Below are positions 1 through 64,000 of a stretch of 64,000 nucleotides of DNA, in pieces. Below the pieces are notes generated by a model. The model saw only the letters and a program-made list of their open reading frames with translations, ran no database searches and was not told where the DNA came from. A program made the translations under genes and the position numbers. The stretch comes from Bryobacteraceae bacterium (GTDB lineage: Bacteria; Acidobacteriota; Terriglobia; Bryobacterales; Bryobacteraceae): positions 1 through 64,000 of the forward strand of contig JAHCHE010000010.1 of assembly GCA_026129905.1 (NCBI GenBank). The letters run 5' to 3'. Position 1 is the stretch's first letter. Every line of letters begins with the position of its first letter.

Positions 1-62
1 GTCCAGTTTGCCCGGGGTGCCCGCCAGGCTCCTCCCCGGCTGGCCCCGCCTGGAGAACTGGC

Positions 63-92
63 TTGCATTGGTATATCCTGCGGAAATATTTT
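63..92 (+). promoter_or_regulatory. Candidate promoter of the M28 peptidase gene
   Basis: A TTGCAT hexamer at 63-68 and a TATTTT hexamer at 87-92 are separated by 18 bp and lie about 45 bp before the peptidase start. This fits a housekeeping-type promoter, but both hexamers are imperfect and nothing else supports it. Confidence 0.3.
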
Positions 93-135
93 CGTTTCAG
101 AACGCCGCCCGAAGGGATGGGCGTCGAGGAGGGTC

Positions 136-1911
136 ATGGTGCGTACGCGCGGGTTTCAGCGGATGGGCTTCGCCTCTGCCCGGTCGGTCCGGACGGTGGT
201 GAAGGCATGCCGCCTCCTGGCTATCGCTTTGCCGCTTTCCACGCTGGGCTTCGCGGAGAGCGTGGATCTCGGCGCCGTCCATCGCATCCGCGGCGAGGCG
301 TTCACCAACTCGAGCATCCCCGACTATCTCTTCCACGTCGTCGAAGTTTTTGGAACGCGCCTCACCGGTTCGCCCGGCTTCAAGAAAGCCGCCGATTTCT
401 CCGAAAAGCGCATGCAGGAGTGGGGCCTTGCGAATGTCCGCCAGGAGCCCTGGGGACCCTTCGGCCGTAGTTGGTCCTACAGCCGCTTCTCCGCTCACCT
501 GATCGAGCCGCAGTATGAAACGCTGATCGGCGTGCCGATGGCATGGAGTCCTTCAACCAGCGGCGCCGTCTCCGGGACGCCGGTCATCGCCGTTCTGAAA
601 CGTTCGCCGACGCTCCGCCGCGACGAGGAGGCGGTCGCGAAATTCATCGAAGCAAACAAGGGGAAACTCGCCGGCGCCATCGTGCTGATCGAGGCGCCGC
701 GCGACCCCGGCGTGATCGACGCGCCGCTGTTCGCCAGGTTCTCCGACGCCCAACTGGCGGAACGGGAGCAGGCGCAGGTTGCCGGCCGCCCGATCGACTA
801 CGAAGATCCCGATCTCGAGGTCCCGGCCGATCCCAAGGCGCGCAGCGACTTCTCCGCCCAGGCGCCCGCATGGTTCCGCCACTTCGACCGGGAGGGCAAG
901 CGGCGCGTCCAGAACCTCCTCAACAAGTTCCTCACGGCCGAGGGCGTGCGCCTGGTGATTCATCCCGGTTTCACCGGCAGCGGCGGCACGGTGTTTCCGC
1001 CGAATCCTCCCCACGCCGGCGCTTGTAGCGGCGCCGCGGGAAGCCGCCATCCGGAGGACCCCATCCCGCCGCCCACCATCGCCCTGACGCCGGAGCATTA
1101 CAACCGTCTCTTCCGGCTTGTCGCGAATGGCATCCGGCCCAGGATCGAGGTCGAGGTGGAAGCGTCGTTTCACACCGAAGGCGTGCATGCGGTGAACGTG
1201 ACCGGCGAGTTGCCCGGCGGATCGAAGAAGGACGAGGTCGTGATGATCGGCGCGCACCTCGATTCGGTCGGCGCCGGACTCGGCGCTACCGACAACGCCG
1301 CCGGCTGCGCCGTGACCATGGAAGCCATGCGGATTCTCAGAGCGCTCAAGCTCCCCCTGAACCGAACCGTGCGCATCGCCTTGTGGGGCGGGGAGGAGGA
1401 GGGTTTCATGGGATCTACCGCGTATGTCCGGCAGCGCTTTGGCGAACCGGAAACCATGACCCTTCGCGGCGAACACGCGAAGCTGAGCGCGTATTTCAAC
1501 CTCGACAACGGTACAGGCAAGATTCGAGGCGTCTACCTGCAGGGCAACGACATGTCGCGCCCGATCTTCGCCGCCTGGCTCGAACCATTTCGCGACCTGG
1601 GCGCCGGTTCGCTGACCATCCGCAACACCGGCGGGACGGACCACCTGCCGTTTAACGCGGTGGGCCTGCCGGCGTTCCAGTTCATCCAGGACCCGGCGGA
1701 ATACGAAACGCGCAGTCACCACTCGAACATGGACCTCTACGACCGAATCCAACTGGCGGACCTCAAACAGGCCGCGGCCATCGTCGCCGCTTTTGCCTAT
1801 CACGCCGCCAATCGGGACGAGATGCTGCCCCGCAAACCGCTCCCGCCCCCGCAGCCGAAGGAACGGCCGCGCCGCCACGCCGGGGAAGCCGCCAGCGGCT
1901 CGGGAGAATAA
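136..1911 (+). CDS. Secreted M28-family zinc aminopeptidase
   Basis: The 591-aa product has a basic N-terminus and a hydrophobic stretch ending near GFAES, so it is probably exported. Residues about 130-340 look like the protease-associated insert of this family. The M28 metal centre follows: IGAHLDSV near residue 374, GATDNAAG near 387, WGGEEEGF near 420, and a late HHSNMDLYD near 528. All expected zinc ligands are visible, so it should be an active exopeptidase acting outside the cytoplasm. The ATG at 136 follows GAGGAGGG at a good distance. The C-terminal 30 residues are proline- and arginine-rich and dispensable-looking. Substrate is unknown. Confidence 0.88.
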   Translation: MVRTRGFQRMGFASARSVRTVVKACRLLAIALPLSTLGFAESVDLGAVHRIRGEAFTNSSIPDYLFHVVEVFGTRLTGSPGFKKAADFSEKRMQEWGLANVRQEPWGPFGRSWSYSRFSAHLIEPQYETLIGVPMAWSPSTSGAVSGTPVIAVLKRSPTLRRDEEAVAKFIEANKGKLAGAIVLIEAPRDPGVIDAPLFARFSDAQLAEREQAQVAGRPIDYEDPDLEVPADPKARSDFSAQAPAWFRHFDREGKRRVQNLLNKFLTAEGVRLVIHPGFTGSGGTVFPPNPPHAGACSGAAGSRHPEDPIPPPTIALTPEHYNRLFRLVANGIRPRIEVEVEASFHTEGVHAVNVTGELPGGSKKDEVVMIGAHLDSVGAGLGATDNAAGCAVTMEAMRILRALKLPLNRTVRIALWGGEEEGFMGSTAYVRQRFGEPETMTLRGEHAKLSAYFNLDNGTGKIRGVYLQGNDMSRPIFAAWLEPFRDLGAGSLTIRNTGGTDHLPFNAVGLPAFQFIQDPAEYETRSHHSNMDLYDRIQLADLKQAAAIVAAFAYHAANRDEMLPRKPLPPPQPKERPRRHAGEAASGSGE

Positions 1912-2078
1912 AAGAGTCCACGGCGGAACCGCGCTCTTACCGGTCTCCCGGAGTAGTGCCCAACGCTCCGTCGACGCCACGGCGCCAACAGTGGCTTCCA
2001 CCGAGGCTGTTGACTCGCCGGAACGGTAACCCTCGGCACGCCCCCGTTGTAGAATCGGAATACTTTGCGGAGGGGACC

Positions 2079-2501
2079 ATGTCACGAAAATCGAGGATGC
2101 TCGCGGGTATCCTCCTCGTCGTTCTACCCACAGTCGTGTACGGTGGATTGACCCTACTCCGTCTGCTGATCGGGCAGGCGCCGGGTTATATGGACAATCC
2201 GCTACGGCAGGATCTTTGGCGCACTGGGCACGCGCATGCGGGTGTGTATCTCGTCTTGTCGCTCGTCATGCTCCGATATGTGGACGAGGCGGTCCTTTCA
2301 CCCTTTTGGAGGTGGCTTGCGCGCGGCGGTGTACCAATCGCCGCAATTCTGATCCCGGCTGCATTCTTCCTCTCTGTCGCGTCCCCGGCCGCGGAGCAGC
2401 CGAATGGTCTGATCAATCTGGCCTACATCGGCGCAGGGTTTCTCGGCGCCGCCGTCCTTACTCTTGGAATCGGGCTGATTCGGGCCGCGCGGCGTACGTG
2501 A
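2079..2501 (+). CDS. Small integral membrane protein of unknown function
   Basis: A 140-aa protein with about four hydrophobic segments (near residues 7-27, 50-65, 80-100 and 112-133), so an inner-membrane protein. The ATG at 2079 is chosen because GCGGAGGGG lies 4-12 nt upstream; longer in-frame readings begin in non-hydrophobic sequence. A TAGAAT hexamer at 2050-2055 could be its -10 element. It ends 26 bp before the convergent dapD gene. I do not recognise the family. Confidence 0.7.
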   Translation: MSRKSRMLAGILLVVLPTVVYGGLTLLRLLIGQAPGYMDNPLRQDLWRTGHAHAGVYLVLSLVMLRYVDEAVLSPFWRWLARGGVPIAAILIPAAFFLSVASPAAEQPNGLINLAYIGAGFLGAAVLTLGIGLIRAARRT

Positions 2502-2527
2502 GGGGCTCGGCGTTGTCGCGACGTTGT

Positions 2528-3382
2528 CTAGCGGAGCAACTGTTCCAACTGAATCTTCGCGTCGGTCTTCGAATCGCGATACTTGACGATCACCGGCGTG
2601 TACAGGCTGATCCCCTGCGCCGCGCCCGGCCCAGCCTTGATCGCGCGCGACCCGGCCACCACGACCGCCTCTGGCGGAATCACCAGCGGCGTTTCCTCGC
2701 CGGCCGAGATCACGCGGTCGTTCACCAGGTCGAATACCGGGGTCGAGCGGTTCAGGATCACGCCCGTGCCCAGCACCGCGCGCCGCTTGACGATTGCGCC
2801 CTCGTAGACGCCGCAGTTGCCGCCCATCAGCACTTCGTCTTCGACGATCACCGGCATCGCGCCTACCGGCTCCAGCACGCCACCGATCTGCGCGGCCGCG
2901 GAGATGTGGCAGTTGCGCCCCACCTGCGCGCAGCTTCCGATCAGCGCGTGCGAATCCACCATCGTCCCGTCGCCCACCCAGGCTCCGGCGTTGATGTACA
3001 TCGGCGGCATGCAGGTGACGCCCCGGCCGATGTAGCAGCCGTCGCGGATCGACGATCCGCCCGGAACGATCCGGACGCCCGTCTCGGCCGTGATGCGCCG
3101 CGCCGGGTAGGTGGCTTTGTCGAACCAGGGCTGGCGCGACCGGTCGATCGACATGTCCACGATCTCGCCCATGCGAAAGCCCAGCAGGATGCCCTTTTTC
3201 ACCCAGCCGTTCACGCGCCAGCCGGTGGGCGATCCGGCGTCCGGTTCCGCCGCGCGGACATCGCCCCGGTTCAATGCGTCTTTGAACGCCTGGAACAGGC
3301 TGAAGTGCGATTCCTCGTAACGCTCGGGCCGCGCGTCGAACAGCGCCTCGATCTCAGATTGCAACGGTGGCTCTCCCGGCAA
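2528..3382 (-). CDS. dapD: Tetrahydrodipicolinate N-succinyltransferase
   Basis: The 284-aa protein has the DapD build: a helical N-terminal part, then hexapeptide repeats forming a left-handed beta helix (for example GSSIRDGCYIGRGV, GAWVGDGTMVDSHALIG, AQVGRNCHISAAAQIGG). It transfers a succinyl group from succinyl-CoA to tetrahydrodipicolinate in the cytoplasmic succinylase route to meso-diaminopimelate and lysine. The only usable start is TTG at 3382, since an in-frame stop lies just upstream. It overlaps the end of dapA by 29 bp, so the two are translationally linked. Length is normal for the family. Confidence 0.93.
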   Translation of the reverse strand: MPGEPPLQSEIEALFDARPERYEESHFSLFQAFKDALNRGDVRAAEPDAGSPTGWRVNGWVKKGILLGFRMGEIVDMSIDRSRQPWFDKATYPARRITAETGVRIVPGGSSIRDGCYIGRGVTCMPPMYINAGAWVGDGTMVDSHALIGSCAQVGRNCHISAAAQIGGVLEPVGAMPVIVEDEVLMGGNCGVYEGAIVKRRAVLGTGVILNRSTPVFDLVNDRVISAGEETPLVIPPEAVVVAGSRAIKAGPGAAQGISLYTPVIVKYRDSKTDAKIQLEQLLR

Positions 3383-4256
3383 CCGGAATTCCCACGTCCG
3401 TCAGGACCCTCTCGATCTTGCACCGGTTGTCGGCGGTCGGCGGCGTCAGCGGCAGACGCCACACCGGCTCCAGCAATCCCATCAGCGACAGCGCCGTCTT
3501 CACCGGGATCGGGTTCGATTCGATGAAGTTGACCTCCATCAGCGGCAGGTACTGGTGTTGCAGCCTGCGCGCTTTCGGGAAATCGTTCGCCAGGCAGGCC
3601 TGCGCCAGTTCGGTCATCTCCGCGGGGATCTCGTTCGAAGCTACGGAAATGACGCCTTTGCCTCCCAGCGCCATTAGCGGCAGCGTCACCGAATCGTCGC
3701 CCGAGAGAATCAGGAAGTCGTCGGGCGTCTCCCGCGCCACCTGCGCCATTTGCGCGATGTTGCCCGACGCCTCCTTGACGCCCACGATATTGTCGATGCC
3801 GGCCAGCCGCGCCAGCGTTGCCGGGAGTACGTTGATGCCGGTGCGGCTCCACACGCTGTAGACGACGATCGGGATGCGAATGCCGCCGGCGATCGTCTTG
3901 TAATGCTGGTAGAGGCCCTCCTGCGTCGGCTTGTTGTAGTAGGGAGTCACCGACAGGATGCCGTCCGCTCCCATCGACTCCAGTTCGCGGGCCAGTTCGA
4001 CGACTTTGGCGGTGTTGTAGCCTCCCGCGCCGGCCAGCACGGGGACCTTGCCCTTGGCTTCCTCGAGCGCGATCTCCACCACGCGAAGGTGCTCCTGGCG
4101 GCTGAGCGTGGGGCTTTCTCCGGTGGTGCCGCAGGGTACCAGGAAATTGATCCCCGCCTCAATTTGGCGGCGGACCAGCTTCCGTAAAGCGGCTTCGTCC
4201 AGTGACCCGTCGGACTGGAACGGCGTGACCAGGGCAGTGCCGCATCCCGTGAACAT
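3354..4256 (-). CDS. dapA: 4-hydroxy-tetrahydrodipicolinate synthase
   Basis: A 300-aa TIM-barrel aldolase that condenses pyruvate with aspartate semialdehyde, the first committed step to diaminopimelate and lysine. The family signatures are present: GTALVTPF at the N-terminus, CGTTGESPTLS, YYNKPTQEG (with the catalytic tyrosine) and GVKEASG (Schiff-base lysine). The ATG at 4256 is preferred over an upstream frame extension because GGGGAGGT sits 6 nt before it and the protein then begins at the usual MFTGCGTA. dapD follows in the same transcript with a 29-bp overlap. Confidence 0.95.
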   Translation of the reverse strand: MFTGCGTALVTPFQSDGSLDEAALRKLVRRQIEAGINFLVPCGTTGESPTLSRQEHLRVVEIALEEAKGKVPVLAGAGGYNTAKVVELARELESMGADGILSVTPYYNKPTQEGLYQHYKTIAGGIRIPIVVYSVWSRTGINVLPATLARLAGIDNIVGVKEASGNIAQMAQVARETPDDFLILSGDDSVTLPLMALGGKGVISVASNEIPAEMTELAQACLANDFPKARRLQHQYLPLMEVNFIESNPIPVKTALSLMGLLEPVWRLPLTPPTADNRCKIERVLTDVGIPVAGRATVAI

Positions 4257-4348
4257 GATGACCTCCCCGTCTAGGCTAGCAGGTTTTCCCCACGGGGTAG
4301 AATGAACGCCGCGCCGCACGGTTACGCCCGGCCGCGGAAACCCTTGAT

Positions 4349-4391
4349 GAAAAAAACCCGGAGGGGAACCCTTGCGGGCGCCCTCCGGGTT
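4349..4391 (-). terminator. Rho-independent terminator after the Spy-like gene
   Basis: On the minus strand an 11-bp perfect stem (AACCCGGAGGG at 4381-4391 pairing with CCCTCCGGGTT at 4355-4365) is followed by a run of T residues (4349-4354). It lies 16 bp past the stop codon at 4408 and separates this gene from dapA. Confidence 0.92.
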
Positions 4392-4407
4392 GCGCTTGCC
4401 TGAACTT

Positions 4408-4950
4408 TTAGCGGCGCAGCCGGCGCGGGCCGAACTCCCCGTCGAACGGTCTGCCTCCCGGCATCCCCATCATTCCACCGGCCTCCGGACCTCCGCCGGC
4501 CGGCCTCTCCAGCAGGTTCAGCGCGCGGGCCTGGCCGATTGCCGGAACCAGCCCGGCCGCTTCTTCGATTTTCTTCAGCGTCTCCTGCTGCGTCGCGTTC
4601 AGCACGGCCACCGCCTGCTTGTGGTACGAAGCGTTGGTGTCCCGGATCTGCTCGCGCAGTGTTTTCGAAGCGAGTACCAGGTTGCCGATCGCCGCGGCGT
4701 CGCTGCCTTGATCCAACAGGGTCCTCATCGACGCGCGGTTTTCGCGCAGCTTCTGCAGCACGGACTTGGTTTCGTCGAATTGCGCCTTCCGCAGCTCGCG
4801 CAGTTTCGTCACCTGGTCGTCGGTGAGACTCAGCGCCGATTTCAGCGCCTCGCCTCCGCCGCGAGGACCCATCGGCCCCCCTCGCCCCGGACCAGGCTGC
4901 GCGGCGAGAACAGCGGCAAATACAAATAAGGGTAAAACCCTCAGCATCAT
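4408..4950 (-). CDS. Spy/CpxP-like periplasmic protein
   Basis: A 180-aa exported protein: signal peptide MMLRVLPLFVFAAVLAAQ, then a glycine/proline linker, then a long helical region beginning LTDDQVTKLRELR, an LTxxQ-type motif typical of the Spy/CpxP/heavy-metal-resistance fold. The C-terminus is glycine-, methionine- and arginine-rich. Such proteins act as periplasmic chaperones or metal-stress proteins; the exact role here is unknown. AGGAGGATC precedes the ATG at 4950, and a strong terminator follows, so it is transcribed alone. Confidence 0.75.
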   Translation of the reverse strand: MMLRVLPLFVFAAVLAAQPGPGRGGPMGPRGGGEALKSALSLTDDQVTKLRELRKAQFDETKSVLQKLRENRASMRTLLDQGSDAAAIGNLVLASKTLREQIRDTNASYHKQAVAVLNATQQETLKKIEEAAGLVPAIGQARALNLLERPAGGGPEAGGMMGMPGGRPFDGEFGPRRLRR

Positions 4951-5120
4951 CTAGATCCTCCTCTAGGTCCGCCGCCCGGTCTGGGCGGCCCCGGCGGCTT
5001 GTGTTTCCGCCTTCCACTTTCCAAGACGAAGTCCCGTAACGGCCAGTTTACGTGGGCGTGAAGATTCGTCATCCATTGGAGCGCGCGTCCGCTTTGGCCG
5101 ATAGGTAAGTTGAAGGCAAT

Positions 5121-5459
5121 ATGAAAGGCAATCCCGCCAAACTGCGACGCGCCCCCCGCGTCCCGCTGAACAGCCGGATCCGCTTGTGCTGGGCCAACGA
5201 GCGCGGCGAGAACTTCGTCGCGTATGGCCGCACGACCGATATCTCCGAAGTCGGCCTCAGCGTCCAGACCGAAGTCCCGCTGCTGCCGCACAGCTACGTC
5301 AGTTTCCGCATCGCCGCGGAGAACCTGGAAGGTTCCGCCTCCGTCCGCCACGTCAAACGCGCGGGACTCAAGTACACGATCGGGCTCGATTTTACGGGCG
5401 GGCTCCGCTGGAACAACGATCCGCCTCCTCCGGCGCCGCCGCCCGTTCCGGCGGATTAG
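5121..5459 (+). CDS. PilZ-domain protein
   Basis: A 112-aa cytoplasmic protein made of one PilZ domain. The c-di-GMP contact motifs are visible: RRAPR near residue 9 (RxxxR) and DISEVG near residue 40 ([D/N]xSxxG). The last residues are proline-rich. PilZ domains bind cyclic di-GMP and relay it to motility or surface functions. GAAGG precedes the ATG. The 3' end overlaps the convergent ABC ATPase gene by 4 bp. Confidence 0.85.
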   Translation: MKGNPAKLRRAPRVPLNSRIRLCWANERGENFVAYGRTTDISEVGLSVQTEVPLLPHSYVSFRIAAENLEGSASVRHVKRAGLKYTIGLDFTGGLRWNNDPPPPAPPPVPAD

Positions 5460-6418
5460 CCCGGAAAGCGCAGTTCGTCCGCCGCGCTCCACCAGACGTG
5501 GATCGCTTGTCCCGGCTGGAAGTCGCCGTCCAGCCGCGAAACTTCGGCCGTCACCGCCTCGCCCCCGGCCAGTTCCGCTTCCACATGCACGCAGTTGCCG
5601 AGGAAGACGGTGTTGCGTACCGTCGCCGGCAGCGATCGGACCTCGCCTTCCGGCGGCCGGCTTGCCACCCGCGTCGCTTCCGGCCGCACGCCCGCGCCGT
5701 TCACCCAGTTCACCGCGCCGAGAAACGACGCCACAAAACGGGTGCGCGGCCGCAGGTAGGCCTCCTGCGGCGTCCCCACCTGTTGGAGCGCTCCCTCGTT
5801 CATCACCGCGATCCGATCCGACAGCGACAGCGCCTCCTCCTGGTCGTGCGTGACGAACAGGAACGTGACGCCCACGCGCCGTTGCAGGCTCTTCAACTCG
5901 GCTCGCATTTGTTTCCGCAGTTTCGGATCCAGCGCCGAGAGCGGCTCGTCCAGCAGAAGCACGTCCGGCGCGACAGCCAGCGCCCGCGCCAGCGCCACCC
6001 GCTGCCGCTCGCCGCCGGAAATCTGCGATGGCCGGCGCGACTCTTTGCCCGCCAATTCCACCAGCGCGAGGAGTTCCCGCACCCGGGCGTCGACGTCCTT
6101 GAGACCCCGCCGCCGCGGGCCGAACGCCACATTGTCCCGCACCGTCAGATGCGGAAACAGCGCGTAGTTCTGGAACACCGTGCTCACGTTCCGCTCGTAC
6201 GGTCTCAGATGGTCGATGCGCCCGCCGTTGAGAAGGATCTCGCCCGCCGTCGGCTGCTCGAAGCCACCCACCAGCCGCAGCGTGGTCGTCTTGCCGCAAC
6301 CCGAGGGTCCCAGCAGCGAGAAGAACGTTCCCCGTTCGATCGCGAACGAAACGTCGTCTACGGCCCGGTGCGTCGGGTAGTGTTTGGAAACCTGGCGTAG
6401 CTCCAGAACCGGTCCCAT
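5456..6418 (-). CDS. ABC transporter ATP-binding protein (PotA/UgpC/MalK type)
   Basis: A 320-aa ATPase with Walker A GPSGCGKTTTLR near residue 36, Q-loop FQNYALFPHLTV, signature ISGGERQRVALARAL near 133, Walker B VLLLDEPLSALD near 154 and the H-loop THD near 190, followed by a TOBE-like domain from about residue 240. This layout belongs to importers of polyamines, sugars or anions. No permease or binding-protein gene is adjacent, so it is either an orphan or a shared ATPase. It lies 45 bp downstream of an exported protein gene in a minus-strand run that begins with a GH13 phosphorylase, which hints at sugar uptake. Confidence 0.88.
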   Translation of the reverse strand: MGPVLELRQVSKHYPTHRAVDDVSFAIERGTFFSLLGPSGCGKTTTLRLVGGFEQPTAGEILLNGGRIDHLRPYERNVSTVFQNYALFPHLTVRDNVAFGPRRRGLKDVDARVRELLALVELAGKESRRPSQISGGERQRVALARALAVAPDVLLLDEPLSALDPKLRKQMRAELKSLQRRVGVTFLFVTHDQEEALSLSDRIAVMNEGALQQVGTPQEAYLRPRTRFVASFLGAVNWVNGAGVRPEATRVASRPPEGEVRSLPATVRNTVFLGNCVHVEAELAGGEAVTAEVSRLDGDFQPGQAIHVWWSAADELRFPG

Positions 6419-6463
6419 GTATTAAGGAGATGGTAGCGCACGCACGTTACAGCGGCGGTTCGC

Positions 6464-8041
6464 TCACGGCTGAACCGCTTTCACCGTGATGTGTACGGGC
6501 TCATTCGGCTTCAGGACGAGTTCGAAGTCCCACAGCTCTCTGCCATCGAGAATCCGCGGAGGCTGGCCGGCGATCGCCACCTCGTACTTCAACCCCTCTT
6601 CCACGGTGAACCACTCCGGAAACTGGTTGATGCGCGCATAGTCGAACGGCAGCCGCAGGTACTCGCGGTGGCGCTTCCGGTCGAAGCGCAGCTTTCCTCG
6701 CCACGGCCGCGCGTTTCGCGCAAACACGCGCACCGTCCCGCCGGCCGTGCGCGTCGCGCCCAGATCCAGGTCCTCGCGCCAGGGCGATGCGGAGATGCCT
6801 TGCGTCTTCCAGAAGGCGTACATCAGCGCCGTTCGCGCGCTGTTGCCGTCGCCGTGCCAGCCTTCGACGATGCCGTCGTCGCCCTGCTTGGAAAACAGGA
6901 TCTCCATCGAACGGTCCACCCAGCCGGCGGCGCTCTCCACCGGAATGCGGTTCAGAAGATTAATGCCGCCCTCGACCGAGTCGGCATAACCGTCGGCCCC
7001 GCCCCGCTCCCATGGAAAATCGAGGTATTTGTGAATATTGGTCAACACAAACTCGACGGCCGCCCGGTATTTCGGCTCGCTGTCGATTTCGGCGACCGTG
7101 AGAAAGGCGTTGTAGTTATACCCCCAGTTATCCGTGAGATCGCGGTCGAGTATCTCGCCGGTCACGGGGCTCACGGTGTGGTACAGGAGTCCGTCTTCGT
7201 TCCTTGCCGCTTCGAGAATGCGGTCGAGAATGGCGTGCATGCGCGGCCGGTAGCGCTCCCATCGCGCCGCATCCGTGCGGGCCGCGATGACGTACGCTTC
7301 CGCCAGCCCGCCGACGATCTCGCAGGAATGGTCGTCCAGTTGAAGACGCGGCGCCTCCAGAATGTGCTCGTGAAGGAAGTAGTGGTCCGCCAGCCGGAAC
7401 GCCCAGCGCCGGTACCTGTCCTCTCCCGTGGCCCAGTACAGCCGGCTGCACACCTGGAGCATGTTGCCGTTCACCTCCAGGCTGTCCGACGGCAGTTTGC
7501 CGCTCTCCGAATCGGCGTAGGCGTGCTTCCAGATGTCCTCGGTCATCCCTGTCATCCGGTCGAACCAGGGGCCTTTTCCCAGCCATTCCGTGATCGGGAT
7601 CAGGCCGTCCTTCGCGTATTCGGACGCGCCGAAGATCACGTCGGATAGGTTGTAGGGTTCCGGCCGGAATCCCTGGCGGTCGAACAGGAAATCGTCGGGC
7701 AGGCGATCCAGCCGGTTGGTTAGTCGCGTTTCCTGCTCCAGCATTCCGAGAAACGCCCGCTTCAGGTGATGGTGATCCGTGACAAACGCGGTCAGCAGGT
7801 AGAAGGGGAAGTTGTCCGCCGCGGCGTCCCGGGCGTTCCACAGCCAGTCCCGGGTCAGGTTCCGGGGCAGCAGGCCGCTCGCCGGGTCGGCCTGTCCCAA
7901 CCAGCCCCAGGCGAGGCGGTTGCACAGGCGGATGGCGCGGCTCGCTTGCTTCGCGTTCGCCGCGGCTTCGGAGAAATCGTCCGCTCGCGCCGGCGCCAAG
8001 GCGAGCGAACCAAGAACGAGGAAAAAGACTGCTCGTGGCAC
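6464..8041 (-). CDS. Exported helical (alpha/alpha-barrel-like) protein, function unknown
   Basis: A 525-aa protein when started at the GTG at 8041, which gives a compact signal peptide (VPRAVFFLVLGSLALAPARA). The mature part is rich in W/Y/H-containing helices (WLGQADPASGLLP, DNWGYNYNAFLTV, YADSVEGGINLLNR), a texture like six-hairpin glycosidase-type barrels, with a beta-rich tail after about residue 420. I cannot name a family with certainty. A longer reading frame to 8077 exists but adds residues before the signal peptide. A TACACT hexamer ends 6 nt before the GTG, so it may be leaderless. It sits between a GH13 phosphorylase and an ABC ATPase. Confidence 0.7.
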   Translation of the reverse strand: MPRAVFFLVLGSLALAPARADDFSEAAANAKQASRAIRLCNRLAWGWLGQADPASGLLPRNLTRDWLWNARDAAADNFPFYLLTAFVTDHHHLKRAFLGMLEQETRLTNRLDRLPDDFLFDRQGFRPEPYNLSDVIFGASEYAKDGLIPITEWLGKGPWFDRMTGMTEDIWKHAYADSESGKLPSDSLEVNGNMLQVCSRLYWATGEDRYRRWAFRLADHYFLHEHILEAPRLQLDDHSCEIVGGLAEAYVIAARTDAARWERYRPRMHAILDRILEAARNEDGLLYHTVSPVTGEILDRDLTDNWGYNYNAFLTVAEIDSEPKYRAAVEFVLTNIHKYLDFPWERGGADGYADSVEGGINLLNRIPVESAAGWVDRSMEILFSKQGDDGIVEGWHGDGNSARTALMYAFWKTQGISASPWREDLDLGATRTAGGTVRVFARNARPWRGKLRFDRKRHREYLRLPFDYARINQFPEWFTVEEGLKYEVAIAGQPPRILDGRELWDFELVLKPNEPVHITVKAVQP

Positions 8042-8047
8042 GGCCCC

Positions 8048-8053
8048 AGTGTA
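8048..8053 (-). promoter_or_regulatory. Candidate -10 element for a leaderless start at 8041
   Basis: TACACT on the minus strand is separated by 6 nt from the GTG at 8041. With a usual 6-7 nt -10-to-start distance, transcription would begin at or next to the start codon. No convincing -35 is seen. Confidence 0.35.
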
Positions 8054-8104
8054 GAATCGGGGGTCGCGGCCGCGCAAGAGGCGGCGCTACTCCCGCCACT
8101 CCCG

Positions 8105-10009
8105 TCAATTCCCGCTTTCGATCGCCCGTTCCAGTTCCCCGAAGGGGGTGAGCCACAGCACGTCGTAGGGCTGAAACCGCAGGTGCAGCGCGCCGCCGTC
8201 GGCGCTCCATCCCCTCCCCGCTACCAGGTCGTACCAGTAGGCCGACTCGACCCCGAGGTCGTCGACCGGAACCTCCGCGCGGCACGGCCGGTTCGCTACG
8301 TTGGTCACGCACAGGATCCGCTCGTCGCCCGCCGGCGAAATGCGCAGGCTCGCGAACAGCTCCGGCCCCAGCGATAGGATCCGCTGCTGCCCGTTCGGAT
8401 GGAAGGCGGCGTGAAGCGTTCTCGTCGTCAGCAGCCGGCCGAGGTTCTCGACGATCAGGCGCAGCTTCGCCTCCGGCGCCGCCAGGTTCCGCTTGAGTAC
8501 CGCCAGGTCCAGCTTCGCCCGGTTGACGTCGCGCTTCACCTTGGTCCGTAGCGCCAGCCGCACGTCGTTGCGGCTGCCGGCCAGCGAATGGATGTAGATC
8601 GCCGGCACGCCCCGCAACGCCAGCGCGATGCTCCGCGAAGCGAGGAACCGCTGCGCCTGAAAGGCCCGCGACTCGCCGCAGTTCTCCAGGTTCAGCGCGC
8701 TGTACCAGGTGGTATTGATCTCGTAAGGCGCATCGCCGCCGGCCGTGCCGCGATAGGAAACGAATGCGCCCTGCCGCCGCGCCTGCTCGGTCAGGAACCT
8801 GATCTCCTCGTCGGGCAGAATGCCGGCCGCGCCGGGTAGCCCGACTCCATCGTGCGTGTCCAGGATGTTCAGATAGGTGGTCGTGTTCGACGGATACGAC
8901 AGCTCTCCCGCCCACCGCGACAGCCACGTCGCGTCGCCCCGGTAGAAGGCGTGCAGCGTCAGCGGCGGCAGCGCGAAGTTGTAGACCATCTGCGCTTCAT
9001 CCGTCCCGTCGCCGAAGTACGAGGTGTTCTCCTCGTGGGGAACGTTGGTTTCGGTGACCAGCGCGACCTGCGGCGCCGCCACGTCGAGTACGTCGCGGAA
9101 GAGCTTCACGATCTGGTGCGTCTGCTCCAGGCTCGCGCCCGGCGTGCCCAGCTCGTCCCAAAGGTACGTGACCGCGTCCAGCCGCAACAGGTCCGCGCCT
9201 TTCCGGACGTAGAACAGGAGCGTGTCCACGACATTGAGCAGCACTTTCGGATTCCGGTAGTTCAGGTCGATCTGGTCCGGCGAGAAGGTTGTCCACACCC
9301 ACACCGGACCTTCGAGGGAATCGTACTGCGTCAACACGTCGGAGGTCCGCGGCCGCCGTAACAGGGCGCGATGCTCCGGCGTCAGCTCGTCCTTCGACCG
9401 GAGGCACAGCGCGAAACCCCGGTAATCGGGGTTCCCGCTTAGCATCTCCCGGAAGGCCGCGCTTTTCGACGAGGCGTGGTTCACCACCCCGTCGAACATC
9501 AGCCCATACGACTCTCCCAGCGCTTCGATGTCCTTCCATGTCCCCAGGTTGGAGTCGACCATGCGGAAGTCGGTGATCGAGAAGCCACGGTCCGAGGTAT
9601 AGGGGAAGAACGGCAGCACGTGCAGCATGTTGAACAGCCGCGCGCGCGGCTGAACCAGGTCGAGAAACGAGGCCAGCGCCGCGAGCCCCGTCTGTTCCTG
9701 TCCTTCGATGGCGTCGCCGTACGTGATCAGCATCAGGTCCTCGCGGGTGAAGCGCTCGCCCGGATCGAAGCGCTTCTCCGCTTCCCGCAGTTCTTCCGGC
9801 TTGTAGGCCTGGTGGACCCGGATGAGCCGCACGAGTTCCGGCAGCGTCTCCCGGGCGGTCGACTCTCCGTAAAGATGGCGCAGCCGCTCCAGCAGCCGCG
9901 CCTGCCGATCGGCCGGAACCTCGGGATGGGTCTGCGTAAAACGAGGCTCGTCGAGATAGCGAATCCTCTTCCTGGAAAAGCGCACTGCGGTTGGCGGATC
10001 GTTGCTCAT
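8105..10009 (-). CDS. GH13 subfamily 18 glycoside phosphorylase (sucrose/glucosylglycerate type)
   Basis: A 634-aa GH13 enzyme with a helical N-terminal extension of about 110 residues. Conserved GH13 regions are seen: LPFFPYTSDRGFSITDF, DGVVNHAS, LLRLDAVTYLW (nucleophile Asp), LVTETNVP (acid/base Glu) and NILDTHDGVG. This pattern, with no calcium-site features of amylases, matches the sucrose-phosphorylase-like subfamily, which cleaves glucosides with phosphate to give glucose 1-phosphate. Sucrose versus glucosylglycerate or glucosylglycerol cannot be told by eye. The ATG at 10009 has GGAG 9 nt upstream. No signal peptide, so cytoplasmic. It heads a minus-strand run toward an ABC ATPase. Confidence 0.82.
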   Translation of the reverse strand: MSNDPPTAVRFSRKRIRYLDEPRFTQTHPEVPADRQARLLERLRHLYGESTARETLPELVRLIRVHQAYKPEELREAEKRFDPGERFTREDLMLITYGDAIEGQEQTGLAALASFLDLVQPRARLFNMLHVLPFFPYTSDRGFSITDFRMVDSNLGTWKDIEALGESYGLMFDGVVNHASSKSAAFREMLSGNPDYRGFALCLRSKDELTPEHRALLRRPRTSDVLTQYDSLEGPVWVWTTFSPDQIDLNYRNPKVLLNVVDTLLFYVRKGADLLRLDAVTYLWDELGTPGASLEQTHQIVKLFRDVLDVAAPQVALVTETNVPHEENTSYFGDGTDEAQMVYNFALPPLTLHAFYRGDATWLSRWAGELSYPSNTTTYLNILDTHDGVGLPGAAGILPDEEIRFLTEQARRQGAFVSYRGTAGGDAPYEINTTWYSALNLENCGESRAFQAQRFLASRSIALALRGVPAIYIHSLAGSRNDVRLALRTKVKRDVNRAKLDLAVLKRNLAAPEAKLRLIVENLGRLLTTRTLHAAFHPNGQQRILSLGPELFASLRISPAGDERILCVTNVANRPCRAEVPVDDLGVESAYWYDLVAGRGWSADGGALHLRFQPYDVLWLTPFGELERAIESGN

Positions 10010-10100
10010 GAAGGCGTTCTCCACTCCCCATTGTGCACGCCGCCACGGCGGCGTCCGTGGAGGAGCGCCGCGCGTTTACGGTAGAATGACGCGACCAGGG

Positions 10101-11219
10101 ATGTCATCGTCACTCGTCAGGCTTGCCGTATCGATCCTGCTTCTGACGGCCGCGGCCGGCGGCGCAGCGGGGCAGGCGAAGTACGCCGTCCGGCCGGTGG
10201 AGAACCCGGAGTTCCGGCCGAGCCAGATCTTCTTCCGGTTCGAAGACATCGCCTCACCGCCGTTCGACGAGTTGCGGCGCCGGTTCCCGTTCGCCGAGAC
10301 TGTCAAGGGCGTCGAGGACGAGTTCGAGCGAATCCTGCGGTTGCGGCATTGGATCTTCACCACGCTGAAAGTGGATAACTCGAAGCCGAACCCGCCGATG
10401 GACGCCATTTCGATCCTCGCCCAGGGGCCGTCGGGCGGACCGTTCGAATGCTCGCACGCAATGCTGGCGCAGAACGCCGTGATGAACGCCATGGGCTACG
10501 TGACGCGCTGCCTCCAACCCGGGCCCGGAGGGGAAGAGAACACGTACATCGCGGCGGGGAATCACGGCGTGAACGAGGTCTGGTCCAACACGCACCGCAA
10601 GTGGTTCATCTCCGACGCGGAGTTCGACGGGCATTTCGAGAAAGGCGGTGTGCCGCTTTCGGCGCTCGAGATTCGCGACGAACTTCTGAAGAACGACGCG
10701 AAGGACGTCGATCTCGTGGTGGGACCGGAGCGGAAGAAGGCGAAACCTGAACTGCTGTTCTCGCCGCACGCCTACCGTTTTGTGGCCTACGAACTCACGG
10801 GCGACCGCCATACCCAGTCGGGCTGGTCCTCCGGCGCCATGGCCGTTTGGGAGGACGAGTACTTCCGGACGCACACCTGGTATCGGTGGGCTTTTCCGCT
10901 GGGAGGGAAGGCCCCTCCGCACTGGGCCCTGAGGCAAAACTTCTTCGTTCGCGTGGCCCACCGCGACTGGATCGAGTGGACTCCGAATGTCGTCAGCGTC
11001 GGCGCCGAGATACAGGGCGAAGCCGCGCGGGTTCGCCTGCGCTCGCACACTCCGAATCTGGCGCGCCACGAAATGCGCCGCCCGGGCGGACGCTGGGAAC
11101 CGGTGGGGACGGATTTCAACCTGCCACTCCAAGGGCCGCGAGTCGAGAGGGAGTTCCGTGCGGCAAACGTCGCGGGCGTCGCCGGCCCCGTCTCGCGCCT
11201 GCGCATCGAACGCGAATAG
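10101..11219 (+). CDS. Secreted transglutaminase-like (papain-fold) protein
   Basis: A 372-aa protein with a signal peptide (MSSSLVRLAVSILLLTAAAGGAAGQA). The transglutaminase-like triad is recognisable: Cys in GPFECSHAMLAQNAV, His in GNHGVNEVW, Asp in FISDAEFDGHF. A beta-rich region follows after about residue 300. It may act as a protease or peptide cross-linker or hydrolase in the envelope; substrate unknown. An alternative ATG at 10086 adds five residues; I prefer 10101 because TAGAAT at 10082-10087 looks like a -10 element overlapping the first ATG. It is divergent from the GH13 gene. Confidence 0.7.
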   Translation: MSSSLVRLAVSILLLTAAAGGAAGQAKYAVRPVENPEFRPSQIFFRFEDIASPPFDELRRRFPFAETVKGVEDEFERILRLRHWIFTTLKVDNSKPNPPMDAISILAQGPSGGPFECSHAMLAQNAVMNAMGYVTRCLQPGPGGEENTYIAAGNHGVNEVWSNTHRKWFISDAEFDGHFEKGGVPLSALEIRDELLKNDAKDVDLVVGPERKKAKPELLFSPHAYRFVAYELTGDRHTQSGWSSGAMAVWEDEYFRTHTWYRWAFPLGGKAPPHWALRQNFFVRVAHRDWIEWTPNVVSVGAEIQGEAARVRLRSHTPNLARHEMRRPGGRWEPVGTDFNLPLQGPRVEREFRAANVAGVAGPVSRLRIERE

Positions 11220-11225
11220 GCGCGG

Positions 11226-12473
11226 TCAGTCGGCCTTCAGGAGTGAATGCACGGCGCCGATTACCCGGTCCTCCACTCCCGGCGCGAGCGGGGCCGGCCA
11301 GCCGTAGAAGAGAATCGAGCCGGTCGCCCCCGGCGTTCCGGGACCCTGGTCGAGATCCCAGCCGGCTTCGTACCCCCCCTCCTTCAGGATCGCCTCCGAG
11401 GGGATGTAGGCCGGGACTTCGTTCGCGTACCCCACGACCCAGGTCCGGTCCGCCCCGAGTTCCTTCTTCAAGCGGAGGGCGTAATCGACGCACACCTCGC
11501 CGGCCAGCGCGACGAGCGTGAGGTCGTCTCCGAAGCGCCAGGTCTGAATGGGCAGCGGCATTTCCTTAGGCAAGGTTCCCGCATCCATGCTCGCCAGCAT
11601 CATTCGGGCGTGCCGCTGCCGGTACGCGCTCGGACTTCCGGACAGCTCGACGTACTTCGCGCGCGAAGGGGTCGGCATGAGGGGCAGTCCGATCTCGCGA
11701 TATTGGGCGCGCACAGGACCACCGACAGGCCGCCGGGCGGATCTTTCGCCGGCCTCGATCACGGCGGCGGCGAGCGCACGCCCGTGAAGCTCCGCCTGGG
11801 GGACGCCGCCCTGCGGCTGCGGATCGATCTGACCGGCGCAACCGGTGGCGTAGATGGCGGTCGCGCCCGGCAGGCGGCGCTCGATCTCCTCGGCGGCCAC
11901 GCCCGCATAGTCCGGGTGGTAGTGGTAGAAGCCTTCCTGGCCGTTGCGGATCGTGGTGCAGTGACAGGCGTAGGTGAACACCACGGCGCGCGGCTTTCCC
12001 TCCGGCGTTTCCACGCGTAGGATGGGCACGTCCGGGTCCGAGACGCCCGCCGGGTTGGACCCGAAATCGTGGTTCCCGCCGGGCCTGAGAACCCGCCGGT
12101 TCACGCCGAACCGGGCCTCGCCGCGTCCAAACGACAGCCGCGCGGGCCGGAGGTCGCCGAGCGCCTCTCCAATGGCCGTGACGACCTGGCGCCGTATCCG
12201 ATCGGCCGCGTCGTGGAGCTTTCGCATTTCCGCTTCGTCGAGGCCCCAGGAAATGATGGGATCAAAACCTTCCGGCAGGGCCGGGCCGCTGTGCGTGTGG
12301 GTGGCGATCAGCATCAGGTCGTGTTCCCGCAGGTTGAAGCGCTTTTGCGCCTCGGCGGCGATCTCGCGGTGGAGAGTACGAGTGATGATGTGGACATCCA
12401 CGTTTACCATCACGCGCCTCTGCCCCGCGTTGTCTTCGAGCGCCAGCGCGCGGGTCCAGAGGTCGCCCGCCAC
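11226..12473 (-). CDS. Neutral ceramidase-like hydrolase, 5' end disrupted
   Basis: The protein resembles the N-terminal catalytic domain of neutral/alkaline non-lysosomal ceramidases: ATHTHSGPALPEG (metal site), YACHCTT and YATGCAGQIDPQPQ are visible. The first canonical start, GTG at 12473, cuts the domain. The same frame continues upstream to 12593 and encodes YRAGTAKAKITPEQLG and WLGGYSHRNRPAEG, the expected first strands of the domain, but it has no ATG, GTG or TTG there and is closed by TAG at 12594-12596. No signal peptide is found. I therefore read it as a gene that lost its start and export signal, or that uses a non-standard start. It ends 7 bp from the convergent transglutaminase-like gene. 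Confidence 0.7.
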   Translation of the reverse strand: MAGDLWTRALALEDNAGQRRVMVNVDVHIITRTLHREIAAEAQKRFNLREHDLMLIATHTHSGPALPEGFDPIISWGLDEAEMRKLHDAADRIRRQVVTAIGEALGDLRPARLSFGRGEARFGVNRRVLRPGGNHDFGSNPAGVSDPDVPILRVETPEGKPRAVVFTYACHCTTIRNGQEGFYHYHPDYAGVAAEEIERRLPGATAIYATGCAGQIDPQPQGGVPQAELHGRALAAAVIEAGERSARRPVGGPVRAQYREIGLPLMPTPSRAKYVELSGSPSAYRQRHARMMLASMDAGTLPKEMPLPIQTWRFGDDLTLVALAGEVCVDYALRLKKELGADRTWVVGYANEVPAYIPSEAILKEGGYEAGWDLDQGPGTPGATGSILFYGWPAPLAPGVEDRVIGAVHSLLKAD

Positions 12474-12611
12474 GCCTTCGGCGGGACGGTTCCGGTGACT
12501 GTAGCCGCCCAGCCAGCCGAGCTGCTCGGGCGTGATCTTCGCTTTAGCCGTTCCGGCGCGGTAGTCCGCTGTATGAAGCCGCCTGACGCCGCCCTATGGG
12601 TGTTGCGGCCG

Positions 12612-12637
12612 TGGGTGGACCCGCGAGGAGCCACCCA
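12612..12637. repeat. Palindromic element upstream of the ceramidase-like gene
   Basis: TGGGTGG at 12612-12618 pairs with CCACCCA at 12631-12637 around a 12-nt loop. It lies exactly where the ceramidase signal peptide should be coded. Confidence 0.5.
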
Positions 12638-12660
12638 TTTCACGAGTTGAAACCTGACGG

Positions 12661-15357
12661 CTATGGCTTGTGAATCACGATGCTGCCGCCTCCGATCGCC
12701 TGCGGATTCGCGGCGTTGATGTCGTCGGAAGCATTGGCAACGTTATCGTACACGAGGGCGCCGGTGGACTTGTCGGTGATCTTGATCCGGAACTTGTCCA
12801 CGCCGCCGCCTCCGGAGATGTTCCCGTCGGTGGCCGTAAGCAGGAACATGTAGTTGCCGGCGCCGTTCACCGTGCCGGACCCTTTGAATTGCGCCTTGGC
12901 GCCCGAAACCACCAGCCAATCGTACGAGGCGCTCTTGAAATTGAAGCTGGCAACGTGGAACTGGAACTCCGTCTGTCCTGACGGAACCGTGGCGCCCTTG
13001 TTGTACTTGGCAACGAAGCCGAAGGTCGCCTTCCCGGTCAGGGAGGGATCGGCCACGTAAGCGCCCGCCGGCGAGTTGATCCAGCCGCCTCCGGTGACGA
13101 AGCCCGCGCTGGCATCGTAGATCACGATGTATTCGAAGGTGCGCGTGTCGCGGGCGTCGTGGCTGTCCGTGACGGTGGCTGTCACCGTGTACACGCCCGG
13201 TTGAGCATAGGTATGGGCGCCGGCGCATGTGCCCTGGCTCTCATTTACCGTCCCTGAGACCGGCGGCCCATCGCCCCAATTCAGAGCGCAGGTGTGAGTG
13301 TCACCCGCGTCGGCATCCGTGAATTGGACGGTTACGGCGGGCGCGTTTCCGTTGAGCGCGATGGGATTCACGGGACCCGTGACGCTCGTAATCACCGGCG
13401 GGTGATTGCCGGCAGAGAGTGCGTTGACTGTCAGCGTCGTGCTATGGTTCGAGCCTATGTAGTACATCCCGCCGACGTCGAAGCGAACGGTATAGGCGTT
13501 GGGTGGGACGTTGCCGCAAGTGGCTTCCGCCGCGAGCGCGCCCCCCACGCCTCCGCCGCTGGTTGTTACCGCACAGCCGATTGAACCGCCGGTCTGCGAG
13601 ACCAATGCGACTGTTACGGGAATCGCCTTGCCGATGTCGCCAGGGCTGCCGTCGGGCTCCTCGTGAATGGTGGCCTGTAAAACGATCGGCCCAGCCGTGC
13701 CGGTAGCGTCGACGGTCACCGCCGTAGGGTTTCCCGCCGACGGCGTCACGGTGGCCTGTTCGGGCGAGACCGTCAGCGCGCCCGAGCCGTGGCTACTCTC
13801 GATGGTATCAACGGTGCTGGTGAAAACCGCCGCAACCGCGTAGTCGCCCCGCTCTTGTGTGATGAGGTAAGAGGCTGTGAAGTTGCCTGGTTCAACAACC
13901 TGCTCCGGTGTTCCTACGGGTGTGCCAGCGACAGAGAACTGGAGAGTACCTGTTCCCACCATGTCGGATGGTCCCAAGGCAGCGCCCAGAGTGACGGCGT
14001 CGCTGTATTGTCCGGCAGCGGGTTGCACTTGCAGGGTGCTCTTCCGGCTGAAGATGGCGGTCACCGTCTTGGGGGCGTCCATCGTGATCGCCTGTGGATT
14101 GGCGGAGCCCGAAAGCGCTCCGCTGAATCCCTTGAACCTGTAGTCCGGATTAGTCTCAGCGACGCCGACCGTGGCCACGGCGCCAACGTCATAGTAGCCG
14201 CCTCCCGACACCGTGCCCGCCGTTGAGTTTGGGCTGACGACGGTGTCCAGGAGGTATTGGGCTCTGAAATTGCCTACATAGCTCGCGGCAGTCGTGATAC
14301 TAAAAGTTCGGGAGTTGGAGGGCGGCCCATCGGCCCAGCCGTTGAAGATGTACTGCGCTCCAGGCGGACTGGGCTGGATGGAGTCAAACGTGACCGTACA
14401 GTCGGTGCCTGGGGTCAATTGTAATGCGATAGACGTCTCCGGTGCGTACGCGCCCGATGGGCAGCCTGGACCGCTTGTGGAAAAACTGAGTCCCGGAGGC
14501 GAGGAGGCGATGGTGAGGGGGATGCTCGGCCGGAGAACTGCGATACCATTGGCTGCGGCCGCAACCGCGACTACATTCCGCAACCACGGTTGGTCGGGTA
14601 CGATCGTGCCGTCGGTGTCCCAAGCTACCACGGTGCCGTCGCTCTTGAGCGCGACGTTGTTCCTACGCTTGACGGTGATGGCTATCACATTGCTCAGGTT
14701 TGCCGGAACGAAAGGAGCGCCGGCGGATATCGGTGCATCTTGGCTGATGTCAAACGCGTCCACTGTACCATTCCCATATAGAACGAGCAGGTGCCGATCG
14801 CCGGCGGCCATTGCGCTAACCGGGCCGAGCGTTGGGAGGGGGCTTTCTGAGTCGATGGGCCACACGTTGCCGTCGGCCGTTCTTGCAAACGCGCGCGGAG
14901 TGGTGGGAGGTGAGTCGTCAGGCGGCGAAGCGACAGCGACATCAACCGTCCTACCGGCCACTACGGGAGCGAACGTGCAGGCTGGATCGCACCAGGGATT
15001 GCCGAGGGCATCAACAAAGGCGACGCGGCCGTTCTGGGCAGTGCCGCCGACGGCCACAGCCTTTATTTCGGAGGCCAAGTGATTGTTCGGAGTGGTCTGA
15101 CTTCCGAACGCGATACCTCCTCCCCAGACTTCTCTCCCAGCAGCCGCAGTCTTAGCCTTGGTGGTCTGAGGAGGTAATGAAGCAGCAAGATCAAAGGGTT
15201 GGTTAGACGCCTGGATTGCGGTGCCGTCCAGTGTCAGACCGACACAGAAGTCGTCGCCACAGGCAATCCGCCTGAGGTTGATCACCTCTTCAAGCATTCG
15301 AAGGACCTCGTTCTGCCGGTCAGTACATCGAGCCGTGCCATTAACCCCCCAAGGCAC
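12661..15357 (-). CDS. Large surface protein, C-terminal part (RCC1 end, Ig-like/PKD domains), out of frame with its start
   Basis: An 898-aa open frame beginning at a GTG inside the end of the upstream gene and lacking any signal peptide. The first 270 residues continue RCC1-type repeats (IACGDDFCVGLTLDGTAI, HLLVLYGNGTVDAFD, NNVALKSDGTVVAWD). Then come cysteine-containing InlB/Listeria-like repeat strands with FNGWADGPP and FKGFSGALSG, Ig-like segments, a PKD domain (PPVITSVTGPV...AHTYAQPGVYTVTATVTD) and a C-terminal domain starting FVTGGGWINSPAGAY. It reads as the distal part of the protein encoded from 16621. Removing one G from the G6 tract at 15345-15350 would join both frames. Confidence 0.75.
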   Translation of the reverse strand: MPWGVNGTARCTDRQNEVLRMLEEVINLRRIACGDDFCVGLTLDGTAIQASNQPFDLAASLPPQTTKAKTAAAGREVWGGGIAFGSQTTPNNHLASEIKAVAVGGTAQNGRVAFVDALGNPWCDPACTFAPVVAGRTVDVAVASPPDDSPPTTPRAFARTADGNVWPIDSESPLPTLGPVSAMAAGDRHLLVLYGNGTVDAFDISQDAPISAGAPFVPANLSNVIAITVKRRNNVALKSDGTVVAWDTDGTIVPDQPWLRNVVAVAAAANGIAVLRPSIPLTIASSPPGLSFSTSGPGCPSGAYAPETSIALQLTPGTDCTVTFDSIQPSPPGAQYIFNGWADGPPSNSRTFSITTAASYVGNFRAQYLLDTVVSPNSTAGTVSGGGYYDVGAVATVGVAETNPDYRFKGFSGALSGSANPQAITMDAPKTVTAIFSRKSTLQVQPAAGQYSDAVTLGAALGPSDMVGTGTLQFSVAGTPVGTPEQVVEPGNFTASYLITQERGDYAVAAVFTSTVDTIESSHGSGALTVSPEQATVTPSAGNPTAVTVDATGTAGPIVLQATIHEEPDGSPGDIGKAIPVTVALVSQTGGSIGCAVTTSGGGVGGALAAEATCGNVPPNAYTVRFDVGGMYYIGSNHSTTLTVNALSAGNHPPVITSVTGPVNPIALNGNAPAVTVQFTDADAGDTHTCALNWGDGPPVSGTVNESQGTCAGAHTYAQPGVYTVTATVTDSHDARDTRTFEYIVIYDASAGFVTGGGWINSPAGAYVADPSLTGKATFGFVAKYNKGATVPSGQTEFQFHVASFNFKSASYDWLVVSGAKAQFKGSGTVNGAGNYMFLLTATDGNISGGGGVDKFRIKITDKSTGALVYDNVANASDDINAANPQAIGGGSIVIHKP

Positions 15358-16621
15358 AAAAGTTATCTACAAAGGAGACAACCTCGATGTAGACATCCGG
15401 AAAACCGTCGTCTGTAGTGGTGGTCTGGATTACCCTAATGTACTTCCAGGTTGTCGTCGGCGTCACGGGCTTTAAAGCAAATGCGGGAGTCATGTCGCCG
15501 ATTCCACCCACTATCTTCCAGAGCTTGTCCGAAACAGGCGGAAAACCGGTAGGAAGGTTCGAAACGGAGACCACAACGCCTTTCCTTAGCGCTAAGTGGG
15601 GGCGCCCTCCGGCGATGGCGGAGACAAGCGCTGTCGCCGGATCCCGCAGTTCGGCTTTCGTGCATACGTCTGGGTTCGTCTGGTCGGTGCAAACAGGGTA
15701 GAAACACGTGCAGAAGCAGTCGCTGTCGTCAAGGTTTGCGATCGCTCCGCCAAAAGACCAGACCGTGCCGTCGGTCTTTAGAACCAAGGAGCGATCGCCG
15801 GCAGCAGAGATGGCTCGCACGTGTGCTTTAGCGGGATCCATGAGGTCTTTTGGTAACGGAACAGTTTTTTTCCATCGATATGTGGGACTGTGTGACCTGC
15901 CCCAGCCGCCCACCGTACCATCGGCTCTGAGCGCCAGGCTGTGCTCCTGCCCGGCCGCGATATCAATGAAGCCACCATCATCACGGACGTGTACCGCACA
16001 TGGAGTTCCCTCGGGCAGATAAGGAGGAGATTGACCATGGGGCGCAACTGCGCCGACCGTGTTGCTTCCCCACGCTACCACTTTGCCATCCGTTCTCAGG
16101 GCTAGCGCATGATAGCTGCCGCTGAGAGGATAGCCCCCGACAACCACTTTCTCCACATGCTGCAGAGCAGATGAGAGAGGCATAGAGGCCCCGGTTTTTT
16201 CCTGGTACCGATATTCATCCCATACCTTGCATTCTGTCGTGAGCGGCATTGTGTAGACGATGTTGTTGACCCCAAAGTTTTGACCCGCGTTGGAATCCGG
16301 CACAGCCCAACGCACCACACTGCCGTCACCTTTAACGAAAAGCCCCACCCCGGCGGACGAGGCGATGGCTTTTACGTCGCTGACCCCCGGCACCTCTCCT
16401 ACGTTGGAGCCGTACCAGTTCACCACCTTGCCGTCGTTCCTCAGAGCAAGGTGGGGGGTGGAATTGGAAAAGGCCTTGTACTGACCCGAGAACTGGTTGA
16501 ATTCCGAAGAGATGTACGACGGATCTTCGGAAACCACGTTGTGCTCTTGTGCTATTAGCGCGATGCCCGCAACCAACGCTGCCAGCGCCACTGCAAGAAG
16601 CATTGACAACCTACCCAGCAT
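15341..16621 (-). CDS. RCC1-repeat secreted protein, N-terminal part
   Basis: A 426-aa frame with a clear signal peptide (MLGRLSMLLAVALAALVAGIAL is the start region) followed by RCC1/BNR-like beta-propeller repeats, each with a core such as HLALRNDGKVVNWYGSN, HALALRTDGKVVAWGSN, HSLALRADGTVGGWG and SLVLKTDGTVWSFGG. It stops at TAA 15341-15343 directly after a G6 tract, in the middle of a repeat, while the next frame continues the repeats. GGAGAG precedes the ATG at 16621. RCC1-type propellers in bacteria are usually exported binding modules; the ligand is unknown. Together the two parts would make a protein of roughly 1320 residues. Confidence 0.8.
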   Translation of the reverse strand: MLGRLSMLLAVALAALVAGIALIAQEHNVVSEDPSYISSEFNQFSGQYKAFSNSTPHLALRNDGKVVNWYGSNVGEVPGVSDVKAIASSAGVGLFVKGDGSVVRWAVPDSNAGQNFGVNNIVYTMPLTTECKVWDEYRYQEKTGASMPLSSALQHVEKVVVGGYPLSGSYHALALRTDGKVVAWGSNTVGAVAPHGQSPPYLPEGTPCAVHVRDDGGFIDIAAGQEHSLALRADGTVGGWGRSHSPTYRWKKTVPLPKDLMDPAKAHVRAISAAGDRSLVLKTDGTVWSFGGAIANLDDSDCFCTCFYPVCTDQTNPDVCTKAELRDPATALVSAIAGGRPHLALRKGVVVSVSNLPTGFPPVSDKLWKIVGGIGDMTPAFALKPVTPTTTWKYIRVIQTTTTDDGFPDVYIEVVSFVDNFCALGG

Positions 16622-16765
16622 ATTTTGATCTCTCCATTTCGCAGCGTTCTACCTGCCGAGTGCCTCCGAGGGGCGTTTCAGCAGACTGGCAGCAGAATAC
16701 ACGTGCTGGTGGCGAGCAGTGGCGTTAGTAACGGTTACAAACGCGAAAAATAAAGATCAGAACGT

Positions 16766-16789
16766 ACGTTACATCGACGTTACATGTAA
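16766..16789. promoter_or_regulatory. Tandem ACGTTACAT repeats with a TTACATGTAA palindrome
   Basis: ACGTTACAT occurs at 16766-16774 and 16777-16785 (11-bp period, one helical turn). The second copy runs into the perfect palindrome TTACATGTAA at 16780-16789. The site lies about 150 bp upstream of the RCC1 gene start and could be an operator; the core resembles TACA/TGTA half sites used by BlaI-type repressors. No direct evidence. Confidence 0.4.
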
Positions 16790-16937
16790 TGTCTAGAACG
16801 TTATTAACGCCATCCACACGCGCTCTAAGTCGTCGCCAGGCTACCTGGCCGAGGCGGCTCCGGCAGTCGACATCGCCAAGACAGGCTTCAGCCGCCACAC
16901 GCCCGAGCCCCCACCCTTCGGTGGTGTGCAAAAACCC

Positions 16938-17289
16938 GGCGCGCGCCTTGCCGAAGAAGTCGAGCATGGCCTTCTGCGCCGCGTTCTCCAAGCCCGTCTC
17001 CTGCTGGTAGAAGCGAAGCTCGCGGTCAATCCACTCCAGGAAGAATCGCGCGTCCTCCGGCACAATGCCCGTATCGGCGCCCGCCTTCACCCAAACCGGG
17101 CTCGTCTGCGCGAAGCGGACCGTCGCTCCGGGTTTCTCAATCGCCCGCGCCGCGATCCACCCGCTTTCCTTCACCGGAAGCTCGAAAACGGCGTTAAGCT
17201 GCCGCGCGCCCCGCTCGCCGCGCAGGGTCCTCACCACCCGTCCCTTGTAGACGACGTCCAGCCGGTCCAGCGCTCCCAGCGACCGGGCC
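16938..17289 (-). pseudogene. Truncated duplicate of the CehA-like gene C-terminus
   Basis: This segment repeats, in the same orientation and with about 90% identity by eye, the sequence at 19389-19743, the last 120 codons of the CehA/McbA-like gene. It encodes LGALDRLDVVYKGRVVRTL to LDFFGKARAG with one in-frame codon loss (QKAM versus QKKAM) and conservative changes. The rest of the gene is absent, and beyond 16938 the frame runs into unrelated sequence down to 16725. It starts 36 bp after the stop of the TIGR03437 gene, so the latter is flanked by direct repeats. Confidence 0.88.
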
Positions 17290-17325
17290 TCGCGTTGTGA
17301 CGCCTCGCAATCGGCTGGAGCTTCA

Positions 17326-19344
17326 CTACTTGAAATAGATTTGCACCACGTTGCTCGACAGCAGATCCCCGCGCGAACTCCTGCCGTTCAGAACAATCCC
17401 ATATGTTCGTGGCAGGTTGGAGAAATTCGGTGGCAGCAGCACGTTCGTTTGGAACACGCCGTTGATGATGCCCGGAGCGGTTCCGACATAAAGGATGGCG
17501 AGCGGAGTCTGATTCGTGTTGAGCGCCTCAAACTTGTTGAGGTCGGGATCCAGCATCGATGGCGTATCGGGTATCTCCCCGTCGGTCATTCCAAACGGCC
17601 AACGAGCACCCGTTCCGAACAGCGATATCACAGAGCCGCCGGGCGCGGGGTTGGACTGAGAGTTCACCGTCCCGTCCTGATTGAGCGCAGCCGCATGGAC
17701 GCCATCCACGGTGAAGATTCCGATGGATGGGCTGTTCTCCACCTGCACGGACAGATTTCCCGGTAAGACCGTTACGGAGATCTGCCCGTACTCCGGCGTT
17801 TCGAACGGCGTCTGCAAATTGATCTGGTTCGGTCCGGCATACAGTATCGGCGCGGGACGTCCGTTCACCTGCACTTGAAAGCCCTGCTCCGCAAAAGGCA
17901 GATTGAAGCCGTACAACGTAAGGAGGGCCCCCGGACAGATGCCGGTATTCACGGCAAAGGAGGCCGCGTTCGCGAACGCCACCACCGCCGGTGCGCCTTG
18001 GCCATAATAGTCGTTCGGCACGGTTAATAGCGCCCCGCCCATGCCGAGCAACATCAGACGGCCGTTGGAATCGAACGCCGGTGGAGCGTTGATCGCGCCA
18101 TGAGGGAGCCGGAGGACAGGCTGAACCGGCGAACCCGACGGATCGACCTTCAGAATGAAGTCGGTCCCGGGATTGGGCGCCCCCGATGCAAGGGGAAAGT
18201 CGGAAGATGCGCTTGTACCCGCCAGATAGAGATTGCCCTGCTTGTCCGGAGAGATCCCGATGGCATTTGCATCCTCCGATTCTGCGAGGACCTTCCGCCC
18301 GGTGAATCCAGACCCATCCGCCTTCACGCTGTCGGTAAACAGAACCGGCGTGCCGTATACGAGCGGGGAACCGGGAGGAGAGGCTTTGACCGGAACCGAT
18401 TGGCCAAACAGGTGCACTTCTCCCGTTGCGTCGAGCGTAGGCAGTAGTGTGTTTGCAGTCGTCGTCAGATTCCACAGCAGCCTGGATCCGTCCGGGGCGA
18501 CGCGGCAGACGTATGCCCACGCTGGAGAAATGAAGCCGTATGGAAAATGGTAGATGCTGCCCAACCCGCCGGCCATCGTGACTGCGCCGCTGTCATCGAC
18601 AACCATGGCGCTTACCGTAGCGGACCACTGGCTCCGGCCGATACAACTGCTATTGCTGCCGGTGCAGCCGCCGCCCGTCGTGACGGTGGTGCTGTAGGCC
18701 AGCGTTCCCGCCGGGGTGATCTTGGCGAGAAATGAGCAGGAGGCCCTATCCCCGGATTGCTCGAAAAAAACACGGCAGCCGTTAAACCCGCCACGAGCGG
18801 GGAAGTCTCTGTCCGCGGTCTCCCCGCCGACATAGACGTTCCCTGCGTTGTCAATCGCGAGAGCGGTGGCGACCGAGCCTCGGATGAGAGGATCCGGTTG
18901 GGGAGTTTGGGCTCCAAGGTATGTGGAGAACAGCAGTTTCTGTCCGGTTGGATCCAGTTTCGCCACGAAGGCGGTTATTCGGTAGGCGACCTTCGTGGCG
19001 ATGATGGGATTCACCAGCTTGAAATCTTCCGAATCCGTCGAGCCGGCAATCCAGATATTGCCTTCGGGGTCGAGGGCTGCAGCCCGCGGAATCGTACTGC
19101 CGCCACCCGCGAACGAGGGCTGCGTAATGCCGGGCTGACCGCCTAGCAGCGTCAGTACCATGTCTGAGGAACCTGTCTGGGCGCCACGCGGCGCGGACCC
19201 TACCAAAAGCCGGCTTCCATTTCGTAATTGGAGGACGCTGCGGTAAATAGCCGTCTGCAAACCGAATTCGAGTTGCACTTGCGCATCGGCAAGCGGCGGG
19301 AGAGCTATACAGCAAAGACAAAAGGCAAACACGCGCCGGCGCAT
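17326..19344 (-). CDS. Secreted beta-propeller protein with Solibacter-type TIGR03437 C-terminal domain
   Basis: A 672-aa exported protein: signal peptide MRRRVFAFCLCCIALPPLADA, SBBP/propeller-like repeats to about residue 430 (AALDPEGNIWIAGSTDSEDF, LAIDNAGNVYVGGETADRDFP, GISPDKQGNLYLAGTSASSDFP), then a C-terminal region with CPGALLTLYGFNLP, APILYAGPNQINLQTPF and GGSVISLFGTG, the pattern of the paralogous TIGR03437 domain known mainly from Solibacter. Function unknown; likely cell-surface or secreted. The ATG at 19344 is 10 nt past the stop of the CehA-like gene and is preceded by GGCGGA, so it belongs to that operon. A longer frame to 19443 would overlap the upstream gene and is rejected. 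Confidence 0.85.
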   Translation of the reverse strand: MRRRVFAFCLCCIALPPLADAQVQLEFGLQTAIYRSVLQLRNGSRLLVGSAPRGAQTGSSDMVLTLLGGQPGITQPSFAGGGSTIPRAAALDPEGNIWIAGSTDSEDFKLVNPIIATKVAYRITAFVAKLDPTGQKLLFSTYLGAQTPQPDPLIRGSVATALAIDNAGNVYVGGETADRDFPARGGFNGCRVFFEQSGDRASCSFLAKITPAGTLAYSTTVTTGGGCTGSNSSCIGRSQWSATVSAMVVDDSGAVTMAGGLGSIYHFPYGFISPAWAYVCRVAPDGSRLLWNLTTTANTLLPTLDATGEVHLFGQSVPVKASPPGSPLVYGTPVLFTDSVKADGSGFTGRKVLAESEDANAIGISPDKQGNLYLAGTSASSDFPLASGAPNPGTDFILKVDPSGSPVQPVLRLPHGAINAPPAFDSNGRLMLLGMGGALLTVPNDYYGQGAPAVVAFANAASFAVNTGICPGALLTLYGFNLPFAEQGFQVQVNGRPAPILYAGPNQINLQTPFETPEYGQISVTVLPGNLSVQVENSPSIGIFTVDGVHAAALNQDGTVNSQSNPAPGGSVISLFGTGARWPFGMTDGEIPDTPSMLDPDLNKFEALNTNQTPLAILYVGTAPGIINGVFQTNVLLPPNFSNLPRTYGIVLNGRSSRGDLLSSNVVQIYFK

Positions 19345-19354
19345 CGACGTCCGC

Positions 19355-20872
19355 CTATTTCCCCTCCACCGCCAGCGACGCGTACACCCCGCGCGCCTTG
19401 CCGAAGAAGTCGAGCATGGCCTTCTTCTGCGCCGCGTTCTCAAAACCCGGCTCCTGCTGGTAGAAGCGCAGCTCGCGGTCGATCCAGTCGAGGAAGAATC
19501 GCGCGTCCTCCGGCACGATGCCCCTGTCGCCTCCCGCCTTCACCCACACCGGACTCGTCTGCGCGAAGCGGATGGTCGCGCCGGGTTTCTCCATCGCCCG
19601 CGCCGCGATCCACCCGCTCTCCTTCACCGGAAGCTCGAACACGGCGTTAAGCTGCCGCGCGCCCCGGTCGCCGCGCAGGGTCCTCACCACCCGTCCCTTG
19701 TACACGACATCCAGCCGGTCCAGCGCTCCCAGCGACCGCGCGTCCGCGGAGACCTTCACCGTCCCGCCGCCGGCCGGCAGATCGATCTCGTCGCCCGGAA
19801 TCTTCCCGTCCACCGTGAACGAAACGATCGGCCCGTTGGTCGCGAAGCTCCTCCCGCGCTTCAGCGCGCGGAAAAAAGCGTCGTAGGAGAACGGCTCGTC
19901 CAGCTTCACGTACACCCGGTTGTACCCGAGCGGCGCCGCCTTCACCCCCGAGGCGCTGCCGCCCGAGACCGCGATCCGAAACCCGCAGTTCAGGAACTTG
20001 TAGTAGACGTCCATCGCCCACAGCGGCATTCCAGCGACGGTATTGAACTCCGGCCGGTACTTCGGCGACATCCCCCACGGGTCCGTCTCCAGTTCCACCC
20101 CGTGCCGGTTGAAGTGGTTGTGCACGATGCCCGCGAAGTCCACGAGCCCGAGCGCCGCCAGCGCCGGCGCGTCCCGCCACAGAATCTTCTCCGCGTCCAC
20201 ATATCCGCCTTGCCGCCGGGCCAGGTCGGCGAACCGGTCGTTCGGCGGATACAGCCAGTTGCCCTCGAACGGGATGACTTTTCTCAACCCGAGCAGGTCC
20301 ACCGCGCCCGGCCCCTGCTTCAGTCGTTCGATTTCCTTATCCAGCACGCTGAAGACGTGCATCGCGTCCACCCGGCGAATCGTCTCGTCCGTCGCCGGAG
20401 GAGTCGAGATCGGCTTGCCCTCCCAGATCCAGTCGGTCAGCGTGGGCGCCAGGTTCAGGTCCTCAGCCGGCAGAAGCTGAGGCATCTCCTCCACCTTGCG
20501 GTGGTTGTGAAGATCCGCCGAATACCAGCCTTGTTCGTTCATCGCAACCCAGCGCTCCAGCCTCACCTCCAGCTTCGCCGGCCCGTCGTCGCCGATGCGC
20601 ACGGGATGCGTTTGAGGGCGGTATTCCAGACCTCGCTCCACCGTCAGCGAATATTCCCCCGCCGGCAGCGCGACCTCGAACCGCCCGTCCGTGATGAAAT
20701 GGCGCTCCTTGTTCTTCTCGTACCGGATCGCGCCCGGCGGAGCGTGAAATCCGCCGCTCGAGTCCGTGAGGTACGCGCGTGCGGGAACCACTTCGCCCGT
20801 CTTCCGATCGCGAACCTCTACCGACAGACTTCCCGCCAGCCACAGCGCCAGCAGAACAGGAGCGCCGCTCAT
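19355..20872 (-). CDS. CehA/McbA-family exported metallohydrolase
   Basis: A 505-aa protein with a short signal peptide, an N-terminal beta-sandwich resembling a carboxypeptidase-regulatory fold (VEVRDRKTGEVVPARAYLTD) to about residue 110, then a PHP-like domain starting GWYSADLHNHRK near 117, where the HxH metal ligands are HNH in a DLHNH setting. Later parts include FAGIVHNHFNRHG, GFRIAVSGGSASG and RGRSFATNGPIVSF, typical of this family. Members hydrolyse varied esters or carbamates; substrate unknown. The ATG at 20872 is one base past the stop of the DUF5107 gene, so translation is coupled. Its last 355 bp are duplicated at 16938-17289. Confidence 0.82.
   Translation of the reverse strand: MSGAPVLLALWLAGSLSVEVRDRKTGEVVPARAYLTDSSGGFHAPPGAIRYEKNKERHFITDGRFEVALPAGEYSLTVERGLEYRPQTHPVRIGDDGPAKLEVRLERWVAMNEQGWYSADLHNHRKVEEMPQLLPAEDLNLAPTLTDWIWEGKPISTPPATDETIRRVDAMHVFSVLDKEIERLKQGPGAVDLLGLRKVIPFEGNWLYPPNDRFADLARRQGGYVDAEKILWRDAPALAALGLVDFAGIVHNHFNRHGVELETDPWGMSPKYRPEFNTVAGMPLWAMDVYYKFLNCGFRIAVSGGSASGVKAAPLGYNRVYVKLDEPFSYDAFFRALKRGRSFATNGPIVSFTVDGKIPGDEIDLPAGGGTVKVSADARSLGALDRLDVVYKGRVVRTLRGDRGARQLNAVFELPVKESGWIAARAMEKPGATIRFAQTSPVWVKAGGDRGIVPEDARFFLDWIDRELRFYQQEPGFENAAQKKAMLDFFGKARGVYASLAVEGK
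19389..19743. repeat. Direct repeat (parent copy of 16938-17289)
   Basis: This coding segment is repeated about 2.45 kb away in the same orientation with one 3-bp gap and scattered substitutions. The two copies bracket the TIGR03437 gene. Confidence 0.88.
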
Positions 20873-20873
20873 C

Positions 20874-23800
20874 CTACTGGTGAGCCCCCGCGGTATCCAA
20901 TTGCGCTTCCAGTATCGCCAGCCTGGCCGCCAGTGGATTCTGCTTCACCGCCTGCTCGAGGGCCGCCCGCGCTCCCGCCTCGTCGCCCTTTTCCTTCAAC
21001 GCGAGCGACAGCAGGTATCGCCCGACGATCTCCGGCGCGCCGCGATATTCGAACTTGCCGGACGTGCGCTCCCGAGCCTCTCGCTCCAGGCTCTCGATCA
21101 GCGCCCGGCTACCTGCCTCGTCTCCCATCGATCTCTTCGCCAGCGCTTGGTAGTAGGCCCCCACATGGGCCTTGCCGTAATGCTCCGCCACAATCTTGCG
21201 GAGATAGTCGTTGGCCACGTCCGTCTTTCCCATCGCCTTGTAGACCCGCGCGAGGTCCCAGTAGACGTGCGCGCGGAAGTCCGGCGTGCGGGCGGCCACC
21301 TCCAGGTTCATGGGGTACTCGGTGGCCTGCTGATAGTGGCGCAGCGCCGTCTGGTAATCCTTGCGTTCAAAGGCGGCGTCGCCCAATTTCTGATTCACCT
21401 CCACCCACGCGTGATGGATGCCGTAGCGGCCCTCCCAGCTATGGAAATGCGTCTTGCTCAACGTTTCGTGGGTCTCCTTCAAGTCGCGCGGCGTCCCCCG
21501 CTCCAGCCGCAGGTCGAGCAACCGGCCGATCAGGTCTTCACGCGTGTTCACCACGTCCTGCCGCGCCTCGAACAGCGCTAGCCGTTCGGCCGACGACACC
21601 CCCACGGCCTGCGCAACGTCGTCCAGTTCCTGAAGCACGCGGCCGTCCTGGGGATCGATGTCCGCGGTCCTCTTATACGCGGCGTACGACGCCTTCAGGT
21701 CCTGCTTCAGGTAGCGCTCGCCGTACGCGACGTTCCGCCACGCCAGCGTCAGCTTGCCGTCGAGTTCCGCCGCCTTCTTCCACGACGCGAAGCCGTCCTC
21801 CCGCTGTCCGCTGGCATAGAGAAGATTGCCCAGGAACAGCCGCGCCTTGGCGTCGGAGGGATGCCGGCGGATGGCGGCCTCGAGCGCGTCCTTGTCCTCC
21901 AGCCGGCTAGGGTTCGTGTAGGCGGCCGGCCCCTTTCGCGCCTTCGCGTAGAGTTCCGCCGCGGCCCGCTCGTCGCCCGACAGTTCCTTGAAGTAGCCGC
22001 GCGCGTAGTTCACCAGCGGGTTCAACGCGGCGTCGTCCTTGCCCGCCGAGTAGAGCGCCAGCACGGCGTCCGCATCCTCGTACAGCCCGCCGTTCGCGTA
22101 GGAGACCGCCAGTTCCAGGTGATTCTGAACCGCATCCCGCATGTAGCCGCGCCACACCGGTTCCCACTTGTGCGTGTCTTTGCCCGCCGCTTTCAGCGCC
22201 AGCAAACGCTCGTAGCCGCCCATGAAGTGCATCGGATCCAGCTCCAGCGCCGCGTCGCCGGCCTTCAGCGCCTGCTCGGTGTTCCCCAGCAGACGCCACG
22301 CCGCGGCCTTCAGCGCCGGGATGTCGGCGAACTTGCCGTTCTGCCGTCCGGCCTCCTCCAGCTTTTCAACCGACTCCCTAAGGTTGCCCCGCCGCAGGTC
22401 GATCCGCGCCAGATTCAGATACGAAGCGGCGGCGTAATCGTAGGTGTACGTCGCGCGATAAAACTGGCTGTACGCTTCGTCGAAATTACGTAATCCGGCC
22501 TGCGCGAGTCCCCGGCCGTAATAAAGCTTCGAATTGTCGGAATCGCGCTCCAGCGCCAAGTCCAGATGCCGCAGCGCGTCGTTCCACCGGCCCTGCTTCA
22601 GCGCGAGGAACCCCATCGCCGCGTTGACCCGCGAGTCCTTCGTGTCGCGGCTGAGCGCCTCGTTGTAATACGTCAGCGCTTCGTTCGTGCGCCGGAACCG
22701 GTCCAGCCATTCGCCCGCGTGATACAGCTCGTCCAGGTTCATCTTCTTGGGATCGCCCGGATCCTTCTGTCCCGGCGGCAGGTCCACTTTCTTCGGACGC
22801 TGCTGCTGCACCTGGATGGCCGGGACGCCCCTGGAATCGAACACCTCCAGGAGCAGGTCGTAAACCGTGACCTCGTGCGCCACGGGCACTTCAACCGCGT
22901 AAGGCTTGTCGGGCGAGATCGTGACCGTCGCCTCGCTCAGCGTCTTGCCGTCGGCCGTGTTCCTGAGAACTACTTTGTAGTTGCTCGCCACGCCCGTCGA
23001 GTAGACGCCGCCGAACGCCTTGCCGTCGCGCAGGTCGGTATTGACGGCGAAGTCCTCGTTCGCATTGTGGAACCCGCGGATATCCCGCACCGGGTACCAG
23101 TAATCGTGCGTCGTCTTCACCTCGTGCGGCGCCATCCAGTGGTAGTCAGGCTGGTTGTCGCTCCAGGCGCCCGCTTGCGGCTCGAAGTACGATCCGCCGC
23201 CTTCCGAAAGAATGTCGTCCCAGATGCGGCCCGAAGGCCCCGAACCCCACGTCCACAGCTTCTTGCCCGGCATCGTGTGCACGTTGGCGAAGTGCACCGT
23301 GCCGCCCTGCGCCTTGTGATCGTACGCGCCGAACCATTCCGACGGATTGTTGAACGCGAAGAAGCTGCTGGCGTTCGGCACGTTCTTCCACCACGTCATG
23401 TCCACGCCCTCGTGCACCGGCCAGTTCCAGAACTCGTGCTTGCCGTGCCCGGTCACCATGTCGCCCGGATACTGCGCCTGCGCGTAGTCGTTGGCGTGCG
23501 TGGTGGCCGTGGCCCAGAACATGAACGAGTGACTGTGATTGGTCGGGTTGATGAACACGTAGTCCGCGCGGACGTAGCTCCGGCCCGGAAACAGCGTCAG
23601 TCCCACCAGCCACCGCATTCCGAAGATCGGCTCGCTTTCGCCCACCCACGCCGTGGCGCTGCCGTCGGCGTGCTTCACGATGCGGTGATCCACCGGCATG
23701 AACCCCGATGGGCGGTGGCCGTGCGGGAAATTCCACTCGATGCCGCCCGAGATCCACGCGCCGGTCATGCTGATCAGGCCGGGCTTGATCGTCTTCTGCC

Positions 23801-24128
23801 AGTACAGCCAGACGTAATTGTTCGTCTTGTCCAGCGCCCCGTGCAGGCGGCCGCCGATCTCCGGCAGCACCAGGACCTTGACGTACTCGTTCTCCAGGAC
23901 GACGCCGTTGTACGCTTTATCGACCTTGTTGTCGGTGAGCGTCTCGTTCAGCGTGTACGGATAAATTCGCTCGCCCGCATCGGGATAGATCGAGTGGACC
24001 TGGGCCGGACCGATCTCCCACGTCGGCATCGTGATCTTCTCTTCGTAGGCTTTCACTTCCGCGAAAGCGGCCATACCCGACAGGGCGCCAGTGAGCATAA
24101 GGACCGTAAGGATGGATTTCATTTTCAT
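20874..24128 (-). CDS. Exported DUF5107 and TPR-repeat protein
   Basis: A 1084-aa protein. The signal peptide (KSILTVLMLTGALSGMAAFA) is followed by a DUF5107-type beta-sandwich in residues about 20-420, with YVKVLVLPEIGGRLHGALDK, ISGGIEWNFPHGHRPSG, FINPTNHSHSFMFWATATTH and VEGVDMTWWKN-like stretches that resemble aldose-epimerase-like carbohydrate folds. From about 460 onward lie many TPR units (DALRHLDLALERDSDNSKLYYGRGLAQ, LEAAIRRHPSDAKARLFLGNLLY). The role is probably carbohydrate-related scaffolding or an enzyme in the periplasm; no activity is proven for this domain. Two adjacent ATGs (24128, 24122) are possible. It is the first gene of an operon with the CehA-like and TIGR03437 genes. 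Confidence 0.83.
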   Translation of the reverse strand: MKMKSILTVLMLTGALSGMAAFAEVKAYEEKITMPTWEIGPAQVHSIYPDAGERIYPYTLNETLTDNKVDKAYNGVVLENEYVKVLVLPEIGGRLHGALDKTNNYVWLYWQKTIKPGLISMTGAWISGGIEWNFPHGHRPSGFMPVDHRIVKHADGSATAWVGESEPIFGMRWLVGLTLFPGRSYVRADYVFINPTNHSHSFMFWATATTHANDYAQAQYPGDMVTGHGKHEFWNWPVHEGVDMTWWKNVPNASSFFAFNNPSEWFGAYDHKAQGGTVHFANVHTMPGKKLWTWGSGPSGRIWDDILSEGGGSYFEPQAGAWSDNQPDYHWMAPHEVKTTHDYWYPVRDIRGFHNANEDFAVNTDLRDGKAFGGVYSTGVASNYKVVLRNTADGKTLSEATVTISPDKPYAVEVPVAHEVTVYDLLLEVFDSRGVPAIQVQQQRPKKVDLPPGQKDPGDPKKMNLDELYHAGEWLDRFRRTNEALTYYNEALSRDTKDSRVNAAMGFLALKQGRWNDALRHLDLALERDSDNSKLYYGRGLAQAGLRNFDEAYSQFYRATYTYDYAAASYLNLARIDLRRGNLRESVEKLEEAGRQNGKFADIPALKAAAWRLLGNTEQALKAGDAALELDPMHFMGGYERLLALKAAGKDTHKWEPVWRGYMRDAVQNHLELAVSYANGGLYEDADAVLALYSAGKDDAALNPLVNYARGYFKELSGDERAAAELYAKARKGPAAYTNPSRLEDKDALEAAIRRHPSDAKARLFLGNLLYASGQREDGFASWKKAAELDGKLTLAWRNVAYGERYLKQDLKASYAAYKRTADIDPQDGRVLQELDDVAQAVGVSSAERLALFEARQDVVNTREDLIGRLLDLRLERGTPRDLKETHETLSKTHFHSWEGRYGIHHAWVEVNQKLGDAAFERKDYQTALRHYQQATEYPMNLEVAARTPDFRAHVYWDLARVYKAMGKTDVANDYLRKIVAEHYGKAHVGAYYQALAKRSMGDEAGSRALIESLEREARERTSGKFEYRGAPEIVGRYLLSLALKEKGDEAGARAALEQAVKQNPLAARLAILEAQLDTAGAHQ

Positions 24129-24267
24129 CTCATCTAATGAGGACTCTTTATCCACTGTAGCGCGTGGCGACGGCCCGCGCGCCCTCCGGCGTGGCGCTCT
24201 TAGGCGCTGCTAGAAAACAACAATTCCAAACTGCGTTGTGGGGCAAGTTGGCCGAAGGCAACCTGCG

Positions 24268-24506
24268 GGCCGATCGGCCATCGGCCGCGCGGCTGGCTGA
24301 ACTGGCATGGTTACTTCCTAACGGAGCCTTAAAGGTGGGGTGAACCTCCCGGTTTGCGAGCCGGTTTTCCAAGGGGCTTCCGGCGCGTTGCGGACAAGCC
24401 GGCATGAAAGCCGGCCTGCAAGCATGGATGCTCGCCCCACCTCAGACCGTCGCCACTCCTGGCGACGCCCGCCGAGATGAGTCTCGGCGCTGCAGACACG
24501 AGTGTC
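24268..24506. repeat. Intergenic multi-hairpin array
   Basis: The 400-bp gap between the EamA gene and the DUF5107 gene holds six short, near-perfect hairpins: 24268-24286 (GGCCGAT/ATCGGCC), 24398-24415 (GCCGGC/GCCGGC), 24418-24435 (GCAAGCAT/ATGCTCGC, one mismatch), 24449-24466 (GTCGCCA/TGGCGAC), 24471-24488 (GCCGAGA/TCTCGGC) and 24495-24506 (GACAC/GTGTC). The last five are spaced 20-31 bp apart. No convincing gene lies here. It could be a mosaic repetitive element or a structured leader of the downstream operon. Confidence 0.8.
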
Positions 24507-24529
24507 CGCGCCACGTCGGTCCGTTGTAC

Positions 24530-25393
24530 CTACTCCGCCAGCAGGTAGATCGCCACCAGCGCCATGGCCATCCCCGCGCCGATCACCGGGTGCGGGAGAG
24601 TGTGATAAATGGCCAGCGACAAAACCACCGTAAGCACCGGGAACAGCGACGTCATCGGCACGACGACGATCGCCTTGCCGTAGCGCACCGCGTACACATA
24701 GAACACCGCGCCCACCGCGTTCAGCGTCTGTACCGCCGCGGCCAGCCACGCTCCGCCGGCGCCCCAGTTGATCGCGGCGCCGAAATCCGTCATCGCGACG
24801 GCGAACGGCGCCAGCAGCAGCCCGCTCGCCGTCATGTAGAAAAAGATGCTCTCCGCCGGCATCGTGCGGCTGGCGAACTTCATCGCCCAACCCTGCACGC
24901 CCCACATCAGCAGCACCACGATCGTCAGCAGGAGCCACCAACTCCCCGCGCCGCCGCCCTCGTCGGCCGGGCGCCAGGAAAGCAGCGGAATCGCCACCAG
25001 CGCCAGCGCGATGCCCGACCATCCGCGCCGCCCGGCCCGCTCTCCCAGCAGCGATACCGAGAGCAGAACCGTCACCACCGGATACAGCGAGATCAACGGG
25101 AACACCACGTACGCCGGCCCGGACTGCAGCGCCTGGAACAGGAGTAGTTGCCCGCCCGCGCCGGTCAGTCCCACGGCTAGTCCCAGCAGAACGGACCTGC
25201 CGTCCCGCTTGAGCCGCCACTCCGCCAGCTTCATCACCACCGCCGCGCAGGGCGCCATCGTCAGCGCCCACACCGCGTAGCCCAGCGTCGCGGGAAAACC
25301 GGCCCTTTCCGGAATCTCGATGAAAGCGCCCCACACGCCCCAGAACAACGTGGCGAGGATGGCGAACAGGAGCCAGGGTCGGGCAGTCCGCAC
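24530..25393 (-). CDS. EamA/DMT-family transporter
   Basis: A 287-aa integral membrane protein with ten hydrophobic segments arranged as two five-helix EamA halves (first WLLFAILATLFWGVWG, second around LLTIVVLLMWGVQGWAMKF), each beginning with the WG motif typical of drug/metabolite exporters. Substrate unknown. The GTG at 25393 lies 6 nt past the stop of the aldolase gene and starts just before the first helix; the longer frame to 25555 would run through the aldolase gene and is rejected. It is probably cotranscribed with lacD. Confidence 0.8.
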   Translation of the reverse strand: MRTARPWLLFAILATLFWGVWGAFIEIPERAGFPATLGYAVWALTMAPCAAVVMKLAEWRLKRDGRSVLLGLAVGLTGAGGQLLLFQALQSGPAYVVFPLISLYPVVTVLLSVSLLGERAGRRGWSGIALALVAIPLLSWRPADEGGGAGSWWLLLTIVVLLMWGVQGWAMKFASRTMPAESIFFYMTASGLLLAPFAVAMTDFGAAINWGAGGAWLAAAVQTLNAVGAVFYVYAVRYGKAIVVVPMTSLFPVLTVVLSLAIYHTLPHPVIGAGMAMALVAIYLLAE

Positions 25394-25398
25394 GTGGT

Positions 25399-26394
25399 CT
25401 ATTGCAGCCTTTTGAACCAGGGCGTCGCCGACCGGATGGCGTTGTTGACGGCGGTGATGTTGCGCACGCCCTCGTTGGCGAGCCAGTCTTCGAGCGCCTT
25501 CACACCCTGCTTCGCGTACACCGGCATGCCGTCCTTCCAGGTCGCCCGCCCGCACAGCACCCCGGAATACTCGACGCCGGCCTCGTTCGCCATCTCCAGC
25601 GATTCGATGAACTGCCGGTTCTCGACCCCGGCGCTGAGGTAGATGAACGGTTTCCGCGTGGCCGCCGCGGCGGCCCGGTAGTGCTCGATCGCTTCCTGCT
25701 TCGAGTACGCGACGGCGCCTGCGTTCGACGCGCTTCCTTCCACAAAAGCCGCGTTCACCGGAATCTCCACCTTCAGTACATCCACGCCGTATTGGGCCTT
25801 GGAGAACTCCTCCATGCTCGCCGTCACCGCCTCGGGTTTCCGCTTCGCGAACTCGAACCCCTTTTCATCGCCCCCGTTTTCGTCGTAGGCGATCAGCTCG
25901 AGGAAGAAAGGAATCCCGTTGGCGAAACACTCCGCCCCGATGCGCTCGATAAACGCCTTCTTCACGTCGTTGATCTCGCCGCGCTCGTTCGGCGCGTAAT
26001 GCATCAGGATCTTGACCGCGTCCGCCCCCCACTCGACGATGCGATAAACCGACACGTTATCGAGCAGGTCCGGAAGCCGCCCGGGCCGCGTGTTGTCGTA
26101 GCCGCTCTTCTCGTAGGCCAGCAGCAGTCCGGTCTTCTCGTTCCGCAGCCGCGACGCCTCCAGTCCGTACTCCGGGTCCAGCAGGATCGCGCTGGCGTAG
26201 GGCGTCAACACCCGCGTCACCGCGCTCTTGAATTCCGCCATCATCTCCGGCGTCACTTCGCTCCGGTCCACGCCCTTGGCCTTGGCCAGCGGCTTTTGCA
26301 AGCTCCCGCGCTGATCCATGGCCGCGGCCGCGATCACGCCGTTCTCGGTCGAAAGCGCGTTCATGTGCGCGCGTTTGGAATCGGACAGGCTCAC
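25399..26394 (-). CDS. lacD: Tagatose 1,6-bisphosphate aldolase-like class I aldolase
   Basis: A 331-aa TIM-barrel aldolase like LacD: the N-terminal STENGVIAAAAMDQRGSLQK, DPEYGLEAS, the EWGADAVKILMHY strand, FFLELIAYDE and VDVLKVEIPVN, whose Lys208 matches the Schiff-base lysine of LacD. It should split tagatose 1,6-bisphosphate (or related ketose bisphosphates) into triose phosphates. The GTG at 26394 has a full AAAGGAGG site 5 nt upstream, and the protein then starts in register with family members. No tagatose pathway kinases are nearby, so the real sugar may differ. Confidence 0.85.
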   Translation of the reverse strand: MSLSDSKRAHMNALSTENGVIAAAAMDQRGSLQKPLAKAKGVDRSEVTPEMMAEFKSAVTRVLTPYASAILLDPEYGLEASRLRNEKTGLLLAYEKSGYDNTRPGRLPDLLDNVSVYRIVEWGADAVKILMHYAPNERGEINDVKKAFIERIGAECFANGIPFFLELIAYDENGGDEKGFEFAKRKPEAVTASMEEFSKAQYGVDVLKVEIPVNAAFVEGSASNAGAVAYSKQEAIEHYRAAAAATRKPFIYLSAGVENRQFIESLEMANEAGVEYSGVLCGRATWKDGMPVYAKQGVKALEDWLANEGVRNITAVNNAIRSATPWFKRLQ

Positions 26395-26464
26395 GCAAAC
26401 CTCCTTTCTGAGGATACCCCGCAAGCAGGGCGCCGCCGGGTCTGCTACGCTCTCTCCATTGGGG

Positions 26465-27691
26465 ATGACGCCGATCAAAACACAGGTCAGGCCGCTCGCG
26501 GCCGCCGACGACCGCCCGCGATTCCGCAGCCGCCGCATCGCCCGCTTCACCGAATCCGTTATCCGTGAAATGACCCGCCTGGCGCTGGCCTCCGGCGCCG
26601 TGAACCTGGCGCAGGGCTTTCCCGATTTCCCCGCTCCCGCGTTCCTCAAGGAAGCCGCCCGCGAAGCGATCTCGGCCGATTTCAATCAGTACGCCATCAC
26701 CTGGGGCGCCCGGCCCTTTCGCGAAGCCATCGCCGCCGGCTACGCCCGCTTCTACGGCCTCGATCTCGATCCCGAACGCGAGATCACCGTCTGTTGCGGC
26801 GCCACCGAAGGCATGATCGCCTCCTTGCTTGCCACGGTCGACCCCGGCGACGAAATCGTCGTCTTCGAGCCTTTCTATGAAAATTACGCGCCCGACGCCT
26901 ACCTGGCCGGCGCCACGCGCCGCCTGGTGTCGCTCCATCCGCCGGACTGGACTTTCGATCCCGGCGAACTCCGGCGCGCCTTCTCCCCCCGCACCAAGGC
27001 GATCGTCATCAACACGCCGAACAATCCCACCGGCAAGGTGTTCTCGCGCGAAGAGCTGACCCTGATCGGCGAGCTGTGCCAGGAGTTCGATGTTCTCGCG
27101 ATTACGGACGAGATCTACGAGCACATCGTCTATGACGGCGCCGCGCACATCCCCATGATCACGCTGCCCGGCATGCGCCGGCGCTCCATCCTCGTCAACA
27201 GCATGAGCAAGACCTATTCGGTCACCGGGTGGCGCGTCGGCTGGGTGATCGCCGCCCCGGACCTGACGGATTCCATCCGAAAGGTCCACGATTTCCTCAC
27301 CGTCGGCGCCGCGGCCCCGCTCCAGCAGGCCGGCATCGCTGCCCTATCACAGCCCGACGCGTACTATGAGAACCTCGCCCGCGAGTACGCCGGCCGCCGC
27401 GACCTGCTCGTCCACGAACTTACCGCGGCCGGTTTCCGCTGCTTTCCGCCCAACGGCGCGTACTACGTGATGACCGACATCTCCGGTTTCGGCTTCGAGA
27501 ACGACTTCCAGTTCGTGCGCAGCCTCATCGACGACGCCGGTGTCGCGGCTGTGCCCGGCTCCAGCTTTTTCGACGATCCGGCGAAAGGTTCCCAGATGGT
27601 ACGCTTTTGTTTCTGCAAGAAATATGAGACGCTAAGGGAAGCGGCGGGTCGTTTGCAGAACGTCGGGAGTGCCCCGGCGAGGAGGAAATAA
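26465..27691 (+). CDS. Class I/II PLP-dependent aminotransferase
   Basis: A 408-aa fold-type I aminotransferase. Motifs: NLAQGFPDFPAP, NQYAITWGARPFREAIA, NTPNNPTGKVF, ITDEIYEHIVYDG, and the PLP lysine in SMSKTYSVTGWRVGW, with the tail arginine in QMVRFCFCK. It resembles methionine/kynurenine-type aminotransferases (YbdL/MtnE-like), but the amino acid cannot be fixed by eye. Start ATG at 26465 is the first that keeps only the catalytic domain; no clear ribosome site precedes it. It is divergent from lacD across a 70-bp gap that must hold both promoters. The next gene starts at the base after its stop. Confidence 0.88.
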   Translation: MTPIKTQVRPLAAADDRPRFRSRRIARFTESVIREMTRLALASGAVNLAQGFPDFPAPAFLKEAAREAISADFNQYAITWGARPFREAIAAGYARFYGLDLDPEREITVCCGATEGMIASLLATVDPGDEIVVFEPFYENYAPDAYLAGATRRLVSLHPPDWTFDPGELRRAFSPRTKAIVINTPNNPTGKVFSREELTLIGELCQEFDVLAITDEIYEHIVYDGAAHIPMITLPGMRRRSILVNSMSKTYSVTGWRVGWVIAAPDLTDSIRKVHDFLTVGAAAPLQQAGIAALSQPDAYYENLAREYAGRRDLLVHELTAAGFRCFPPNGAYYVMTDISGFGFENDFQFVRSLIDDAGVAAVPGSSFFDDPAKGSQMVRFCFCKKYETLREAAGRLQNVGSAPARRK

Positions 27692-28117
27692 GTGGGAACG
27701 ATAGGCTTACGCGCCGCCGAGCCAGCTATGCTGCCGAATTTCGTTCAGCCGGAGGCGGTGCAACGCGCCGACGGCGAGTCCGTAGCCGTCGAGCTCGGCG
27801 AAGCCAAAGGCAAACTCATTCACCTCACTCTCGGAATCACTCGCATTATCGAGCAGGAAAGCCTGGACGTCTCCATTTGGGCTTCCCCCGACGGCGTCGC
27901 CTGGAGCGAGAAGCCCATCGTCGCTTTCCCGCAGAAGTTCTATTGCGGCGACTACACCCTGCTGCTCGATCTGACCAACCACCCCGATGCGGCGTTCCTC
28001 AAGGCCAGGTGGAAGATGAGCCGCTGGGGCCGCGGCGAACCCAAGCCCCTGTTCGCCTTCTACGTCTTCGCCCAGGAAGCCGGCAGCGAGCTCGTCTCCA
28101 CCGCCGGCACGTCCTAG
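27692..28117 (+). CDS. Hypothetical beta-rich protein coupled to the aminotransferase
   Basis: A 141-aa protein starting at GTG 27692, directly abutting the aminotransferase stop, with GGAGG placed 6 nt before the GTG inside the aminotransferase end. The sequence (SVAVELGEAKGKLIHLTLGI, LDVSIWASPDGVAWSEKPI, YTLLLDLTNHPDAAFLKARWKM) looks like a small jelly-roll/beta-sandwich without signal peptide or membrane segment. Function unknown; the tight coupling suggests a shared role or shared dosage with the aminotransferase. Confidence 0.7.
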   Translation: MGTIGLRAAEPAMLPNFVQPEAVQRADGESVAVELGEAKGKLIHLTLGITRIIEQESLDVSIWASPDGVAWSEKPIVAFPQKFYCGDYTLLLDLTNHPDAAFLKARWKMSRWGRGEPKPLFAFYVFAQEAGSELVSTAGTS

Positions 28118-28151
28118 ACTCGTGTCCTGTCCCGCACAATACCAGTGGGGG

Positions 28152-28187
28152 GCAGCATCTCAGGCTGCGCGGGACTCCCAGTCCCGC
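28152..28187. repeat. Two adjacent hairpins, same style as the 24.3-24.5 kb array
   Basis: GCAGC/GCTGC (28152-28168) and a perfect 8-bp stem GCGGGACT/AGTCCCGC (28169-28187) sit back to back in the 300-bp gap 28118-28420. Nothing else convincing was seen in that gap. Confidence 0.65.
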
Positions 28188-28406
28188 CAAGACGGCCTGA
28201 CGCCTTGCGTCCCGGTGAAGTAGTTCGTGACGCTCCCGTCGCCGCAAACTTTCAACCCCGTCATCTCACCTTGCCCGCCGTACGTCACGCTCTGCGCCAC
28301 GTCCTTCGTTGGCTTCGTTGCTATACCTGCTCACTCTCATTCTCTTCATCATTCTTTCTAAAGCGTTTGGTTGCCGGATAGTTGGGATCATTAGCGGGCC
28401 GGGTGG

Positions 28407-28412
28407 TAGACT
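28407..28412 (+). promoter_or_regulatory. Candidate -10 element of the antitoxin-like gene
   Basis: TAGACT lies 8 nt before the ATG at 28421, with TTGGGA at 28382-28387 as a weak -35 (19-bp spacer). The transcript would have little or no leader. Confidence 0.35.
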
Positions 28413-28420
28413 GAATTGCG

Positions 28421-28639
28421 ATGGGACGGCTGCTGGAAAAGGCGATTTCCGAGGCGTCAAAACTTCCTGAAAGCGAGCAGGAGGCAATCGGCGCCTGGCT
28501 GCTCGCGGAGATGGAATCCGAACAGCGGTGGGTTGAGCTCTTCGGGAGGTCAGGCGCCGTTCTGGAACGACTGGCGGACGAGGCTGTGGAGGCGCACGAA
28601 CGTGGTCGGACGACACCGCTTGATCCCGACCTGTTGTGA
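28421..28639 (+). CDS. Antitoxin-like protein of a RelE/ParE-type locus
   Basis: A 72-aa acidic helical protein (MGRLLEKAISEASKLPESEQ then EAIGAWLLAEMESEQ, ending RTTPLDPDLL) of the kind that precedes RelE/ParE-family toxins. The stop overlaps the GTG of the following toxin frame by 4 bases (GTGA at 28636-28639), the usual TA coupling. The neighbouring toxin is frameshifted, so this antitoxin probably has no active partner here. Confidence 0.7.
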   Translation: MGRLLEKAISEASKLPESEQEAIGAWLLAEMESEQRWVELFGRSGAVLERLADEAVEAHERGRTTPLDPDLL

Positions 28640-28906
28640 ATTCGCACATCACTCCGGGCTTTCGGAAGCTGCTGTCGCACTGCCTGATGATGTTCGGCGT
28701 CAAGCTCGCTCCGCGTATCGTCAGTTCTTGAACAACCCTCGTCACCCGGTCTACGCTTCAAGCAGATTCATGGCTCGGATCGGCTTATTTCGGTTCGTGT
28801 CGGCAGGGGCTACCGAGCTGTGGGTGTTCGGAGATCGCCGGACGAGATCGTCTGGTTCTGGGTCGGCGCCCACGAAGAGTATGAAAGGCTTCTCGCAGGA
28901 CAATGA
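28636..28906 (+). pseudogene. RelE/ParE-family toxin, split by two frameshifts
   Basis: Three successive frames spell one RelE/ParE-like toxin: VNSHITPGFRKLLS, then ALPDDVRRQARSAYRQFLNN with PRHP, then LRFKQIHGSDRLISVRVGRG, YRAVGVRRSPDEIVWFWVG and AHEEYERLLAGQ to the TGA at 28904-28906. One missing base near 28670 and another near 28749 explain both shifts; both fall in G runs. Corrected length would be about 90 residues, normal for this family. As read, translation stops after about 32 codons, so the toxin is inactive unless the shifts are sequencing errors. Confidence 0.85.
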
Positions 28907-29323
28907 GGCGGCATGACAAGGGCATGCACCCCCCCCGCCAATAAACCGGCCGGGCTATGTTCAAGGCCAGATGGAATGCCAGTCAAGCGCATCGGCCACC
29001 GGCGTGCAAGCGCGCTCACCCTGGTCGGCCCCAAACAGGCCAACGATCAAGCCCAATGCCGGCGCCACCAGGAACAGCGCATCGAATCTCCTTCTCTCGA
29101 TCGTCACCCGCCGCCAAAACCTCGGTCACAGCGCATCCACCGGCGCTCTGCCCGTTGATTCTCCCCCATTTTTCAGCGGCTTACAAGCAGCACCTCTTTT
29201 GTGGGAGCGCGAACGCCAAGGCGCCTCCGGCTATAATGAACGCGGCTCGGCGTGCTCTTTCGCCAGGCCTCGCTCTTTGAAAATTGAATCTCTTTTACCC
29301 CCCCCGAAAACCCGCGCATCGAA

Positions 29324-29359
29324 AATAAACAATTCGAACCCATTCCCAAAATCGGACAT
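29324..29359 (-). repeat. 34-36 bp repeat, copy 1 (holds an ATG-initiated small frame)
   Basis: The unit is shared with 29531-29564 apart from one inserted base and two substitutions. On the minus strand it begins ATGTCCGATTTTGGG at 29359 and encodes MSDFGNGFEL; the frame continues to 29231 (42 codons). Confidence 0.75.
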
Positions 29360-29530
29360 TGTGGTGAAATCCAACGGCTCTGGCCGACGCAGTTCTCGTG
29401 GCGGTTCATCCAAATAGCTCCTTGGATTCAATGGCTTATCGCTCATGGGACGGAGGGGCCTCACTCACGCACAAGCTCCGGGCCGGAAGCCGTTTTGAGC
29501 CGCCGGAAACGCGATTTCTCGCTGCGCAAG

Positions 29531-29564
29531 AATAACAATTCGAACCCAATCCCAAAATCGGACA
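29531..29564 (-). repeat. 34-36 bp repeat, copy 2 (holds a GTG-initiated small frame)
   Basis: Second copy, 207 bp from the first and in the same orientation. On the minus strand a GTG at 29565 opens a 34-residue frame ending at 29461 that starts VSDFGIGFEL, so both the start position and first ten residues are shared with copy 1. Confidence 0.75.
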
Positions 29565-29631
29565 CTCTCTCGCAACGCTCGCGCTCAACCCTGCGGTCCG
29601 GTCACGGCTCGTATCCACCCGCGCGCTTGTT

Positions 29632-29675
29632 GAAAAACGGGGTGACGCATCGGCGCATTGCGATGCCTCACCCCG
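29632..29675 (-). terminator. Rho-independent terminator of merR
   Basis: On the minus strand CGGGGTGAGGCATCG pairs with CGATGCGTCACCCCG (one mismatch) across 29638-29675, followed by GTTTTTC. It begins about 13 bp after the merR stop. Confidence 0.9.
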
Positions 29676-29687
29676 CTGCCGACCGCG

Positions 29688-30236
29688 CTACTCCTTGAAA
29701 CCGGCGACGACCTCCCCGCGGCTCCACTGCCGGATCGTCCGAATCTCCTCCGCCGGGATGTGGAGGAACTCCAGGAATTCCTGGTGTTCGTCTGGCGCCG
29801 AGCGCTCAAATTCCTGATGCCATCGCTCCATATCGTCCTTGGAAAAGCCCGCGGACGACATAATCGAAACCCATTTGTCTTTGGTAATCACTCTTAACCT
29901 CCAAATGTTGTTGCCCTGCCGCAGCAGTGCGAGAATCGCGCGCTGGTGGCGCCGGAGCTGTTCGATTTCTCCGCTCAATTCCATCAGCCGCCGCTTCAGC
30001 ACCGACGAGGCGTCGGTGTCCGGCTGCCGAAGGATCGTCCGGATGTGCTCGATCTTGAGTCCGGCCTCCCGGTACGCGCAGATCTGACGTAGCGTGGCGA
30101 TTTCCGCCTCTCCGTAGAGCCGGTAGCGCCCCGTGTTCCGCCTCGGCGGCCGCACGAGGCCGATCGATTCGTAATAGAGCAGCGTGCTGCGGCTCAGGCC
30201 GCACTGCCGTGCCGCTTGGGTTACGGTCATCGCCAT
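29688..30236 (-). CDS. MerR-family transcriptional regulator
   Basis: A 182-aa regulator with an N-terminal winged helix MTVTQAARQCGLSRSTLLYY followed by ESIGLVRPPRRNTGRYRLYG and the MerR helix pair (LRQICAYREAGLKIEHIR), a coiled dimerisation helix to about residue 105, and a C-terminal part (MSSAGFSKDDMERWHQEFER) of the type that may sense an organic ligand. No cysteine metal cluster is seen, so a metal sensor is unlikely. Start at 30236 or 30230. Its promoter overlaps the start region and shows the 19-bp spacer used by MerR proteins. It ends in a strong terminator and is divergent from a thioredoxin-like gene. Confidence 0.88.
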   Translation of the reverse strand: MAMTVTQAARQCGLSRSTLLYYESIGLVRPPRRNTGRYRLYGEAEIATLRQICAYREAGLKIEHIRTILRQPDTDASSVLKRRLMELSGEIEQLRRHQRAILALLRQGNNIWRLRVITKDKWVSIMSSAGFSKDDMERWHQEFERSAPDEHQEFLEFLHIPAEEIRTIRQWSRGEVVAGFKE

Positions 30237-30244
30237 ACAAGATC

Positions 30245-30275
30245 AGTCTGAACCCTAAAGCGATAGACAGGTCAA
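30245..30275 (-). promoter_or_regulatory. MerR-type promoter with 19-bp spacer
   Basis: TTGACC (30270-30275) and CAGACT (30245-30250) on the minus strand are separated by exactly 19 bp, the elongated spacing that MerR-family activators correct by DNA distortion. The spacer starts and ends in an ACC...GGT dyad. The predicted transcript start falls within about 2 nt of the merR ATG at 30236, implying autoregulation and a leaderless message. Confidence 0.6.
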
Positions 30276-30360
30276 TAGGAAATTTCGCGGTGGTCCTCTC
30301 CCGCCGGCGCCGCCAGCCCGAATCGGACGCGTCTTCGCCTTGCGTGATAACTTGAAAGGC

Positions 30361-30912
30361 ATGCGGCTGTTAACGCTACTCGGGGGGCTTGGCGTCGTCG
30401 CCTTCACCCTCAGCGGCGCCGGTGAACTCTCGGGCCGAAAGGCTCCCGGCTTTTCGCTTCCGGATTCGAAATTCCAGTTTCATGACCTGGCCGACTACCG
30501 CGGCCGGATCGTGCTGCTGGACATCATGAAAACGAGCTGTCCCACGTGCCAGAAGCTGAGCCAGACCCTGGAGCGGGCGAAGGCGAAGTACGGCGACAAG
30601 ATCGCTGTTCTCTCCGTCGTCAATCCGCCGGACGATCACAAGGCCGTCGCGGCCTACGTCGCGAAGTTCGGCGTCACCAGCCCGATGTTGTTCGATTGCG
30701 GGCAGATGGCGGGCTCGTACCTGAAGCCCAATCCGCAGAACCCGATGGTCTACCTGCCGCACCTGTTTGTCATCGACCGGGATGGCATGATCCGCGCCGA
30801 CTTTGGCCACCACGACACCGCCGCTTTCGAAGGCCCGCAGATTTTCGCGGAGATCGACCGGCTCCTGGGCGGCAAGGGCGCGCCTCCGGAATCGCAGAAA
30901 GGCGCGCGCTGA
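30361..30912 (+). CDS. TlpA/ResA-like thioredoxin-fold protein
   Basis: A 183-aa protein with a hydrophobic N-terminus (MRLLTLLGGLGVVAFTLSGA), so periplasmic or membrane-anchored, and a thioredoxin fold: KAPGFSLPDSKFQFHDLADY, RIVLLDIMKTSCPTCQKLSQ with a CPTC redox pair near residue 59, and cis-proline region YLPHLFVIDRDG. AhpC/TSA-like rather than DsbA-like. It probably reduces disulfides or acts in cytochrome maturation. GAAAGG is immediately upstream of ATG 30361. It is divergent from merR and 40 bp before gltA. Confidence 0.85.
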   Translation: MRLLTLLGGLGVVAFTLSGAGELSGRKAPGFSLPDSKFQFHDLADYRGRIVLLDIMKTSCPTCQKLSQTLERAKAKYGDKIAVLSVVNPPDDHKAVAAYVAKFGVTSPMLFDCGQMAGSYLKPNPQNPMVYLPHLFVIDRDGMIRADFGHHDTAAFEGPQIFAEIDRLLGGKGAPPESQKGAR

Positions 30913-30952
30913 CCGGCGTCCGCGGCAGATGAATTCTTAAAGGATATTCCTA

Positions 30953-32266
30953 ATGGCGAAGGACACGCTGACGATCACCGACAACCGCACGGGCAAGACC
31001 TATGAGCTGCCGATCGAGCACGACACCATCCGCGCGGCAGATCTCCGCCAGATCAAGGTCAATTCCGACGACTTCGGAATGATGACGTACGATCCCGGCT
31101 ACATGAATACGGCAGCCTGCAAGAGCGCGATCACGTACATCGACGGGGACCGGGGCATCCTCGAGTACCGCGGATATCCGATCGACCAGCTTGCGGAGAA
31201 GGCCTCGTTTCTGGAGACCGCCTATCTCATCCTGCATGGCGAGTTGCCCGACCGGGGCCAACTCGACGAGTGGACCTACCAGATCACGCATCACACGATG
31301 CTGAACGAGAACGCGAAGAAGTTCATGGATGGCTTTCGCTACGATGCTCACCCCATGGGCATGTTCGTGAGCACCGTCGCGGCGCTGTCCACGTTTTACC
31401 CGGAATCCAAGTCCGTCTTCGACGCCAACGTGAGGCGAAAGCAGATCTTCCGGCTCATCGCGAAAGTGCCCACCGTCGCCGCCTTCGCCTATCGCCACAT
31501 CACCGGCATGCCGTTCGCCTATCCCGACAACGACCTCTCGTATACGGCGAACTTCCTGAACATGCTCTTCAAGCGCACGGAGTTGAAATACCAGGCGAAC
31601 CCGATCCTGGAGCGCGCGATGGACATTCTCTTTATCCTGCACGCCGATCACGAGCAGAACTGCTCCACCAGCTCGATGCGCATGGTCGGCAGCGCGCAGA
31701 CCGATCCCTACTGTTCGCTGGCCGCGGCCGCGGCGGCCCTGTACGGTCCGCTCCACGGCGGCGCCAACGAAGCGGTACTCAAGATGCTGAACGAGATCGG
31801 CTCCAAGGCCAATATTCCCGCGCTGATCAAGCGCGCGAAGGCGGGCGAAGTGCGGCTGATGGGCTTCGGTCACCGCGTGTACAAGAACTACGACCCGCGC
31901 GCCCGCATCGTCAAGAAAACCGCCGAGGAGGTCTTCGAAGTTACTGGCAGGAACGAGTTGATCGACATTGCCATCGAACTGGAGCGCATCGCGCTCGAAG
32001 ACGACTACTTCATCAAGCGCAAACTGTATCCCAACGTGGACTTCTACTCCGGCATCATCTACCAGGCGATGGGATTCCCGGTGGAGATGTTCCCCGTGCT
32101 GTTCGCCATTCCGCGGACGGCGGGATGGCTGGCCCAATGGCAGGAAATGCTGGTGGACAAAGACCAGAAGATCGGCCGCCCGCGCCAGATCTACCTCGGT
32201 CCAACCACACGCGACTTCGTTCCGATGGAACAACGGTCGTTGGTAGTGGCAAAAGCTGAACGCTGA
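30953..32266 (+). CDS. gltA: Citrate synthase
   Basis: The 437-aa protein is a type II (hexameric-type) citrate synthase: ADHEQNCSTSSMRMVGS, GPLHGGANEAVLKML and GFGHRVYKNYDPRA carry the active-site histidines, and VDFYSGIIY the catalytic aspartate near residue 361. It condenses oxaloacetate and acetyl-CoA in the cytoplasm. AAAGGA precedes the ATG. The stop overlaps the next gene by one base (TGATG). Confidence 0.97.
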   Translation: MAKDTLTITDNRTGKTYELPIEHDTIRAADLRQIKVNSDDFGMMTYDPGYMNTAACKSAITYIDGDRGILEYRGYPIDQLAEKASFLETAYLILHGELPDRGQLDEWTYQITHHTMLNENAKKFMDGFRYDAHPMGMFVSTVAALSTFYPESKSVFDANVRRKQIFRLIAKVPTVAAFAYRHITGMPFAYPDNDLSYTANFLNMLFKRTELKYQANPILERAMDILFILHADHEQNCSTSSMRMVGSAQTDPYCSLAAAAAALYGPLHGGANEAVLKMLNEIGSKANIPALIKRAKAGEVRLMGFGHRVYKNYDPRARIVKKTAEEVFEVTGRNELIDIAIELERIALEDDYFIKRKLYPNVDFYSGIIYQAMGFPVEMFPVLFAIPRTAGWLAQWQEMLVDKDQKIGRPRQIYLGPTTRDFVPMEQRSLVVAKAER

Positions 32267-33912
32267 TGCGAGCCCCCACGCTGTTGCTGTTGCCGCTGAC
32301 GGCGACCCTGGCGTTGAGCCAGCCGTTCGATGCGCTGATCCGGGGCGGCCGGATCGCCGATGGGAGCGGCAATCCGACGTGGATCGGCGACATAGGCATC
32401 CGCGACGGCCGCATCGCGGCCATGGGACGGCTGGAAGGCGCCTCTGCCGGCCGCGTCATCGAGGCCGCCGGTATGGTGGTCGCGCCGGGGTTTATCGACA
32501 TCCACAACCACTCCGACAACACGCTGCTGGTGGACGGCAACGCCGAGAGCATGATCCGGCAGGGCGTCACCACGATGATCCTGGGGGAAGGCGGCTCGGC
32601 GGCGCCGGTCGGCGGGAAGCAGGAACGGGAGCGCGATGCGGCCTGGAGCGACTTCCGCGGCTACTTCGACCGGCTGCGGAAGCAGGGTATTTCCACCAAC
32701 ATCGGGACATACGTGGGCAGCAGCCAGGTCTGGACCTACGTGCGGGGCGAGCGCGCCGGACCGCCGTCGGCGGGCGAGGTTGCCGAAATGCAAACCCTGG
32801 TGCGGCAGGCAATGGAACAGGGCGCGCTCGGCGTCTCCAGTTCCCTCAGCGGTCCGCCCGGCGCCTGGATCGACAAGGAGACCCTCGTCGCCATGTGCCA
32901 GGCCGCCGCTCCGTACGGCGGCGTCTACTCCACCCACATTCGCACGGAAGGCGACGGCGTGTTCGAGGCGGTGGACGAGGCTCTCGATATCGGGCGCCGC
33001 GCGGGCGTTCCGGTCGAAATCATCCATCTGAAAATCGCCGAGCACCGGCTCTGGGGCAAGATGCCGGAACTGACCGCCCGCATCGCTGAGGCCCGGGCGC
33101 GCGGCGAGCAGGTCACCGCGAACGTCTATCCGTACCGCGCCGGCCAGAACAACCTGGCCAGCATCATCCCGCCTTGGGGGCACGAAGGGGGAACCGAGGC
33201 GATGATCGGCCGCCTGAAGGACCCTGCGTTGCGCGAGCGCCTGGAGCGCGAGGTCCTGAACGGCATTCCCGGATCGAATTGGTACAACCATTACACGGCC
33301 ACGGGCGCCTGGGAAGGCATGCTGCTGGTCTCGTTCTCTAACCCCGAGTACAAGCGGTTCGAAGGGAAGCGGATGAACGAGGTGATCCAGGCGCTGGGAG
33401 TCGACCCGGTGAGCGCGCTATTTAAGACGCTGATCGACAACCGCGGTTCCGTCCCCACCGTCTATTTCCACCATTCGGAAGAGGACATGCGCCACGCGAT
33501 GCGGCAGCCGTTTGTCTCCATCGGCTCCGACGGCTCGGCGGTAAAGACGGAAGGGCCGCTGGCGCGCGGCAACCCGCACCCGCGCTTCTACGGAACGTTC
33601 CCCCGCGTGCTGGGGCGGTACGTCCGGGAGGAGAAGCTGCTGTCGCTTGAGGAAGCCATTCGAAAGATGACCTCGGCCAACTCCGCCAAAATCGGCATCT
33701 ACGACCGCGGCCTGCTGCGTCCCGGCCAGTGGGCGGACATCGCTGTCTTCGACGCCGCACGGGTTATCGACCACGCCACGTTCGAGCGGCCGCACCAGTA
33801 CGCCACCGGCGTCGAGTACGTGCTGGTTAACGGCGAGGTGGTACTGGAAAAAGGCAAGCACACCGGCGCCCGGCCGGGCCGGATTCTGGCGCCGGAACGG
33901 CTCGCAAAATAG
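32266..33912 (+). CDS. Exported D-aminoacylase-like amidohydrolase
   Basis: A 548-aa amidohydrolase with a signal peptide (MRAPTLLLLPLTATLALSQP). The urease-type barrel motifs are present: DALIRGGRIADGSGNP, APGFIDIHNHSDN (HxH), YSTHIRTEGDGVFEAV, VEIIHLKIAEHRLWGK, and SIGSDGSAVKTEGPL (late Asp). This pattern fits the N-acyl-D-amino-acid deacylase family, which releases D-amino acids; export suggests action on peptidoglycan-derived or scavenged compounds. Starts at the last base of gltA's stop codon, so the two are coupled although functionally unrelated. Confidence 0.88.
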   Translation: MRAPTLLLLPLTATLALSQPFDALIRGGRIADGSGNPTWIGDIGIRDGRIAAMGRLEGASAGRVIEAAGMVVAPGFIDIHNHSDNTLLVDGNAESMIRQGVTTMILGEGGSAAPVGGKQERERDAAWSDFRGYFDRLRKQGISTNIGTYVGSSQVWTYVRGERAGPPSAGEVAEMQTLVRQAMEQGALGVSSSLSGPPGAWIDKETLVAMCQAAAPYGGVYSTHIRTEGDGVFEAVDEALDIGRRAGVPVEIIHLKIAEHRLWGKMPELTARIAEARARGEQVTANVYPYRAGQNNLASIIPPWGHEGGTEAMIGRLKDPALRERLEREVLNGIPGSNWYNHYTATGAWEGMLLVSFSNPEYKRFEGKRMNEVIQALGVDPVSALFKTLIDNRGSVPTVYFHHSEEDMRHAMRQPFVSIGSDGSAVKTEGPLARGNPHPRFYGTFPRVLGRYVREEKLLSLEEAIRKMTSANSAKIGIYDRGLLRPGQWADIAVFDAARVIDHATFERPHQYATGVEYVLVNGEVVLEKGKHTGARPGRILAPERLAK

Positions 33913-33922
33913 ACGTCGCGCT

Positions 33923-34858
33923 TCAGCGGGCGGCGGCGGCCGCGGCTTTTCCTTCGTCCCGTGCCTCGCGGCGCACGATCACCCCGGAATCCACGGTCTC
34001 GTTCGTCCGCGAAATGGCCTGAAAGTACAGGCGGTCGCCGGCGATCTCCATCAGCATGAAGCTCCGGTCCGAGTCGAAGCCCTTCTCGACCAGATCGTCC
34101 GCCCGGATGTTCCCCCGCCGGAGTTTGGCCGATCCGCCTTCGATGATGTGGTGGATGCCCTTCTGTGGCTTCATACGCAAGTAGAAGTGCTCGTGTCCGG
34201 CGAGAACCAGGTCCACGCCGTGCTCGACGAACAGCGGCTCCAGCGCTTTCCGCAGCTCGACGTTCGAGCCGTGCCTCCTTCCGGAAGAGTAGATCGGATG
34301 GTGAAAGAAAATGATCTTCCAGGGGGAATCGGATCCCTTCAGCTCCTTCTCGATCCACTCCAACTGTTCCCGCGTCATGTAGGTGCTGTCGAGGGAGAAG
34401 AACCGGATGCCATCCTTCGGCTGAAAGCTGTAATAGCGCCGCCCGCCCATGTTGAAGTGCTTGTACAAGCGCTGGTCCGGCTCGTCGTGATTGCCCAGCG
34501 TCGCGTAGAACTTCACGCCGCCATCGAGCAGCGCCTTGTACGGCCGCTCGAACTTACTCAGGTAGTCTTGCGGCGACTCGCGCCCGTACAGATTGTCGCC
34601 GAGCAGCAGCGCCATCTCGAACGGGAAGATCTGCCGGTAGGCGGTGAGCACGTTGGCGACCTGGAGTTGCTCTCGTCCCCCGGTACCCGTGTCGCCCAGG
34701 ACGGCGAACTTCAGGCTATCTTTTTCGCGCGGCAAATCCAGCGCGGATTCCGAGACTTCCAGGGGTGGGGGCGGCGCTCCGGCGCAGCCGGCAATCGCAA
34801 CCAGCCCCAGTATTAGCCATCCACAAATCGTATGGCGCACGGCAATATTCTCGAACAT
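33923..34858 (-). CDS. Calcineurin-like metallophosphoesterase lipoprotein
   Basis: A 311-aa protein with a lipoprotein signal (LGLVAIAGC, lipobox Cys near residue 25), so anchored in the envelope. The five metallophosphatase blocks are clear: GDTGTG, LLGDNLYG, TLGNHDEPD, FFHHPIYSSG and LAGHEHFYLR. It is close to purple-acid-phosphatase/tartrate-resistant types. The ATG directly follows the TAA of the upstream small gene, so they form an operon. The tail is alanine-rich. Confidence 0.9.
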   Translation of the reverse strand: MFENIAVRHTICGWLILGLVAIAGCAGAPPPPLEVSESALDLPREKDSLKFAVLGDTGTGGREQLQVANVLTAYRQIFPFEMALLLGDNLYGRESPQDYLSKFERPYKALLDGGVKFYATLGNHDEPDQRLYKHFNMGGRRYYSFQPKDGIRFFSLDSTYMTREQLEWIEKELKGSDSPWKIIFFHHPIYSSGRRHGSNVELRKALEPLFVEHGVDLVLAGHEHFYLRMKPQKGIHHIIEGGSAKLRRGNIRADDLVEKGFDSDRSFMLMEIAGDRLYFQAISRTNETVDSGVIVRREARDEGKAAAAAAR

Positions 34859-35401
34859 TTAGATTGCATTGGGAATGTAATCCACAATCAGGCCGGAAAC
34901 TGCATCATACAAGATCAGGGTCCGATCCACAAAGCGATATTCGAGCCCCTCCGGCAGCTTGGGAAGCTGCAGCAGCAGCGACGGCGGCATCGTCGAAAGC
35001 GGCGCCGCTGTCGGGTATGGAGCGTTCACCTCGACGCGGACCGCCACGCCTTCTTCCTTTGGATTTCCTTCCTTCGTGGCGTTCGCCGCCGCCCCGTCGG
35101 CCTGCCCGCAGATTTCCTTGACGCGCCGGGCGACATCGGGCGTGAAGATATCGCCAAGTTTCGCGTCGCTCCGCTCCTCCCGCATCGCTGCCGCCAGCGC
35201 TTTCTTGCGTTCGTCCAACTCGGCCGGATCGCCTGTCTTCTTGATCCGCGGCAACTGACCGGCCACCCGTTCGCGCAGGCTGACGTACTTCTGAACGCTA
35301 TCGTTGAATTGCTTGTCGATTTCGCCGTTCAACTGCGCGGCTTGCGCGGCAACTCCCCCGCCCGCCAGAACCGCCGCCCACAGCAGATGTCTGAGTCGCA
35401 T
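34859..35401 (-). CDS. Hypothetical exported protein paired with the phosphoesterase
   Basis: A 180-aa protein with a signal peptide (MRLRHLLWAAVLAGGGVAAQA), a charged helical middle (IDKQFNDSVQKYVSLRERVA) and a proline-rich C-terminal half ending in LILYDAVSGLIVDYIPNAI. GAGGGG precedes the ATG. The stop codon and the phosphoesterase start are contiguous. Family not recognised. Confidence 0.72.
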   Translation of the reverse strand: MRLRHLLWAAVLAGGGVAAQAAQLNGEIDKQFNDSVQKYVSLRERVAGQLPRIKKTGDPAELDERKKALAAAMREERSDAKLGDIFTPDVARRVKEICGQADGAAANATKEGNPKEEGVAVRVEVNAPYPTAAPLSTMPPSLLLQLPKLPEGLEYRFVDRTLILYDAVSGLIVDYIPNAI

Positions 35402-35571
35402 AGGCCCCTCTTCTGTAGTAGATGCCGTGCGGACGAAGGGCGTTTCAGGGCCGGAATGGACGCGGCTTTACGACCTCGATTCATAAAGTTAGACGCTGGC
35501 CGGGTCGCGTGGTCCAGCGCCCCAGCGATCTGTTGAACGCAAGATGCCTGCCCTTCCGCGTCGCCGGGGCG

Positions 35572-35586
35572 TTTACACTGTAAAAT
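35572..35586 (+). promoter_or_regulatory. Palindrome overlapping a -10 element before the glycosyltransferase
   Basis: TTTACA-C-TGTAAA (35572-35584) is a perfect inverted repeat, and its right arm overlaps TAAAAT (35581-35586), which ends 5 nt before the GTG at 35592. A repressor bound here would block the polymerase. No -35 is obvious. Confidence 0.4.
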
Positions 35587-35591
35587 CTAAC

Positions 35592-36740
35592 GTGCCGGTT
35601 TTCTGGGTGCTGACAACAATCGCGCTGGGGCTTGGCGTGGCATCCCTACGGGGCGACGCCAGGCGCAACCGGTTCGTCGCCGAACGTCTGAAGCAGCCGG
35701 CGCCGGCCGATCCGCCGCCCGCCACCGTTATCGTGCCGGTGAAGGGCCCAGAGGAGGGGTTGGCGGAGAACCTCGCGTCGCTGGCGCGGCTCGATTACCC
35801 GGACTACGAGCTGATCGTCGTGGCGCGCGCGCGGGAGGACATCCCGGCCGGCGTGGTTCCGCCGTCCGCGCGCGTGGTCCTCGCGGGCGACGGCGACCCG
35901 GCAACCGGGGAGAAGATCAACAACCTGCTGGCGGCGGTGCGCGAGGCGCGGCCGGTATCCCGCCTCTTCGCCTTCGCCGACTCCGACGGCCGCGCGGCGC
36001 CGGGCTGGCTGAAAGCACTGGCCGCGGGACTGGAGGAGCAGGGAGCGGGGGCATCCACGGGCTACCGGTGGCACGTTCCGGAGCGGGCGCGGTTCTGGCC
36101 GCTGGTGCGGGCGGTCTGGAACGGGGTGGTGGCGGGCGAACTGGGGCCGTCGGCACGCTTCGCCTGGGGGGGCGCGATGGCGATCCGCCGCGACACATTC
36201 TACGCGGCGCGAGTGCCGGAGTTCTGGCGGGGTTCGGTGAGCGACGATTATTCGTTGACGGCCGCGGTACATGCCGCGGGTCTGCGCGTCGCGTATGCCC
36301 CGGGCGCGTACGTGGCGAGCGTGGACGGTACGGGCGGGCGCGAGTTTCTACGGTGGATCGTGCGGCAGATGGCGATCACCCGGACGCAAGATCCCCAGCT
36401 CTGGGCCAAGGCGTTCGCCGGCCACCTTCTCTACTGCGGGGCCTATGTCGCGGCGCTGGCCGCGCTGCTTCAGGGACGGCTCGCCGGACTGGCGGCGCTC
36501 GGGGTTATCTTCGGGCTCGGGATGATCAAAGGGGCGAACCGGCTCGCGCTCGGCCGGATGGCTCTTCCGCATCACGCGGCTTGGTTCGACCGGCACGGCT
36601 GGGTTCACGTCTGGTGGGTTCCGCTCGCGACCTGGGTCTGGATGTATTCGCTGGCGGTTTCCGCCTTCACGAAAACGATCGAGTGGCGCGGGCGGCGGTA
36701 CCGCCTTTACGCTCCGGGGGCGGGAAAAGCCCAGACTTGA
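35592..36740 (+). CDS. Membrane glycosyltransferase, family 2 / ceramide-glucosyltransferase-like
   Basis: A 382-aa protein: an N-terminal hydrophobic segment (VPVFWVLTTIALGLGVASL), a GT-A domain with TVIVPVKGPEEGLAENLASLA, FAFADSDGRAAPGWL (DxD-like D-S-D), WGGAMAIRR, SVSDDYSLTAAV (catalytic ED/DD region) and the QxxRW-like RWIVRQMAITR, then several C-terminal membrane helices. It should transfer a sugar from a nucleotide donor to a lipid at the membrane. I start at GTG 35592, just before the first helix, because a TAAAAT lies 5 nt upstream; an ATG at 35544 is also open. Confidence 0.8.
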   Translation: MPVFWVLTTIALGLGVASLRGDARRNRFVAERLKQPAPADPPPATVIVPVKGPEEGLAENLASLARLDYPDYELIVVARAREDIPAGVVPPSARVVLAGDGDPATGEKINNLLAAVREARPVSRLFAFADSDGRAAPGWLKALAAGLEEQGAGASTGYRWHVPERARFWPLVRAVWNGVVAGELGPSARFAWGGAMAIRRDTFYAARVPEFWRGSVSDDYSLTAAVHAAGLRVAYAPGAYVASVDGTGGREFLRWIVRQMAITRTQDPQLWAKAFAGHLLYCGAYVAALAALLQGRLAGLAALGVIFGLGMIKGANRLALGRMALPHHAAWFDRHGWVHVWWVPLATWVWMYSLAVSAFTKTIEWRGRRYRLYAPGAGKAQT

Positions 36741-36766
36741 TACAGTTGGTACAGAAGGGGCAATGA

Positions 36767-38619
<1,853 letters not shown>

Positions 38620-38655
38620 CGCTCAGAGCGACGTTAGCCAAGCCAAGGAGGAACC

Positions 38656-38907
38656 GTGATTGAATTGCGTTACTCACTCGTGATCGAGGCCACACAGGAA
38701 CCCGATTTCTTTTCCTTTTACTCTCCCGACCTGGAAGGGTTCAGCGGGGTGGGCCATTCGGTCGAGGACTGCCTCTACAAAGCCAAATGGGGCATCATAG
38801 AACACGTGAGCCTCCTGGAGGGACAGGGTCTTCCCGTACCGGCGCCGAATCCGCGTCCTCGGATCGTAATTGAAAACACGCCGGCGCTCTCGCCTGCGTC
38901 TCAATAA
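38656..38907 (+). CDS. HicB-like antitoxin-family protein, no HicA beside it
   Basis: An 83-aa protein with the HicB fold pattern: YSLVIEATQEPDFFSFYSPD, LEGFSGVGHSVEDCLYKAKW, GIIEHVSLLEGQGLPVPAPN. There is no C-terminal DNA-binding domain. AAGGAGG sits 4 nt before the GTG at 38656. No HicA-like gene (small double-stranded-RNA-binding-type toxin) fits in the 36 bp before or the 87 bp after. Confidence 0.78.
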   Translation: MIELRYSLVIEATQEPDFFSFYSPDLEGFSGVGHSVEDCLYKAKWGIIEHVSLLEGQGLPVPAPNPRPRIVIENTPALSPASQ

Positions 38908-38994
38908 TCCTTCTTGGGCTCGGCGCAGGATCTGCAAGCCCGTGGTCAGAATGGGGCACGATCCGTCTCATTTCCGCAGGAAAGGCAGAGCGAC

Positions 38995-39330
38995 ATGAGC
39001 GTGAAGAGTACTGGAATCGTTAAGTTCACTCTTGACCCCAACCGCCCGCCGGCGCTGACGAAGAAAGTTGAGGCGCGACTGGCTGCTTTGAGCGACAGAG
39101 ATATCGATCTCACCGACATTCCCTCCACCTACGGAGTTCCCTGGAAGCGGCCAGGGTCCTTAGTTCCCAAGGAAAACAAACGGCAGATCACGTTGCGCAT
39201 CGATGCGGATGTATTGGATTTCTTCCAGAAAACCGGAAGGCGCTATCAGACCCGAATCAACGAAGTCCTGCGCTCCTACATGAATGTCCATAGACAGTCC
39301 AAGGACTCCCAGGGACGGCGTGCGCGGTAA
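38995..39330 (+). CDS. BrnA-like antitoxin, no BrnT beside it
   Basis: A 111-aa protein whose C-terminal part, KRQITLRIDADVLDFFQKTG followed by RRYQTRINEVLRSYM, is the BrnA/ribbon-helix-helix-like antitoxin signature. The N-terminal half (VKFTLDPNRPPALTKKVEAR, DIDLTDIPSTYGVPWKRPG) is also typical. AAAGGCAGAG precedes the ATG at 38995. The toxin BrnT normally lies just upstream, but that slot holds only the HicB-like gene and an 87-bp gap. Confidence 0.8.
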   Translation: MSVKSTGIVKFTLDPNRPPALTKKVEARLAALSDRDIDLTDIPSTYGVPWKRPGSLVPKENKRQITLRIDADVLDFFQKTGRRYQTRINEVLRSYMNVHRQSKDSQGRRAR

Positions 39331-39373
39331 CGGTCTTCGCCCGCTTGTGATACGTTGAGGTCGGTATCCACCG

Positions 39374-41671
39374 ATGAGACGCGGAACCGGTCAATTGGAT
39401 CGCCGAACCTTTATTCTCGGGGCCTCGACGGCGGCGGCGCTGGCGCAGCAGGGCGCATCGTCGGAGGCGGGGCGCCAAGTCTATGAGCTGAATCGCGGGT
39501 GGCGGTACGGCGGGAAGGTCCAGCCGGGCTTTTTCGCGCTGGATTTCGACGATTCGAAGTGGGAAAGCGTCACCCTGCCGCACGCGAACGTCCTGCTGCC
39601 CTGGCACAGCTTCGACGAGAAGGACTTCCAGTTCGTCTCGGCGTACCGCCGGCGGTTCCGGGCGCTTCCGGAATGGCAGGGCAAGCGCGTTTTTGTGGAC
39701 TTCGCCGGCGCCATGACCGCTTCCCTCGTCGCGATCAATGGCCACCGTTTCGAGGAGTACAAGGGCGGCTACACGCCGTTCCGCTTCGAGCTTACCGGCC
39801 ACCTGAAGTACGGCGGCGACAACGTGCTCGCCGTTGAACTGGACTCGACGGAGCGGAAGGATATTCCGCCGTTCGGCGGCAACATCGACTATCTCACCTT
39901 CGGCGGCATCTACCGGGACGTCCAATTGCGCGTGGTTCCAAAGACGTTCATCGAGAACGCGTACGTGAAGCCGGTTCGTCCGCTGGAGGACAATCGCGCG
40001 CTGGCGGTCCGGTGCTATCTCAATGGGCCGGTGTCCGGCGGGACAACCATTACGGTCGAGCTGCGCGACGGCGTGCGCGTATTGAAAGGCCATAAGGTGG
40101 CGCTTTCGGGCGCGGCCGAATTTCACGACGTCACCGTCGAGGCGCTCGGCGCGGTCGAACTGTGGGACCTGAAGCGTCCCAAGCTCTACGACGTCGTGAT
40201 CAAGCTCGCCAACGGCGACGGATCGACGGACGAGTACCGGACGCGCATCGGCTTCCGCGAGGCGCGCTTCACGCCGGCGGGCTTCCGGCTGAACGGCGCG
40301 CCGGTGAAACTGCGGGGACTTAACCGCCACCAGACCTACCCGTATGTCGGCGGCGCGATGCCCGCGCGGGTTCAGCGGCGGGATGCGTGGATTCTGAAGA
40401 AAGAACTCCACTGCAACATCGTCCGGACGTCGCACTACCCGCAGGCGGTGGAGTTTCTGGACGCCTGCGACGAACTCGGCCTGCTGGTGCTCGAAGAGAT
40501 TCCCGGGTGGCAGCACATCGGAGACAAAGCCTGGCAGGACATCGCGGTGCGCAATGTCGGCGAAATGATCCGGCGCGACTGGAATCATCCCTCGATCGTG
40601 TTGTGGGGCGTGCGCATCAACGAATCGGACGACAATCACGAGTTCTACACGCGGACGAACGCGCTGGCGCGCTCGCTGGACGACGCGCGGCAAACCGGCG
40701 GCATTCGCTACAAGCAAGATTCGGAGCTGCTCGAAGACGTCTTCACGATGAACGATTTCGGCTTCCCGCTGAAGCCTCCGAACCACCCGCTGTACCTCAA
40801 CACCGAGTTCAACGGGCACATGTTCTCCACCAAGCGTTTCGATAACATCACGCGCGTGGCCGAACACGTGGTGCGGCACGCCCGCGTGCACGATCAGCTT
40901 GCCTCCGACGACCGGTATGCGGGCGGCATCGGGTGGTGCGCCTTCGACTACAACACCCACTCGAATTTCGGTTCCGGAGACCACATCTGCTATCACGGGG
41001 TCAGCGACATCTTCCGCGTGCCGAAGCCGGCGGCGTACGTTTACAAATCGCAGTGCGACCCGGAGGAGGATGTGGTGCTCGAGGCGGGCTTCTTCTGGTC
41101 GTCCGGCGACAAATCCGAGGCCGGGGGACCGGGGGTCGTGCCGATTCTTTCCAACTGCGACCGGCTGAAGGTCTATTTCGCCGGCGCGTTGAAGCAGGAG
41201 CTGGAACCGGACCGCAAGACTTTCCGGCATCTGAAGTACCCGCCGTTCTTCATGGATCTCGGGAATCTCCCGCTCGATCCCTGGGGGGATTTGAAGATCG
41301 AGGGGTATCTCAAGGGCAAGCTGGCAAAGACGCTTACGCTGTCCGGCTCGGGCAAGGATGCGGATCTGAAGGTAGTGGCCGACGACGCGGAACTGGACGG
41401 CGATGGGCGCGACGCCACCCGCGTCGTGCTCATGACGACCGACGAGTACGGGAACATCCGGCCGTTTGCGACCGGCGCCGTTACGCTGAGCCTGACCGGC
41501 CCCGGCGAGATCGTCGGCGAAAATCCTTTCGCTCTGGCGGGCGGCTGCGGCGCGATTTGGATCCGGGCAAAGGAGGAGGCGGGAACGGTGAAGCTCACGG
41601 CGGCCCATCCGTACCTGGGGCGCCGGTCGATCGAAATCCGCGTCCGCGCGGCGCCGGCCGAGCCGGTGTAG
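39374..41671 (+). CDS. Tat-exported glycoside hydrolase family 2 (beta-galactosidase-like)
   Basis: A 765-aa enzyme. A twin-arginine signal (DRRTFILGASTAAALAQQG) suggests export in folded form. Domains: jelly-roll sugar-binding domain to about residue 195 (FDEKDFQFVSAYRRRF, HFEEYKGGYTPF-like turn), Ig-like domain to about 295, then a TIM barrel with LRGLNRHQTYPYVG, NIVRTSHYPQAVEFLDACDE, catalytic acid/base Glu in WGVRINESDDN near 416 and the nucleophile Glu in LYLNTEFNGHMF near 477, and C-terminal Ig-like domains. Beta-galactosidase or related activity is likely; the true linkage is unknown. Confidence 0.88.
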   Translation: MRRGTGQLDRRTFILGASTAAALAQQGASSEAGRQVYELNRGWRYGGKVQPGFFALDFDDSKWESVTLPHANVLLPWHSFDEKDFQFVSAYRRRFRALPEWQGKRVFVDFAGAMTASLVAINGHRFEEYKGGYTPFRFELTGHLKYGGDNVLAVELDSTERKDIPPFGGNIDYLTFGGIYRDVQLRVVPKTFIENAYVKPVRPLEDNRALAVRCYLNGPVSGGTTITVELRDGVRVLKGHKVALSGAAEFHDVTVEALGAVELWDLKRPKLYDVVIKLANGDGSTDEYRTRIGFREARFTPAGFRLNGAPVKLRGLNRHQTYPYVGGAMPARVQRRDAWILKKELHCNIVRTSHYPQAVEFLDACDELGLLVLEEIPGWQHIGDKAWQDIAVRNVGEMIRRDWNHPSIVLWGVRINESDDNHEFYTRTNALARSLDDARQTGGIRYKQDSELLEDVFTMNDFGFPLKPPNHPLYLNTEFNGHMFSTKRFDNITRVAEHVVRHARVHDQLASDDRYAGGIGWCAFDYNTHSNFGSGDHICYHGVSDIFRVPKPAAYVYKSQCDPEEDVVLEAGFFWSSGDKSEAGGPGVVPILSNCDRLKVYFAGALKQELEPDRKTFRHLKYPPFFMDLGNLPLDPWGDLKIEGYLKGKLAKTLTLSGSGKDADLKVVADDAELDGDGRDATRVVLMTTDEYGNIRPFATGAVTLSLTGPGEIVGENPFALAGGCGAIWIRAKEEAGTVKLTAAHPYLGRRSIEIRVRAAPAEPV

Positions 41672-41794
41672 CGGCGCCACCGAACGGCCGATAACGCGGC
41701 GCTCAACCGAGGTATTGGCGGTCTGGATGGGATTCCTTTGCAGGGCCGGGCGACAGCGGCTAAACTCGTAAGAACGATCTGGAGGTGCGCCTGA

Positions 41795-43543
41795 ATGGCT
41801 TACGACCCGCGTGGGGTGCGCTTTGTTTTAACGGCGCCCGACACCGAGAGTACCGAACAGGGCTTCAGCCCGTGGAAGCAGATGGTGTACGCCTCGGTGC
41901 CGGCGCAGTTCGCTCCGCGCTTTCTGTACAAGAAGATGCTGGCGCAGGAGACGTACCCCGACGGCACGGCGGTAGTGATGCCGTACGGCCTGCGCATCAC
42001 CGAGAGCATCCTGCTGGAGGCATTTCCTCCGGAAGACGTGGCGGTGTGTCACCCGGATCAGCTTGACGCGTTTGTCGGCCCGCGGACGCGCGCTATCGGC
42101 ATCAGCGCGCACAATCCTGTGGGGACCGCGTTCTCGACGGGCGTCTACAGCAACATTTTCGGCAGCTCGGCCAGGCCCATCAACGCCTACGAGAGCGAGC
42201 GCATCTTCTCGCACCCGGCCATCCGCAAGTACCGGCCGAAAGTGATCGTGGGCGGCGCCGGCTCCTGGCAGATCGAGAAGACGGATTCGTTCGACCGGCT
42301 TGGCGTCGATTGCGTGATCGTCGGGCGCGGCGAGAGCGTCATTCTCGAACTCTTTCAGAAAGCGGACGCCGGCGAAGACCTGCCGCGAGTGGTGCGCGCG
42401 CCGGAGCCCGCCATCGACCAGTTACGGGTCCCCAAGCGCCGCTCCACCTTCGGCATCGTCGAGATGACGCGCGGCTGCGGCCGGCAGTGCGCGTTCTGCT
42501 CGCCCACCTTGGAGACGCGGATCTCGATTCCGCCGGACCAGTTGCTGGAAGCGGTGAAGGCCAATGTGCGGGAAGGCGGCCGGATCATTTTCCCGGTGTC
42601 CGAGGACATTTTCATCTACGGCGCCAGCGCGCCCTTCTACATTCCCAACGCCGACGCCCTGGTGGACTTCTATTCGAAGGTGGCCGCCGTCCCCGGCGTG
42701 GATTTCGTCCCGCTGTCGCACGCCACGCTCGCGCCGGCGGTGGTGAATCGCCACTTGATCAAAGAGCTGTCGAAGATCCTGCTGCCCAAGAGCGTGCTGC
42801 GCAACCCGCGGTCCACCGCGGCAGGCAACAAGATGCTGGCGCCGCTGATCGGCATCGAGACGGGCTCGCCGCGGCTGGCGGCGCTTACCATGGCGGGCAA
42901 GGCGCTGCCGTTCGACATCCGGGACTGGCAGGAACTGGTGGTCGAGGCGACCAACATCTTCAACGAGAACCACTGGTATCCGATTTACACGTTTATCGTG
43001 GGCCTGCCGAACGAGACGGACGACGATATCAAGCAGTCGCTCGACCTGCTGCACCGGCTGCGGAAGAACAAGATCGTCTATGTGCCGTCGATTTTCACGC
43101 CACTCGACGACACGCGAATGTCCAGCGGCCATGCCCTGAAACCGCGGGAGCTGACGCAGCTTCAGTGGGAATTCATCCTCACGGCGTGGAAGCAGAGCCG
43201 CGATTTCGGCGTGGTGAACGACCGGTCGAACTGGTATTGGAAGGTGGGCATGTACGCCTTCTATCACCTGCGCGGCCGCTGGATTCACGGGCCGCAGTTC
43301 CGCTACCCGGCCATGCGCTTCGCCGGCGTCGCGGAAAGCAAGCTGACGCCGCACCTGTACCTGAACTGGAGCAACAACGGCGCCGGGCCGGAACAGCCCA
43401 TTCGCGTGCCCAGGCTGGTCCCGAAACACAACGGAGCGACCGTCGAGCAACTGGCGCGCGTACAAGACGGCCAGCCGTTCAACGTCTACGGCACGACGCG
43501 GGTGGACACCGCCGGCGCGTTCAAAGTGATGGGGCAGGCGTAG
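41795..43543 (+). CDS. B12-binding-type radical SAM protein
   Basis: A 582-aa protein with an N-terminal B12-binding-like Rossmann region (residues about 60-200; AIGISAHNPVGTA, KVIVGGAGSWQIE) and a radical SAM core with CxxxCxxC in MTRGCGRQCAFCSPTLETR near residue 227, plus PLIGIETGSPRLAAL and FIVGLPNETDDDIKQSLDLL. This matches the large family of elongator-like/methyltransferase radical SAM enzymes whose substrates are often lipids, tRNA or natural products; no partner gene points to one. GGAGGTG precedes the ATG at 41795. Confidence 0.87.
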   Translation: MAYDPRGVRFVLTAPDTESTEQGFSPWKQMVYASVPAQFAPRFLYKKMLAQETYPDGTAVVMPYGLRITESILLEAFPPEDVAVCHPDQLDAFVGPRTRAIGISAHNPVGTAFSTGVYSNIFGSSARPINAYESERIFSHPAIRKYRPKVIVGGAGSWQIEKTDSFDRLGVDCVIVGRGESVILELFQKADAGEDLPRVVRAPEPAIDQLRVPKRRSTFGIVEMTRGCGRQCAFCSPTLETRISIPPDQLLEAVKANVREGGRIIFPVSEDIFIYGASAPFYIPNADALVDFYSKVAAVPGVDFVPLSHATLAPAVVNRHLIKELSKILLPKSVLRNPRSTAAGNKMLAPLIGIETGSPRLAALTMAGKALPFDIRDWQELVVEATNIFNENHWYPIYTFIVGLPNETDDDIKQSLDLLHRLRKNKIVYVPSIFTPLDDTRMSSGHALKPRELTQLQWEFILTAWKQSRDFGVVNDRSNWYWKVGMYAFYHLRGRWIHGPQFRYPAMRFAGVAESKLTPHLYLNWSNNGAGPEQPIRVPRLVPKHNGATVEQLARVQDGQPFNVYGTTRVDTAGAFKVMGQA

Positions 43544-43853
43544 GTTACCAGCTCCGGAGCGCGATGGCCCGATCGGGGCGCTTGCGCGTTCACCCCCGAT
43601 CACCCCCTCGTTGTGGACTGAGCAGCAGAGTTCTCTGCTCTGGACCCTTGCTCAAAAATGGGCAGCCCGCTTCGAATGCATCGCAGGGCTAACTCTGGAA
43701 GCAACCGCTGCCAGTTTCGTAGAGCCTCCGCAGCCCAGCCTGGCGTCCAGTCAAGACTTGCGCTGATCCCGATAAACATACAGCATCGCACGGCATGCAA
43801 ATTAAGATTCTATTGTATTAAATCTCGCAGAAGGCGCAGGTCAACGGCGCAGT
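43544..43853. other. Intergenic stretch, no gene seen
   Basis: Convergent gap between the radical SAM gene and the CnaB-type gene. It contains a short hairpin (GCAGAG-TT-CTCTGC, 43625-43638) without a T run, and an AT-rich patch near 43800-43830. Nothing codes convincingly. Confidence 0.6.
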
Positions 43854-45533
43854 TCAACGGATGTTCGTCAGCTCGAGAGTCGCCTGCGCGGTCCCGGCGG
43901 CGCCGATTTCAACCTCCTTGGCATTCGGACGAAGATTCCAGAGCGTCCGGATTGTTTCCGGCGTTGCGTCGCTTGGGGTATTGCTTGCCAGCAGGTAGTA
44001 TTTCCCAGTCGCTAAGGGACGTGATGAGTAGACACCGTTCTGGTCGGTTTGGCCGGAGATCAGAGCGGAAGCCAGGTCGGCCTCAGCGCGGACCTCGGCC
44101 GGGAGTATCAAGACGTAGGAATCCGCAATGGGATTGCCGTCTCGATCGACAGCCTTCGCGCTCACGGTCCCTCCGTCGCCACCTAGAATGATGCTCAGTT
44201 CGCCGGGCGCGCTCGTGACGCCCGCCAGGCGCAACAGCTTGTTCTTGATGCTCCGGCCCCCGTAAAGGACGTCCTTCACATATATGCCGGACGCAGAACC
44301 GGCTCCCGCCCAAACACTGTAGTCATCCATCAGCAGTTTGGCGAAGGTGAACTCTCCCGGGACCGACGACTGAACGTCAAGCTGTTCATTCAGGAAGGAG
44401 TAGCGGGTCGCCGGCTGGAGCGAGATCCCGACTTTACTCTCGACGGGCTCAACGGGTGGACTTCCATCCCACACGACCTGGCCGGACAGCGGCAATCCCC
44501 GCTGCGCCGCGACTCTCACGTCGCCGACATCCTCGTCGACAATCGTGACGGTAGTGCAGCCGAAACGAGGAGGTTCTCCGTTGGGGCCAGGCAAAGTTTC
44601 GTAGGCCGTGATGCGGTATTCGCCGGGCTGAAGATCACAGACGCGGAATCTGCCGTCCGGGCCGGATTTAGCGCCCGGCTTGTGAAAAGTGCTGGCGGCC
44701 AAGGCTTGTTCGACGACGGAAACATCCATTACGGCCGGCAAGCCATCCGCCTCTACGATGCCTTCGATGCAGTAGGACCGCGATCGCATCATCTCGATAT
44801 CGATTCCCTCGCGGCGCTCGCCGGTCCTGAGTACCAATGGCACGGCTAATTCGATCGCGTCCGAATTCGGATAGAAGGTCGGAGCGAACGTCTCTTTCCG
44901 TTTCGTCGGGTCCGGACGCGCGCCGGAAACCAGCCGCGGTTCGCGCTTCTCCGCCCGGACAACGTAGGCGCGCCCGGGCTCGAGCAGCGGCAACACGTAT
45001 TCGCCCCGATCGTCGGTCGCCCCGCCCTCCTTCACGATGTATTCCAGCACTCCGAAAAAGTACTCTCTCGCGATCGCCTGTACCATCGCGCGAGGCACGG
45101 GCTCCTTATTGACGTCGAGAACTTTGCCGGACATGACGCCATAGGCCACCAGAGCAAAATCGATCGCGTCAAGTTGCTGACCCGGACGCAAGGTGACGAG
45201 TCGGGAACCTTTCGGTCCAAGCCGGTCCGCGCTTTGGACGTTCACCCAGTAGCGTCCCGGTCGAAGATCCTCGAATCGGTAATGGCCTTCCTCGTCCGTC
45301 TCCGCCTGGCGCCGCACGCGCCTGGATTCTGAGCTCATCGCCGGCATGACCAACACGACCACCGACCCGGGCAGCGGCGTCCCGGTTCCGGCGTCTTTCA
45401 CGCGGCCGCCGATGGCGCCGGGGCGCTCCGGCTGCTCCGCTTTGGCTTGCTCCCGGTCTGAGATCGACTGCGAAGCCGTTGAGCCGGCCGCGAGCAACGG
45501 TGCAAAAGAGAGTCCCAGGAGGATCGCCAGCAC
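43854..45533 (-). CDS. Exported carboxypeptidase-regulatory (CnaB-like) repeat protein 2
   Basis: A 559-aa exported protein (signal MLAILLGLSFAPLLAAGSTA) built of repeated CnaB/carboxypeptidase-regulatory beta-sandwiches, each with a GxVxDxxGxPLPGAxV start and a YRFEDLRPGRYWVNV-type end: residues about 35-115, 120-210, 240-340 and 400-520. Such domains are structural and often occur in surface or outer-membrane protein complexes. GGGAGG is 9 nt before the GTG at 45533, which follows the preceding gene's stop by 2 nt, so both are one operon with BlaR1/BlaI upstream. Confidence 0.78.
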   Translation of the reverse strand: MLAILLGLSFAPLLAAGSTASQSISDREQAKAEQPERPGAIGGRVKDAGTGTPLPGSVVVLVMPAMSSESRRVRRQAETDEEGHYRFEDLRPGRYWVNVQSADRLGPKGSRLVTLRPGQQLDAIDFALVAYGVMSGKVLDVNKEPVPRAMVQAIAREYFFGVLEYIVKEGGATDDRGEYVLPLLEPGRAYVVRAEKREPRLVSGARPDPTKRKETFAPTFYPNSDAIELAVPLVLRTGERREGIDIEMMRSRSYCIEGIVEADGLPAVMDVSVVEQALAASTFHKPGAKSGPDGRFRVCDLQPGEYRITAYETLPGPNGEPPRFGCTTVTIVDEDVGDVRVAAQRGLPLSGQVVWDGSPPVEPVESKVGISLQPATRYSFLNEQLDVQSSVPGEFTFAKLLMDDYSVWAGAGSASGIYVKDVLYGGRSIKNKLLRLAGVTSAPGELSIILGGDGGTVSAKAVDRDGNPIADSYVLILPAEVRAEADLASALISGQTDQNGVYSSRPLATGKYYLLASNTPSDATPETIRTLWNLRPNAKEVEIGAAGTAQATLELTNIR

Positions 45534-45535
45534 CG

Positions 45536-47104
45536 TTACTTTCCTCCCTTCTCAGGATCATTCTTGCGCCAGTGCGGAAACGGCAGGTCCACGTCCGTCG
45601 GGGTTCCGCCCGGCACTTCCATTTCGACCATTCCCGCGGTGCGGGAGACCGAGCCCGCCGTCGCCTCCAGCGCGGGCCGGGCCGCGATGCGATATCGGCC
45701 GGGACGGAGGTTATCGAACTCAAACCGGAAGTTTGGATCGGGGAAAGCAACCTGAACCGGCGGCGCGCCTTCAGCAGGGTCAACCGGCACGAGCACCACC
45801 ACCGCCTGCGCGGGATCTGCAGCATCCACGAGTCGCCCGCGAATAGAGCCGGCCGGCGCAACCTCAACGGCGATGGGATCGCCGTCCGCCGTTTCGGTCA
45901 AGTCAACAACGGAGCTGCCGGCGCTATAGCAGCTTGTCCCGAGCTGGGAGACCCTCAGAGAATAGCGTGCGGGCGGCAGGTGAATTATCGTTGCCGCTTT
46001 GTCCAGACCGATGGTGGCCGTCCTCTCCAGGTGGGCGCCCCAGTCCTCCACTGGCGACAGGGCAAGCCGCGCGGTCTGAGGACAGCTTTTCCCCCGCGGC
46101 GGCGTGTGACGCAACACAAAAGCTGCGGAGCGCCCCGTCTGGACCGGCACGGATATGTCGACGGCGTTCTGGTCGATCACCTCGACGCGGCGGCGCCCGA
46201 ACAGCGGCTCCGAACCCAACACCGCGCCGCGCCCGCCCGTTGCAGCGGCGGGCCCCGACGCGAAAAGGTGATAGGCACCGGCAGGGACGCGGTCGAAACG
46301 AAAATTGCCGTCCGCGTCGGCGCCGGTTATGGCCAGCGCGATTGCGGGTTGATCGGCCGGCGTGAGCGCCAGTGAGAACCTCGCGCCGGGCGCCGGGAGT
46401 TCGACTCGCCCGCTCACGCTGTACAAGCGGGCCGGCCGGATGATGAAATCCACACCCTCGTATTCCTCCCCGCCAAAGACGACAAAGAACCGCGGCCTTG
46501 CGTTCTCCGGGTAGAACAGGACACCCGGCCCAATGCCCTCGCCGCCGGCCGTTCCGCCGGACGGGCCGTGGGACACCGCGACCGCGTACTGCCCTGGCAG
46601 CAGGCCGTGGAGGCGATACTGCCCGCGCTCATCTACTGGCGCGGAAGCGCCGGGAGCGGAAAGGGCAAAGCGGAGCGCTGTCTCGTCCCTGGCGGATCTT
46701 CGCATTGCCACCACCATGGCGCGGCGGACAGGCTTACCCCCCAAGTCGTTCACCCGGCCGGTAATTACCGCGAGGCGCGCCAGCCGAATCAGCGGCCGCG
46801 TTACAGACGCGTCGCCCTCACCCACCCGGACGTGCAAAGCAGCGTCGGCGTAGTTCGCTTTGCCGGCTTCAATCCGGTATTCCCCGGCGGGCAAACCTGG
46901 CGCTTCGAAACGTCCTTCCCCATCCGTTTCGACATCCACAACGGCCGCTGGCTCTCCGCCTTTGAACAAATGCACCGCCGCCGCCCGCACGGGCGATCCG
47001 GTGTGATGCTCCACGATCACCCCATTCACGGCGCCCGCCACCAGGGAACTGGCTACCCCGATCAGCGCCACCACGGCTCGGGCGGCTACGAGCGAAGACG
47101 TCAT
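45536..47104 (-). CDS. Exported carboxypeptidase-regulatory (CnaB-like) repeat protein 1
   Basis: A 522-aa exported protein starting at ATG 47104 (MTSSLVAARAVVALIGVASS), with the same kind of repeated beta-sandwiches: VIVEHHTGSPVRAAAVHLFK then GLPAGEYRIEAGKANYAD, GRVNDLGGKPVRRAMVVAMR then GLLPGQYAVAVSHGP, and further repeats ending DNLRPGRYRIAARPAL. It is homologous in design to the next gene downstream, 2 nt away, suggesting an old tandem duplication. The 88-bp gap from BlaR1 is small enough for one transcript. Confidence 0.76.
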   Translation of the reverse strand: MTSSLVAARAVVALIGVASSLVAGAVNGVIVEHHTGSPVRAAAVHLFKGGEPAAVVDVETDGEGRFEAPGLPAGEYRIEAGKANYADAALHVRVGEGDASVTRPLIRLARLAVITGRVNDLGGKPVRRAMVVAMRRSARDETALRFALSAPGASAPVDERGQYRLHGLLPGQYAVAVSHGPSGGTAGGEGIGPGVLFYPENARPRFFVVFGGEEYEGVDFIIRPARLYSVSGRVELPAPGARFSLALTPADQPAIALAITGADADGNFRFDRVPAGAYHLFASGPAAATGGRGAVLGSEPLFGRRRVEVIDQNAVDISVPVQTGRSAAFVLRHTPPRGKSCPQTARLALSPVEDWGAHLERTATIGLDKAATIIHLPPARYSLRVSQLGTSCYSAGSSVVDLTETADGDPIAVEVAPAGSIRGRLVDAADPAQAVVVLVPVDPAEGAPPVQVAFPDPNFRFEFDNLRPGRYRIAARPALEATAGSVSRTAGMVEMEVPGGTPTDVDLPFPHWRKNDPEKGGK

Positions 47105-47192
47105 CGGTAACCCGCCATCATCACCGCTATCACTCAACCCGGCCTCTGTCAAGATGGATAGAACTCGCCGCCGCCCCACGAACCGGTGGTGA

Positions 47193-49166
47193 TCAGAACA
47201 GCCGGTAATTCACTTCAATTGTGGCCGCCACGGTCACCGGCTGGCCCTCTCGCGCGCCCGGGTTGAAGCGCCACTGCGAGATCGCCTCCATCGCCTTTTC
47301 GTCGAGGCCGAGTCCCAGGCCCTCCAACACCTGGATGTTGTGAGCCAGGCCGTCCGGGGCGACCTCGGCATACAACACCACCTTGCCCTCGAGCTTCGCA
47401 GCGCGCGCTTCCTCGGTGTATTCGGGCTCCTGTTTCTGGACCAGCCTGGGCGGCGTCGCGCCTTCGCTAACGCGGTGCACGCCGGCCGCGGGTTCTCGCG
47501 CCTGCCTGGCGACGGCCCTCGACGCGAAGGCGGCCCGCGACTCCACTTCCGCCGCTTCGTCGTTGCGGCCCTGGCGCCGGAGGAAGCTCGAATAGACGCG
47601 CCCGATGGTGACGGCTTCCGGCGACCTCGGGTCCTGCGCCGCGAGCGCCATCGGGTAGAGCCGGCCGGCCTCGTTGATGTTGGCTTCGCGCTGCGCGGCC
47701 ACCGCCATCCACATCAGGGCCATGCCGGCGCGGGCTGGATCCAGCCGGCGCGCGCGCTCGAAGTGCTCGACCGCCGCCGCCGAGTCTTTCCGAATCACCG
47801 CCGCCACTCCCAGGCGCATCAGCGCGCGGGCCGCTTCCGGCCGCTCGCCCAGAATGCGCGCAGCCCGTGCATAGAGTTCGTCCGCCGACTGGCCCATGCC
47901 TCTCCGGCTTTCGATGTCGGCCAGTTTCAGAAGCGTTAAACCGACGTCGACGCTGTCGGCCCCGGAGACCTCCGCACGGATCGCGAGCGCCCCCTCCATC
48001 AGCTTCCGCGCAATGTCGTACTTGAGCGCCTGCACGGCCGCCGTGGCCGCGGACTCGAGCAACTCGGGATTCTTCTGCGCCGAGGCGGACCGAATCGCGA
48101 CCTCGACGTCGGCGGGGATCGCCTCCGCCTGAGCCTCCTGCCCGGCCTGCGCGCGCACCGCCGCCAGGGGCGCCGCCAGCGCCACCGCCAGCATCGCCGC
48201 AGCCAGCGCCGACGCGCGTCCCACCGGCTTTCTGTCGATGCCGGTGTCGAGAATCGCGATCAGCCGGCCTTCCAGTTGCGAACGTCTCGCCATGGTCACC
48301 GCCGCCCATCTCGCGCCGGGACCGCACCGCATCGAGCGGGCGATCTCCAGAAGCTGGCTCGCGTAATCGGACGCAACGACGCCCGCGGTCAGCGCCATGT
48401 CGTCCGCGGCGCGCTCGCGTTCCTTCAGGAACTCGCGCCAGCCTCTCCACGCCAGTGGGTTCCACCAGCACAGGGCGAACGCGGCGCGCGCCAGCAGGTG
48501 CGTGGCGACATCGCCGCGCCGCACGTGCGCCAGTTCATGCAACAGCACCATCCGGAGGCGATCTTCACTCCATTCGGAAGCGCCTGACGGCAGCAGGATC
48601 ACGGGCCGCCAGAGGCCGCAGGTCATCGGCATCCCGGCCTCCGCCGACTCCAGCACCTCGACCTGCTGCCTGATGCCGAGAGCCCTCGCGAGCGCTTCGC
48701 CGAGATGGCGGTCGGCGAACGGAGCCGCCTTGCGGCGCAGGCGCCGCACCAGGCGCCACGCGATCACCATGCGTACCAGCAACGCCGCTGTCCCGAGTGC
48801 CGCCAGCGGCGCCGGCCAGGCAGTCCAGTTCAGTCGCCACGAGCCCGGCTGTGAAGCGGCGGCTGCATTGCTTTCCGGCGCCGCCGCTCGCGCGCCGTCC
48901 GCCGCCGACCCCGATACCGAGAACATCGCGGAAGACGCGGCGGGCAAAAACGCCGAGACGCCCCCGACGCGCCACTCGGGCAGAGAGACGGACAGGAAGG
49001 GCAAGGCAATCACAGCCGCCGAGGCCGCCGTCCACACCAGGCACCGCGCCGCCGCCGACCGCTTTCTTAGCAGCAACGCCGCCGCCCAGGCCGCCGCCAG
49101 TACCGCCGTGCTCTTCACCGCCACGCCGGCAAACACCGCAAACCAGGAAGCCTCGCTCCAGAGCAT
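47193..49166 (-). CDS. blaR1: BlaR1-like M56 metallopeptidase with TPR and TonB-C regions
   Basis: A 657-aa membrane protein. Residues about 1-320 form an M56/BlaR1-type zinc protease embedded in membrane helices, with VLLHELAHVRRGD (HExxH as HELAH) near residue 207 and EREREAADDMAL-like E ligand region (ERERAADDMAL). TPR-like helices follow (LYARAARILGERPEAARALM, AAVEHFERARRLDPARAGM), and the end has a TonB C-terminal domain (EYTEEARAAKLEGKVVLYAE, ISQWRFNPGAREGQPVTVAA). There is no beta-lactam sensor domain, so the signal is something else. It starts at the base after the BlaI stop. Confidence 0.87.
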   Translation of the reverse strand: MLWSEASWFAVFAGVAVKSTAVLAAAWAAALLLRKRSAAARCLVWTAASAAVIALPFLSVSLPEWRVGGVSAFLPAASSAMFSVSGSAADGARAAAPESNAAAASQPGSWRLNWTAWPAPLAALGTAALLVRMVIAWRLVRRLRRKAAPFADRHLGEALARALGIRQQVEVLESAEAGMPMTCGLWRPVILLPSGASEWSEDRLRMVLLHELAHVRRGDVATHLLARAAFALCWWNPLAWRGWREFLKERERAADDMALTAGVVASDYASQLLEIARSMRCGPGARWAAVTMARRSQLEGRLIAILDTGIDRKPVGRASALAAAMLAVALAAPLAAVRAQAGQEAQAEAIPADVEVAIRSASAQKNPELLESAATAAVQALKYDIARKLMEGALAIRAEVSGADSVDVGLTLLKLADIESRRGMGQSADELYARAARILGERPEAARALMRLGVAAVIRKDSAAAVEHFERARRLDPARAGMALMWMAVAAQREANINEAGRLYPMALAAQDPRSPEAVTIGRVYSSFLRRQGRNDEAAEVESRAAFASRAVARQAREPAAGVHRVSEGATPPRLVQKQEPEYTEEARAAKLEGKVVLYAEVAPDGLAHNIQVLEGLGLGLDEKAMEAISQWRFNPGAREGQPVTVAATIEVNYRLF

Positions 49167-49544
49167 TTACTTGCCCTCCCTTCTCGCCTTTTCGATCATC
49201 GCCGCCATCCGGTCCAGCTCGTCGCCCGTCAGTTGTGTGGACGAGACGTCCAGCAGCGCCGCCACAATCTCTTCCGGCGACCCGCTGAAGTACGTGTCCA
49301 GCAGGTGTTTCACCGCCGTGCGCTTCACCTTCTCCCGCGCCACCGTCGGCGCGTAAACATACTTCAAGCCCTCCGCGCGATGCTTCACGTGGCCCTTTTC
49401 CTCCAGCACGCGCAGCAGGGTGCGGACGGCGGAATAGCTCGGGGCGTCGTCCATGGCCTCCCGGACTTCCGACGCGGACGCTTTGCCTCGCTGGTACAGG
49501 ATCTCCAGGATCTGCCGCTCGCGGCGGCTCAGACCGCCGGTCAC
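49167..49544 (-). CDS. blaI: BlaI/MecI-family repressor
   Basis: A 125-aa winged-helix repressor: LSRRERQILEILYQRGKASA, EVREAMDDAPSYSAVRTLLR and VLEEKGHVKHRAEGLKYVY are the DNA-binding part, and the C-terminal helices (KHLLDTYFSGSPEEIVAALL) dimerise. BlaI proteins are cut when the partner BlaR1 is activated. The operon blaI-blaR1-cnaB-cnaB is preceded by an inverted repeat at 49561-49588. GTG start at 49544; no strong ribosome site. Confidence 0.9.
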   Translation of the reverse strand: MTGGLSRRERQILEILYQRGKASASEVREAMDDAPSYSAVRTLLRVLEEKGHVKHRAEGLKYVYAPTVAREKVKRTAVKHLLDTYFSGSPEEIVAALLDVSSTQLTGDELDRMAAMIEKARREGK

Positions 49545-49560
49545 CGCCGGACCGCCTGCT

Positions 49561-49588
49561 TAATTTTTAGCAACATGCCAAAATATTA
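49561..49588 (-). promoter_or_regulatory. Candidate BlaI operator
   Basis: TAATTTTTAG (49561-49570) and CAAAATATTA (49579-49588) form an 8-of-10 inverted repeat with an 8-bp centre, 16 bp upstream of the blaI start, in a markedly AT-rich patch that can also hold its promoter. The sequence does not closely match the classic TACA/TGTA core, so assignment rests on position. Confidence 0.45.
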
Positions 49589-49685
49589 ACACCTGCGGGC
49601 GAGGCGCGTCAAGAGCGGTTTGTCTTTTTCTTAGCGCGCCGGGAACGGCCACCGGAGCCTCCCGCTATACTGGGCTCTGATTTCG

Positions 49686-50414
49686 ATGAGCCGCCACAGC
49701 ATTGCCGCCTACAGCGCGGCGGACCGCATCGCGCGATACGACGCGGACATGGACCTGATGCACCCCAACCGCCACACGATGGTTCGGGTCGCTCTCGACT
49801 TTCTGCCTTTCGCGGCCGATGACGTCTTCACCGCCGTCGACCTGGGCTGCGGCTCGGGTTTCTTCACGGCTCATTTCCTGGAGCGGTTCCCGCGCGCCCG
49901 CGCGATTGCCATCGACGGGGCCACGGGCATGATCGAGCTTGCGCGTACGCGTCTGGGAGAACTGGCCTCGCGCGTCGACTTCCGGGTGGCCGATTTCCGG
50001 TCGCTGTCGGCAGCGATACCGGGGCAGGGAATCGCGCAGGCCGTGTTCTCCTCCTATGCGCTGCACCACCTCACGGCGGACGAGAAGGGAAGCGTCGCCT
50101 CCCAAGCGCGCCAACTGCTGACGCCGGGCAGTTGGTTCCTGAATGCGGATCTGATCGTTGCGCCGTCGCCCGCGATCGAACAGCGCATCCAGGCGCTGCG
50201 CGTGGAAGGCATACTCCGTCGCGCCGACGGCCGCGATCCCCGGTTTGCGGATGCGGCGTCTGTTCGGCGCTTCCTCGACGAACTCGAGGCTGAGGACAAG
50301 GATCAACCGCTGACGGTCGAGCAAGACATGCGGATCATCCGCGACAGCGGGTTCACGAACGCGGCGATTTTGTGGCTCGAGCATCGGGAAGCCGTGGTCG
50401 CCGCCAGACGCTGA
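49686..50414 (+). CDS. Class I SAM-dependent methyltransferase
   Basis: A 242-aa cytoplasmic methyltransferase with motif I TAVDLGCGSGFFTAHFLERF near residue 50, the acidic strand-2 end IAIDGATGMIELAR, and AVFSSYALHHLTADEKGSV then LLTPGSWFLNADLI. Substrate unknown. TATACT at 49666-49671 lies 14 nt before the ATG, giving a leader of perhaps 8 nt without a ribosome site. It is divergent from the BlaI operon and 46 bp before a UPF0175 gene. Confidence 0.85.
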   Translation: MSRHSIAAYSAADRIARYDADMDLMHPNRHTMVRVALDFLPFAADDVFTAVDLGCGSGFFTAHFLERFPRARAIAIDGATGMIELARTRLGELASRVDFRVADFRSLSAAIPGQGIAQAVFSSYALHHLTADEKGSVASQARQLLTPGSWFLNADLIVAPSPAIEQRIQALRVEGILRRADGRDPRFADAASVRRFLDELEAEDKDQPLTVEQDMRIIRDSGFTNAAILWLEHREAVVAARR

Positions 50415-50460
50415 CCGTTGCCGCGAGTCAGGGGCTGACTGGTAGGTTACGCTTGAAGGT

Positions 50461-50724
50461 ATGGAGACTGTTGAGGTCAGGCTGCCGGCCGAGTTGGTCC
50501 TGGCCGCGGGACTCGATCCCACAGACGCATCGGGCGAAACAGCTCGTCTTCTGGCGCTCGAACTCTATCGCGAGAACAAGGTGTCTTTGGGCCGGGCCGC
50601 GGAGTTGTGTCAAGCGCCCGTGGAGGAGTTCCTGATCTTCGCCGGACGGCATGAGGCGCCCGTCCATTACGGCGTTGAAGAACTGGAAGAAGACCGGCGA
50701 ACGATCCAGCAACTGGGCCTGTGA
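50461..50724 (+). CDS. UPF0175-family (putative antitoxin) protein
   Basis: An 87-aa protein with the UPF0175 pattern: a strand-helix start METVEVRLPAELVLAAG, helix-turn-helix-like KVSLGRAAELCQAPVEEFLI and the end APVHYGVEELEEDRRTIQQL. UPF0175 proteins often pair with PIN-domain DUF3368 toxins, but the next gene, 43 bp away, is convergent. TACGCT lies 7 nt before the ATG at 50461. Confidence 0.78.
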   Translation: METVEVRLPAELVLAAGLDPTDASGETARLLALELYRENKVSLGRAAELCQAPVEEFLIFAGRHEAPVHYGVEELEEDRRTIQQLGL

Positions 50725-50766
50725 CGGTCGTCTCAGACGGCCCCGCATATGGAAGGCCACGGTGGT

Positions 50767-51591
50767 TCAATCCAGCACCTTGAGGGAGATAGCGACGAAG
50801 ATCGAGGTGTCGTCGTCCAGTCCCGAGATCTTGCCGAGCACCGACTTCTGGCCTTCCTTGAAATCGCCCGAGGTTGTCAATCCGACATTCATGACTTGGA
50901 ACTGGGTCGAAACGAGGGGACTTGCCCCTTCCTGTGATTGTTTTGGCGCCGTAGAGTACGGCAGTCTGAAGTTGATGCGCAGGCGCTCGAAGCGAACGTA
51001 AGTCCCCGATTCTTTACGGATCACGGCCTCCGGCTGGATGCCTAATTGCACGGTGGCGACAGCCGACGGAACGTCCGAGATCGTGCTAGGAAGCCGCGAC
51101 TCCTGCTCGGTATTCTTGCCCTCCTGAAGGCGCAGCGGCACGGTGTCCCAAAGCTGAACGTCTTTGCACTGCGTCACCGCGCGCAGTTGCCGCGCCACCG
51201 GCTCCAGGTCGGGCGGTAAGGCGGCCGGCATCTGCGGCTCCTTGGTCGAGCACCGCAGGAATGAAAGCGTCATTTCGATGTTGCGGCCAATGGCGGCCTC
51301 GCTGCCGGGGCGGTCCAGTTCCTCCACCACCCGGCGCATCTGGGCCACCACGTCTTTCGGCGCGTAAACCACGATGGTCCGCAGCTTGTCGTCGTAGGCG
51401 TAGCGGGCGCCGAATACGCCTAGCAGGTTCGCAAGGCGCCTGAACGAGTCGCCGCTCAAGGTTTTCACCGGGATGATCGTAGCCTCCAGGTTCTCCGCTT
51501 TGGGCTCCGGTTTGGCTTGCGGGGACTGTTCCTGGGCGGTGGCGAGACCCGCCGCCAAGGCGACGGACATGATGAAAATCGGCATACGCAT
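50767..51591 (-). CDS. Exported secretin-N-like protein in an ECF sigma cluster
   Basis: A 274-aa exported protein (signal MRMPIFIMSVALAAGLATAQ). Residues about 30-95 (TIIPVKTLSGDSFRRLANLL, YAYDDKLRTIVVYAPKDVVA then QMRRVVEELD) have the beta-alpha-beta pattern of secretin N1 domains or of STN-like repeats; the C-terminal part is beta-rich and has no secretin barrel. AAGGAG precedes the ATG at 51591. It follows the sigma/anti-sigma pair by 12 bp, so it is likely cotranscribed and may be part of what they control. Function unknown. Confidence 0.72.
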   Translation of the reverse strand: MRMPIFIMSVALAAGLATAQEQSPQAKPEPKAENLEATIIPVKTLSGDSFRRLANLLGVFGARYAYDDKLRTIVVYAPKDVVAQMRRVVEELDRPGSEAAIGRNIEMTLSFLRCSTKEPQMPAALPPDLEPVARQLRAVTQCKDVQLWDTVPLRLQEGKNTEQESRLPSTISDVPSAVATVQLGIQPEAVIRKESGTYVRFERLRINFRLPYSTAPKQSQEGASPLVSTQFQVMNVGLTTSGDFKEGQKSVLGKISGLDDDTSIFVAISLKVLD

Positions 51592-51603
51592 GATAGCTTC
51601 TCC

Positions 51604-52044
51604 TTACGATCTGTCTTCCAGCAGCAGGATCACGACATCCGGATCCGGGGTTTCGATGCGGATCACTCTTGCGCCGCCCGCCGTGGACTCCTCGGCCACG
51701 CGCCGGGCAGGCCGGACGGGAGGTTCCGGCGGAGGCGGCGCCCGGCGGGCGACCGTGACCGGCGGCTCGACCGGGGGCGGCGGAGGCGTCGCCTCTTCCC
51801 GCGCGATCGGCGCAGGCGGCGCCGGCGGCGGCTGATTCGGAACGCTCGCCCGGCTCCAAACCAATACGAGAACCAGCGACGCAGCGGCGGCCAGCGCGGC
51901 GGCGACCTTCCACGCCCAGCCCCGCCAGGGCCGCTCCTGCCGTGTTCGAACCGCCACCGACTCGCGGACGCGCGCCAGGGAATCCGGCGGAACCGGTTCG
52001 TCGCGCATTTCACGAAAAATGCCGCGCATCTCGTCGTCCGTCAT
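51604..52044 (-). CDS. Putative membrane anti-sigma factor
   Basis: A 146-aa protein: cytoplasmic N-terminal segment (MTDDEMRGIFREMRDEPVPP), one transmembrane helix (AWKVAAALAAAASLVLVLVW) near residues 45-64, a long proline-rich linker and a short beta end (ARVIRIETPDPDVVILLLED). The size, single helix and overlap with the sigma gene (ATGA) support an anti-sigma role. No HxxxCxxC zinc motif is present. GGGGAGAG precedes the ATG at 52044. Confidence 0.72.
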   Translation of the reverse strand: MTDDEMRGIFREMRDEPVPPDSLARVRESVAVRTRQERPWRGWAWKVAAALAAAASLVLVLVWSRASVPNQPPPAPPAPIAREEATPPPPPVEPPVTVARRAPPPPEPPVRPARRVAEESTAGGARVIRIETPDPDVVILLLEDRS

Positions 52045-52547
52045 AGCTCTCCCCTCTTCAGAATGTTTCGCAGGCGCGCCAGCGCTTTGGATATCTGGCT
52101 GCGCACGGTAACTTCCGACGACCCGAGGGCTGCCGCCGTCTCCGCCGTCGACAGGCCTTCGATCTCCCGCAGCACCACCGCCGCGCGTTCCTTCACCGGC
52201 AGCTTCGCCAGCGCCTCCATCAGCCGCCTCTTCCGCTCCTCGCCAATCGCGGCCGTTTCCGCCGTCGGACGGGCGGACGGCGCCTCCGTCAACGGCTGCC
52301 AGGGCCGCGCCGAGCGCCTGCGGTCCAGGCACAGGTTCACGATCACCCGGTAGAGCCAGCCGCCCAGGGCGGCATCGTTGGCAAAGCGCGCCTTGTGCCG
52401 GTGGAGACGGACGAAAGCCTCCTGCGCCACGTCTTCGGCGTCGGCCCAATTGCCGAGAATGCGGTACGCGGTTCGCAGGACCTGGACCTCGCGCCGGCGG
52501 ACGATTTCGTCAAACGTGAGTTCCACCGTTCGCGGAAGGTCGGTCAT
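52041..52547 (-). CDS. ECF-type RNA polymerase sigma factor
   Basis: A 168-aa sigma factor: region 2 LRTAYRILGNWADAEDVAQE followed by AFVRLHRHKARF, then FANDAALGGWLYRVIVNLCL and region 4 LPVKERAAVVLREIEGLSTA followed by ETAAALGSSEVTVRSQISKA. The ATG at 52547 has GGAAG 11 nt upstream and gives the right length; longer frames to 52661 add a basic stretch. It is divergent from asnB and is followed by its presumed anti-sigma with a 4-base overlap. Confidence 0.9.
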   Translation of the reverse strand: MTDLPRTVELTFDEIVRRREVQVLRTAYRILGNWADAEDVAQEAFVRLHRHKARFANDAALGGWLYRVIVNLCLDRRRSARPWQPLTEAPSARPTAETAAIGEERKRRLMEALAKLPVKERAAVVLREIEGLSTAETAAALGSSEVTVRSQISKALARLRNILKRGEL

Positions 52548-52668
52548 CAGAGCCGCTTCCAACATTCTCCGATGGATGAAACGCGGGAAAGGCCTGAAAC
52601 GTTGACGGAAATCGCCACGCGCCGCCGTTCGGACGGTCCCGGGGCTTGCTCCTGCTACCATGAATGCA

Positions 52669-54618
52669 GTGTGCGGGATTGCCGGTTTTCTGAAGCGGGG
52701 CGCGGGGCAGCCTCAAGCCGCCATGTGCGCCCAGGTCGTCCGGATGGCGGATGCCATCCGCCACCGGGGTCCTGACGATTCCGGCGCCTGGGTGGACGCC
52801 TCGGCCGGCATTGCGCTGTCGCATCGCCGCCTCTCCATCATCGATCTCTCGCCGCTTGGACATCAGCCGATGGAATCGGCCGACGGCAACTGGATCATCG
52901 TGTTCAACGGTGAGATCTACAACTTCCAGGAGCTGCGGGACGAGTTGGAAGGGCGGGGGCATGCCTTCTGGGGGCATTCCGACACCGAAGTAATGCTGGC
53001 CGCCTTCACGGAATGGGGCGTCGAAAAGTCTCTCCGCCGCTTCAACGGCATGTTCGCCTTCGCCGTCTGGAACCGCGCCGAGCGCACGTTGTACTTTGCC
53101 CGGGACCGTCTGGGCAAGAAGCCGCTCTACTATGGTTGGGCTGGCGACACGCTGCTGTTCGGCTCGGAGTTGAAGGCGCTCCAGGCGCATGCCGCTTTCC
53201 GCGCTGAGATCGACCGGGGAGCGCTGGCGCTGTTCCTGCGCCACAACTACATCCCGAGTCCCCATTCGATCTACCGGGGGATCTTCAAGCTGCCGCCCGC
53301 GGCGATGGTGGCCGTCCCGCCTTCGGCGACGGGGGTGACGCCCGCCCCGGTTAGCTACTGGTCGGCGCGCGAGGTTGCCGAACAGGGCGCCGGGCGGCGC
53401 ATCGCGGGGGTGGAAGAAGCGCTCGAGGAACTCGGGGCCCTGCTGAAGAGCGCCGTCGGGCTGAGGATGATCGCCGACGTGCCGCTAGGAGCGTTCTTGT
53501 CGGGCGGCATCGATTCCTCGCTGGTCGTCTCGCTGATGCAGGCCTCCAGTGCGCGGCCGGTGAAGACGTTCTCCATCGGCTTTCACGAGCAGACCCACGA
53601 CGAGGCGCGGCACGCGAAAGCGGTGGCGCGCCACTTGGGCACGGAACATACCGAGCTCTACGTCACGCCGCGGGACGCGATGGACGTCATCCCGCGTCTC
53701 CCTTCCATGTTCGATGAGCCGTTCGCCGATTCCTCGCAGATCCCGACCTTTCTGGTGTCGCAACTGGCGCGCACCGAGGTTACCGTCAGCCTGTCGGGAG
53801 ACGGCGGGGACGAGCTGTTCGCCGGCTACAGCGCCTATCATGCGAACGCGAAGTTCTGGACGCGTTACGGCGCCATGCCGCGGGTTGTCCGGCAAGTCCT
53901 CTCGTTGGGCGCGCGCGGTCTGTCGCCGAGCAGTTGGGACCACGTGATGGCGAGGCTGAATAGCTGGGCGCCGGAAGGGTGGCGCCGCGACAGTCCCGGC
54001 ATCCGTCTGCACCGGCTCGCCAATGTGCTCTCTCAGCCGACGGAAGAGACGGTCTACCGCTCGCTGATCTCGTACTGGCAGCCGCCGTTCTCGCTGGTAC
54101 CCGAGGATCTCGAGCCGCCGACCGCTTTCACCGATCCGGCGCGGCGGGCCCGTCTCGGCAGCTTTACGGAACGAATGATGTACCTCGACACGGTGTCGTA
54201 TCTGCCCGACGATATCCTGGTGAAGGTGGACCGGGCCAGCATGGCCGTGAGCCTGGAGGCGCGGTGTCCGCTGCTGGATCACCGGGTGGCCGAGTTCGCC
54301 TGGCGCGTTCCGCTGGAGATGAAGGTGCGGGACGGAAAAGGGAAATGGCTGATCCGGCAGCTACTGTACCGCTATGTCCCGGAGGCGATGGTAGAACGGC
54401 CCAAAACCGGCTTCGAGGTTCCGCTCGGCGACTGGCTGCGAGGCCCGCTGCGCGGCTGGGCGGAGCGGCTGATTGCGCCGGAACGATTACGGTCGGAGGG
54501 CATCCTGAACCCCGAGCCGCTGCGGCCGTTCTGGACACAACACATCAACGGGGTCTATGATTGGGGCCGGCGCCTGTGGCCCGTCCTGATGTTTCAGGCC
54601 TGGCTCGAGGCGCAGTAG
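52669..54618 (+). CDS. asnB: Glutamine-hydrolysing asparagine synthetase-type enzyme
   Basis: A 649-aa amidotransferase. The N-terminal Ntn domain must expose Cys2 after Met removal, so GTG at 52669 (then TGC GGG ATT GCC) is the right start rather than the ATG at 52660. GIAGFLKRGAG, RHRGPDDSG, HRRLSIIDLS and FNGEIYNF mark this domain; the synthetase domain has the PP-loop LSGGIDSSLV near residue 277, DEPFADSSQIPTF and SGDGGDELFAGY. These proteins amidate aspartate or, in clusters, peptide or sugar acceptors. A sulfotransferase gene follows 35 bp later. TACCAT lies 7 nt before the GTG. Confidence 0.93.
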   Translation: MCGIAGFLKRGAGQPQAAMCAQVVRMADAIRHRGPDDSGAWVDASAGIALSHRRLSIIDLSPLGHQPMESADGNWIIVFNGEIYNFQELRDELEGRGHAFWGHSDTEVMLAAFTEWGVEKSLRRFNGMFAFAVWNRAERTLYFARDRLGKKPLYYGWAGDTLLFGSELKALQAHAAFRAEIDRGALALFLRHNYIPSPHSIYRGIFKLPPAAMVAVPPSATGVTPAPVSYWSAREVAEQGAGRRIAGVEEALEELGALLKSAVGLRMIADVPLGAFLSGGIDSSLVVSLMQASSARPVKTFSIGFHEQTHDEARHAKAVARHLGTEHTELYVTPRDAMDVIPRLPSMFDEPFADSSQIPTFLVSQLARTEVTVSLSGDGGDELFAGYSAYHANAKFWTRYGAMPRVVRQVLSLGARGLSPSSWDHVMARLNSWAPEGWRRDSPGIRLHRLANVLSQPTEETVYRSLISYWQPPFSLVPEDLEPPTAFTDPARRARLGSFTERMMYLDTVSYLPDDILVKVDRASMAVSLEARCPLLDHRVAEFAWRVPLEMKVRDGKGKWLIRQLLYRYVPEAMVERPKTGFEVPLGDWLRGPLRGWAERLIAPERLRSEGILNPEPLRPFWTQHINGVYDWGRRLWPVLMFQAWLEAQ

Positions 54619-54653
54619 GCGCCGCTCCCGCCCTGCCCCTGGAGGAGGACGCG

Positions 54654-55757
54654 ATGCAACGCAAACCGCCCGTATTCATCGTCGGCAGCCCGCGCTCCGG
54701 CACGACGTGGCTATACCACGTGCTGCTTTCCTCCGGCGGGTTTGCCATCTACCGCACCGAGCCGAAGATCTTCACGTATCTCGCCCCTATGTTCGGCGGC
54801 TTCCGCGCCGGCGCCCAGCGGGAGCGTTTCCTCCAGCGATGGCTCGGGACGGAAGATTTTCTCCGCAGTGGGTTGGAGGCGGAACCGCTGCGCCGGAAGA
54901 TCCTGAACGAGTGCGCATCGGCGGGCGATTGCCAGCGCCTCCTGATGGATGCCGTCGCCGACGCGCAGGGCGCGCCTCGCTGGTCCGATTGCACCCCGGA
55001 CAACCTGCTGCACATCGCCGAGATCAAGCGCAGCTTTCCCGACGCGCTTTTCATCCACATGATCCGCGACGGCCGCGACGTTGCGCTTTCGATGGCGAAA
55101 CAGGCCTGGATTCGTCCATTCCCGTGGGACCGTCGCCGCAACCTCCTGCCGGCCGCCCTTTACTGGGCCTGGGTGGTCGGACGTGGATGTCAGGCGGGGC
55201 GGCGACTCGGCGACGGCAGTTACCTGGAAGTGCATTATCGCGACCTGGTGCAGCAATACGAGCCGACGCTGGCGCGAATTGCGGCCTTCCTTTCGCACGG
55301 CCTGGACCCCAGTCGCATCCAACGGGCAGGCATCGGCTCGGTGAGCAGGCCCAACACCTCCTTCGCGGCTAAAGCCGGCAGCGGGTTCCAGCCGGTGGAC
55401 CGTTGGAAGTCGTCCTGCTCGAATAACGACCTGACGTTGATGGAGCGAGCCATCGGCCGGCGCCTGACGGAACTCGGCTATCCGCTCATTACCCCCCCTT
55501 CGCAACTTCGAGGCTCGGTCTGGGATGGTGCGAACTGGCGCTTGTACCGTCTGAACTTCGCCCTTCGCTTCTGGCTGAAGACGCGGACGCCGCTCGGTCG
55601 CTGGCTGTCCGCCACCACGATGCTCGAACCCGGCGCCGCCGGCGACTTGGAGGACAAGACGCTGCGGCCGGCGTTGCACCTGGATTTTGTGCGAAGCTGC
55701 GTGGCGGGCGAAGTCCTCAGCGGCGACTCCGCTTTCGACGTTGCCGGTCGCCCGTAA
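54654..55757 (+). CDS. PAPS-dependent sulfotransferase-like protein
   Basis: A 367-aa cytoplasmic protein with the PAPS 5'-phosphosulfate loop VGSPRSGTTWLYHVL near residue 11 and the 3'-phosphate motif around LFIHMIRDGRDVALSMAKQ. It should sulfate a carbohydrate or other hydroxyl acceptor. The ATG at 54654 has GGAGGAGG 6 nt upstream; a longer frame to 54561 would overlap asnB by 58 nt. Coupled to asnB, so the two may act on one product such as a surface glycan. Confidence 0.85.
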   Translation: MQRKPPVFIVGSPRSGTTWLYHVLLSSGGFAIYRTEPKIFTYLAPMFGGFRAGAQRERFLQRWLGTEDFLRSGLEAEPLRRKILNECASAGDCQRLLMDAVADAQGAPRWSDCTPDNLLHIAEIKRSFPDALFIHMIRDGRDVALSMAKQAWIRPFPWDRRRNLLPAALYWAWVVGRGCQAGRRLGDGSYLEVHYRDLVQQYEPTLARIAAFLSHGLDPSRIQRAGIGSVSRPNTSFAAKAGSGFQPVDRWKSSCSNNDLTLMERAIGRRLTELGYPLITPPSQLRGSVWDGANWRLYRLNFALRFWLKTRTPLGRWLSATTMLEPGAAGDLEDKTLRPALHLDFVRSCVAGEVLSGDSAFDVAGRP

Positions 55758-55796
55758 GCTGAATGGGCATCGTCCGCCCTGCTATGGCCGGCGCAA

Positions 55797-56387
55797 TCAG
55801 CGGTTCTCGATCAGCATCCGGATGGTCGCCGAGACGCCGGCCGGCTCCCGCGTGCCGTCGATCGTCCAGATCGATTCGTCGGCATAGTAATCGCGGAGCA
55901 TCTTGGATTCACGGCGATAGTCGGCCAGGCGCTGCTCCACGATTTCGGGCGCGTCCTCGGACGACCCGCGCTGGGCGCACCGCTCGCGCACCATGTTGTC
56001 GGGAATCCGGATCTCGATTACCACGGGCGACGGCAGGTCCTTCTCCTTGACCAGCGCGCCGAGATGCTCGGCCTGCTCGCGCGTGGACGGGTAGCCGTCA
56101 AGCGCGAAGCCCTGGCTGAGGTCCAGTGCATCCATCCGTTGGCGCACCAGGTCGCCGACGGCGCTGTCGGAACGCGTCAGCGGCCTCTGGTCTCCGGAAG
56201 CGCTATTCCGCTCCGCCAGCAGGTCCTCGATTGAGATCGTCGGAATGTTGTATTTGCGCTGCAGATAGTCGGCCTGCGTCGTCTTGCCGCTGGCCGGCGG
56301 GCCGATGAGGACCACCACCACCGGTTTCCGCGCCGGCTGGGCCAGCAGCGCGGCCGCCAGCAAAGGGAGGAAGTACCTGCTTTTCAT
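55797..56387 (-). CDS. Adenylate-kinase-like P-loop kinase with a signal peptide
   Basis: A 196-aa protein: an N-terminal export signal MKSRYFLPLLAAALLAQPA, then an NMP-kinase fold with P-loop VLIGPPASGKTTQADYLQRK near residue 27, ISIEDLLAERNS (NMP-binding region), the GFALDGYPSTREQAEHLGAL motif near 95 and RCAQRGSSEDAPEIVEQRL (lid-like arginines). The kinase motifs look intact, but the extra hydrophobic leader is unusual for this cytoplasmic family. GAGGGG is upstream of the ATG at 56387. Convergent with the sulfotransferase gene. Confidence 0.8.
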   Translation of the reverse strand: MKSRYFLPLLAAALLAQPARKPVVVVLIGPPASGKTTQADYLQRKYNIPTISIEDLLAERNSASGDQRPLTRSDSAVGDLVRQRMDALDLSQGFALDGYPSTREQAEHLGALVKEKDLPSPVVIEIRIPDNMVRERCAQRGSSEDAPEIVEQRLADYRRESKMLRDYYADESIWTIDGTREPAGVSATIRMLIENR

Positions 56388-56427
56388 TTTCAGCGAGACC
56401 CCTCCCCTTAAGAATACCAGCCGCGGT

Positions 56428-57006
56428 TTACCGCATCCGCTCGGCCGTCACCGTTACCGGCACGCCTTTGGTCACCGAGTCGTACACGGGCGAGTACGTG
56501 GGGCCGAGTTTGTAGAGCTGTTCCAATTGCTCGTCCGTCATGTCGCCCTTGATCCGGAACCGAATGGCGATGTTCTGATAACCGTTGCGGACGCTCTTAT
56601 CGAGGCCGAGGAATCCTCGCAGGTCGATGTGTCCCTCGAGGGAGGATTCCACCTCTTCAACCCGGATGCCGTGCGCGGCGGCGTGGTAGACCATTGACGT
56701 CGTCACACAGGCGGCCAGCGCGTGCAGCAGGTACTCCACCGGGTTCGCGCCCCGGTCCTTGCCCAGCAGGACCGGCGGCTCGTCGGCGTCCAGCAGGAAG
56801 GTCTTGCCGCGATCCACCTCTTCCATCGCTCCGTAGAAGTTGTTCACCGCCGAACGGTTGTGTCCGCCGTCCAACCACTGGTTGTCGATGCGGAACTTGA
56901 ACCGCGCGATTCCCGGAGTGGCTTTCACGGCATCGATCGTCTTGAACAATTCGTCGACGTTGACGCCGTTAACCGTGGTTTTTTGCTCCATCTGAGTGGT
57001 TTGCAT
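56428..57006 (-). CDS. OsmC/Ohr-family protein
   Basis: A 192-aa protein of the OsmC/Ohr family: LLGKDRGANPVEYLLHALAA, then the peroxidatic-cysteine helix ALAACVTTSMVYHAAAHG near residue 98, and the family end YSPVYDSVTKGVPVTVTAER. The second cysteine position (usually CPV) is serine here, so classic thiol peroxidase activity would need another resolving thiol. Cytoplasmic. GAAGGG precedes the ATG at 57006. A candidate sigma-54 promoter and paired palindromes lie upstream, next to the end of a sigma-54 activator gene. Confidence 0.85.
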   Translation of the reverse strand: MQTTQMEQKTTVNGVNVDELFKTIDAVKATPGIARFKFRIDNQWLDGGHNRSAVNNFYGAMEEVDRGKTFLLDADEPPVLLGKDRGANPVEYLLHALAACVTTSMVYHAAAHGIRVEEVESSLEGHIDLRGFLGLDKSVRNGYQNIAIRFRIKGDMTDEQLEQLYKLGPTYSPVYDSVTKGVPVTVTAERMR

Positions 57007-57056
57007 TTTCTTTTTCCCTTCACCTTAGTCTGTTTTACTGCCCGCCAGATAAGAGC

Positions 57057-57071
57057 GCAGGTTCGCTTCCA
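57057..57071 (-). promoter_or_regulatory. Candidate sigma-54 promoter of osmC
   Basis: On the minus strand TGGAAGCGAACCTGC fits the -24/-12 frame TGGCACG-N4-TTGC at 9 of 11 fixed or strong positions if near matches count: GG and GC are exact and spaced by 10 bp. The transcript would start about 40 nt before the OsmC ATG. Weak by itself, stronger with the activator gene and palindromes nearby. Confidence 0.5.
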
Positions 57072-57156
57072 GAACCATTGCGGACGCCTCGACGCAGAAA
57101 ACAATGGGCTTGCGCGTATTCGGCGAGGTCCGCCGGGTCGCGTAATCTCATGACTT

Positions 57157-57195
57157 GCGAGATCTCGCGAGCTGGAGCCGCGAGTTCTCGCGAGC
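57157..57195 (-). promoter_or_regulatory. Paired 16-bp palindromic activator sites
   Basis: GCGAGATCTCGCGAGC (57157-57172) and GCGAGTTCTCGCGAGC (57180-57195) are direct repeats differing at one base, spaced 23 bp start to start, each containing an inverted repeat (GCGAGA/TCTCGC and CGCGAG/CTCGCG). They lie about 110-150 bp upstream of the predicted osmC transcript start, a usual place for enhancer sites of sigma-54 activators, and only 13 bp from the activator gene's stop. Confidence 0.75.
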
Positions 57196-57207
57196 CTTCG
57201 AGGCCGC

Positions 57208-59136
57208 TCAATGGAGCCGTCGAACTCCGAGGGCTTTCATGCGCGACGTCAGCGTCGAAGGAGGCATTCCCAGCATCCGCGCGGCGCCGTCCGGTCCCGA
57301 AATACGCCCGCCGGCGGCTTCGAGAGCACGCTCGATATTCGCGCGCTCGAGTTCCCGAAACTCACGTTCGGTGTACACTGGCGGCGTTGCCGGCTGATCC
57401 CCCGGTTCTGCCATAAGCGCCGTGGGGCGGGGAGGTAGAGCGTCAAAGCGCAGTCGGCCGTCGCGGGAGGTGATTGCCGCCCGCTCGATGACGTTCTGCA
57501 ACTCGCGAACATTGCCCGGCCAGTCGTAGGCGCACAGCGGCTCCAGGCACTCCGGCGGGAGCCCCATCGGTTCGCGCCCGATCCGCTGGCAGGATTGCTT
57601 CAGAAATCGGGCCGCCAGTTGCGGGATATCTTCACGCCGCTCCCGTAGCGGCGGCACCTTGATGGGAAACACGTTCAGCCGATAGTAGAGATCCTCGCGG
57701 AACTTGCCTTCTTTGATCTCGTCCAGGAGATTTCGGTTGGTGGCTGCAACCACCCGAACATCGACTTTTCGCGTGCGCGACCCTCCTACCGGCTCAAACT
57801 CCCCCTCCTGTAACACGCGCAACAGTTTCGCCTGCAAGTCGACGGGCAATTCACCGATCTCATCCAGAAAGATCGTGCCGCGGTCGGCGAGCGCGAAACG
57901 GCCCTCCCGCCGCAACGTCGCCCCGGTAAAAGCGCCGCGCTCATGCCCGAAAAATTCGCTCTCGATAAGTCCGGGGGCAATCGCGGCGCAGTTCACCTTG
58001 ATCAGGGGTTTTTGGGCTCGGCGGCCGGCGGCGTGCAGCGCGCGCGCCACTAGTTCCTTGCCGGTTCCCGTTTCGCCGCAGATGAGCACCGTCGCGTCGG
58101 TCGGCGCCGCCTGCGAAATCTGCCGCAGCAGGGCGAGCATCGGCGGGCTGTCTCCGAGAATTTCGCGGAAATTGTGAAGCTCTTCTATCTCCTGCTTGAA
58201 GTAGTTCGATTCGTTGGTCAGCGCGTCGATCCTCTGCTCGGCTTCGCGCTGATCCTCCACATTGCGCAGGATCAGCGTGAAGAAACCGGTACGCTGCGCT
58301 TCATACCGGGAAAGGCTGGCCTCCGCGGGGAACAGGCCTCCGTCCGCGCGCTGAGCGGTGAGCCCCCCAGGGATCCAAAGGTATTGCCGGTCCGATGGTA
58401 AAGAGTCCAACTCGGCCGCAAGACGGGACAGCTTCCGCCCGCTCTCCGGAGCGAGGAATTCGCGAAAATCGCGCCCCGCCATCTCAGTTGAACCGGCGCC
58501 GAACGTCTTGGCGGCCGAGCGGTTCGCTCGGGTTACCTTCAGGTGGGCGTCCAATTCGACGATGGCATCCATCGCGCTGTCGAGCAGGCGCGAAAGTTTC
58601 AGCTCCCGTTCCTGCGTCTCGGCTTCCGCCCGCAGCCGCTGCAGTTCCGCCGCCGCGCGGGCGGCGAAGATCCGGAAGAGCGCTTCATACCGCGGCGCGG
58701 CCGGCATCGGCTTGGTGTCGAGAATGGCCAGGTGCCCGAGTATCGAACCGTCGGCGCCGCAAAGCGGAGCGCCCATGTAGCTGACCGCGCGAAAGCCCTT
58801 CAGGTCCGGATCGCGGGGAAACAGCTCAATGATGTTCTCCGGGAAGTGAACCAGGCAGGCCTTCTCGATCACGGGTTCGCACGGCGTGCCGCTGATCCCG
58901 TATTCGTACTGTGGGATGTAGCGGTCCTCAAACCAGAACGAGAGCGCGCGCAGCCGCTTTGGCTGCGGCGCAAATTCGGTGACCCACGCGCCGGCCGCGC
59001 CGAGCGCGCCGGCCACGTTCCTCACCAGCGATGCGAAGAATCCCTCACCCGTGACGCCCGCCGTTCCTTCCAGGATGGCGCGGATGGCATCGTCTTCCGA
59101 CGCCGGCGCCGCGCGACTGCCGTAGCCAGGTTGCAC
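57208..59136 (-). CDS. Sigma-54-dependent activator with GAF and PAS domains
   Basis: A 642-aa regulator. Domains: GAF residues about 15-165; PAS about 185-300 (ELDAHLKVTRANRSAAKTFG); AAA+ ATPase about 340-575 with Walker A CGETGTGKELVARALH, the sigma-54-contact loop GAFTGA near residue 398, Walker B GTIFLDEIGELP and the arginine finger region FREDLYYRLNVFPIKVPPLR; Fis-type HTH at the C-terminus (GPDGAARMLGMPPSTLTSRMK). A GAF sensor suggests a small-molecule or redox signal. GGAGAG precedes the GTG at 59136. Palindromes adjacent to its stop are probably its binding sites for osmC. Confidence 0.94.
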   Translation of the reverse strand: MQPGYGSRAAPASEDDAIRAILEGTAGVTGEGFFASLVRNVAGALGAAGAWVTEFAPQPKRLRALSFWFEDRYIPQYEYGISGTPCEPVIEKACLVHFPENIIELFPRDPDLKGFRAVSYMGAPLCGADGSILGHLAILDTKPMPAAPRYEALFRIFAARAAAELQRLRAEAETQERELKLSRLLDSAMDAIVELDAHLKVTRANRSAAKTFGAGSTEMAGRDFREFLAPESGRKLSRLAAELDSLPSDRQYLWIPGGLTAQRADGGLFPAEASLSRYEAQRTGFFTLILRNVEDQREAEQRIDALTNESNYFKQEIEELHNFREILGDSPPMLALLRQISQAAPTDATVLICGETGTGKELVARALHAAGRRAQKPLIKVNCAAIAPGLIESEFFGHERGAFTGATLRREGRFALADRGTIFLDEIGELPVDLQAKLLRVLQEGEFEPVGGSRTRKVDVRVVAATNRNLLDEIKEGKFREDLYYRLNVFPIKVPPLRERREDIPQLAARFLKQSCQRIGREPMGLPPECLEPLCAYDWPGNVRELQNVIERAAITSRDGRLRFDALPPRPTALMAEPGDQPATPPVYTEREFRELERANIERALEAAGGRISGPDGAARMLGMPPSTLTSRMKALGVRRLH

Positions 59137-59161
59137 GAAACTTCTCTCCGCCGCGGGCGGC

Positions 59162-59938
59162 CTACATGTTGAGCGTAATGACGTAGAAGGCGGCGCCCTG
59201 CGGGTCCGCCATCATCGCGATCCGGCCTACTCCCGGCGCATCGAACGGCCCCTGCCTCGTTTTGCCTCCGAGCATCCTTGCCCGCGCCGCCGTGCCGTCG
59301 CAATCGTCCACCAGGAAGTAGATGCCCCAATGAGGCGGCACGCCTTCCCATTCCTCATCCATCTGCAACAGCCCCCCGCGGAACTCGCCGCCGATGCCGT
59401 ATTCGACATAAGTAGGCATGTTGACGTTGGTCCGGGTCTCCCAGCCGAACAGCAGGTTGTAGAATTCGCGGGCCTCGGAAGTGTCGCGGGTCGCCAGTTC
59501 CGTCCAGCAGACGGAGTTCTTCTCACCGTATACACCAACGCCTTTGTGCCGTTTCGCCTGCCAGAGGCCGAACACGGCGCCGCCCGGGTCGCGGCACACC
59601 GCCATCCGCCCGAGATCCCTTACGTCAAACGGCTCCATGATCACGCTGCCGCCCAGTTGCGCGGCCTTCGCCGCCGTTTCGTCCGCGTTCGTGGCGGCAA
59701 AGTACGCCATCCAATGGGGAGAAACGCCCTGCGCCTGCTGCTCCGGCGCCAACGCGTACGCGCCGCCGACATCCGCGTCTTTCAAGCGAAAGATCGAGTA
59801 GACCCGATCTTCCCCCATTTCGGAATCGGTGACCCTCCAACCCAGTAATTGCGTGTAGAACTGTTTAGCGGCGTTCTGGTCGGTTGTACCTAACTCAAAC
59901 CAGCAAGGCGCGCCGAGCGAATCGTCGACACCAGGCAT
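59162..59938 (-). CDS. Two-domain VOC (glyoxalase-like) protein
   Basis: A 258-aa protein of two VOC modules in tandem: residues about 8-125 (APCWFELGTTDQNAAKQFYT...FGLWQAK) and 140-255 (VCWTELATRDTSEAREFYNL...AAFYVITL). Each has the typical HW/PHW and final E/D-type positions, for example GVSPHWMAYF and GVPPHWGIYF. VOC proteins bind metals and act as lyases, dioxygenases or resistance proteins; substrate unknown. It ends 25 bp before the sigma-54 activator start and may share its transcript. Confidence 0.85.
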   Translation of the reverse strand: MPGVDDSLGAPCWFELGTTDQNAAKQFYTQLLGWRVTDSEMGEDRVYSIFRLKDADVGGAYALAPEQQAQGVSPHWMAYFAATNADETAAKAAQLGGSVIMEPFDVRDLGRMAVCRDPGGAVFGLWQAKRHKGVGVYGEKNSVCWTELATRDTSEAREFYNLLFGWETRTNVNMPTYVEYGIGGEFRGGLLQMDEEWEGVPPHWGIYFLVDDCDGTAARARMLGGKTRQGPFDAPGVGRIAMMADPQGAAFYVITLNM

Positions 59939-60023
59939 CCCTCTGCGTCCCTCCGTCAGTCAGACTACCATAGCGGCTGCGCCTGCTAAAGCGCGCGCGG
60001 CCTCGCGCCGATAGACGACTCGG

Positions 60024-61598
60024 GTGTCTTCGGCAAAACGTTTCCTGAGCCTGCTCATCGTCCTGGCGGCGCTGGCGCCCGCCGCCCGCCTGGCCTGGAC
60101 CTGGCGCGCCATGCCTCACTTGGGCGTCTACGACGACGACGCGGTCTACTGGGTCACGGCGAAGTCGTTGGCGGAGGGCAGGGGATACCGCATCGCCGGA
60201 TTGCCCGGCGAGCCGGCGCAGACGAAATACCCGCCGGTCTACCCTCTGCTGCTGGCATCGATCTGGAAACTCAACCCTTCTTTCCCGTCGAACCTGCCGG
60301 CCGCCATGTTGTTTCAATGGCTGATGCTGCCGGCGCTGCTGGCCGCGTCATGGTCGCTGTTCGCGCAATTCGGCCTGTCTCATCGTCTCAAGCTCGTTCT
60401 TTGCGCGCTGATGGCTCTGAATCCGATTCAGGCCTTCTTTTCGGCCACGCTGATGTCGGAAACGCTCTTCACGATCTGCCTTGTCTCGGCTGTCATCCTG
60501 GGGGAGAAAGCCGCGCGGGCGCGGCGAGAGCTTCCCGTTGCGCTTTGCGCCGGCCTCCTGGCGGGCATTGCGTACCTGACGCGCTCGGTCGCATTGCCGA
60601 TGCTGATCGCGGGTCCGCTGTACCTGCTCATGCGGCGGCGAGCCCGGCCGGCGCTGTTTTTCGCGGCAGGCATGCTCCCGCTGGTAGCCGGTTGGCTCCT
60701 GTGGATGCGCGCGCGCGTTCCCCGGTCCCTCGACCTTGTGTCGTCCTTCTACACCGACTACGTGCGCTTCAACTACTACGGCATTGGAGCGGACGACCTG
60801 GGTTTATATCTCGGAGCGAATTTCTCGCGGCTGACGGAGGCGATCGGCCAGATGCTGGTGTTCAATCCGTCGGATTCATTTCTCAGCGTCTCGCTCGCCC
60901 GCGTGCTTTCGGTTGCCGCCATCGCGGGCGCCATCCGGCTTGCGAGACGAAGCGGCCATTGGCTGTACGCGCTGTTCGCGCTCCTATACCTGCTGCTGCT
61001 CCTGGTGTGGCCATACACCCCGGATCCGCGCTTTGTTCTCCCGTTGCTGCCGCTGATGCTTGCCGGCCTGGCCGTTGAGTTCCTCCGCATACTCCGGGTG
61101 GTTGGAAAGGCTTGGCGCTCCCAGCGCGCGGCAGCCGCTGTCGTCTCCTTGGGGCTGGCGGCCTTTCTCGCGGCGGGAGTGTGGCTCACCTACTCCGGCC
61201 TCACGGGGACCATGCCCCGGCTCTTTGCCATGCAAGCGGCTCGGACCGAGGAGAGCTTGGGAGCTTTCCGCTGGATTGCGGCGAACGTGCCGCCCGGCGA
61301 TCCGCTGGTGGCGTACCATCAGGCGCTGCTCTATCTGTACACCGGCCGTCAGGCGGCCGCGCTCAAGACACCGCCGGTCTATGCCTACCGGCAGGATGGG
61401 CCCGGACTTGAAGCCCACGTGGCCGAATTCCGGCGCGCAGCCGCCGGCCGCGGCATACGGCGGGTGCTGCATCTGCGCTGCGACGACCGCGCCGGCTGGG
61501 ACGACGCTGCCGGCATGGCCATGCATGCGCTGACCGCGGATCCCGAACGTCAACTGCTTTATTCCGATGCGCATGCGGTGATCGCCGCTCTGCCGTAA
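60024..61598 (+). CDS. GT-C/PMT-type membrane glycosyltransferase-like protein
   Basis: A 524-aa integral membrane protein with about 11 hydrophobic segments. The first loop contains YDDDAVYWVTAKSLAEGRGY then PVYPLLLASIW, the acidic loop and topology seen in PMT/GT-C family enzymes (ArnT/GT39-like), and a C-terminal exported soluble region. It may transfer sugars from polyprenyl phosphate donors. GTG start at 60024; no clear ribosome site. It is divergent from the VOC gene. Confidence 0.75.
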   Translation: MSSAKRFLSLLIVLAALAPAARLAWTWRAMPHLGVYDDDAVYWVTAKSLAEGRGYRIAGLPGEPAQTKYPPVYPLLLASIWKLNPSFPSNLPAAMLFQWLMLPALLAASWSLFAQFGLSHRLKLVLCALMALNPIQAFFSATLMSETLFTICLVSAVILGEKAARARRELPVALCAGLLAGIAYLTRSVALPMLIAGPLYLLMRRRARPALFFAAGMLPLVAGWLLWMRARVPRSLDLVSSFYTDYVRFNYYGIGADDLGLYLGANFSRLTEAIGQMLVFNPSDSFLSVSLARVLSVAAIAGAIRLARRSGHWLYALFALLYLLLLLVWPYTPDPRFVLPLLPLMLAGLAVEFLRILRVVGKAWRSQRAAAAVVSLGLAAFLAAGVWLTYSGLTGTMPRLFAMQAARTEESLGAFRWIAANVPPGDPLVAYHQALLYLYTGRQAAALKTPPVYAYRQDGPGLEAHVAEFRRAAAGRGIRRVLHLRCDDRAGWDDAAGMAMHALTADPERQLLYSDAHAVIAALP

Positions 61599-61673
61599 AC
61601 GGGTTTCCGCGCAGCGGATGGCCGCCTTCGTAACAGCAGCCGGAATCAGCGCCTCTACGTCAAGAGGATCCGA

Positions 61674-62744
61674 ATGGCCGAACGTCAACCAACCGTACTG
61701 ATTACGGGCAGCGAAGGACTGATCGGGGACCGCGTGGTGCAGAACCTCACGCGGGATTTCGATCTGGCCAGCTTTGACATCGAGCGGCCCCATAAACTGC
61801 CGGAAGTTCAGGACTTCATCCATTGCGACCTCACCAGCGACGAGAGCGTGGCGCAAGCCCTGGAGGAAGTGCGCCAGCGGCACGGCAACAGGCTGGCCAG
61901 CGTCATTCACCTTGCCGCTTATTACGATTTTTCCGGCGAGCCCAGCCGGCTTTATGACGATCTCACGGTAGAGGGGACCCGCCGGCTGTTGCGCGGCTTG
62001 CAGACGTTCGAAGTCGAGCAGTTTGTTTTCTCCAGCACGCTCCTTGTCATGAAACCGTGCCAGAAGGGCGAGCTGTTGACGGAAGACTCGCCGCTCGAAG
62101 CCGAATGGCTCTACCCGCAGTCGAAGCTCGATACCGAACGTCTCATCCACGCCGAGCGCGGCAAGGTCAAGACGGTAATCCTTCGCGTGGCGGGCGTCTA
62201 CGACGAAGACGGGAACTCCGTGCCGATCGCGCACCAGATCAGCCGCATTTACGAGAAGAAGCTGGAAAGCTACGCCTTTCCCGGAGACACCAGCACCGGT
62301 CAGGCGTTCGTTCACCTGGACGACCTGGTGGACTGCGTCCGTCGCGTAATCGACCGGCGGCGCGAGCTGGACGACGAAGAGGTCTTCCTCATCGCCGAGC
62401 CCGACGTGATGAGCTACGACGAGCTACAGGACGCGATCGGCGAGTTGACTTACGGGCGCGAATGGCCCACGATCCGCATCCCGAAACCTCTCGCCAAGGC
62501 AGGCGCTTGGGCCATGGACAAGCTGGACCAGAAGGCGTTCATCAAGCCCTGGATGATCGACCTGGCCGACCATCATTATCCCGTCTCGATCGAGAGAGCC
62601 CGCCGGAAGCTGGGCTGGAACCCGGCTCGCCGGCTCCGCCAGACGCTGCCGGAAATCATCCGCCGTCTGAAAGAGGACCCGCAGCGATGGTACGAGACGA
62701 ACAATCTCGAGTTGCCCAAAGAACTCCCGACGCCGGTGAAGTGA
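61674..62744 (+). CDS. Extended SDR NAD-dependent epimerase/dehydratase
   Basis: A 356-aa Rossmann protein with [19 protein letters not shown] (GxxGxxG-like) at the N-terminus, D of [20 protein letters not shown], and a YPQSK active-site motif (YxxxK) near residue 150. Substrate unknown; sugar-nucleotide or isoprenoid modification is typical. GAGGATC precedes the ATG at 61674. Its stop overlaps the VKOR-like start by 4 bases (GTGA). Confidence 0.87.
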
Positions 62745-63361
62745 GCGGTCTCCATGGTGGAGACGGGAGCGCTTGGGACGCCGTTGCGCCTCCGTGGGAT
62801 TACAACCCGTCCGAGTGGCGGCAACGCGTGCCCATCTGCGCGCTGGCGGGCGTCGCATTCTTCATCGCGACGTACATGGCTCTTTACCAGTGGCGGCTGA
62901 TCGGGTCCGTCTGGGATCCGGTATTCGGGGAACAAACCGCGCACGTGCTCGATTCCGACGTTTCCGAGCGCATGCGAACCTTGTTCGGCATCCCGGACGC
63001 TGCCCTGGGCGCGCTTGCGTATCTTGGTGACGCGATCTATGGTTTGGCCGGATCTTCACGGCGCTGGCAGTACCGGCCCTGGATGACGATGCTGTTCGGG
63101 CTGGATGTGATCCCTTTGGGCATTGTCAGCGCCATTCTTGTGGTGTTGCAGGGAACGGCGGTGGGCGCGTGGTGCTTTCTCTGCCTGGTAACGGCCGCCA
63201 TCTCGCTGACGCTGGTCTGGTTGGCTTACGACGAGATCTGGTCGTGCCTGCTGTACCTCCGGCGCGTGTGGAAGCGCACGCGCGACCCGGCCTTGCTATG
63301 GAGGGTGTTTTGGGGGAATCCCTCCGCGGCCGCCGACCAGGTGGCGCTTGTCAAGGAGTGA
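62741..63361 (+). CDS. VKOR-family membrane protein lacking the loop cysteines
   Basis: A 206-aa membrane protein with four to five helices. The VKOR core is clear from [20 protein letters not shown] and the redox pair [10 protein letters not shown] (CxxC). The first loop, where VKOR enzymes carry a second cysteine pair, reads [20 protein letters not shown] with no cysteine. The GTG at 62741 is chosen for the 4-base overlap with the SDR gene; an ATG at 62687 is also open. The next gene starts 6 bp after its stop. Confidence 0.8.
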
Positions 63362-63367
63362 AGCCGC

Positions 63368-63712
63368 ATGTGGCCGCGCACGGTTGAGGTGATGTTGGGC
63401 TTCTGGCTAGTGGCAAGCCCGTTCATTTTTCGGCACGAAGTACCGGCCTACTGGTGGAATGACTTGATGGCCGGGTTCGTGGTCATTGTGTCGAGCCTGT
63501 CATCGCACTCTCACAAGCTGCGGGGCGCGCGCCTGGTCACCGCCGCGGCCGGCGCATGGGTGCTGGCCTTCGGCTTCGTATCGCCGCGCCCGCCGCCGGC
63601 GGCGCTCCAGAATGACATCGTTGTCGGGCTGCTTCTGCTGATGTTTGCGATCATTCCGAACAATGCATCCTTGCCGCCCGAGGGCTGGCGCAATCCGCGG
63701 CCTCCGGCATAG
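63368..63712 (+). CDS. SPW-repeat membrane protein
   Basis: A 114-aa protein with about three to four membrane helices arranged as SPW-type repeats (VMLGFWLVASPFIFRHEVPA, then GAWVLAFGFVSPRPPPAALQ, each followed by ND and G motifs). AAGGAG is 9 nt before the ATG at 63368. Third member of the SDR-VKOR-SPW operon; function unknown. Confidence 0.75.
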   Translation: MWPRTVEVMLGFWLVASPFIFRHEVPAYWWNDLMAGFVVIVSSLSSHSHKLRGARLVTAAAGAWVLAFGFVSPRPPPAALQNDIVVGLLLLMFAIIPNNASLPPEGWRNPRPPA

Positions 63713-63766
63713 AAGCGCCTTGACCGCGCAGCCCCGGCATCATACCCTGTTGGTGCGGAGGTGAGC

Positions 63767-64000
63767 GTGGCGTTTTCGCTGCAGCCGGAACAGGCGCAAC
63801 TGCTGGCATCCATCGGCCTGACCTGGATCGAGAAAGAGTGGGAAACCACGAGGAAGGTGATTGCGGCCATTCCGGTCGACCGCCAGGAATACCGGCCGGA
63901 GCCCAAGGCTCGCACGGCGATCGAACTGGCCTGGCACATCGCCGTCAGCGAAGCGTGGTTTCTCGATGGCATCCTCCAGGGCGAATTTCAGATGGAGGAA
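63767..64000 (+). CDS. DinB-like protein, cut by the window end
   Basis: The first 78 codons of a gene that runs past the window. The sequence LLASIGLTWIEKEWETTRKV and ARTAIELAWHIAVSEAWFLD resembles the four-helix DinB/YfiT-like metal-binding family (histidine in LAWHI). GGAG lies 6 nt before GTG 63767; a GTG at 63761 is an alternative start. The product is probably a putative hydrolase or thiol transferase of that family. Confidence 0.7.
   Translation, partial: MAFSLQPEQAQLLASIGLTWIEKEWETTRKVIAAIPVDRQEYRPEPKARTAIELAWHIAVSEAWFLDGILQGEFQMEE

Follow-up and report, generated by a model that had tools for sequence, protein, structure and literature searches.

The 201-bp gap at positions 57007-57207 of the window (the whole 64,000-nucleotide stretch of Bryobacteraceae DNA analysed here) is probably a sigma-54 control region, in which an activator encoded beside the gap would act on three sites and open the promoter of an osmC-like gene through a -24/-12 element. 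On the minus strand, the gene for a GAF-PAS-AAA+-HTH sigma-54 activator (bEBP; 57208-59136, 642 residues, GTG start) comes first, followed by the gap and then by the osmC-like gene (56428-57006, 192 residues), whose product matches Pfam family PF02566 with 67.4 bits against a cut-off of 27.5. As a control region of this kind presupposes, rpoN is present: the genome (8.57 Mb in 71 contigs) holds one match to the sigma-54 DNA-binding domain.

A 14-bp palindrome, approximately CRCGARATYTCGYG, occurs three times in the gap, at steps of 23 and 17 bp. Read on the minus strand, site 1 is CGCGAGAACTCGCG (57179-57192; 15.1 bits), site 2 is CGCGAGATCTCGCA (57156-57169; 16.5 bits), lying 23 bp from site 1, and site 3 is CATGAGATTACGCG (57139-57152; 13.4 bits), at a distance from site 2 of 17 bp, which 9 of 11 homologues share. 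These scores are from a matrix of 36 sites taken from 13 other loci with the window left out; the motif was first written down from loci that included the window, so that its choice was not blind, though the matrix itself excludes the window. Against this matrix the array totals 45.0 bits, a value that no dinucleotide-shuffled version of the gap reached in 2000 trials (maximum 17.4 bits). Even the score of site 3 is attained at just 0.008% of window positions, and the best score outside the array is 9.8 bits among the top five positions listed for each strand. The first-pass annotation had reported two near-identical 16-bp repeats here. They lie exactly where it placed them (57157-57172 and 57180-57195) and are the sole copies without mismatch in the genome, in which up to two mismatches are found at 32 places as against 12 for the reversed control. 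As a description of the whole enhancer the two repeats fall short, since the third copy had been missed and the unit is better read as the 14-bp palindrome; their adjacency to the activator gene stands, at a measured distance of 12 bp from its reading frame rather than 13 bp.

Two of the three units lie at most 55 bp from the end of the activator gene and are self-complementary, and they could be taken for an RNA hairpin or terminator of that gene instead of protein-binding sites. This seems scarcely credible, as a simple scan of 56900-57300 found no terminator-like site, the spacing of the sites is conserved, one homologous locus (L033) carries the array ahead of osmC and not behind the activator, and the sister loci described below hold it between divergent genes.

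A protein search of named genomes gave 80 loci that were kept, amongst which 12 (L032-L042 and L045) encode close homologues of the activator with at least 50% identity over most of the protein. L035 was dropped because its contig ends before the flank, which leaves 11 readable loci; L042 begins at a contig end and matches only over residues 115-640. These records are metagenome-assembled genomes labelled as Nitrospirales, Nitrospira, Deltaproteobacteria, Dadabacteria, Acidobacteria, Desulfobulbaceae, Desulfobacteraceae and Verrucomicrobia. osmC adjoins the activator gene in nine of the 11, with one small open reading frame between them in L034 and with osmC preceding the activator in L033. 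A pair of sites 16-18 bp apart is found in all 11 (exactly 17 bp in nine), compared with 30 of 6500 shuffled gaps, and a further site stands 21-24 bp before the pair in eight; site 1 is poor in three of the 11 (L037, L040 and L045). Moreover, every one of the 11 loci has a TGGC-type element, 80-86 bp on from where the last site starts, and in eight the GG-N10-GC core is exact.

Within the window's family, a close osmC gene was found in 7 of 237 genomes. The array is present at all three of the loci where the activator adjoins osmC (42-48 bits) and at none of the four where it does not (L203, L205, L206 and L207). These four were read for about 1.5 kb on either side (less for L206); one scores 19.8 bits inside osmC itself and the others score at most 6.5. 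As neither activator nor array lies alongside, osmC at these four loci must be controlled otherwise. The site pair and TGGC-type element at 11 of 11 orthologous loci, together with this co-occurrence in the family (3 of 3 against 0 of 4), make the reading of the array as an enhancer of the adjacent activator, acting on osmC, well supported by comparison of sequences. Across the window's order (257 genomes), two genomes besides the window's own hold a close full-length orthologue of the activator, L113 (64% identity) and L114 (54%), both with osmC and with arrays at 23 and 17 bp. The distance from site to promoter is 68 bp in L113 and 59 bp in L114, outside the range of 80-86 bp, which counts against the main reading. 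Only four candidates were scored per genome in this search, so paralogues are under-counted.

From the phylum to which G259 (the Nitrospira record, genome of L034) belongs, 295 genomes were taken, and 27 of them have the activator. The triple array scores at least 27 bits at 24 of these 27 loci and 21.7, 23.8 and 5.3 bits at the remaining three; their genomes are related, so that the 27 do not count as independent events, and one locus carries both the names L034 and L163. osmC lies within the stretch read at 17 of the 27 and was not found in that stretch at the other 10. This last count, and the genes other than osmC that lie downstream at 2 of the 11 close homologues (L036 and L040), would fit an operator that serves mainly another purpose, such as autoregulation or another regulator, with the adjacency of osmC incidental. 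We consider this very unlikely, given that 9 of the 11, and L113 and L114 too, have osmC next to the activator, and that the array is absent from the four family osmC loci that have no adjoining activator.

Six other loci with homologous activators from the order search (L115-L120) have no array, their best score being 7.6 bits, and in a further set of 68 (L043-L111, L045 excepted) a score of 20 bits is attained at L046 alone. L046 (6806, minus strand) is a Woeseia activator, PAS-like by eye, with an array of 33.8 bits, and there TGGCACGATCTATGCA precedes a gene for a small, secreted-looking protein.

The promoter candidate is TGGAAGCGAACCTGCG (57056-57071, minus strand), which is degenerate and retains TGG-N10-GC. 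It is the sole TGG-N10-GC from site 3 to the osmC start and carries the GG-N10-GC core. It lies 81 bp past the start of site 3, within the range of 80-86 bp seen in homologues, and 49 bp ahead of the osmC ATG, in agreement with the roughly 50 bp given by the first-pass annotation. By chance, a TGG-N10-GC core arises at 80-86 bp in 0.9% of mononucleotide shuffles, and at 58-95 bp in 4.7%. The sequence itself tells a different story: the matrix gives it -0.7 bits (0.3 if the background is flat), the CA[CT] that relatives commonly show in the -24 block is missing, and the match to a TGGCAC-N5-TTGCT-type consensus is not beyond chance. Since 1931 of 2000 shuffles hold a match as good, the element is called only promoter-like. 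It is backed by position and not by sequence, and is probably a sigma-54 promoter, albeit a weak one as judged from its letters. The earlier description of a complete-looking control region holds for the enhancer beside its activator and for the place of the -24/-12-like element; it does not hold for completeness, this element being degenerate.

Two neighbouring candidates were rejected for want of GC at -12, one at 57074-57089, which has a higher score (2.5 bits), and one at 57032-57047. A genome-wide search with a generic -24/-12 pattern was of no use, since its 257 matches did not outnumber the 304 of the reversed control.

The degeneracy of the element raises the alternative that the enhancer is intact while the sigma-54 promoter of the window has decayed, osmC transcripts arising for the most part by read-through of the activator gene, which lies 201 bp upstream on the same strand, or from an unrecognised promoter. 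We regard this as unlikely. TGG-N10-GC is retained at the conserved distance, where shuffling yields it so seldom, and a simple scan of 56900-57300 found no sigma-70-like site for osmC. In L113, the nearest relative, the promoter element is divergent too (2.2 bits against a matrix made without it), which suggests that promoters are looser in this lineage.

For a sigma-54 control region of this layout, the following course of events can be envisaged. The activator made from the upstream gene would bind the three 14-bp palindromes, presumably as dimers, and three bound dimers would bring together six subunits, which could seed an AAA+ hexamer. On sensing of a signal by the GAF domain, the PAS domain or both, the GAFTGA loops would engage the sigma-54 RNA polymerase waiting at the -24/-12 element some 80 bp downstream, and the osmC promoter would then be opened by hydrolysis of ATP.

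The protein features of the activator are consistent with such a role. Pfam identifies PAS, Sigma54_activat (PF00158, 239.1 bits), an AAA lid and a Fis-type C-terminal helix-turn-helix (HTH_8, 34.8 bits against a cut-off of 22). The GAFTGA loop, reported earlier as intact, is so, and all 12 aligned orthologues have both GAFTGA and GETGTGKE unchanged. The proposed GAF-PAS-AAA+ architecture is borne out by Pfam for PAS and AAA+. For GAF there is no Pfam match in the window protein, and its assignment draws on GAF_2 matches in 6 of the 12 aligned orthologues (E at most 0.05) and on a structure predicted for residues 1-310 (mean pLDDT 87), which in a fold search resembles GAF/PAS sensors, including a chain of the DhaR(N) complex and phytochromes. 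Among the 50 matches listed, the rmsd is above 10 in all but one, and therefore the GAF and PAS domains were not superposed as one body. A role in redox sensing was weighed for Cys86, which lies in a TPCE motif of the GAF domain and is conserved in 12 of 12. As comparable GAF domains from other sources have this residue too, it was not taken as evidence of such a role.

In the OsmC-like protein, Cys100 is the single invariant cysteine in all 12 aligned sequences (L042 left out), in keeping with the suggestion of a thiol protein; the GAF-sensed signal put forward with it is supported in part, since the activator has a PAS domain as well. PF02566 and the cysteine at the peroxidatic position are shared with the OsmC/Ohr two-cysteine hydroperoxide reductases, which differ in having a resolving cysteine. 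All 12 sequences have Ser172-Pro173 where OhrB 2bjo, 9wo1 and 1lql show Cys-Pro, so the pair of peroxidatic and resolving cysteines that defines a two-cysteine peroxidase is not found. Because Ser172 replaces the resolving cysteine in all aligned members, a classical two-cysteine peroxidase cycle would not be expected. Among solved structures the nearest is chain 2opl_A (E 1e-63, residues 6-190), which belongs to the same subfamily, with the same cysteine and likewise Ser-Pro in place of Cys-Pro. It is entered as a 'hypothetical protein', which we take to be an OsmC-like protein from Geobacter.

Nitrogen, motility and transport genes are the best-known targets of sigma-54. The full-text literature searched, from which most subscription papers are missing, gave no account of osmC or CMD genes placed under sigma-54 by an activator of this type; the mechanism is of a known kind, a sigma-54 enhancer with NorR-like three sites, and the regulon is apparently undescribed. 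The nearest parallel is NorR/norVW of E. coli, likewise a GAF-controlled sigma-54 activator (of GAF-AAA+-HTH build) with three enhancer sites, and NorR requires these three sites, which scaffold a higher-order oligomer (PMC2941729). The window activator resembles the NorR model over AAA+ and HTH (residues 298-639), its score of 367 against NF003451 being under the cut-off of 476. Unlike NorR, it has an additional PAS domain, its sites are palindromes at uneven steps of 23 and 17 bp, and its target is osmC and not norVW. The AAA+ profile is also similar to that of FhlA- and NifA-type activators, with scores that fall well short of the equivalog thresholds (351 against 830 and 367.8 against 528.85), and none of the 25 NCBIfam activator models listed reached its cut-off.

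The array extends to a sister family of activators. The order search yielded 21 loci (L121-L141; L132 and L134 are nearly identical) with other activators that are 51-58% identical to that of the window over AAA+ and HTH; one that was scanned, L132, has a GAF match and no PAS match. In all 21 the activator gene is divergent from a CMD/AhpD-like gene (16 loci) or an alpha/beta hydrolase gene (5 loci), and the array scores at least 20 bits in 17, where the maximum in 60 shuffled 4-kb sequences is 8.7. In a Dadabacteria genome (G260) with two such loci, one array lies between divergent genes for OsmC and a SAM methyltransferase (L161, 3028-6747); on the osmC side TGGCATGCCCCTTGCA follows at 83 bp, and on the methyltransferase side a similar -24/-12-like element can be seen by eye. 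The Nitrospira genome G259 has a second array before a CMD gene, beside genes for a MEDS-domain protein and a GAF sigma-54 activator (L159, 531-4116). In G555 (L190 and L208) an RND efflux pair comes after the array, and beyond this pair stands a second array (35.6 bits), which precedes a gene resembling that of the small membrane protein of L034. Other neighbours include methyltransferases, SnoaL-like proteins and beta-lactamase-fold proteins.

Since relatives of the activator adjoin OsmC, AhpD/CMD-like, hydrolase, methyltransferase and, once, RND-efflux genes with the same array, the physiological role is likely to be a response to a reactive organic compound (a peroxide, an electrophile or similar), a class of signal that we infer from the neighbouring genes alone. 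A broader proposition appears to us evenly balanced: that one enhancer code, three copies of CRCGARATYTCGYG at about 22 and 17 bp, is common to a clade of sigma-54 activators with different sensors, which would drive OsmC, AhpD/CMD-like, alpha/beta-hydrolase and methyltransferase genes as a detoxification regulon across several phyla, the fixed uneven spacing reflecting three dimers that build one hexamer. That a GAF-PAS activator, an uneven three-site enhancer and an OsmC target recur together in distant bacteria, and that the sister family has the same array with CMD and hydrolase genes, gives a testable regulon and signal class, and the natural series of arrays offers a means to ask how enhancer spacing directs hexamer assembly. 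The recurrence in distant bacteria points to a little-studied detoxification circuit.

Wider use of the array in the window's own genome was sought with the paired-site pattern at up to three mismatches, which returned only the window and one place with three mismatches (G000:C28, L157), taken as chance on viewing; this suggests that osmC may be the sole target of the activator in this genome. L143, L147, L151, L153, L155, L156 and L158 were also taken as chance on viewing; site pairs were also matched in L160 and L162.

Two further genes flank the pair on the same strand. A VOC/glyoxalase-type gene (PF00903; 59162-59938, minus strand) ends 25 bp ahead of the activator start and, given this short gap and the shared strand, may be co-transcribed with the activator. 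At 55797-56387 (minus strand), 40 bp downstream of osmC, lies a gene for an adenylate-kinase-like protein (PF00406), the N-terminus of which looks by eye like a signal peptide.
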